From a virus, in IMG/VR virus record IMGVR_UViG_3300009149_010530, positions 1-29,372 of that record: a stretch of 29,372 nucleotides of DNA, one strand, 5' to 3'. A program made the translations under genes and the position numbers. Each line of letters opens with the position of its first letter. Positions within the stretch are counted from its first letter, which is position 1. Below the pieces are notes generated by a model. The model did no database searches. It was given only the letters and a program-made list of their open reading frames with translations, and had not been told where the DNA came from. Shown piece by piece: positions 1 to 29,372 of this stretch.

Positions 1-141
1 CAACTCCTCCGCGCGCAGGCCGTCCTCCTCCACGACCAGGCGCGGCTATTGAGCTTGCAAGCCAAGGCGCGCGACGACCTCAAGGAGGAGCCGGCGGTGA
101 GGCTGAGCGAGTTGCCGGTGGGGGAGCCGAGTAGGAACTGA
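1..141 (+). CDS. C-terminal fragment of an unknown protein
   Basis: An open frame enters from the left edge and ends at a TGA at 139-141, giving 46 residues without a visible start. The fragment is rich in Leu, Ala, Gln and charged residues and could be a short helix followed by a disordered end. It lies 2 bases before the metallopeptidase start, so it probably belongs to the same transcript. No family is recognisable from so short a piece. Confidence 0.5.
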   Translation, partial: QLLRAQAVLLHDQARLLSLQAKARDDLKEEPAVRLSELPVGEPSRN

Positions 142-143
142 CT

Positions 144-617
144 ATGGGTGAGCAACGCGTAGTGCGCAACAGGGAATTGTGGGAACTCGGCCAAGAGGTC
201 TTGCGCGAACTGCACCCGGAACTCACGCACTTCTGCATCGAGTTCGTCTTCATTGACCCGCCGCGGACGAAGCAGGGACAGGCCCTGGCCGGAAGTGCGC
301 TCAAGGCGAATGTCCGCGAGAGGTGCCTTCTCGGCATAGACGGCTGGGTGGAGATAGCCTACTACTTCTGGGCGGGCGAGGGGCAGGAATGGCAGCGCTA
401 CCTGCTTGACCACGAGCTTGAGCATTTCGAGGTGCGCGACGGAAAGCTTTGCACCACCGGCCACGAGATCGAGGACTTCTATGACGTGGTGAGGCGGCAC
501 GGAACGGAGATCGCTGGGCTGACGGAAATCGGCCAGATGGCACGGCAGGTCACCAATGGGTACTGTAAGCGTGGCGACGGTTCAACTGAAGAAAGCGGCG
601 TATGCGCGTTTCTATGA
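144..617 (+). CDS. Putative phage metallopeptidase (HExxH type)
   Basis: A 157-residue protein with a zinc-peptidase motif HELEH at residues 90-94, in which His90 and His94 would bind zinc and Glu91 would be the catalytic base. A conserved-looking segment GHEIEDF at 106-112 follows and may supply a further ligand. Size, motif and position beside the terminase match the 'putative phage metallopeptidase' family (PF18894 as I recall it). The substrate is not known for the family. The extreme C-terminus (about 20 residues) overlaps the small terminase start and looks unstructured. Alternatives such as a general M78-like peptidase are less likely given the phage packaging context. Confidence 0.75.
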   Translation: MGEQRVVRNRELWELGQEVLRELHPELTHFCIEFVFIDPPRTKQGQALAGSALKANVRERCLLGIDGWVEIAYYFWAGEGQEWQRYLLDHELEHFEVRDGKLCTTGHEIEDFYDVVRRHGTEIAGLTEIGQMARQVTNGYCKRGDGSTEESGVCAFL

Positions 618-1032
618 TGGCTTGCCGTGGGACCGTTGTGCAGAACGCGGTGACATGAGCAAACGCCACTTACACCGCCTTCGCAAGACCTCGCGCTGGC
701 AGCGTGTGGTAGCAGAACTCCTGAAGCGGATGGAGGACGAAGAACTACCCACCGCGACTGGCACCCTTCTCCGGCAGGCCTTGCGGGGCGACGCAAACGC
801 GGCGAAGACGCTCTATCAGCGTTACCATGCGGCGCGCCAGGAACTCACCGGCAAGGACGGCAAGCCGGTGCAGATAGAGATTGCTGGCGAGGACGTGAAG
901 AGCTTCATCCAGACGCTGGGCCGGGTCATCCATGAGCATGTCAGCAACCCAGACGAGCGCAACGCAATCATTCGTGCCCTCGGTGGCGCAGAAGCAGAGG
1001 CTGATGGGCACGGCCCTGGGGGTGGCCATTGA
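556..1032 (+). CDS. Putative terminase small subunit
   Basis: A 158-residue protein directly before the large terminase. Residues about 12-50 look like a helix-turn-helix (an AYARFYDGLPW segment, then MSKRHLHRLRK), as expected for the DNA-recognition subunit. The middle has the pattern of small terminases (RGDANAAKTLYQRYHAA), and the C-terminal part is helical with a Gly/His-rich end. The ATG at 556 overlaps the metallopeptidase by 62 bases; an in-frame ATG at 655 would avoid the overlap but would cut the helix-turn-helix, so the upstream start is preferred. It would bind the packaging site and hand DNA to the large subunit. The assignment rests on position and fold pattern, not on a diagnostic motif. 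Confidence 0.65.
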   Translation: MGTVSVATVQLKKAAYARFYDGLPWDRCAERGDMSKRHLHRLRKTSRWQRVVAELLKRMEDEELPTATGTLLRQALRGDANAAKTLYQRYHAARQELTGKDGKPVQIEIAGEDVKSFIQTLGRVIHEHVSNPDERNAIIRALGGAEAEADGHGPGGGH

Positions 1033-2713
1033 GGCAGCGGCGAAGCGGATACCCGATCCCGTTGACTGGGCGCGGGAGTACATGCGCACCGAGCGCCGCC
1101 TGCCCCTCGACTTCGAGGCCCACAGCTACCTCGCCCAACCTCTGCGCGACGACCACAAGCGCAAGGGTCTGATGTGCGCCTCGCAGGTGGGCAAGACCAC
1201 ACTCGCGATTTCCAACGTCCTGCACTTCTGCGACATGCACCAGGCGCGCGTGATCTTCACCATGCACACCGACGGCGAGTGCCAGAAGTTCTCGGCGACG
1301 CGTGCGAAACCCGCTATCGAGGCGAGTCCCTACCTGCGCGAGCGCATCACGGGCATTGACAACGTGGGGGTCAAGACCTTCGCGGGCACGCGCGGGGAGA
1401 GTGTGATCTTCTTCAAAGGGGCGACGGTGGGGACGCAGGCGCTCTCGGAACCTGCCGACATGCTGGTACACGACGAGCTTGACTTCAGCAGGCCCGACAC
1501 CTTGAGCCTGTATGAGGACCGGACGGCGGCGAGCGCGCACGACCGCAGGCTGGTGGAGGGGACGCCGACGCTGCCCAAGTTCGGCCTTGACGCCCTCTGG
1601 CAGGACAGTTCGCGGTCGGAGTGGATGGTCAAGTGCCCCGTCTGCGGCGACGAGGCCCCGCTGACTTGGCCGGAGAGCTTTGCGGTAGACGCTGAGGTGC
1701 CGTACTACATCTGTGGTCGCAGCCACGAGCTGACGCGCGAGACAATCCAGGCGGGCCGCTGGGCAGACACGCGAGACAACTACACCTGGCGGATGTATCA
1801 CATCCCTCGGATGCTTCGCCCGAACTGGCCTGCCGATAGGTGGATGACAGCGTTCGAGCGGCGCTACGCGGAGTTCCCGCAGTTGGCGGTCAACCAGATG
1901 CTGGGGCAGGCGGCCACGAGCGGCGAGACCGAGTTGGACGAAGCGGTCATCACCGCCGCGATGCTCGACTACCCGCCCTCCGAGCGGAGCGAAGAGCCTT
2001 GCTTCGCCGGCTGTGACCAGTCCAGCGCGAAGGGCCAGCACCGCGTAGTCATCGGCCAGATAGATGTTGAGGGCGAGTTCGCCTACGTGCACGCGGAGAT
2101 ATGCGACTGGGACCGGCTCGCGCAGTTGATGAAGCTGTTCAACGTGGAGCAGTTGGTCATAGATGCGCTGCCGGAGACCACGATGGCGCAGGCGCTGGCG
2201 AAGCAGTTCCCCCGGCGCGTATTGCTGGCCTGGTATCCGAACATGCCGGTGAAGAGCGACGAGCCGATCCGCCTGAATCGCAAGGAGTCGAAGGTAGACC
2301 TTGACCGCACGGCCACGCTTGACCAGTCGGCGCGAAGGGTGCGCCTCCAGCAGGACAGCTTCTGTGCGATGCCGCAGAAGTTGCGGCAGACCTTCGTGGC
2401 TGAGATGACGAACATGGTGCGCGGGATAGAGATGGACGCCCACGGCCAGCCCTGCGCGTACTGGCAGGAGGTCGGCCCCGACCACTTCCGCCACGCGCAT
2501 AACTACGCGACGGTGGCAGGACTCATTGAGGTGGGCCGCAGTCGCGGCGGATACATCGGCCTCGACCTGAGCGGGGCACTCGCGGGGGAGCATGAAGTGG
2601 AGCTGAAGGACGCGAAGACGGGGAAGAAGGAGAAGCGGCGCATCCGCCCCGGGTACATGCCCGTGCCCGATGGAGTGCTGCCCGGAAGCGCGCGAAAGAT
2701 ACAACTGCCCTAG
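1004..2713 (+). CDS. Terminase large subunit, GpA-like
   Basis: The ATPase-nuclease motor that packages DNA through the portal. Numbered from the ATG at 1004 (569 residues), there is a Walker A motif CASQVGKTT at 58-66, a Walker B motif DMLVHDELD at 152-160, a zinc-binding cluster (C211, C214, C237, H241) and an RNase H-like nuclease domain with candidate acids D338 (GCDQS), D387 (VIDAL) and D493 (GPDHFRHAHNY). The zinc cluster between ATPase and nuclease is typical of the GpA terminase group. An alternative ATG at 932 adds 24 residues but has no ribosome binding site and overlaps the small subunit by 101 bases; 1004 overlaps by 29. Neither start has a strong Shine-Dalgarno sequence, which suggests coupling to the small subunit. 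The function call is secure; the start is less so. Confidence 0.92.
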   Translation: MGTALGVAIEAAAKRIPDPVDWAREYMRTERRLPLDFEAHSYLAQPLRDDHKRKGLMCASQVGKTTLAISNVLHFCDMHQARVIFTMHTDGECQKFSATRAKPAIEASPYLRERITGIDNVGVKTFAGTRGESVIFFKGATVGTQALSEPADMLVHDELDFSRPDTLSLYEDRTAASAHDRRLVEGTPTLPKFGLDALWQDSSRSEWMVKCPVCGDEAPLTWPESFAVDAEVPYYICGRSHELTRETIQAGRWADTRDNYTWRMYHIPRMLRPNWPADRWMTAFERRYAEFPQLAVNQMLGQAATSGETELDEAVITAAMLDYPPSERSEEPCFAGCDQSSAKGQHRVVIGQIDVEGEFAYVHAEICDWDRLAQLMKLFNVEQLVIDALPETTMAQALAKQFPRRVLLAWYPNMPVKSDEPIRLNRKESKVDLDRTATLDQSARRVRLQQDSFCAMPQKLRQTFVAEMTNMVRGIEMDAHGQPCAYWQEVGPDHFRHAHNYATVAGLIEVGRSRGGYIGLDLSGALAGEHEVELKDAKTGKKEKRRIRPGYMPVPDGVLPGSARKIQLP

Positions 2714-2715
2714 TT

Positions 2716-2731
2716 GGAGGAGGCTGCCCCG
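2716..2731 (+). promoter_or_regulatory. Ribosome binding site cassette, copy 1
   Basis: GGAGGAGGCTGCCCCG directly precedes the ATG at 2732. The GCTGCCCC part recurs before the ATGs at 3165 and 4361. The Shine-Dalgarno core GGAGG decides the start at 2732 over the TTG at 2714, which lies upstream of it. Confidence 0.6.
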
Positions 2732-3178
2732 ATGCACGGTGAAGACGAGAAGGACACGATCCCCAAAGATGACCCTGGAAATGCCCTGTGGGAGGATGCA
2801 CAGCTTGACGCGGACGTGGACCTCCGCTTGCAGCAATGCGCCTGTTGTGTGTATCGGCACGCTGGGTGTCCGGTCGGAAGCGTCGCAGACGATTGCTCGT
2901 GCAGAGACCCGGACGACGAGGGACATTGCGATGTGAACTGTCCTATGCGCGGCAGCGGCGTGTGGCTCTACGTGCCGTCCATTCCCAAGGACGATGATCC
3001 GGAGGAAGTCGAGAAGATGCTGCGCTCCCTGCGGGGGTGGCTCCAGGTTCTGCTCGGTGCTAAACATGCGGGAGCAATGACCAAAGAAGACTTCCTACAA
3101 GGATTTCAAGCTGTGATGGACTGCTTCTCAAGGACTGACTCGCGGCAAGAGGAGTGCTGCCCCGATGGAGACGGATAA
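2732..3178 (+). CDS. Cysteine-rich hypothetical protein
   Basis: A 148-residue protein with no recognised family. The N-terminal 35 residues are acidic. Residues 36-70 hold eight cysteines (36, 38, 39, 46, 55, 57, 66, 70) plus histidines, which looks like one or two small metal-binding knuckles or, less likely in the cytoplasm, a disulfide knot. The C-terminal half is helical and charged. There is no signal peptide or membrane segment. It opens an accessory block between the large terminase and the portal, where most related phages have few or no genes, and overlaps the next gene by 14 bases. A role in head assembly or in host interaction is equally possible. Confidence 0.7.
   Translation: MHGEDEKDTIPKDDPGNALWEDAQLDADVDLRLQQCACCVYRHAGCPVGSVADDCSCRDPDDEGHCDVNCPMRGSGVWLYVPSIPKDDDPEEVEKMLRSLRGWLQVLLGAKHAGAMTKEDFLQGFQAVMDCFSRTDSRQEECCPDGDG
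3151..3164 (+). promoter_or_regulatory. Ribosome binding site cassette, copy 2
   Basis: GGAGTGCTGCCCCG lies directly before the ATG at 3165 and inside the end of the preceding gene. Its first 13 bases are identical to the copy before 4361. Confidence 0.6.
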
Positions 3179-3962
3179 CAGCGAACACATACCCGATGAT
3201 ACGGAAGCGCAAGCCGAGGACCTCACATTCCCCTGCGATGAGAGGGGCGTAGTGGGATGCACAGACGCCCAGTGGGTGATAGAGCACCTGCTAGGCGAGT
3301 TCGGCTGGCACGATAGCGAAGGTCTGCCGGTTCCACTCTCCAGCGTTCGGGACTTCGCCGCTTGCAACCGCTTCATCGTAGCCTACGGCACACGGGCGCA
3401 GTGCAGTTCGTGGTTCGGATTCCTAGCGGAGGAGATGCAACTTTACGGTTCCCAGGCCCATTGGATAGACAAGCAAAATGCTGCTATGGCCGCAGAGCGT
3501 CGAGGCGAATCCCCACAGCGCGTCTCGGACCTGCGGTATAAAGCCGAACAAGCAAAGCGGGTACATCTCGCTGAACAGCGCGGCGAAGTACCCGACGAGT
3601 CAAGCGATGAGGATGAAGCCGACATATGTGACGAAGACACTAGGAACCCCCTCGCCGGGTTTGGCAACCGAGCCACGGCGTATCATCAACGCTGGGGTAA
3701 ACCGCCCACTCATATTCTGGTTCCCTATCAGTGGGAGCCATGCGTGAGGCGGGAGATTGCGAAGATGATCGCGGGCACAGCGCTAGACATAGACGGTCTT
3801 ACCCGCGTTGCCGACGATGTGAAGGTCAATGAACTCGGTAACATTCGCATTGTTACACCTGTTGGCGAGGTACAACTCGTCTGGGCCGACAACATTCCCT
3901 ATGGGCTTCCCGAGTGTTTTCGGTTTATGCCCAACAAGTGCAAGGGTGACAAGATCGCCTGA
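3165..3962 (+). CDS. Hypothetical protein
   Basis: A 265-residue protein with no family I recognise. It begins with an acidic stretch, followed by a mixed region containing five cysteines up to about residue 80, a charged helical segment around 100-140 and a strongly acidic patch near 143-158. The C-terminal third (about 180-265) alternates hydrophobic and charged residues like a compact globular domain. No membrane segment, signal peptide or catalytic motif is visible. The start is fixed by the GGAGTGCTGCCCC cassette. The stop overlaps the next ATG by one base (TGATG), so the two are probably translationally coupled. Confidence 0.7.
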   Translation: METDNSEHIPDDTEAQAEDLTFPCDERGVVGCTDAQWVIEHLLGEFGWHDSEGLPVPLSSVRDFAACNRFIVAYGTRAQCSSWFGFLAEEMQLYGSQAHWIDKQNAAMAAERRGESPQRVSDLRYKAEQAKRVHLAEQRGEVPDESSDEDEADICDEDTRNPLAGFGNRATAYHQRWGKPPTHILVPYQWEPCVRREIAKMIAGTALDIDGLTRVADDVKVNELGNIRIVTPVGEVQLVWADNIPYGLPECFRFMPNKCKGDKIA

Positions 3963-4150
3963 TGCAGAGCACAGCGTGGCAGATGCACCAAGACGACGAC
4001 ACCCGCCTCCGCGCCTTCCTCTACGGCCCTGCGGGGGATGCGCTTCCCTCGGAACTGACCGAGACGGAGATGATAGCGGCAGATGAAGAATACGAGGACA
4101 GACAAGGCATCTACGCGGCAGACGGCTTCGGACAGGCTTTCCGACGGTAG
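3962..4150 (+). CDS. Small hypothetical protein
   Basis: A 62-residue acidic protein whose ATG shares one base with the preceding TGA (TGATG), a coupling arrangement seen repeatedly in this window. It contains many Asp and Glu residues (TETEMIAADEEYEDR near the middle) and looks like a single-helix or small helical protein. No known domain was recognised. Confidence 0.55.
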   Translation: MQSTAWQMHQDDDTRLRAFLYGPAGDALPSELTETEMIAADEEYEDRQGIYAADGFGQAFRR

Positions 4151-4292
4151 CCCGCACGGTGGGTACTTCTCCGTGCTCGTTGCGCCAGAAAGGCCCCTCA
4201 TGCTGGACGACTGCGGGAACCAACGAGTGATTCAGAGGATGCGCATCATCGAGGCGCAATTTGTCCGAGGGACTGTAAGCCGCTCGCCCTGA
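4083..4292 (+). CDS. Doubtful small ORF
   Basis: A 69-codon frame that starts inside the previous gene and is the only sizeable plus-strand frame between 4151 and 4360. The first 20 residues overlap the other gene and look like out-of-frame sequence, but the later part (GYFSVLVAPERPLML and onward) looks more protein-like, so the true start could be an internal codon such as the ATG at 4201. No good ribosome binding site supports either start. It may simply be spacer sequence. Confidence 0.22.
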   Translation: MKNTRTDKASTRQTASDRLSDGSPHGGYFSVLVAPERPLMLDDCGNQRVIQRMRIIEAQFVRGTVSRSP

Positions 4293-4346
4293 GCCTGTAA
4301 GCGAAGGCCTCAACTGCGGCGCTGTGTCGCAGATAACTGACGCCAA

Positions 4347-4360
4347 GGAGTGCTGCCCCA
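4347..4360 (+). promoter_or_regulatory. Ribosome binding site cassette, copy 3
   Basis: GGAGTGCTGCCCCA lies directly before the ATG at 4361, with the first 13 bases identical to those at 3151-3163. This copy is preceded by non-coding or weakly coding sequence, so it is not a by-product of a shared protein end. Confidence 0.6.
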
Positions 4361-4762
4361 ATGAGTACCAAGAAAGGCGCGACAGTGAAGGGCCTAATAA
4401 CGAAGGTGGAACCGCCGACAGAGGCGCGAGAGCCCTACGCCGTGGAGGTCCACGGTGACCTCGAACAGCTATGCGAGACCATCGGCTCAATTCGCGGCCA
4501 GCGTGGGATGGTCGCAGAGAAGGTCCACAAGCTGTGGGACTTCCTCTTCGAGGGGAGCCCTGACTTGCGAGAAGCAGGCACGGCTGTTTGCAGTGAGCCG
4601 GAAGGCAGTGGCCTTCTGGTCACACTCCGCAGGCGAATCGTCGGGATAACCAACGACGTTGCCGACGAGGTCGCCGGCCTTACCACCATCAACGACCTCC
4701 TCCAGGCCCTGCTCGACCGCCTGGGGTCGGACCAAGATGCGCCGAAGACTGAAGGTCCCTAG
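4361..4762 (+). CDS. Hypothetical protein
   Basis: A 133-residue protein with no recognised family. It starts with a basic segment (MSTKKGATVKG), then a mixed central part with a likely amphipathic helix around 38-65 (including VAEKVHKLWDFLFEG). A C-terminal helical stretch rich in Leu, Asp and Val (about 90-125) could form a dimerising helix. It is the last gene of the accessory block before the portal leader. The ribosome binding site cassette it shares with two upstream genes suggests matched expression. A small DNA-binding or scaffold-like role is possible but unsupported. Confidence 0.65.
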   Translation: MSTKKGATVKGLITKVEPPTEAREPYAVEVHGDLEQLCETIGSIRGQRGMVAEKVHKLWDFLFEGSPDLREAGTAVCSEPEGSGLLVTLRRRIVGITNDVADEVAGLTTINDLLQALLDRLGSDQDAPKTEGP

Positions 4763-4802
4763 AAGCGCATAAGGGCCTAGTTGCGCCCCTCGCGTGCATG
4801 GT

Positions 4803-4830
4803 GGGCAGGCGTCCGCCCCGATGCCTGCCC
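4803..4830 (+). other. Inverted repeat in the portal leader
   Basis: GGGCAGGC (4803-4810) and GCCTGCCC (4823-4830) form a perfect 8-base-pair stem with a 12-base loop. No T-run follows, so it is not a standard intrinsic terminator. It may be an RNA structure or a protein-binding palindrome in the 205-base gap (4763-4967) before the portal gene. Apart from this and the second hairpin I see no clear -35/-10 promoter in the gap. Confidence 0.35.
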
Positions 4831-4915
4831 GCCGCGCCTACCCTGAGCGAGGGTGTAGCCCCGATACTGCCCCGACGTAAGCCCCCATGTGACATACCCT
4901 AACTGCCCCCCGAAG

Positions 4916-4934
4916 ACCGCGCCTCACGCGCGGT
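4916..4934 (+). other. Short hairpin upstream of the portal start
   Basis: ACCGCGC (4916-4922) and GCGCGGT (4928-4934) can form a perfect 7-base-pair stem with the loop CTCAC. It ends 33 bases before the favoured portal start at 4968 and 6 bases before the alternative ATG at 4941. If formed in the RNA it would sit at the ribosome entry site of the upstream ATG, another reason to prefer 4968. Confidence 0.35.
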
Positions 4935-4967
4935 TCGCGTATGTACCCCTATGCCCGCGAGGCGACT

Positions 4968-7004
4968 ATGGCCCTACCCGACGTTGTGGATACCACCTTT
5001 GCTGACCCACTGCTGAAGGCAATTCGCGATGCCCGCCCACGAGGGATTCCGCACCGCATCCTCCCCTCGCTGCGGCAGCTTGGCTACTACAAAGGCATCC
5101 GTGACCTCCCCAAGGCTACGGGCGTGACCTTTGACGTTCTGCGCCGGATGTCGGGCACCCCGATAGTGCGGATGGTCGTAGACAAGCGCAAGACGCAGGC
5201 GGCGATGTACGCTCGCGAACCGCGTCACCGCCACGACGTAGGCTGCGAGTTCGTCCTGCGCGACACGGAGCGCAACCCCTCCCCCATCGAGCGCAAGGAG
5301 ATCGCCGAACTCAAGGAGCTTATCCTGCACGGCGGCTATCGCTGGAAGCGCGTCACCGACGGGCAGGTCGCTAGGTGGGATGGGCGTGGCGAGGAGAAGG
5401 CCCTGCGCTTTGACCAGCTCGTGCGAGTGCTCGTGGAGGACATGCTCGTCCTCGACGCCGCCTGCATACGCAAGGAGATGCCGCGCAAGGCCCGCGACCA
5501 CCCCGTCTATGAGGCCGACCCCGAGGCGCGGGAGCACGCCACAGACCACCCGCCGATCTGGTTCGCCCCGATAGACGGCGCGAGGATGCGGCGAGCCGAG
5601 CAGACGTACCGACTGCCGAAGGGCCAGGACGCCCTCGCCGCCCCGACTGGCGCGTTCGCAGGAGAGTACGAGCCGGAGATTCGGAAGGACCTCCGCACTG
5701 TGGCGTGGGTGGAACTCGGCGAGAGGAACGAGGTCCAGCGCGAGTTCAGTTGGGACGAAATCGGCTACCTCTCCCGCAACCCTCGTTCCGACCTCTGGAC
5801 GACGGGCTACGGGCGCAGCGAGCTAGAGTACCTCATCGAGATCATCACGGGCCTCGCCTGCGGGATCGGTTTCAACGTCCAGTTCTTCACGAACTCGCAC
5901 ATCCCCCCAGGCATACTCACCCTCGCTGGCGACTGGAAACAGGAGTACATCGAAGAGTTCCAGTCGGACATGATCGAGAACGTCGGCAGGTCTGGCAAGT
6001 GGCACAAGTTGCCGATCCTCTTCGGGGCGAGCGAAGACGCCAAGGCGAGCTTCATCACCCTGCGCGAGCAGGGCCGCCTTGATATGCACTGGGAGAAGTG
6101 GATCAGCTTCCTCGTCAACATCATCTGCGGCGTGTATCAGATGGCCCCGGAGGAGATCGGCTTCCAGGGCTTCAGGCAGCAGGGCCAGGCGATGCAGGAG
6201 GCGGACCCGGCCAGCAAGATAGTGCAGTCGTACGACACCGGCTTCGTGCCGCTGATGCTGGCGCTGGAGACCTTCCTCAACGAACAGATCATCGAGCCCA
6301 TTGACGACCGCTTCCAGCTTCGCTGGGTGAACCTGCGCAAGCTGGATCGGGAGAAGGAGCTTGCCCTCGGGACACAACGCCTCAATGCGGGGACGGCCAG
6401 CCTGAATCAAGTGCGCACCGAACTCAACGACCCCGAATGGCGCGACCCGCTTGACCCCGTATTCTGGAAGCGTTGCGAGAAGGCCGTTGTCAAACGTTGG
6501 CCCTTGGTGCGGCACGACAGGGAAGAGCGGGAGCGGCTGACCGCCGTCCTCTACGAGCAGACTGACGGCAAGTACTGCACCTGGCCCGACGCGCCCGGTA
6601 TGCCCGTTATCGTGAGCCAGTTGTATATGCGCGAGAAGGGCAGCTACTTTGAGGACATTGGTGGCGGAGGGGCTGGCGTTGGCGAACTGGGAGGGGAGGA
6701 GACTCAGGCCGGACCCTGGGGCAGTGTCCAGCCTGATATGCCGTCGGCACAGGGCGTCGAGGCACCCTCCCCTCCTGGTACACCACAGGAAGCCGAGCAA
6801 CCGCAGGGGCAGGCCGCAGGCGCGGCACCCGATGTGCGCAGACAACTGCTCGAACAGTTCCAGCCGCCGCCGCCGATGGCGAAGGCCGTCCAGGAGCAAA
6901 TGGAGGCTGACGGTGAGGGGCGAGGTATAATCGCACGGATCGGGCACCGATTGAGCAGCGCAGGCGCATGGCTGAGGAACAAGGCCAGATGGCGAAAGAC
7001 ATAG
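4968..7004 (+). CDS. Phage portal protein
   Basis: The portal forms the ring at one capsid vertex through which the terminase pumps DNA. The 678-residue length, position after the terminase and before a MuF-like protein, and the layout of mixed N-terminal domain, central segment (about residues 260-460, with TGYGRSELEYLI and MAPEEIGFQG motifs) and helical crown fit the HK97/SPP1-type portal family. The motif around residues 390-410 (IICGVYQMAPEEIG) is characteristic of such portals. The last 110 residues begin with a Gly/Pro/Gln-rich flexible linker (about 564-625) and end in a basic helix. ATG 4968 has GCGAGGCG just upstream; an in-frame ATG at 4941 would add nine residues. The end overlaps the next gene. 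Confidence 0.9.
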   Translation: MALPDVVDTTFADPLLKAIRDARPRGIPHRILPSLRQLGYYKGIRDLPKATGVTFDVLRRMSGTPIVRMVVDKRKTQAAMYAREPRHRHDVGCEFVLRDTERNPSPIERKEIAELKELILHGGYRWKRVTDGQVARWDGRGEEKALRFDQLVRVLVEDMLVLDAACIRKEMPRKARDHPVYEADPEAREHATDHPPIWFAPIDGARMRRAEQTYRLPKGQDALAAPTGAFAGEYEPEIRKDLRTVAWVELGERNEVQREFSWDEIGYLSRNPRSDLWTTGYGRSELEYLIEIITGLACGIGFNVQFFTNSHIPPGILTLAGDWKQEYIEEFQSDMIENVGRSGKWHKLPILFGASEDAKASFITLREQGRLDMHWEKWISFLVNIICGVYQMAPEEIGFQGFRQQGQAMQEADPASKIVQSYDTGFVPLMLALETFLNEQIIEPIDDRFQLRWVNLRKLDREKELALGTQRLNAGTASLNQVRTELNDPEWRDPLDPVFWKRCEKAVVKRWPLVRHDREERERLTAVLYEQTDGKYCTWPDAPGMPVIVSQLYMREKGSYFEDIGGGGAGVGELGGEETQAGPWGSVQPDMPSAQGVEAPSPPGTPQEAEQPQGQAAGAAPDVRRQLLEQFQPPPPMAKAVQEQMEADGEGRGIIARIGHRLSSAGAWLRNKARWRKT

Positions 7005-7978
7005 CCGACGACATAGCGACGGCCTTCGTTGACGAGATCGTCGCTGACGAGGTGCAGAAGGCCATCGAAGCAGGCGGCCCCGCTATGGCCGGCTTCTCAC
7101 CCGACGAGCTTGCGCTGGACGTGCGCGACGCACAGCGCGACGCCGAAGAAGTGCGCGACGAACTGCGGGCGATTGCGGTCGGCCTCTTCACCGGCTATGA
7201 CCGCGTGCATCGGTTCGGGCAAGCTGCCGTCGCGAGCGCTAGGACCAACCGCGAGAAGGCGGCGGTGCGAGGGGAGATCGCCGACGCGAGGGTGAAGACG
7301 GAGTATGCGCTGAAGGCGGCGATCCGACGGTCGTACAAGGGCATGTTCCAGAACGGGAAGGTCCTCGGCTACAACGTGCGCGGGCCGGACAAGGCCGAGC
7401 GCAAGTTCCTGGAGCGGCTGCGCCGCGAGGAGTTCGTCTTCGTCAAGCGGTTCCTGGACGACATCGAGCAGGGCCGCTGCAAGATGCCGGTGGAGGACCG
7501 CGCCGCGCTCTACGGGAACGCGGCGAACGAGGCGATGTGGTTCGGGTTCGTGTACGCCGACCAGTCGCCCGACAGGTACTTGCGATGGGTATTGAGCGAC
7601 GAGGAAGCCTGCCCCGACTGCCTGTACCTGGCGGGGCAGGGGATGGCGCAGGGCTTTGACAACCCGAACGCCGAGTTGCAGCTAGGCGGGCGCTGGGGGA
7701 ACGGTGTCTACTCGGCGCAGGAGCTGGCGCTGCTGGCCGTGGTGCCGCAATCGGGGAAGCTGCGGTGCACCACGCGGTGCCGGTGCCACTTGGAGGAGAC
7801 GGGCAAGCCGCGCCGTGCGCCGGTAGGCAAGGTGCAGAGGAAGCCGTTCAAGAGCCTAGCCCCGAAGCCGGTGCAGGCGCAGTACGAGAAGAGGCGCAAG
7901 CGGCAGGAGACGAAGCGGGTGCGGAGGGGCGGGACGGTTGTGAGGAAGGGCGTTCTATCCGACTGGCCCATTGTATGA
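6968..7978 (+). CDS. MuF/SPP1 gp7-like minor head protein
   Basis: A 336-residue head morphogenesis protein of the phage Mu gpF / SPP1 gp7 type, usually a few copies inside the capsid near the portal and sometimes ejected with the DNA. The N-terminal two thirds are helical. The diagnostic C-terminal part has a WVLSDEEACPDC motif (C215, C218), a GRWGNGVYSAQEL segment and a second cysteine/histidine group (C267, C271, C273, H274), probably binding zinc. The last 60 residues are Arg/Lys-rich. The start overlaps the portal end by 37 bases; an alternative ATG at 6989 gives a 16-base overlap. No toxin or enzyme domain is fused to it. Confidence 0.85.
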   Translation: MAEEQGQMAKDIADDIATAFVDEIVADEVQKAIEAGGPAMAGFSPDELALDVRDAQRDAEEVRDELRAIAVGLFTGYDRVHRFGQAAVASARTNREKAAVRGEIADARVKTEYALKAAIRRSYKGMFQNGKVLGYNVRGPDKAERKFLERLRREEFVFVKRFLDDIEQGRCKMPVEDRAALYGNAANEAMWFGFVYADQSPDRYLRWVLSDEEACPDCLYLAGQGMAQGFDNPNAELQLGGRWGNGVYSAQELALLAVVPQSGKLRCTTRCRCHLEETGKPRRAPVGKVQRKPFKSLAPKPVQAQYEKRRKRQETKRVRRGGTVVRKGVLSDWPIV

Positions 7979-8040
7979 CCGTAGAGACCGAGACCTGCCA
8001 CCAGAAGGGCCACTGTCCGCAACGACGGGGCATAGGGTGA
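7975..8040 (+). CDS. Possible 21-residue micro-protein with a CHxxxHC motif
   Basis: An ATG at 7975 overlaps the MuF stop as ATGA and opens a 21-residue frame ending at 8040. The peptide contains CHQKGHC, a spacing that could bind a metal ion. The ATGA overlap is the same coupling used by clearly real genes here. Against it are its very small size and the lack of any other evidence. Confidence 0.25.
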   Translation: MTVETETCHQKGHCPQRRGIG

Positions 8041-8072
8041 AAAGGACGCACGGATGGGGCGAGACCCCGTCC

Positions 8073-8088
8073 CGATTCCCTGGAATCG
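8073..8088 (+). other. Perfect palindrome, possible operator
   Basis: CGATTCC (8073-8079) and GGAATCG (8082-8088) are perfect inverted copies separated by CT. The site lies in the 102-base gap before the gene at 8143. The two-base spacer is too short for an RNA hairpin loop without opening pairs, so a DNA-binding dimer site is a better guess than a terminator. No promoter was recognised next to it. Confidence 0.25.
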
Positions 8089-8142
8089 CGTTAGGCGGCG
8101 ATTGTGCGAATCGGCTATTCTATCGAAAGGGAGACGAGCGCA

Positions 8143-8325
8143 ATGCCAGCCGACAGGAATCCGAGAGGCGTCAAGAGGCCCAAGGATGGTCGCGGTGACG
8201 GCGACGGGATGCCCGGCGGACTGAGGCGCGGACGTAACACCGATGACTGCGGGCGCGACGGTCCGGGACACGGGGAGGGCGAAGGGGCTGGTGGGGGTAC
8301 TGGACGGCGCGAGGAAGGCAGATGA
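8143..8325 (+). CDS. Small Gly/Arg/Asp-rich protein
   Basis: A 60-residue, strongly hydrophilic protein made mainly of Gly, Arg, Asp and Glu, probably disordered. A GGGAG ribosome binding site lies just upstream of the ATG at 8143, and the stop overlaps the next gene as ATGA. Similar short glycine- and arginine-rich proteins occur in phage head modules, where their role is unclear. Low-complexity composition means the coding call rests mainly on its start signal and its coupling to the next gene. Confidence 0.45.
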   Translation: MPADRNPRGVKRPKDGRGDGDGMPGGLRRGRNTDDCGRDGPGHGEGEGAGGGTGRREEGR

Positions 8326-8492
8326 GCGCAATGCCGAACACCGACCCCGCAAGGCAAACCGAACCGCTGTGGGTGGAGAGGCCGAAGTGCGCACACTCGG
8401 GAGCAGAGAAATGGTCGTGGGTGCTGGCCCTAGGCCTTGGTGTTCTCGCCGTGAGCATCAGCCTTCTCATCGGCTATTGGAGGGGCTTCTGA
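8322..8492 (+). CDS. Small single-pass membrane protein
   Basis: A 56-residue frame starting with an ATG that overlaps the previous stop (ATGA, 8322-8325). A polar N-terminal half (about residues 1-30) is followed by one hydrophobic segment at about 31-52 that begins WSWVLALGLGVLAV and ends with IGYW, then a short basic tail. This is a credible transmembrane helix, probably N-terminus in or out with equal likelihood. It carries one cysteine and no enzyme motif. Sitting among head genes, it could be a membrane-active accessory protein, but no holin partner (endolysin) lies nearby. Its stop is followed by the next ATG after two bases. Confidence 0.5.
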   Translation: MSAMPNTDPARQTEPLWVERPKCAHSGAEKWSWVLALGLGVLAVSISLLIGYWRGF

Positions 8493-8494
8493 CC

Positions 8495-8758
8495 ATGCCC
8501 GCTAACGTCGTGAAGACCCCGCGAGACGAACGCCTCTGGGCCGACGCCAAGGCCCAGGCGCGGAAGGAGTACCCCGACGTAGACGAGGGCTCCGACCGCT
8601 TCTACAAGCTGACGATGGGCATATTCAAGCGGATGCAGACGCGGGCGGGCGGCGGGGACGTGAAGAAGGCCGTGGAGCCGAGGCCCCTGATGGTGGCCGA
8701 CCCCGCCCTGCGGAAGGCGCTGGAGGAACTGCCGCACAAGGGCGACGAGGGAGAATAA
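8495..8758 (+). CDS. Small conserved-looking phage protein
   Basis: An 87-residue protein starting at an ATG preceded by GGAGGGG (8479-8485). The first half (MPANVVKTPRDERLWADAKAQA, then a helix ending in FKRMQ) resembles small proteins of unknown role commonly found near MuF and capsid genes in other phages, in which a 'TPRDERLW' type opening is followed by an acidic helix. The second half is charged and Pro/Leu-containing. The frame stays open further upstream, but that part overlaps the membrane protein gene and has no start signal. No function can be given. Confidence 0.6.
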   Translation: MPANVVKTPRDERLWADAKAQARKEYPDVDEGSDRFYKLTMGIFKRMQTRAGGGDVKKAVEPRPLMVADPALRKALEELPHKGDEGE

Positions 8759-8760
8759 CG

Positions 8761-9882
8761 ATGCCTGCGGTGCTGGTCGGGCAAACTGGGCGGGAGCGGA
8801 TGGCGAAGGCTGCCTCCTACCCTAGGCCCGCCTTCGTGGGTGCCACCATACCAGATTCGGCACGTGCGCGGTTCGCGCACATCGAAGGCCTAGCCGAGCA
8901 TCTGCATATGACGCTGTTGTACCTGCCCGAGGGTCCGCAGGACTGGAGCGAGGAACACGCTATCATTCGGGCAGTGCATCATGTGGCCCAACGCACACCC
9001 CCTTTGCGCTGTAAGATCACTGGCATCGGAATAGTGGGTCAAGAGCCAGTACTCGCGGCACTCGTAACCGTGGAGAACGGTGCCAAACTCCACGCGGACT
9101 TGGTGGGGACGATTGCTGACGGCGAACTCGACCGAGCGGTTGAGCGAACGTATGACTTCCTGCCGCACATCACTCTCTCGCATCAGCCTGCAGAGGAGGC
9201 GGCTGCTGCCGACTTGCGCAAGGTGCGGTGGACGACAAAGAGCATTACCCTGCAGTTCGGCAAGCGGGGTAAAGTGCATCGGTTTTACCTGAAAGGACGG
9301 CGCTCGAAGCTCCGTGTGCTCTTCAAGGCGGCGCGCCAGTTCGGCCTCTTCGAGGAAGCCAAGCATCCCCGCTACCCCAAGGGCCACCCGAAGGGCGGGC
9401 GGTTCATGCTGACCGGGAGGAGGGCGGAGGGCGGGGAGGCACCGACGGCAGCGGCGACGGAGGCAGAGTCCTACGAGGCCCCCGGCAAGTTCCGCAATGT
9501 GCGCGGCTTTGCTGACCGCAAGGGGTATCCTAAGCCAGACCGCTATCGCGTAATCTTTGAGGGATGGACAGCTATCTATGTGAGCGATACCGGGGCTGAG
9601 TACCACCTCCAGATTGAGCCCCAACTGTGGCCGAGGGAGACTGCGGGACGGTATGGCAGATGGGTTGATGTCCTATCGCAGGGAGCAACGCATCGGAACG
9701 TGCTGTGGGAGAAATTGCCCAGCATCAAACAGGGGATAGAGAAGATAGTCGGCTTACTATCTGCCGACGCAGACAGGGCCGAGCGTGAGCGTGGCTTCTC
9801 GCTTCGGCCCCAATCGCGGTCTTCCCCGTTCCGTAAGGCGCTACTATCCTTCGGAGGTCCCCGTGCTGCAAGTGCGCCGTGA
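8761..9882 (+). CDS. 2H phosphoesterase / 2'-5' RNA ligase-like protein
   Basis: A 373-residue protein whose N-terminal 185 residues have the two catalytic HxT motifs of the 2H phosphoesterase superfamily: HMT at 49-51 (LHMTLLYL) and HIT at 136-138 (FLPHITLSH). Members open 2',3'-cyclic phosphates or hydrolyse 2'-5' bonds, and the phage member Acb1 destroys cyclic nucleotide immune signals. After a basic linker comes KHPR at 201-204 and GGRF at 212-215, shared with the next gene. The C-terminal domain (about 240-350, with aromatic residues) is of unknown type. The ATG at 8761 follows GGGAG; the stop overlaps the next gene by 20 bases. The substrate is unknown. Domain call is strong; biological role is inference. 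Confidence 0.75.
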   Translation: MPAVLVGQTGRERMAKAASYPRPAFVGATIPDSARARFAHIEGLAEHLHMTLLYLPEGPQDWSEEHAIIRAVHHVAQRTPPLRCKITGIGIVGQEPVLAALVTVENGAKLHADLVGTIADGELDRAVERTYDFLPHITLSHQPAEEAAAADLRKVRWTTKSITLQFGKRGKVHRFYLKGRRSKLRVLFKAARQFGLFEEAKHPRYPKGHPKGGRFMLTGRRAEGGEAPTAAATEAESYEAPGKFRNVRGFADRKGYPKPDRYRVIFEGWTAIYVSDTGAEYHLQIEPQLWPRETAGRYGRWVDVLSQGATHRNVLWEKLPSIKQGIEKIVGLLSADADRAERERGFSLRPQSRSSPFRKALLSFGGPRAASAP

Positions 9883-11596
9883 CAATCCATCGGCCCCTCT
9901 CCTAGCCTTCGGCCTCAGCAAGGCTGGTGCCCAGCAGGGGTTGCCGTGGGAGGAGGGCAAGCACCCGCGTCAGACCGGAGGGCGTTTCGGCGAGAAGCCC
10001 TCGGCGGAGGCGGCCCCCGCGCAGAGGCAGTTTCAGTTTGCCTTCGCGATGCCGCCAACTGGCAGCCTCTCCAAGCGCGTCAAGCTGATAGCCCGGATGT
10101 GCGGCCTCTTTGAGCCGATGGCCCTCTGGGGACTGAGCGACGAGGAGGTCGTGCAGGCCAAGCGGGAGGCGCAGGCTGCCAACGATGAAGTCGGCGAGAT
10201 GATGCTGGACATCCATCGCAACGTGCGGGCGCGGATGTCGCCGGAGCAGGTGAAGGACGCGCACAACGTTGTGCGGGCGATGGTGGCGCAAGCGGTTGCG
10301 AAGCGACGCCCAGCGGAGGCCCCGAAGAAGAAGGCTGTTGCGCTGGACGAGCGGCTGCTGGCACTGGGGATTAGTGCCGACCACCTAGCACCTGCGGCGA
10401 TGCTGCAAGCTAGAGCCGTGGCAAAGGCCGTCATCCGCACCCCGATGGAGGGCGGTGTAGTCGCCTGGGACAAGGTTCCGGTCGGGGCGTCCATCTGGGT
10501 GACGGTCACAAAGCCCGGCCCGCTCAAAGGCCGCAAGCTGCAACTGACAAAGCGCCCCGACCATCAGTTTGCGGTCACGGGCGGGACGCCCTTCGTCTCG
10601 CACAAGGGCAAGTTCTCTGGCGAGGAAGCCGAGAAGCGCGGGGCGGCCTACAAGCACATGACGGTCGCCCCCGGCGGTCGCGCGGGCTACATGACCGCCA
10701 AGGAGCGCAAGGCCCGCGAGGAGCGCGAGAAGGTCAAGCAGGCCCAGGCTGGCAAGCGCAAGCGGATCCGACAGCTAGGGCAGGAGAAGGGGGAAGCTGC
10801 ACGTGGGGCGCGAGAGGCATTTCTGGCGGCCACGGGCGCGAATCCCGACTACTTGACGGAGCAAGAGGTCGCGAACGCTACGGGTGCCCTCCAACAGCAG
10901 GCGGAGGATGCTGGGTACGAGAAGACCACGGCGCGGCAGTGGGCAAGCAGCGTGATGTCGGCGGTGGCCCGTGCGCAGAACAAAGCCGACGACAAGCGGG
11001 CGAAGGCCGTTGCGCGGCTGGCCCGCCGCGTCCGCCAGCGGATGGAGGACCTCGGCGAGGACTTTGAGGCGGCGCGCGATGCAGCCCGACAGGAGATAGA
11101 GGTGCCGACCTACCTCGACCCCGCAATGCTGCCCCCGCCGCCGGTGCCCAAGCGCGACGCTACCGAGCAGGAGATAGAGTTGCAGGTGGCCGACGCCGTT
11201 GAGAGGGCGGTGGAGGAGGCGACCGCTCGCCCCGCCGAGGTTGCGCTGCCAGCGGCCCCCGTCGAAGAGGCGGCCCTGGAGGCGGGATGGACGCCGCCGC
11301 CGTCGGTGTATGCTGAGGAGTTCGCAGAACCCGAACACGTGGGCATCTACTCTGAGGAGGAGCGCCGCTATGCGCTTGTCCCTGCGGGTGAGCGACGCGA
11401 GGTGCCGCCGCAGGCCGAAGCTCCCGCCGCAGTGGGCGCAGCCGAGGTGGTAGAGGAGCGCAGGGAAGAACCTGCCCCCGAGCCAGCGGAACGCGAAATC
11501 GAGCTTGAGCGGACGGAGAAGTTGCGCGAGGAAGCGGAGGCCGAAGCGCCTCCCGTCGCGGGCATGACGATGCGGGAGATTATGGGGCGCGTTTGA
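9863..11596 (+). CDS. N-terminal part of a giant polyvalent-type protein, ended by TGA
   Basis: A 577-residue product from a GTG at 9863 with GGAGGT (9853-9858) just upstream; an earlier GTG at 9785 lacks this signal. A KHPR...GGRF motif lies at 33-42, echoing the 2H protein. Next come a helical region, a beta-rich segment (about 220-290) with a VTGGTPFVSHKG loop, a long basic and charged coiled coil (about 290-420) and an acidic Ala/Glu/Pro-rich tail ending GMTMREIMGRV. The stop TGA at 11594-11596 is followed, in the same frame, by open coding sequence that runs into the helicase at 11774. The likeliest original state is one protein of about 1,415 residues. Confidence 0.7.
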   Translation: MLQVRRDNPSAPLLAFGLSKAGAQQGLPWEEGKHPRQTGGRFGEKPSAEAAPAQRQFQFAFAMPPTGSLSKRVKLIARMCGLFEPMALWGLSDEEVVQAKREAQAANDEVGEMMLDIHRNVRARMSPEQVKDAHNVVRAMVAQAVAKRRPAEAPKKKAVALDERLLALGISADHLAPAAMLQARAVAKAVIRTPMEGGVVAWDKVPVGASIWVTVTKPGPLKGRKLQLTKRPDHQFAVTGGTPFVSHKGKFSGEEAEKRGAAYKHMTVAPGGRAGYMTAKERKAREEREKVKQAQAGKRKRIRQLGQEKGEAARGAREAFLAATGANPDYLTEQEVANATGALQQQAEDAGYEKTTARQWASSVMSAVARAQNKADDKRAKAVARLARRVRQRMEDLGEDFEAARDAARQEIEVPTYLDPAMLPPPPVPKRDATEQEIELQVADAVERAVEEATARPAEVALPAAPVEEAALEAGWTPPPSVYAEEFAEPEHVGIYSEEERRYALVPAGERREVPPQAEAPAAVGAAEVVEERREEPAPEPAEREIELERTEKLREEAEAEAPPVAGMTMREIMGRV

Positions 11597-11773
11597 TCGC
11601 GGCGACGGGCGAAGGGCGAGGAAGACTGGCAGCTTGAGAGCGAAGAAGCACTTGGCGAACTCCTGGGCAGCTATGAGGGTTTCCAGCGGGCGGCCCTGGA
11701 GCAGCGCAAGCTAAGAGCCGGGCTGGAGAAGCTCCCGGAACTGGAGGGCCGCCCCACTGCCGCGCTTGAACAG

Positions 11774-14110
11774 TTGACGGTCGAAGCGGAGAACGTCAGC
11801 GAGCAGGAGCTGGCGGAGGCGATGCGCCGCTATGAGGCGGCCCCGCCGGAGCAGCGCACGGATCGTCTCTATCAGGCATTGTCCGACCACTGGAACGAGG
11901 ATCTCGGCAACACGCTGGCGGGCCACATGGACGAGGGGGCGAGCAGTGCCCTGACCGGCCTCGTCGGTGACTTCCTGGGGCGGCGCGTGAGCGTCGGAAG
12001 GCTCGTGCGTGCCCTCGCCCCTGCGGGAGCGGCAGCCGCGCTCGCCTACGACCTGCACGAACGCTTGTCGGAAGCCGACTATGCGCAGGTCGCCGAGCGT
12101 GTGGAGACCTGGAACTCTGAGAACCAGGAGAAGACCGAGCGCAAGGCATTGGAGGCGAACGCGCAACTCCTCGACGAGTACAAGCTCATCGAGCAGCACC
12201 AGGACAAGGGCCTTCTGAGCGAGGAGGGCGCGGAGGCGCTGAAGGCGGAGAACCTGCTTCGCCGCCGCCGCAACCTGGGTGTTGGCCTCGGCTCGCTGGA
12301 GGCATCGGCGAACTTCCTCGGCGCAATGCAGATGGCGATGCGCGGTAGTGACCAGCAGGTGACGCTCATCTGCGGCGCGAGGAAGGCGGACGCGCAGGAG
12401 CGGCTTGACGCGCTGAAGCTGAAGACGGGGAAGAACGTGCAGCTTGTCAACAACCCGGCGACGAACCAGTGGGAGATACGCACGACGGCCCTGGGCTTGC
12501 AGCGGTTCATAAACTACGAGGAGAAGCTGAAGACGCGCAACGCCGAATGGCAGGGCGCCAAGAACAATGAGGCGGAGGTCGCAGAGGCGGACGCGCCACC
12601 GGGTTTCAAGCGCAAGGTCGAGGGCGAACCACTCCGCCTGCGCAAGGAGCAGCGCAACGACATAGACTGGCTGCTGAAGGCTGGCGGCGGACTTGTCGCC
12701 AGAACTACGGGGGCGGGCAAGACCCTCACCGCACTAGGGTTTGCCGCCCACAAGCTGAAGGAAGACCCCGAACACAAGGCCCTGATGGTTGTGCCGAAGG
12801 GCCAGGTCGGACAGTGGATCGCTGAGGCGAAGAAGTTCACCGACCTGCCCATCTACGAGGTGCCCGAAGGAGCGACGAAGGAGGGCCGCGCAGACCTTTA
12901 CTACCAGGGTCCCGGCGTCTACATCGCGAGTCACCGCGACGCGAGCTTTGACACTAGCGCGATTGAGAACGGGGGCTTCGGAACCGCCTGCGTTGACGAA
13001 CCACAGCTCTTGAAGAGCCGCGCATCCGCCCGACTTGGGGCGCAGGCGCAACGGCTGTTCAAGATGCCCTTCGAGCACCGGATTGCACTGACGGCGACGC
13101 CCGCGCGCGAGAAGCCCGTGGAGGCCTACAACATCGTCAACTGGACGAACCCCGGCGAACTCGGCTATCGGACGCGCTTCGAGCGTGCCTTCGGCGGCTT
13201 CGGGGCGGGCACCAACGCTCAGGACGCCGGGCTGGCGAAGCTCCTGCGTGACGAGATCGAGCCTTACGTCTCAAGCTCGGCCCTGGAGAAGCGAAGCTAC
13301 GAGGTTGACCATCGGCACCACGCGAGCAGCATTTCGCAGGCGCAGAAGAAGCGCGAGGGAGAGATCGAGGCTCGGCGCGAGGAAGTCATAGCGAGCTTCC
13401 GTGGGCGGGGCGGTAAGCGCAAGGCCCTGGCGGAGATGGAGCGCCTTCAGCGCGTGAACGTGGATGACGGGGATGCAGCCACGAACGTAAAGATCGCGGA
13501 CTTCCTCTCAGAGGTCAAGGCAAGCGATCCGCTGGCGAAGCATGTGGTCTTCGTGTCGGGACCGGAGCAGCGCCGGACGGTGGTGCAAGCACTGGCCGAT
13601 GCAGGGTACAAGCGTAGTCAGATCAAGAACATCGCGAAGACAAGCGGCGTCAAGGCGGCGCAGATCAGCCAGCGCAAGCGGCAGTGGGGCGAGGACCCGA
13701 ACTGCCCGTTCATCATCATAGACGCGAGCACCTCGGCGGGACACAACCTGCAAGCCGCGAGCCACGTCCACATCATGGGCGCGCCGGATGATGCCGCCCA
13801 GATGTTACAGGCCGAAGGGCGCGTGGCGCGCGATCCGCGCGAGGGAGACGTGGGCGTCCACACCTACAAGACGGACAGCCCGTTTGAGGCCGAGGAGTGG
13901 CATGTGCTGGACGACCAGATGAAGCTGCTCAATGCGACGGTGCCCGCGCTGCTGGCGCAGGCGGGGCTGAATAAGTCGGCGAGGGCGCTTATGCGGTTCA
14001 CTGGGCGACACCGGGCCTACCTGCGGTATCATCCCGTGGTGAACGTACCTGTGAATGGGCACGGGACGCGCCTATCGTTCGGAGAGAACAATGCCGCAGG
14101 TACTTCGTAA
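11774..14110 (+). CDS. SNF2-like superfamily 2 helicase, downstream part of the giant protein
   Basis: The frame is open from 11597, immediately after the upstream TGA; the TTG at 11774 is only the first formal start and has no ribosome binding site. Numbered from there (778 residues), the first 280 are helical. The helicase core has motif I TTGAGKT at 311-317, motif Ia VVPKGQ at 339-344, motif II DEPQ at 408-411 in place of DEAH or DEGH, motif III LTATPAR at 439-445, motif V near 654-667 and motif VI QAEGRVARDP at 681-690. An insertion of charged helices lies between the two RecA lobes. All catalytic residues appear intact, including the motif II glutamate. It probably moves on or remodels DNA, perhaps after ejection. 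Confidence 0.8.
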   Translation: MTVEAENVSEQELAEAMRRYEAAPPEQRTDRLYQALSDHWNEDLGNTLAGHMDEGASSALTGLVGDFLGRRVSVGRLVRALAPAGAAAALAYDLHERLSEADYAQVAERVETWNSENQEKTERKALEANAQLLDEYKLIEQHQDKGLLSEEGAEALKAENLLRRRRNLGVGLGSLEASANFLGAMQMAMRGSDQQVTLICGARKADAQERLDALKLKTGKNVQLVNNPATNQWEIRTTALGLQRFINYEEKLKTRNAEWQGAKNNEAEVAEADAPPGFKRKVEGEPLRLRKEQRNDIDWLLKAGGGLVARTTGAGKTLTALGFAAHKLKEDPEHKALMVVPKGQVGQWIAEAKKFTDLPIYEVPEGATKEGRADLYYQGPGVYIASHRDASFDTSAIENGGFGTACVDEPQLLKSRASARLGAQAQRLFKMPFEHRIALTATPAREKPVEAYNIVNWTNPGELGYRTRFERAFGGFGAGTNAQDAGLAKLLRDEIEPYVSSSALEKRSYEVDHRHHASSISQAQKKREGEIEARREEVIASFRGRGGKRKALAEMERLQRVNVDDGDAATNVKIADFLSEVKASDPLAKHVVFVSGPEQRRTVVQALADAGYKRSQIKNIAKTSGVKAAQISQRKRQWGEDPNCPFIIIDASTSAGHNLQAASHVHIMGAPDDAAQMLQAEGRVARDPREGDVGVHTYKTDSPFEAEEWHVLDDQMKLLNATVPALLAQAGLNKSARALMRFTGRHRAYLRYHPVVNVPVNGHGTRLSFGENNAAGTS

Positions 14111-14291
14111 GCAACTCGCCGCGACCGACGTTGCCCTCCGCCGCCAGGTAGAGAGGCTGAAGGCCTTGGCGTCGAAGGCGCACAACGAGTATAAGGCCGC
14201 CAAGACCAGCGGCGAGGCCCGCGACGCACTTGAGCGGTATGAGCAGTGTCAGGAAGTGCTGGGGCGGATACGATTCGGAGGGCTATCATAG
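14091..14291 (+). CDS. Small coiled-coil protein
   Basis: A 66-residue protein, almost entirely predicted helix with heptad-like spacing (LRKQLAATDVALRRQVERL and onward), consistent with a short coiled coil. GGAGAG lies directly before the ATG at 14091, which overlaps the helicase by 20 bases. The stop TAG shares its last base with the GTG of the next gene. Being locked between two giant helicase genes suggests it acts with them, perhaps as an assembly or packaging partner, but nothing in the sequence proves this. Confidence 0.6.
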   Translation: MPQVLRKQLAATDVALRRQVERLKALASKAHNEYKAAKTSGEARDALERYEQCQEVLGRIRFGGLS

Positions 14292-17200
14292 TGGCCGTAG
14301 TCGGCCTCGCACGAACTAGGCGGCCCCAGGGCGGCAAGCAGTCGCGGGTCCCGTGGCCGATCCTGCGGCCCGAGGACTGTGCGCACCTTGATATGCACGA
14401 ACTGCTGGTGCGCGGTGACGACGGGAAGGTCTACAAGGCCGCCGTCTGCGCCCTCTGCGGTGCGGTGCAGGATGTCCAGTCCCTACGGCACCGCAACGGC
14501 CCGCCGCGTACTATGCTGATGAGCAAGGCGGCGGGCGACAGTATAGACTGGCGCGGCAATCCGCTGTACCGCTGGATAACGATTCACCCGCAGGGCAAGG
14601 AGGAACAGGGCTACCCCGTCCTGCTGCGCCTGGACAAGGAGGGCAGCAGCAGTGGGCACATCGTCGGCGGGGCGGGTGGGGCGCTGAACTATCGGCGCAT
14701 AAGCCGCCTGAAGACGAAGCGCCAGTACCAGGTTGAGGCGCGGGCGCGGCGGGAAGAGAAAAAAGGAGAGAGGGAAGCACGCGAGGCCGCAATGTCCGAG
14801 GCGGAACTTGGCGAACGTGCCGCCGCCCGCACGGAGGTCGCGCAGGCACGGACGGAGGCGACGCACGAATATCTGAAGACCGTCGCCGAAGTCCAGGGCT
14901 GGGGGCCGGTGGCACTCTCCGACGAGGACAAGACGCGGATGTCGGAAGACAGTGTGCGCCGGATAGAGGCGGCACGCGAACGCTGGCAGGAACGGGCGGC
15001 GCGCGAGCTTGACGAGAAGATCAAGGACCTCGTGATAGGACAGCACGACCGCGAGATCGCCGAGGCCCTGGACGGTACAAACCCCGAGGAGTTGATGTCC
15101 GACGAGGTGGACGACTCGGGCCTTGGCTACGCGGCACTGTTGGCGAACCTGGCCGAGGCGCACGGTATGGGTCCCGATGCCGCACGGCTACGCGCTCGCT
15201 TCACGACCACCAGGGCGTTTGAGGCGGCGGAGGAGGGCGGCTACATTGAGGACGCGCAGAAGGCAAGAGACTACGTAGACATGCTCCAGGTGGGTGCCGC
15301 CGAGGCGCGCACGGAGGACAAGCCCTTCCGCGAGGAGGGCCTGCACCGCCCCGAGTTCTCCAGCGAGGTAGCCGACCCCGCGCAGGCGCGTCGCCTGCTC
15401 GTGGCGCGCGAGCAGTGGAAGCAGCACGAACGCGAACTGAAGGCGAAGGAGCGCGGCATTGAGGCCCTGGCTCCCGGCAGCATCGAGATACCCGCTGGCG
15501 CGGCCCTTGTTGAGACCACGGAACTGTCGGACGAACAGGCAATGAAGCGCGTGACTATGGGCCTGCAAGACCGCGCGCGGCTAGTTGCGGCAGACGAACT
15601 GCTGTCGGAGGTAGAGGCGGTCGAGGAGCGCACGGGCAGCATCGAGCAGCACATACACGAGGGCCACACGCGCCAGTTGGAGGAGATCGGCCAAGCTACA
15701 TTCCACCAGCCGGTCGGGATGGGCCGCGAGACCGTAGACGTTCTTGGGCCGGACGCCTCCGCCGCGATCTTCAGTGAACTGCTGAAGGAGGAAATGAACG
15801 GCGATACGGAGGCGGCGCGCGAGGCCCTCCGTGAGCATCACATAAGGACACAGGCGCAGAAGGCGAAAGATGCCGTTGCCGAGGGCAAGCAACGGCTTGC
15901 CGCTGCGGAAGATGCCGTGAAGGACCTCCCCGAACTTGGCGACGATGGTGTGCAATCGCTGCTGGCAATCGAGGCGGCGAACGACAAGCGCCGAGAGGAG
16001 CTGGAGGAGGCCAAGCGCGTAGTGGGCGTTGCCCTCGGTCGCCTGGAAATGCTGGGCAGCATGAACGCGGCCCTGGGCGAAGAACATGAGCGGATTGACG
16101 TTGCCCTTGGTGAACTGGGCGGCAAGCAGGCATACCAGATCGCCGCCGCGCTCGGACTTGAGGAAGGCGAGTACGAGGTGCAGTCGGACGGCCCGCACAA
16201 GTACCTGCTGTTGGAGGAGAAGGGCTGGCGGAAGTTGATAGAACCGCCCGACCCAGAGCAGGGCGAACTGTACGAGGCGGCCATCGGCATCAAGAAGGGC
16301 GAGGCCGACCAAGAGGGTTGGCTGCCGGATGGTATCATGGGCCGCCCGTCGGATGCTTACTACGATGATGTCGCGATCCAGCGGGCCTATGAGTGGGACG
16401 CGACGCCGGAGTTCAAGGGGAAGACCGGCGAGGAACTGGGCGGTGCCATTCGCGATTATGCGGGCAACATGCTCGCCAACGATGGGGCAGGCAGCGTCGG
16501 CAGCCTGCGCTTCAGGATGCTATCGCCGGAGTTTCAGGCCGACCATCTGGACGACGCGCAGGTGGGCGAATACCAGCGTGCGATGATGGGGTTGTTCCCC
16601 GCCTCGGGCGCTGACGACGACTGGGAGAGCCTGGCGCAGGAGTTGGTCGCGCCCATACGCGAGCGCGAGGACCCCGAACACGCCGCCTTGGACAGTCAGC
16701 GCATATCGGTTCCGCAGAGTTACGACGCGATGCACCGGGCACTCAACGAGGTCCCTGGGGGCAAGGTGGCATTCAAGCCGCTGGCTCACTTCGGAGTTGA
16801 GGATGCCGCGCTTCTCAGAGACTACTTCTGGGAGCATCTGACGGAGGAGAAGCGCCCGGTGGCCGCCGAGACACGAGAACGCCGTGCGGCAACGACGGCG
16901 GAGGGGGAGAAGGTCATCGCGGGGCAGGCCACGATCTTCGGCGAGGTCGAACCCGTCACACGCGGCAAGACCGAAGCCTTTCAGGAGCGTGTCGCGGCTG
17001 AGGAGGTCGCTGGTGCGGAGAACGCGTGGACGCGCTACGTCAAGGCGCAAGGCAGTCCGCAGGCGGCCTATCATTCCCTCCAAGACTTGGTGAAGGGCGA
17101 ACTGGTTGAGAAGTTCGCCACGCAGTACGGGCGCGAAACGGGCAGGGAGGTCAAGGGTGGCCGCGCGGACATCGCCAACCCGCTCAAGCATATCATCGGC

Positions 17201-19171
17201 CTCATGCCGAAGGAAACCTTGGAGCGCGTGCTGGACGCGGACAATGCCACATTGCGGAAGATGTACGACGGACTGCGGAGAAGGGATGCCGAGGGCCGCT
17301 ACGCTCCCGGCGAAGTGAGCGACCTCGCCCAGCGCATACTCGCCAAGGCCAGGAAGATGCAGCTTACACTCTTCGCAGAGCGACCGCCCTCCACACAGCA
17401 CTTCACCATCGGCAAGACGGCGGAGGCCCAGGCGCGGCGGGTGTGGTCACAGGTGGCCGCGACCTTCGATCCCGACCATCCCGTAGAGATTCCGCAGGAC
17501 GTGAGCATGTCGGGGGATTACGTCCACCAACAGCGGGCGATCAGGATGCTTGAGCGCGTCAAGCGTTTCGGCCTGCACTATTCTACTGGCAGCGGCAAGA
17601 GCCTCATCGGGATCGGCGGCTTCACAGACCTCGCGGCGCAGGGCAAGGTCAAACGCGGCCTCTTCATCGTGCCGCCGAAGATCGTGGCGCAGTTCGGCGG
17701 CGAGATGAATCGCTTCGTGGAGCCGGGCAAGTTCCGTTACTTCGCGGACCCTTCGGCCAGCGCAGACGAACGGCGCCAGATGTACGCCGACCCAGAGGCG
17801 CAGATGGTTGCGGTCAGTCATCAGGCTTGGCGCGAGGACGTGACGTGGGCCGTTGCGCAGAGCAAGTTCGGGGGAGACACCAACGAAGCCTCGCATTTCC
17901 TGCTCACTGGCCCTGCCGACGAGAGGCAGGATGCCGTCAACAAGGCGCTGGAGGAACAGGGCTGGCAGTACGGTTTCGCGATGTGCGACGAAGCACACGA
18001 CGCTCTGAACCGCAAGGGCAAGCCCAACTCGCGCCTGGCGAACGTGACAGATGCGACGACGAGTGGCGCGGAGTACTTCATCACAGCAACCGCAACGCAG
18101 GTCAAGAACGATGCCTCCGAACTCTACGATGCACTCTGCAAGGTCCGACCGGACAAGTTCAAGCCCGAGGGCTGGGAGCAGTTCCACAGGCGCTATGGCC
18201 TGGATACTCGCGCTTCGCGCGACGCCCTTCAGCGGCTGGTCATGCCCTACTTCTACGCCAAGGACGTAGATACCGGCGTGAAGAGGACGAAGGTGCAGCG
18301 ACCGATTGCACTCTCCGACTGGCAGAAGGCTGAATACGGGAAGGCACTGGACGCGTATCAACGTGCGCGACGCGCAGCCGAAGGAAGCAGAGAGGGCAGG
18401 GATGCCCTGGCAGAGCTTGTTGGGCCGAAGGGACTTGAGGGCCTGGACGAGGCCGCAAAGGTGCGCAAGTTGGGCGATGCTGGCAAGGCCCTTGGGTTCA
18501 CCCGCGACCGAGCCATTGAGCGCGTCGTGATGCACGCGCCCGCGGAGCACAACCCCCGGATACAGGACGTTATCGAGTTGGCCCAGAGCAAGCGCGACGC
18601 CGATGATGACGGCGGACAGGTGCCTGGCCTCGTGTTCACGCAGAGCCTAGAGAGCGTGGACTTGCTGCGCGAGGCATTGGAGGGGAAGGGCTTCCGGGTT
18701 GGCACCATCACGGGCGGGAAGAACGGCGAGGAAAGCGAGAATGTGAGGGCCGGTTTCAACGCAGACCAGCATCGAAACATCACCGAACTGTCTGAGCAGG
18801 CGGCGGCGAGGCGCAAGGCGGCGAAGTACGACATCCTAGTCTGCTCCGAGGCAGGGTCCGCCGGGCTGAATATGGAGCGCGGCAGGTGGATGTATCACTA
18901 TGACCAGCCCTGGACGGCGAAGACCCTGCAACAGCGGGAAGGGCGCGAGGACCGGCTGACGCAGAGGTGGGGCGGGATCGAGATTCACACCGCGAAGACG
19001 GCAACGCCCTTTGAGGAGCGCCGCCACCAGATAGTGCGCGACAAGGCCGACCTGATGAACACCTTCATGGAGGACACGGAGAACATTGACGACACCGGCC
19101 TCGCCGCAGACATTCGCAACGCGCGGTCGGAGGCGTTGTCGGGTGCGATGATGGGAGTCGCCGCAGGATGA
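14291..19171 (+). CDS. Giant polyvalent-type protein with C-terminal SNF2-like helicase
   Basis: A 1,626-residue protein, the largest here. The GTG at 14291 has GGAGGG upstream and couples to the previous stop; an ATG at 14246 is inside that gene and lacks a signal. Residues 30-56 hold a probable zinc site (C30, H32, C53, C56). A beta-rich segment with a GHIVGGAGGALNY loop (about 105-145) is followed by some 900 residues of mostly charged helices. The last third is a superfamily 2 helicase: YSTGSGKS at 1097-1104, DEAH at 1233-1236, a TATAT motif III, and QQREGREDR at 1547-1555. The order zinc/beta/coiled coil/helicase parallels the preceding split protein. It resembles phage 'polyvalent proteins' delivered with DNA; no methylase or nuclease domain is evident. 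Confidence 0.85.
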   Translation: MAVVGLARTRRPQGGKQSRVPWPILRPEDCAHLDMHELLVRGDDGKVYKAAVCALCGAVQDVQSLRHRNGPPRTMLMSKAAGDSIDWRGNPLYRWITIHPQGKEEQGYPVLLRLDKEGSSSGHIVGGAGGALNYRRISRLKTKRQYQVEARARREEKKGEREAREAAMSEAELGERAAARTEVAQARTEATHEYLKTVAEVQGWGPVALSDEDKTRMSEDSVRRIEAARERWQERAARELDEKIKDLVIGQHDREIAEALDGTNPEELMSDEVDDSGLGYAALLANLAEAHGMGPDAARLRARFTTTRAFEAAEEGGYIEDAQKARDYVDMLQVGAAEARTEDKPFREEGLHRPEFSSEVADPAQARRLLVAREQWKQHERELKAKERGIEALAPGSIEIPAGAALVETTELSDEQAMKRVTMGLQDRARLVAADELLSEVEAVEERTGSIEQHIHEGHTRQLEEIGQATFHQPVGMGRETVDVLGPDASAAIFSELLKEEMNGDTEAAREALREHHIRTQAQKAKDAVAEGKQRLAAAEDAVKDLPELGDDGVQSLLAIEAANDKRREELEEAKRVVGVALGRLEMLGSMNAALGEEHERIDVALGELGGKQAYQIAAALGLEEGEYEVQSDGPHKYLLLEEKGWRKLIEPPDPEQGELYEAAIGIKKGEADQEGWLPDGIMGRPSDAYYDDVAIQRAYEWDATPEFKGKTGEELGGAIRDYAGNMLANDGAGSVGSLRFRMLSPEFQADHLDDAQVGEYQRAMMGLFPASGADDDWESLAQELVAPIREREDPEHAALDSQRISVPQSYDAMHRALNEVPGGKVAFKPLAHFGVEDAALLRDYFWEHLTEEKRPVAAETRERRAATTAEGEKVIAGQATIFGEVEPVTRGKTEAFQERVAAEEVAGAENAWTRYVKAQGSPQAAYHSLQDLVKGELVEKFATQYGRETGREVKGGRADIANPLKHIIGLMPKETLERVLDADNATLRKMYDGLRRRDAEGRYAPGEVSDLAQRILAKARKMQLTLFAERPPSTQHFTIGKTAEAQARRVWSQVAATFDPDHPVEIPQDVSMSGDYVHQQRAIRMLERVKRFGLHYSTGSGKSLIGIGGFTDLAAQGKVKRGLFIVPPKIVAQFGGEMNRFVEPGKFRYFADPSASADERRQMYADPEAQMVAVSHQAWREDVTWAVAQSKFGGDTNEASHFLLTGPADERQDAVNKALEEQGWQYGFAMCDEAHDALNRKGKPNSRLANVTDATTSGAEYFITATATQVKNDASELYDALCKVRPDKFKPEGWEQFHRRYGLDTRASRDALQRLVMPYFYAKDVDTGVKRTKVQRPIALSDWQKAEYGKALDAYQRARRAAEGSREGRDALAELVGPKGLEGLDEAAKVRKLGDAGKALGFTRDRAIERVVMHAPAEHNPRIQDVIELAQSKRDADDDGGQVPGLVFTQSLESVDLLREALEGKGFRVGTITGGKNGEESENVRAGFNADQHRNITELSEQAAARRKAAKYDILVCSEAGSAGLNMERGRWMYHYDQPWTAKTLQQREGREDRLTQRWGGIEIHTAKTATPFEERRHQIVRDKADLMNTFMEDTENIDDTGLAADIRNARSEALSGAMMGVAAG

Positions 19172-19494
19172 ATCTGCGCGGTCAACTGAGAGGGTTACTC
19201 GCGAGGTGTGAGCGCGGACTCTCCGAGTGCGACGCGCTTGACGCCCAGCTTCTGGCCGCCGCAGACCTGATGGAGAAGCAGCGGGGCGAGGAGCTTGAGC
19301 GGCAGGGGAAGGCCGTGCGGGAAGAGGGCGATGCGCACCGACTGCGCGCCGCCGAGGAAATGTACTCGGCCTCGCTCGTGGAACGGGCGCGGGCGCGACG
19401 GCTTGCCCGCCACCTGCGCAACCAGCAGACAGATAGGGAACAACAACAGGGGCTTCGCGGTGAAGCCCTGATTGCAAGTCCAAGGAGACGATAA
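19168..19494 (+). CDS. Small charged helical protein
   Basis: A 108-residue protein overlapping the giant helicase stop as ATGA. It is Arg/Glu/Ala-rich and almost wholly helical, with a likely coiled coil at about 25-95, and two cysteines near the start (residues 14 and 21). It ends with a basic tail. The stop TAA shares a base with the next ATG. No family is recognised. Its helical, charged nature matches the small coiled-coil gene before the giant helicase, so the two may be helpers that bracket it. Confidence 0.6.
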   Translation: MNLRGQLRGLLARCERGLSECDALDAQLLAAADLMEKQRGEELERQGKAVREEGDAHRLRAAEEMYSASLVERARARRLARHLRNQQTDREQQQGLRGEALIASPRRR

Positions 19495-19736
19495 TGATGA
19501 GTGAGGGAAGACCCCTTCTCGTTCCAGAGCATCTCCGCGAGGCGGTCACGAAGGCCGTGGGCCGTGGGCGCATGGGCGGGTTCGCCGAGGGGCCGGGCGG
19601 CAAGTGCGTCTGCCCGAAGTGCGACTACACGGAAGAGCACGATACTGCCGAGGCCTGCTCCGCGAAGACGTGCCCGAAGTGCGGGGTGAAGCTGACGCGC
19701 GAGGGGCACGAGGAAGAGACACCACCAGCCGCCTGA
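19494..19736 (+). CDS. Zinc ribbon protein
   Basis: An 80-residue protein with a zinc ribbon: CVCPKC (C38, C40, C43) and a second knuckle CPKCG (C60, C63) after a loop with one further cysteine (C55). The spacing fits one zinc ion held by two CPxC pairs. The N-terminal 35 residues are basic and Gly-rich, the last 15 acidic. Similar small ribbons occur in phage head modules and may bind nucleic acid or proteins. AAGGAG (19482-19487) precedes the ATG; ATG 19497 is an alternative. It is the last gene before the terminator at 19761. Confidence 0.65.
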   Translation: MMSEGRPLLVPEHLREAVTKAVGRGRMGGFAEGPGGKCVCPKCDYTEEHDTAEACSAKTCPKCGVKLTREGHEEETPPAA

Positions 19737-19760
19737 TCTCACCTAGTTCCGACGCTCACG

Positions 19761-19786
19761 GCCCGCCTTCACCGGCGGGCTTTTTC
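19761..19786 (+). terminator. Rho-independent terminator
   Basis: GCCCGCC (19761-19767), loop TTCACC, GGCGGGC (19774-19780), then TTTTTC. This is a textbook GC stem plus T-run. It separates the early head and helicase genes from the protease-capsid unit, implying a promoter downstream or controlled read-through. Confidence 0.9.
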
Positions 19787-19802
19787 TATTGGGGATGATC
19801 TT

Positions 19803-21500
19803 ATGCCACAACCTGATTGGGTCTTCTACGTCCCGATGGCGAAGGCCACCGTGGACGACGACGGCAGGATATGGGTCGAGGGCATTGCCTCCGACGAGTC
19901 GGTTGACCTGGAGAACGAGATCATCAAGGGCAGCGGCCTCACCGATACCATACAACTCCTGGAGACGCGCGGGATATTCAACTGGGATCACGGCAAGACC
20001 CCTGTGGGGCGCATAACGAAGGCGGGGCTCATTGACCGCGCAGTCGCCGAGAAGTACTTCCCGGAGATAAAGGACCAGCTCGGCGGGGTGCTGGTCGGCG
20101 ACAAGGCCTTCTACCTAAAGGGCTGGGTTGACCCTCCCTCCGAGGACGAGGTGCCGCACGAGGACCTCATCAGCACCCGACACGCCCTCAAGCAGGGATA
20201 CCCGCTCGGCTTCTCGCTTCAGGGTGGGCGCGTCGCGCAGGGGCAGACGCAAGCACCCGACGGCACTGTCCACCCCGCAACCGAACGCGCCTTCATCACC
20301 AAGGTCGCCATTGCCCCGTTTCCGATCAATACGCACAGCTACGCACGCATCGCGAAGTCTCTCAGCGAGGCCGTCTCCTGCGCCGAGGGCGGGTGCGACC
20401 TCCCGGTGGTGGTCGTCGCGAAGGCGCTCATCGCGGGCGCGGGAACCGAACATGCCGACTTCGGTGGCGGTCGGGCGATGACGCCGGAGAGCCTGCACGG
20501 TGCGCTGGAAACTACAACCTGGGGCTGTCCCAAGTGCGGCAAGGAGACGGTGGGGCGCGTTGGGACCGCGCCGACTTGCCCGGAATGTCACGTCAAGATG
20601 GTCGCTCAGAAGGTCACGAAGGCAGTAGACGCACATACCGCTGGCGGCACTTCCGCCGCCCAAGACAAAGGAGCTGACAAGATGGCAAGGCAGAAGGGCA
20701 GGATTCTCAAAAGTCTGCTCTCCGACTTGGCGGCAATCTTCACGAAGGCCGCCAAGATAGACGACGAGGAGGAGGGCGTGGAGGAGGAAGTGGAGGACGT
20801 AGAGGAGGAGCTTAGCGAAGTATCGGAACTCACTCAGGGGGAGGCGGAGGGGGAAGACGAGGAACCCCCAACTGACGAGGAGCTGGAAGAAATGCTGGCA
20901 GAACCAGGCACACCCGAACTTGAGGAGGAGGGCGAGGAGGAAGAGCAGCGGCCTCCCCGCAAGGTCAGGAAGGCCGTAGACGAGACCGCCGAGGGCGAGC
21001 AGGAGGAGGAGGAGCAGGAGCAGGAGGCGGAGGTCGAGGACGATGAGGAAGAGGTGAGCAAGTCCGTGAGCGAGTTCCTCGCGGAGGATGAAGACCTCGG
21101 CCCCGTCATCGAGGCGGAACCTGCGTTTCGCGCTGTCCTCGAGGAGTTCGACACCCGCCAGCAGGAGACGGCCCAGGACCTTATGAAGGCCATCACCACG
21201 CTGGCCGAGGGCCTGACCGGGCGGATGGACGCACTGGAGGAGCACTTGGGTGCCCGTGAGCATGAGGAGGGCAGCAAGCCACAACCTGGCGGCTACCGGC
21301 CTGTGACCAAGGGCTTGCCGGGCGGGGAGACCCCCGATCTCGACCCGGAGGAGGTCTCCAGCAAGATCACAAAGGCGGTCAAGGCCCGGCGGATCAGTGC
21401 GGAGGAGGCAACGGTTCTACGCAAGGCAGTGGCAAACGGCACTGATATGGCGCTGGCCCGTGCCGGTGCCATCTTCCGCAAGCTGGACGACGACGACTAG
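19803..21500 (+). CDS. Prohead protease fused to scaffold
   Basis: A 565-residue protein. Residues 1-200 form a capsid maturation protease of the HK97/caudovirus type: candidate catalytic His63 (FNWDHGKTPVG) and Ser138 (LGFSLQGG), then THSYARI at 177-183. Residues 207-241 match a 35-residue segment of the capsid protein. A zinc ribbon follows (C242, C245, C259, C262). From about 300 on the chain is scaffold-like: a long Glu/Asp-rich stretch (about 318-425), then helices and a basic-helical C-terminus. Scaffold and protease in one chain is common in phages; cleaving itself and the scaffold would empty the shell. An internal start at 20682 could also give scaffold alone. Confidence 0.85.
   Translation: MPQPDWVFYVPMAKATVDDDGRIWVEGIASDESVDLENEIIKGSGLTDTIQLLETRGIFNWDHGKTPVGRITKAGLIDRAVAEKYFPEIKDQLGGVLVGDKAFYLKGWVDPPSEDEVPHEDLISTRHALKQGYPLGFSLQGGRVAQGQTQAPDGTVHPATERAFITKVAIAPFPINTHSYARIAKSLSEAVSCAEGGCDLPVVVVAKALIAGAGTEHADFGGGRAMTPESLHGALETTTWGCPKCGKETVGRVGTAPTCPECHVKMVAQKVTKAVDAHTAGGTSAAQDKGADKMARQKGRILKSLLSDLAAIFTKAAKIDDEEEGVEEEVEDVEEELSEVSELTQGEAEGEDEEPPTDEELEEMLAEPGTPELEEEGEEEEQRPPRKVRKAVDETAEGEQEEEEQEQEAEVEDDEEEVSKSVSEFLAEDEDLGPVIEAEPAFRAVLEEFDTRQQETAQDLMKAITTLAEGLTGRMDALEEHLGAREHEEGSKPQPGGYRPVTKGLPGGETPDLDPEEVSSKITKAVKARRISAEEATVLRKAVANGTDMALARAGAIFRKLDDDD
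20682..21500 (+). CDS. Possible separately translated scaffold (internal start)
   Basis: Inside the protease gene and in the same frame, AAAGGAG (20668-20674) sits 7 bases before an ATG at 20682 (residue 294). Translation from here gives a 272-residue protein lacking protease and zinc ribbon but keeping the acidic stretch and the C-terminal helices. The arrangement resembles lambda C/Nu3, where a scaffold is made from an internal start in larger amounts than the protease. The signal is strong for a position inside a gene, though chance is possible in purine-rich sequence. Confidence 0.5.
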   Translation: MARQKGRILKSLLSDLAAIFTKAAKIDDEEEGVEEEVEDVEEELSEVSELTQGEAEGEDEEPPTDEELEEMLAEPGTPELEEEGEEEEQRPPRKVRKAVDETAEGEQEEEEQEQEAEVEDDEEEVSKSVSEFLAEDEDLGPVIEAEPAFRAVLEEFDTRQQETAQDLMKAITTLAEGLTGRMDALEEHLGAREHEEGSKPQPGGYRPVTKGLPGGETPDLDPEEVSSKITKAVKARRISAEEATVLRKAVANGTDMALARAGAIFRKLDDDD

Positions 21501-21548
21501 ACGCGACCCGCCCGAGGGCGGCTGACAACCCGTTAGGACGCGCACACG

Positions 21549-21575
21549 AGCACATTCAACTGAGTGTGCTTTTTC
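21549..21575 (+). terminator. Rho-independent terminator before the capsid gene
   Basis: AGCACATTC (21549-21557), loop AACT, GAGTGTGCT (21562-21570), then TTTT, forming a 9-base-pair stem with one G-T pair. It lies in the gap between the protease-scaffold stop and the capsid start. The capsid gene must then have its own promoter or be served by partial read-through. I cannot pick out a clear -35/-10 pair. Confidence 0.7.
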
Positions 21576-21606
21576 AGTTGCGCGACATGACATAGGAGGT
21601 AGAACG

Positions 21607-23028
21607 ATGGACAACGTTGTTGCGGCAGACTATCCCGAATGGTTCTTGCCCGCACTTGAGGGGCAGGAACCCAACGTCGGCGACTTGCTCAAGGCCATAA
21701 CCGCAGGGACGGGCACCGATTCGTCCGCATTCACGGGCGGTCGGGCGCTCATTCCTGAGTCCTTGGAGCAGACTCTCCTTGATACTCTGTGGGGAGAGAA
21801 GCACATCAAGCTCTTCAAGGCTTTGAAAAAGTCAGCCGTCCGAGCTACTGTTGACGAATTCGACATACGGACGGAGTACGGTTCTGAGTGGGGCGTGGCA
21901 GTCGGCGAGACCGCCAACCCCTCGCTCGTGGACCCAACGATTCGGCGCGAGACCGCGCTGGTCAAGTACTACAGGGACCGGCGCGAGGTCAGCCACGTTG
22001 CCACGGTCGTACGGATGATTGAGGATCCAATGACGGTTCAGGAAGTGTCCGGGACCAGGCGGATCCTTGGCCGTCTTGAGCAGGACCTCTTCACCGGCGA
22101 CGACACCGTGTTCCCGAATCGCATCACGGGCCTGCTGCCCATCACTGTCGCAGAGGGCGGCGAACTCGTGAGCGACGCGCACGGAACCGCCGTCAACACG
22201 CAGGACCGCTTCCAGGAACTTGCCGGGGTCGTATATGACGAGGGCGGCACACTGACCGACGTGTACCACTCGTCCATGTGTCAGGCGGACATTGACGCCG
22301 CGCTGGAAGTCAATCAGCGCATCGTCATCCCGGTGCAGGGCACCGACGGCAGGATTCGCGTGGGCGCAAGTCAGCGGGCCTTGGCGACGGTTCACGGCGA
22401 CGTGAACTTTGAGCCCGACCGCTTCATCAGGTGCGGCTGGCGCATGAGCGCACCCGATGTAAGTGCTGGGCCAGACGCGCCGGGTGTGCCGACGGTCAAC
22501 GCGCTTACCGGCAATGCCGGGGCGATCCACGACGCGGCCAACCTTCCGCCCGGTGACTACTTCGTCCGGGTGAGCAACATCAACGAGACCGGCGAGAGTG
22601 CTGCTTCTGTGGCCCAGGCGGTAACGCTGGTCGCGGGCGCGCGCATTCTCATCAACATCACCTCCGGCGATGCGGACACGACCGGCTACCGCGTCTACCT
22701 GTCCGAGGTGGACGCTGCCGACGCCACCGATTGCCGCTTCCACGCGGACTTCGCGATCACCGACGGCGTTGGCGACGAGTTGACGGTTGACGGCCACTGG
22801 GTGACGGGCACGACCACGATGCACCTCATCTCTGGTGAGGCTGCGGACATGGCGATTGACTGGCGACAGCTTCTGCCGATGACGAAGCTCGACCTGGCGA
22901 TCACCGGGCCGGTCATCCCGTTCCTGCTCAACCTATACGGTTATCTCCGGGTGCCGAAACCGAATTGGCACGCGGCGATTATCAACGTCCTGCCGTCCAA
23001 CGTGGCTGGTTGGGCGCCGGTCGGATAG
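21607..23028 (+). CDS. Major capsid protein, HK97 fold
   Basis: A 473-residue shell protein with a strong AGGAGGT ribosome binding site just upstream of its ATG. Residues 29-63 carry an FTGGRALIPESL segment as seen near the N-terminus of many HK97-fold capsids, also matched in the protease. Residues 70-285 and 400-473 have the features of the fold: VDEFDIRTEYGSEWGVAVGE, LEQDLFTG, and a closing KLDLAITGPVIPFLLNLYGYLRV segment typical of C-terminal capsid strands. Residues about 288-395 (PGVPTV, PPGDYFVRVSNINETGES, TTGYRVYLS) look like an inserted fibronectin III/Ig-like domain. Location after protease and scaffold, and the strong start signal, support the call. The insertion probably projects from the shell surface. 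Confidence 0.88.
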   Translation: MDNVVAADYPEWFLPALEGQEPNVGDLLKAITAGTGTDSSAFTGGRALIPESLEQTLLDTLWGEKHIKLFKALKKSAVRATVDEFDIRTEYGSEWGVAVGETANPSLVDPTIRRETALVKYYRDRREVSHVATVVRMIEDPMTVQEVSGTRRILGRLEQDLFTGDDTVFPNRITGLLPITVAEGGELVSDAHGTAVNTQDRFQELAGVVYDEGGTLTDVYHSSMCQADIDAALEVNQRIVIPVQGTDGRIRVGASQRALATVHGDVNFEPDRFIRCGWRMSAPDVSAGPDAPGVPTVNALTGNAGAIHDAANLPPGDYFVRVSNINETGESAASVAQAVTLVAGARILINITSGDADTTGYRVYLSEVDAADATDCRFHADFAITDGVGDELTVDGHWVTGTTTMHLISGEAADMAIDWRQLLPMTKLDLAITGPVIPFLLNLYGYLRVPKPNWHAAIINVLPSNVAGWAPVG

Positions 23029-23056
23029 CGCGAGCCGCGTGAGTGCAGACATCTGG

Positions 23057-23086
23057 GTTAGGGGCGGCCTTCGGGCCGCCCCTAAC
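23057..23086 (+). terminator. Very stable UUCG hairpin after the capsid gene
   Basis: A perfect 13-base-pair stem (23057-23069 with 23074-23086) closed by C-UUCG-G, an exceptionally stable tetraloop. No T-run follows, so it may slow or partly stop transcription, or protect the capsid mRNA 3' end. It lies between the capsid stop and the next start signal (AAGGAGG at 23091-23097). Confidence 0.55.
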
Positions 23087-23103
23087 TACTAAGGAGGAAC
23101 GAC

Positions 23104-23493
23104 ATGCCTGACCCTCTGACGACTGAACAACAGCGGCGGCTGAACGATATGTGCACGGTCGCGAATCAAGTGCTACTGGGCGACCGGCTCGCCGCTTTGG
23201 AGGTAAAGACGGCCAGTGGCAGCGGTTGGATTACAGACCTCGCCGCGGGCGCCACCGTGGAGGTCACGATAGACCACTCGGCTCAGTACGACTTCTGCTT
23301 GGCCGGTGTTCCGCGCTTCGTCGTCGAGCCGAACCTGACTCTCCGCATAGTGCTCGACGGCACAACGGGCACCCAGTTCGTGGTGGAGTTCGAACGTGCG
23401 CTCGGTGCTGGTGGAGCCGACTACGGTTACGGTGGCGGAGAGGCCGACTTCCACTACGAGTGGACTCGGGCGGGCCGAGTTGGAGACTGCTAG
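23104..23493 (+). CDS. Hypothetical protein, possible capsid decoration
   Basis: A 129-residue protein with AAGGAGG upstream. A short helical start (LTTEQQRRLNDM) is followed by beta-rich sequence (about 40-110) with alternating hydrophobic residues, including VEVTIDHSAQYDF and LTLRIVLDGTTGTQFVVEF, and a Gly/Tyr-rich loop (GADYGYGGGEADF). The position right after the capsid gene and the beta structure would suit a shell decoration or head completion protein. No motif identifies a family. Confidence 0.6.
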   Translation: MPDPLTTEQQRRLNDMCTVANQVLLGDRLAALEVKTASGSGWITDLAAGATVEVTIDHSAQYDFCLAGVPRFVVEPNLTLRIVLDGTTGTQFVVEFERALGAGGADYGYGGGEADFHYEWTRAGRVGDC

Positions 23494-23523
23494 GGCAGCG
23501 ACAGCCAGACAAAGGAGCGTATC

Positions 23524-23973
23524 ATGCCGACAATCCGCAGTGAGCGTTTTGCAGGCAGCGAAGTCTGGCTGGGCGACGGACTGGTGGCGTTTGACGACGC
23601 CGGTTACGCTATCGGCGTGGTCAAACGCCCCGGTCCCGGCCTGCGAATCTCGCCACCGGACGCTCTAGGCGATTCGCAGTTCGCCTCGGCCAAGGCTTCC
23701 CCATCCTATGAAGTGGGCAGCGGTGACAGGCCCGCGCCCCCCGTCGAGGCTGAGGTGCCTGCGGAGGTGGACGAAGAAGTGCCGCCCGTGGAGGGTGGCG
23801 AGACGGAGGACGAGGCCTTGCCCGACTTCGCGGCGATGACCAGGGCAGAGCTGTACGTGTACTGCCGCGACGTGCTGGGGCTGGAGATCGAGTACAAGCA
23901 CACGCCGAAAGAAAAGCTCATAGAGTACGCGCAGGGCGCAGCCGAACCGGAGGCACCTGGCGATGGTGACTGA
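23524..23973 (+). CDS. Hypothetical protein with SAP/HeH-like C-terminal motif
   Basis: A 149-residue protein. The N-terminal 60 residues are beta-rich, followed by an acidic Pro/Glu/Val-rich linker (about 68-100). Residues 102-137 (MTRAELYVYCRDVLG and the following KEKLIEYA) have the helix-extended-loop-helix pattern of SAP/LEM/Rho N-terminal domains, often found at the ends of small phage head genes. Such domains can bind DNA or proteins. AAAGGAG precedes the ATG. The end overlaps the next gene by 11 bases. A head-tail joining role is suggested only by position. Confidence 0.65.
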   Translation: MPTIRSERFAGSEVWLGDGLVAFDDAGYAIGVVKRPGPGLRISPPDALGDSQFASAKASPSYEVGSGDRPAPPVEAEVPAEVDEEVPPVEGGETEDEALPDFAAMTRAELYVYCRDVLGLEIEYKHTPKEKLIEYAQGAAEPEAPGDGD

Positions 23974-24724
23974 GGACGTGACCGTCCAGGATGTGAAAGA
24001 CCGGCTCATCGGCCTCTCGCCGTACCTGGAACAGGTGGAGGACGTAGAGCGCATCATCAGCGACAACATCCAGGCGGCCACCGACCGTTTCGAGCGGGAA
24101 CTGGAGGCGCACGTCAGCGGCAAGGTCGTTATCAAGATGCGCCCCCACAGCGGCTTGGTGAAGGGCGTTGACTACGACATCGAGGAACCCGCGCTTGACT
24201 GGACGCAACACAAGCTGAGGACGTTGCCGGTCTTTATGATGCGGCGAAGGCCGATTATCAGCGTTGAGCGCGTCTCGATGGAGTTCGAGGAGGACTTGCA
24301 GATTCTCGATGTGCCGCAGAGTTGGCTGCGGATACAGAAGAACCTGGGCATTGTGAAGTTGCTGCCCATCGCGACCGCCGCCGCTATGCTGACGATGGAG
24401 GGGATTCCATTCCTGCCGATGCTGTCGCGGGGGTGGCCCTGGGAGATCGTCCCGCAGTTCATCTGCGTTGACTACACGGCGGGGTACGAGCACCCGACGC
24501 AGGAGGCCGACCTGCGCGACTTGCGGCGGCACCTTGCGGCGCAAGCGGCCCTCTACACCTTCGAGGACATCCAGGACAACGTTGTCTCGTCGGTGAGTAT
24601 GGACGGCATAAATCAGTCCTTTGATGCTGTCGAGCAGCGGCTCAAGCGGCGGGCGGAGCGCGTAGAGCAGTTCCTAGACGAGTGGAAGAAGCGGTATCGG
24701 CCCCCGAGGATGCTGATCATCTGA
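23963..24724 (+). CDS. Putative head-tail connector/adaptor
   Basis: A 253-residue protein in the position of connector proteins between capsid and tail genes. The N-terminal third is helical. The central part (about 90-170) has the sequence pattern of a family of phage neck proteins, with LPVFMMRRRPIISVERV, an SWLRIQKNLG/IVKLLP segment and a VDYTAGYEHP motif. The C-terminal part is a long charged helix ending with a basic RYRPPRM. Connectors of this type join the portal ring to the tail; family identity is inferred, not proven. GGAGG (23950-23954) precedes the ATG, and the stop TGA shares a base with the next ATG. Confidence 0.6.
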   Translation: MVTEDVTVQDVKDRLIGLSPYLEQVEDVERIISDNIQAATDRFERELEAHVSGKVVIKMRPHSGLVKGVDYDIEEPALDWTQHKLRTLPVFMMRRRPIISVERVSMEFEEDLQILDVPQSWLRIQKNLGIVKLLPIATAAAMLTMEGIPFLPMLSRGWPWEIVPQFICVDYTAGYEHPTQEADLRDLRRHLAAQAALYTFEDIQDNVVSSVSMDGINQSFDAVEQRLKRRAERVEQFLDEWKKRYRPPRMLII

Positions 24725-25365
24725 TGCTGAACCCGGCGGCTTGCAGGCAGGCGATCCGGCTGCACGGTGAGCGTGTGCGGTGGCTGGAGGCGTTGCCGTG
24801 CGACTGCCTTGACCCCGGCGATCCCGACTATGGCGACCATCGGGGATGCGAGAAGTGCCAGTATGGGTACGTGTACCACGAGCGGGTGCTGGCGGGCAAT
24901 GAGAAGGCCCTGATAATCGAGGTGCGCAGGGAATACCTGCACCCAGACCTGGGCCTGCTGCTCAGGGGCGAGTTGCTGTGCGTGACGATGGCCGACGAGT
25001 TGGCATTCGGGAACTGGGATCGGCTCGTGCTCCTGGGGCGCGAGTTGCACAAGAAGGAGCGCGTGAAGTACGGCGACGATGCGCTGGCGGAGGAGTACCC
25101 GACCGAACTCCTGAGCGTGGCGAGCAGCGACGCGGAGTTCGCGGCGAGGACAGACTACACTTTCGACGCAGAGACAGGGAAGGTGGTCTGGGCGGACGGC
25201 GGCTCACACCCAGGCGCGGCTGCAACCTATGCCGTGCACTATCTCTACAACCCGGTCTTCTGGTACACGGGCAGCAGCCTGAGGACGCCGAGGCCGATAG
25301 CGGGTAGGGACAGCCTGATGCCGCAGTCGGGGCGACTGACGATCAAGCACCCGGTGGAGGGCTAA
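24724..25365 (+). CDS. Putative neck/head completion protein with Cys cluster
   Basis: A 213-residue protein starting at an ATG sharing one base with the previous stop; earlier in-frame codons overlap that gene. The N-terminal part has a zinc-like cluster (C26, C28, C42, C45) within a CDCLDP...GCEKCQYGYVY pattern. The middle and C-terminal parts are beta-rich (VRREYLHPDLG, TYAVHYLYNPVFWYT). Phage neck regions often contain such a protein with a CxC...CxxC knuckle next to the connector. It is followed directly by the next gene. No enzyme activity is suggested. Confidence 0.6.
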   Translation: MLNPAACRQAIRLHGERVRWLEALPCDCLDPGDPDYGDHRGCEKCQYGYVYHERVLAGNEKALIIEVRREYLHPDLGLLLRGELLCVTMADELAFGNWDRLVLLGRELHKKERVKYGDDALAEEYPTELLSVASSDAEFAARTDYTFDAETGKVVWADGGSHPGAAATYAVHYLYNPVFWYTGSSLRTPRPIAGRDSLMPQSGRLTIKHPVEG

Positions 25366-25366
25366 C

Positions 25367-26170
25367 GTGGACCTCGCACTCTGGCAGTTCGCCGAACGCA
25401 CCCATCCCGTCTATGAGCGTCCGGCGGAAGCGACGCGCTGGCCGTTTGCAAGGCCAGTGCCCTACGCGGCAACGGAGGGCGTCGAGCCCGCCGAGTACGA
25501 GGAGGGCGAGGAAGGCCTGGTCTCCGAGCCATTGCAGATGAGCCTTGAGGCCGTGCCCTCGGCAGACTGGTATCAGAAGGACGCAAGCGGCAACACCGTG
25601 CTGACCCTGCGCTTGCACAGCGGTTACGCGCCACAGATGGACCTTGACCCGATTCGCCAGATGGCGGGGCAGATGTATGACATGTTCCGCGCGCTCTCGC
25701 GCGGCCCGCTATCCTACCGCGATCTGCGCCTGATGGGACACCCCTACGGCTACGGACAGCCCGAGGAGGAGTTGACTTGGCGCAAGCTGGGGGAGCCGCG
25801 CAAGGTATCGTGGCGGACACCGGAGGGCGAGAGTTGGCGGCACATCGCGGGCATACGCGGGAGCGTCGCGACGATGGCCGTAGTGCATCGGCACACCGGA
25901 CAGTTTGAGGCAGCATGGCGGCACTCGCTTATGGCGACGCCCGATGGTGTTGTGCTGACCTTCTGGAACGAGCGGAAGAGCGAGCGCGGAGCGCCCGTCG
26001 CTTTTTTCCTGGCGCACGGAACTGTCAAGATGCAGGCGCACGGCCCCTGGGAGACGGTGCCGCGCTGGTTCTGGCCTCGGCTGGTCAATGCGTGGCGGGC
26101 AGAGGCGCGGCGGGCCTCGATGAGACAGAGAGCGTTGGAGGGGCAGTTCGGAACTGCTGGAGTTGACTAA
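25367..26170 (+). CDS. Hypothetical neck/tail structural protein
   Basis: A 267-residue protein from a GTG at 25367 with GGAGGG (25356-25361) five bases upstream. The N-terminal 60 residues are acidic and Pro-rich. The rest is mixed alpha-beta, including a segment rich in Tyr and Gly (GHPYGYGQPEE) and a C-terminal motif AHGTVKMQAHGPWETVP followed by a helical, Arg-rich end. Its place between the Cys-cluster gene and the tail terminator-like gene fits a HK97 gp10-like or other tail-joining protein, but no conserved family motif is visible to me. Confidence 0.55.
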   Translation: MDLALWQFAERTHPVYERPAEATRWPFARPVPYAATEGVEPAEYEEGEEGLVSEPLQMSLEAVPSADWYQKDASGNTVLTLRLHSGYAPQMDLDPIRQMAGQMYDMFRALSRGPLSYRDLRLMGHPYGYGQPEEELTWRKLGEPRKVSWRTPEGESWRHIAGIRGSVATMAVVHRHTGQFEAAWRHSLMATPDGVVLTFWNERKSERGAPVAFFLAHGTVKMQAHGPWETVPRWFWPRLVNAWRAEARRASMRQRALEGQFGTAGVD

Positions 26171-26679
26171 TGCCCGAATACGACCTCGCAGACATCCTGG
26201 TTCACATGAATCAGACCGGGCGCGGTGTGCCCGCGCTCGATACCATCCTATCCATCCTGCACGACAACTTGCCGCAGGTGCTGGCGCACTTTGAGTTCCC
26301 GGCGATCCAGACGTGGGATTATGCTGGTGTGGAGTTGGACGCCGCCAAGATACCGGCGATCCTGGTCGGCAGCAGCATACGGACGGAGCAGTTGGGCACC
26401 CACTACGGGGACGACGCGCACGTGCTTGTGACCTGCGCCTACATGCCGCAGATCACGCGCCGCCAAGTGCAGGACAGCTTGGACATCGTGCAGTGCGTGC
26501 GGGCCGTCCTCTCAATGCCAGGCGTCGTCGGCCCGCGTTACGACGGTGACAGAGTACTGTGGAACTGGCTGCTCCCCGCCGGTTTCAGCATGGTGCCCCC
26601 TGATTGGCCGATGTATTCGGGCTGGATCGCCGAGTTCACGATGCGCCAGTCGCCGCAAAGCAATCTGTGGGAGAGTTGA
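26170..26679 (+). CDS. Putative tail terminator / tail completion protein
   Basis: A 169-residue protein whose ATG overlaps the preceding stop (TAATG). Length, mixed alpha-beta pattern and position just before the tail tube gene match tail terminator proteins that cap the tail tube and join it to the head. It has an N-terminal helix (LDTILSILHDNLPQVLAHF), a strand IPAILVGSS and a VLVTCAYMP strand followed by a helix (QVQDSLDIVQCVRAVL). The assignment comes from gene order and fold pattern. Confidence 0.5.
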   Translation: MPEYDLADILVHMNQTGRGVPALDTILSILHDNLPQVLAHFEFPAIQTWDYAGVELDAAKIPAILVGSSIRTEQLGTHYGDDAHVLVTCAYMPQITRRQVQDSLDIVQCVRAVLSMPGVVGPRYDGDRVLWNWLLPAGFSMVPPDWPMYSGWIAEFTMRQSPQSNLWES

Positions 26680-26708
26680 GCGAGAACGATACTGAGGAGT
26701 TGAGATAG

Positions 26709-27716
26709 ATGGCGCTGACAGGCCCGGACACATCCTTGATGGGAATCTTCGACCGCATTGCTTACCAGGTGTCGGCAGCGATGTTAGCTTGCACAGGTGG
26801 GACTGACTTGTGGGACAGAGTCGACGCTGCCGATGACGAGGACTACGAGAACAGGGTGGAGGGCCCGCAGCTCACCGCCTTGGACGCGGCGTTTGCGGCT
26901 ATGTACCTGGGCGACTTCAACGAGATGACGCAGGTGCTCGCGGACATACAGGCTTACGCCAACCTCGACCTCGCCTTAGACTCATTCGACGGTCTCTTGA
27001 CCGCCCGTCGTTGCCGGATTGCCCTGCAAGCAGCAGAGGTGTGGCAGGAGTGCGTGAACGCGGGGATTCTGAGCGTCGCTAACATCGGAAGCCGGGCAGA
27101 TGGTGGCGCAAGCGCACCTGGCCTGGAGCTTGGGCACATGATCGGCAACGGCGCGGGCGCGGGAGCCTTCACCGCAGGAACGGATATGTCGGAGACAACC
27201 AACGGCCCTAGCCCGATCTGGGCGCGGGTGACGGTGAAGGACGCGGATGACTGGGCCATGACCGTAACCTGCGATCACGCGGCTGGCATTGACCCCACGA
27301 CTGAGGATGTGATTATCACCGTGGCCGCTGCCGCTGAGGTGGGCGACACCTACATCGTGGGCGAGACGCTCCAAGACGAGAACAACGACGCAGGGCAAGC
27401 AGTGGTCAAGGTGGCGACCACGGATCAGTTCGCCGCCGGCCAGAAGGTGCTGCTCTCGCAGTGGACTGGCGACAGTCCGAACCGCGTGTGGATTGCCCAG
27501 GAGATAGGCACGATAAAGGCCGACGGCATTGTGGGCGACACGAGCATCGAACTGACGGGCAACCTGCTGCACAACTACACGATCGCTGGCGGCAAGACCT
27601 TCGTCTATCCGCTGTACATCGGCGTCTCCGACGTGGACGACGCGACGGGCGATGACGGAACCGCCGACGACTGCGTGTACTTCTATCCCGCTCCCGACCG
27701 CGAACTGCTACTATGA
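26709..27716 (+). CDS. Hypothetical virion structural protein
   Basis: A 335-residue protein preceded by TGAGGAG. The N-terminal 140 residues are mostly helical. After a Gly/Ala-rich hinge (about 130-160) the C-terminal half is beta-rich, with VVKVATTDQFAAGQKVLL and IGDTSIEL-like alternation (VGDTSIELTGN at about 277-287) and an FVYPLYIG strand near the end. This resembles beta domains attached to phage tail or capsid surface proteins, in which a chain enters a virion and exposes a beta module. I cannot assign a specific role. It lies between the tail terminator-like gene and the tail tube-like gene, so a structural part of tail or neck is likely. Confidence 0.55.
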   Translation: MALTGPDTSLMGIFDRIAYQVSAAMLACTGGTDLWDRVDAADDEDYENRVEGPQLTALDAAFAAMYLGDFNEMTQVLADIQAYANLDLALDSFDGLLTARRCRIALQAAEVWQECVNAGILSVANIGSRADGGASAPGLELGHMIGNGAGAGAFTAGTDMSETTNGPSPIWARVTVKDADDWAMTVTCDHAAGIDPTTEDVIITVAAAAEVGDTYIVGETLQDENNDAGQAVVKVATTDQFAAGQKVLLSQWTGDSPNRVWIAQEIGTIKADGIVGDTSIELTGNLLHNYTIAGGKTFVYPLYIGVSDVDDATGDDGTADDCVYFYPAPDRELLL

Positions 27717-27730
27717 GGAGGGCATGACCG

Positions 27731-28702
27731 ATGCCACTATACGCAAATGCCCAGTACCGAGTCGGCTATCAGGGCTACATGAAGTACAAGGCTCAAGCGG
27801 CGCGCCTGGTGGCCGGAAACACCATCGGAGACCCGGCCGAGGTTGCCACCGTGAACGGCCTCGTCGGCTACTGTTCTCTGCCGGGCTGGACGGTCACGGA
27901 GAACCGTGTCCCCGTGCAGGCCATCGGCTCTATGCGCGATGAAGACGAGATACCAACCTGTCGCCATTCCACCATCGCGACGCGGATACTGGTTGCCGAC
28001 GGGACCTTCCTGCTCGATGCCATTCGCGACCACGCCGACCCCGATGCGGCGGGGACGGTCAGCGGGCTGCCGCTCAACACCATCGAGTTCGGCTCTGCCA
28101 CTGACTTCGGCGCCGGGCAGGTATGGGCGAAGCAGGGCCTCGACACTCTGTTCAACACGCTGCGGATAGAGTACGCCGAGAACCAGCCGCTGGTGGCGAC
28201 GGTTGACCTGATGCCCATCTGCTTCATTGCCGCGACCGGGCAGACGAAGGCAGTCCCAACCGCCCAGGTCCTGCACTGGAAGGACTTCGCCTACACGGTG
28301 GGCGGGACAGACTACCGCCCGATAAACGCCCGCACCACGGTGAACATCACTAACGGGGTCATCCGCCACGGGATGCGGCAGCAGTTCAACGCGCTGGGTG
28401 CTACGGAGTTGGCGATCAGCCGGACGCCGCTGGCGCTCCTCCCTGTGCTTGAGGGCGTGACCGTCGCGCACAACTGGCACGACCAGTTGCCTGCGGCCCT
28501 TGCCGACAGCGACGATTGGGGCGCGGTGACGCTCAGGGCCGAGGAAGTCGGGGCAGGCGCAGGCCGCCAGTACTTCCAGATCGTGATAGACCACAACTAC
28601 CTCCAGCGGTACGGCGGCCAGCAGGTGCAAGCGAACCAGCCGATGGCGTGGACGAGCGATAACGTCTCCAGAGTCATCACGATGACCACCGGCGTGACCT
28701 GA
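27731..28702 (+). CDS. Putative major tail (tube) protein
   Basis: A 323-residue, beta-rich protein with AGGAGG (27717-27722) eight bases before the ATG; another ATG at 27724 is in a different frame and belongs to a short overlapping frame. Sequence features include GWTVTENRVPVQAIGSM near 52-68, long runs of alternating hydrophobic residues and a VSRVITMTTG end, consistent with a tube protein of a siphovirus. It is directly followed by a tail assembly chaperone-like pair, the order seen in lambda-type tails (tube, G, T). A capsid fibre or another tail protein is the main alternative. Confidence 0.6.
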   Translation: MPLYANAQYRVGYQGYMKYKAQAARLVAGNTIGDPAEVATVNGLVGYCSLPGWTVTENRVPVQAIGSMRDEDEIPTCRHSTIATRILVADGTFLLDAIRDHADPDAAGTVSGLPLNTIEFGSATDFGAGQVWAKQGLDTLFNTLRIEYAENQPLVATVDLMPICFIAATGQTKAVPTAQVLHWKDFAYTVGGTDYRPINARTTVNITNGVIRHGMRQQFNALGATELAISRTPLALLPVLEGVTVAHNWHDQLPAALADSDDWGAVTLRAEEVGAGAGRQYFQIVIDHNYLQRYGGQQVQANQPMAWTSDNVSRVITMTTGVT

Positions 28703-28729
28703 TAAAGCAGCACGAAAGGGGCCTCTGCG

Positions 28730-29179
28730 ATGGCAGTCAAGTTGCGCGGTGACGAGGGCTACTACGCGGCAGTCGAGACGATAGACGGCACCAAGTTCTT
28801 CGTCGCCGACCTCGCGGACGAGCAGTTCGACGAGTTCCTGGATAAGGCCAAGGAACTCCAGGATGCCGCTGGCCTTGGCGATCTCGCGCAGCAGGCCTTG
28901 GAACCCGAGGCAATGGTGGCCCGCCTCACGCAGTTGCAGATGGACATCGGCCTCGCGAAGTCTATGCGGGCGAGCATAGGCGAGCTGATTGACTGGCTGC
29001 TCGAATGTGGCCTCGCGGACTGGAATCTTTCGGGCGTCGAATGCACCAGCGAGGCGCGGAAGCTGCTGCCTAGTCGGGTGAAGTCGCAACTCGCCGCCGC
29101 CATCGTCCGCGAGTCGCAACTAAGCGTAGGCGAGGCGAACTTTCTTGGCCTCCCTCAGCGTAGACCTGCTGAGGGGTGA
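28730..29179 (+). CDS. Putative tail assembly chaperone (gpG-like)
   Basis: A 149-residue, mainly helical acidic protein following the tube gene, the place of lambda G. Such chaperones coat the tape measure protein during tail assembly. It has a beta start (GYYAAVETIDGTKFFVADL) and a helical body (about 30-130). The end overlaps a short open frame in the +1 phase that would encode the gpT-like extension. It stops at a TGA at 29177-29179. No tape measure gene is inside the window, which ends just after. Confidence 0.6.
   Translation: MAVKLRGDEGYYAAVETIDGTKFFVADLADEQFDEFLDKAKELQDAAGLGDLAQQALEPEAMVARLTQLQMDIGLAKSMRASIGELIDWLLECGLADWNLSGVECTSEARKLLPSRVKSQLAAAIVRESQLSVGEANFLGLPQRRPAEG
29141..29144 (+). 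other. Candidate +1 frameshift site TTTC
   Basis: In the gpG-like frame TTT (29141-29143) is followed by C, so a tRNA-Phe slipping one base forward re-pairs with TTC and continues in the frame of the downstream gene. The overlap of the two frames runs from 29130 to 29179, and TTTC is the most plausible slippery point in it. A fusion would be 213 residues long. Confidence 0.35.
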
Positions 29180-29372
29180 GGTGCCTGCGACCATCGAGCC
29201 GTGGGCCGAAGAGCTGCTCAATGCCTACCTGGTGGCGCGGAGCACGGGGAAGGCCCCGTGGGAGTTGGGTCGGATGATGTCGCGGCGGCGCTTCTACGAG
29301 GCCGCCGCTATCTTTTCGGGGGCGTTTGAGTTGAGTGCGCTGATGAAGCAGTGTCCGCTGGCGGGACTCTAA
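29145..29372 (+). CDS. gpT-like extension frame of the tail chaperone
   Basis: A 75-codon frame open from 29130 (after a TAG at 29127-29129) to a TAA at 29370-29372, at the end of the window. It has a helical, acidic then basic character (EPWAEELLNAYLVARS, WELGRMMSRRRF) like gpT portions of tail chaperones. Translation could occur by +1 (or -2) frameshifting from the preceding gene, or start independently at a GTG at 29181, 4 bases after GAGGGG. In lambda the shift is -1; here the phase is +1. The formal TTG at 29145 is unlikely to be a real start. Confidence 0.5.
   Translation: MASLSVDLLRGEVPATIEPWAEELLNAYLVARSTGKAPWELGRMMSRRRFYEAAAIFSGAFELSALMKQCPLAGL

Follow-up and report, generated by a model that had tools for sequence, protein, structure and literature searches.

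Adjacent giant SNF2-type proteins among the head genes of a virus fragment as probable methylase-free polyvalent proteins

A 29,372-base virus fragment from IMG/VR (IMGVR_UViG_3300009149_010530, 64% GC), referred to here as the window, encodes among its late genes two adjacent giant proteins, which are probably paralogous polyvalent SNF2 translocases that would be carried in the virion, ejected with the phage DNA and active on the incoming DNA. These two proteins were named P1 and P2, and P1 is not to be confused with phage P1, the phage that carries DarB. The polyvalent protein concept is that of Iyer et al. 2017 (PMC5512222). The late genes of the window run in one direction, in the order terminase, portal, MuF-like protein, 2H phosphoesterase, P1, P2, protease and capsid protein, followed by further late genes. 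The record is a single metagenome-derived sequence in which P1 carries a TGA, and this was counted against the preferred explanation. The relevant features are as follows, relatives being given by their locus numbers.

6968..7978, + strand: MuF-like minor head protein (50% and 40% identity to the L008 and L003 proteins)
8761..9882, + strand: 2H phosphoesterase protein (Pfam 2_5_RNA_ligase2, 3.5e-10)
9863-14110, + strand: whole P1 locus, 1415 positions; GTG start at 9863, GGAGG upstream
9863..11593, + strand: P1 N-terminal piece, 577 codons ahead of the in-frame TGA
10496..10588, + strand: candidate N-terminal glycine-loop domain of P1 (weak match)
11594..11596, + strand: in-frame TGA inside P1, with the same codon-position GC on both sides
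11597..14110, + strand: P1 C-terminal piece, 837 codons in the frame of the N-terminal piece, with Pfam and HMM matches
about 11777-12511, + strand: P1 middle helical domain (P2-family HMM)
about 12635-13933, + strand: P1 SNF2-type motor (Pfam SNF2-rel_dom)
14091..14291, + strand: 66-aa helical protein, overlapping the P1 end and the P2 start
14291..19171, + strand: P2, giant SNF2-type protein of 1626 aa; GTG start at 14291, GGAGG upstream
about 14567-14695, + strand: P2 N-terminal WITV/GGAGG domain
about 15506-16240, + strand: P2 middle helical domain
about 17519-19060, + strand: P2 SNF2 motor
19168..19494, + strand: 108-aa helical protein, overlapping the P2 stop, in the place of the conserved small partner
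19803..21500, + strand: head maturation protease (phrog_1028, E 0.002; homologous to annotated prohead proteases)
21607..23028, + strand: major capsid protein (phrog_752, 1.9e-52)

The MuF-like protein had no match in Pfam and fell into one cluster with a Mecenats66 protein annotated as minor head protein. The 2H gene overlaps the P1 start by 20 nt, and its product shares with P1 the motif F....HPR...GGRF, which was found in 8 matches against 0.2 expected from shuffles. As a general loading signal this motif was set aside: it is enriched over shuffles, yet its 8 matches come from few loci.

Domains, paralogy and the interruption of P1

A sequence-only reading of this DNA had described two adjacent giant loci, each ending in a helicase domain, and both were confirmed, at 1415 positions including the TGA for P1 and 1626 aa for P2, with Pfam matches and SF2 motifs in each. 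In P2, Helicase_C (2.4e-9) and ResIII (6.6e-5) were matched and the motifs STGSGKS, CDEA, TATAT and QQREGR were present, their residues being conserved throughout the P2 family, while the C-terminal piece of P1 matched SNF2-rel_dom (E 4.8e-16), ResIII and Helicase_C and carried TTGAGKT, VDEP, LTATPA and QAEGRVAR. The AlphaFold model of the C-terminal half of P2 (pLDDT 84) retrieved the motors of INO80, ISWI, CHD1 and Snf2h in Foldseek, with E about 1e-15. On this predicted fold, and with the SNF2-rel_dom match of P1, the helicase of both proteins is more exactly a SNF2-family dsDNA translocase. The best PHROGs family of both was phrog_62, 'DNA helicase' (1.1e-66 and 1.2e-43), a model that differs from what is described here in naming a helicase only, without the N-terminal domain, the head-gene position or the small partner.

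The N-terminal half of P2 was also predicted with a confident fold (pLDDT 84) that includes a long helical region, for which neither PDB nor BFVD offered a confident structural match, and the best VIA Z, 6.8, lies in the range that helical models reach by chance; this was counted against the preferred explanation. The WITV domain was considered as a module shared with other effectors, and among the examined loci it was found in P2 and P1 proteins only; in annotated phages, it occurred mostly in the same helicases. The claim that methylase and nuclease domains are absent from both proteins held, none being detected by Pfam.

The two proteins had been proposed to be diverged paralogues, and profile comparison bore this out. 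The P2-family HMM matched the middle domain and motor of the window P1 (E 3e-20), and matched the P1 proteins of L009 (4.7e-32) and L088 (2.5e-36) over the N-terminal domain, the middle domain and the motor, while about 430 positions of P2 between the middle domain and the motor were missing from P1. These similarities, which are above chance, support P1 as a diverged, shorter paralogue of P2. The proposal of a common N-terminal glycine loop stood in part: the domain was clear in the P1 homologues of L009 and L088 (E about 4e-8), and in the window P1 the single-sequence match was weak (E 0.012-0.04) and, taken alone, suggestive.

It is quite improbable that P1 is instead a DarB-type methylase-helicase that lost its methylase. 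P1 does occupy the place where many relatives carry a DarB-like gene, and its motor also matched the methylase-helicase of PHB04 (E 5.6e-7). However, the middle domain is common to P1 and P2, the WITV domain is found in both P1 homologues, and the motor tree set P1 and P2 apart from the DarB type at 100/100, although the P1 branches are very long and the exact place of P1 in the tree is therefore unsure. A decayed DarB was thus disfavoured on the shared domains and the motor tree.

P1 looks like one gene that is broken, misread or recoded, as judged from its coding pattern and relatives. GC by codon position across 11597-11773 is as before the TGA, an HMM of the L009 and L088 P1 proteins matched the C-terminal piece at 2.7e-36, and homology to these relatives resumes at residues 30-38 of the C-terminal piece (nt about 11684-11711), ahead of the earliest ATG, GTG or TTG of the frame after the TGA, which stands at 11774. 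Since homology begins ahead of any start codon and codon-position GC is unchanged, a single gene is the simplest reading, with mutation or record error as the simplest cause of the interruption and read-through as the alternative. An altered genetic code was ruled against, as TGA terminates several other genes of the window. Two separate genes, with the TGA as a true stop, are an unlikely arrangement: the stop is in the record, and translation from the TTG at 11774 could give a 778-aa protein with the motor and a portion of the middle domain, but the homology that precedes this codon and the L009 homologue, a single uninterrupted frame of 1109 aa, speak against it.

The description of the tandem pair as unusual was correct in a narrower sense. 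A giant SNF2 protein beside P2 is common, a DarB-like methylase-helicase lying upstream of P2 in 36 loci; pairs in which both motors are methylase-free came from just three genomes, those of the window, L009 and L080/L088, in short-pattern searches that distant cases can escape. In L009 and L080, further giant proteins lie between P1 and P2. Single-sequence searches with the P1 C-terminal piece in IMG/VR and annotated phages returned no relative, and profile searches returned P1 relatives in the L009 and L080 genomes only. Long 7-kb matches, first suspected of containing inteins, proved mostly to be the neighbouring methylase-helicase.

Position, distribution and slot of the P2 family

By sequence comparison, P2 belongs, over its full length, to a widespread family. 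Relatives with 27-30% identity over the full length are found in Bordetella phage PHB04, Thermus phages Cumys and Lalka and Morganella phage Mecenats66, and phage phiMa carries another member. In IMG/VR, the best 80 of 124 relatives were taken, with identities up to 47%, and a bacterial genome set contributed 18 contigs. The locus counts that follow include this IMG/VR share and many near-copies, so they are not independent. Where the markers were seen, the protease gene lay downstream of P2 and on its strand in 88 of 89 loci, at a median distance of 583 bp, the capsid gene was found in 86 of 87, and a MuF-like gene lay upstream in 67 of 68. Two exceptions were L097, with its head genes on the opposite strand, and Lalka27a, in which P2 sits among tail and baseplate genes.

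A capsid-centred set was made up of 65 relatives that carry this capsid and have 7 kb or more of upstream sequence. No part of the capsid alignment spanning all clades was conserved enough for searching, and two narrower alignments were therefore used. P2 was near the capsid gene in 48 of the 65, elsewhere in the record in 3 and absent from 14. The placement of P2 away from the head genes in these three records and in Lalka27a was counted against the preferred explanation. The capsid tree required about 9 changes in P2, at least 6 of them forced by well-supported branches. Since phages matched by capsid can lack P2, it is, on these comparisons, accessory in phages with this capsid.

The place of P1 and P2 is also held by other proteins. 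In L008, the closest relative by P2 among the best 80 of 124, an 826-aa protein stands in the place of P1, has the first 150 residues of P1 in common with it (37% identity over P1 residues 18-147) and continues into a region that weakly matches LPD1 and carries the motif HELGH. The P1 protein of L088 has fused RelA_SpoT and topoisomerase IB domains. Among the P2-lacking members of the 65, L129, L131 and L134 carry LPD1 proteins upstream, one of them with a methyltransferase, and the remaining inspected P2-lacking loci (some of those lacking P2 were inspected) had no upstream frame that large. More distant capsid relatives without P2 carry a Mom-InPase protein (L195), another SNF2 protein (L191) and an unrecognised giant (L201). 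Judging from these predicted domains, the slot around P1 and P2 in relatives is one of interchangeable polyvalent proteins, including DarB-like methylase-helicases, LPD1 proteins, Mom proteins and RelA/SpoT-topoisomerase fusions.

The small gene linked to P2

In relatives, a helical protein of about 80 aa is encoded after P2. Its HMM found the gene directly behind P2 in 59 of 103 P2 loci and farther away in 18. Among the capsid-matched records, it was present in 49 of the 51 with P2 and in none of the 14 without it (Fisher p 2e-12, relatedness ignored). This linkage of P2 to a small gene is new here. The family had no PHROGs match and weak Pfam matches, none of them convincing, and the small partner gene of P2 seems to be previously undescribed. 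In the window, the 108-aa protein has 38% identity to its L008 counterpart, and its score against the small-partner HMM was not significant (E 0.012). The 66-aa protein, also not significant against this HMM (E 0.036), is possibly the small partner of P1.

The arrangement resembles that of Ulx in phage P1, a small gene likewise linked to a giant SNF2 protein, which accompanies DarB and aids its localisation (PMC9024508, PMC11437467).

Virion cargo and the alternatives

The region had been read as a polyvalent cassette, and this agrees with the conserved late position, the slot-sharing, the accessory distribution and the DnaB-type helicases found elsewhere in the three closest relatives having one. 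Homology between the two proteins, the lack of which would have spoken against that reading, was detectable, and no tie to replication genes was found. Like the polyvalent proteins of Iyer et al., P1 and P2 are giant multidomain proteins of a late cassette with a SNF2 motor, P2 combining in 1626 aa the WITV domain, a helical middle and the motor, and their neighbours and slot-mates bear LPD1, MTase, 2H, RelA/SpoT, topoisomerase and Mom domains, with exchange and fusion of modules visible in L088, L008 and the LPD1 and Mom slot-mates. Unlike them, P1 and P2 lack a methylase or any other recognised catalytic domain apart from the motor, and their N-terminal domain was placed by no model (Pfam and PHROGs in both cases). 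The DarB and DarB-like proteins of phages P1, JC1 and Lalka are similar in being giant late proteins with a SNF2 motor and in the accompanying small gene (Ulx for DarB), and differ in the N6-adenine methylase fused before the motor, which Pfam found in neither P1 nor P2, whose motors form a separate group. P1 and P2 are probably a methylase-free version of a known polyvalent or DarB strategy.

DarB was established in the virion of phage P1, where a 30-residue N-terminal signal carries a reporter to the capsid (PMC9024508), and the DarB-like protein of JC1 was detected in the virion by mass spectrometry (PMC9144972). By analogy with these findings, we infer that P1 and P2 are loaded into the capsid, are ejected and act on the DNA that enters, most likely as an anti-defence measure. 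P1 and P2, each with an N-terminal WITV/GGAGG domain, a long helical region and a dsDNA-translocating SNF2-type ATPase, would be produced late, alongside the capsid genes, and probably loaded into the prohead ahead of DNA packaging, for which the small helical protein beside P2 would be a likely loading partner or chaperone. Ejected together with the phage DNA, the motors may travel along it as it enters the new host, dislodging proteins bound to it or restriction complexes and managing without the methylase of DarB-type proteins. As P1 contains the TGA and has probably been broken, misread or recoded, P2 is the motor likeliest to work. Against this explanation it was counted that no virion proteome of a P2-carrying phage was found in the papers examined and that no capsid-targeting signal was identified.

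A more specific version can be offered only tentatively. P2 and its small partner may form a self-contained, methylase-independent virion-borne motor, in which the small protein would load the motor and the motor would pull in or strip the entering genome; the pair would be gained and lost as a unit, and a few phages would double the motor, as P1 and P2.

A role in the producing cell, such as the removal of bound proteins from concatemeric DNA, help to the terminase or an internal head-assembly function, with no delivery to the next host, is improbable. Such a role would suit the operon region shared with the portal, protease and capsid genes, and a scaffold-like function would fit the long helical N-terminal region. 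However, P2 is absent from 14 of 65 same-capsid relatives, and the tree requires at least 6 changes, which indicates that P2 is not required for assembly there, and in some of the relatives lacking it the slot is filled by other polyvalent proteins. Least likely, and very doubtful, is a replication, repair or transcription motor lying by chance among late genes: SNF2-family similarity at the motor does include RapA, but the position is kept across distant relatives, L008, L009 and L080 encode a DnaB-type helicase elsewhere, which together disfavour P2 as a replicative helicase, and the replication helicases of Mecenats66 and Lalka are separate proteins (PMC9503643, PMC11437467).

Should virions carry P2, a SNF2 motor without a methylase would suffice as the cargo delivered to each new cell. 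This would separate translocation from methylation in anti-restriction of the DarB type, making the role of the motor directly testable, and the tightly linked small gene would be a candidate for the factor that loads giant capsid proteins.

Inteins and homing-endonuclease ORFs in P2-family motors

In three related loci, L008 (the closest relative by P2, the 1626-aa giant SNF2-type protein of the window), L080 and L105, the P2-family motors were found to be interrupted by inteins (Pfam PF14890), with an insertion point within the Walker A motif in L008 and two inteins in L080, one of them immediately ahead of motif II.

Intein-bearing P2-family genes (PF14890)
L008 9953-15436
L080 9884-17455
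L105 8570-14800

The intein-coding stretch of L080 P2 also contains homing-endonuclease ORFs (HNH_3; LAGLIDADG_2), one on the opposite strand and the other in a different frame, and the P2 reading frame runs uninterrupted across them.

Homing-endonuclease ORFs in L080 P2 (HNH_3/LAGLIDADG_2 pair)
13608-14630 (-)
15288-16226 (+)

A motif shared upstream of P2

Several different proteins encoded upstream of P2 share the motif [FW]....HPR...G[QRKHE]F (8 matches versus 0.2 in shuffles), found in window 8761-9882 (2H phosphoesterase protein) and 9863-11593 (N-terminal piece of P1, the diverged paralogue of P2), and in L008, L009, L073 and L080.

Small proteins behind P2 and P1

A second family of small proteins was also observed after P2 (L017, L021, L035, L036, L045, L058, L093). 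Its members are short, appear to carry a signal peptide and contain repeats of the type CY.I.D.DAR.YCLA...CYSI....LR..CLAEVR. P1 too is followed by small helical ORFs, giving the impression of a separate partner for each of the giant proteins.

Small helical ORFs following P1
window 14091-14291
L080 2883-3155
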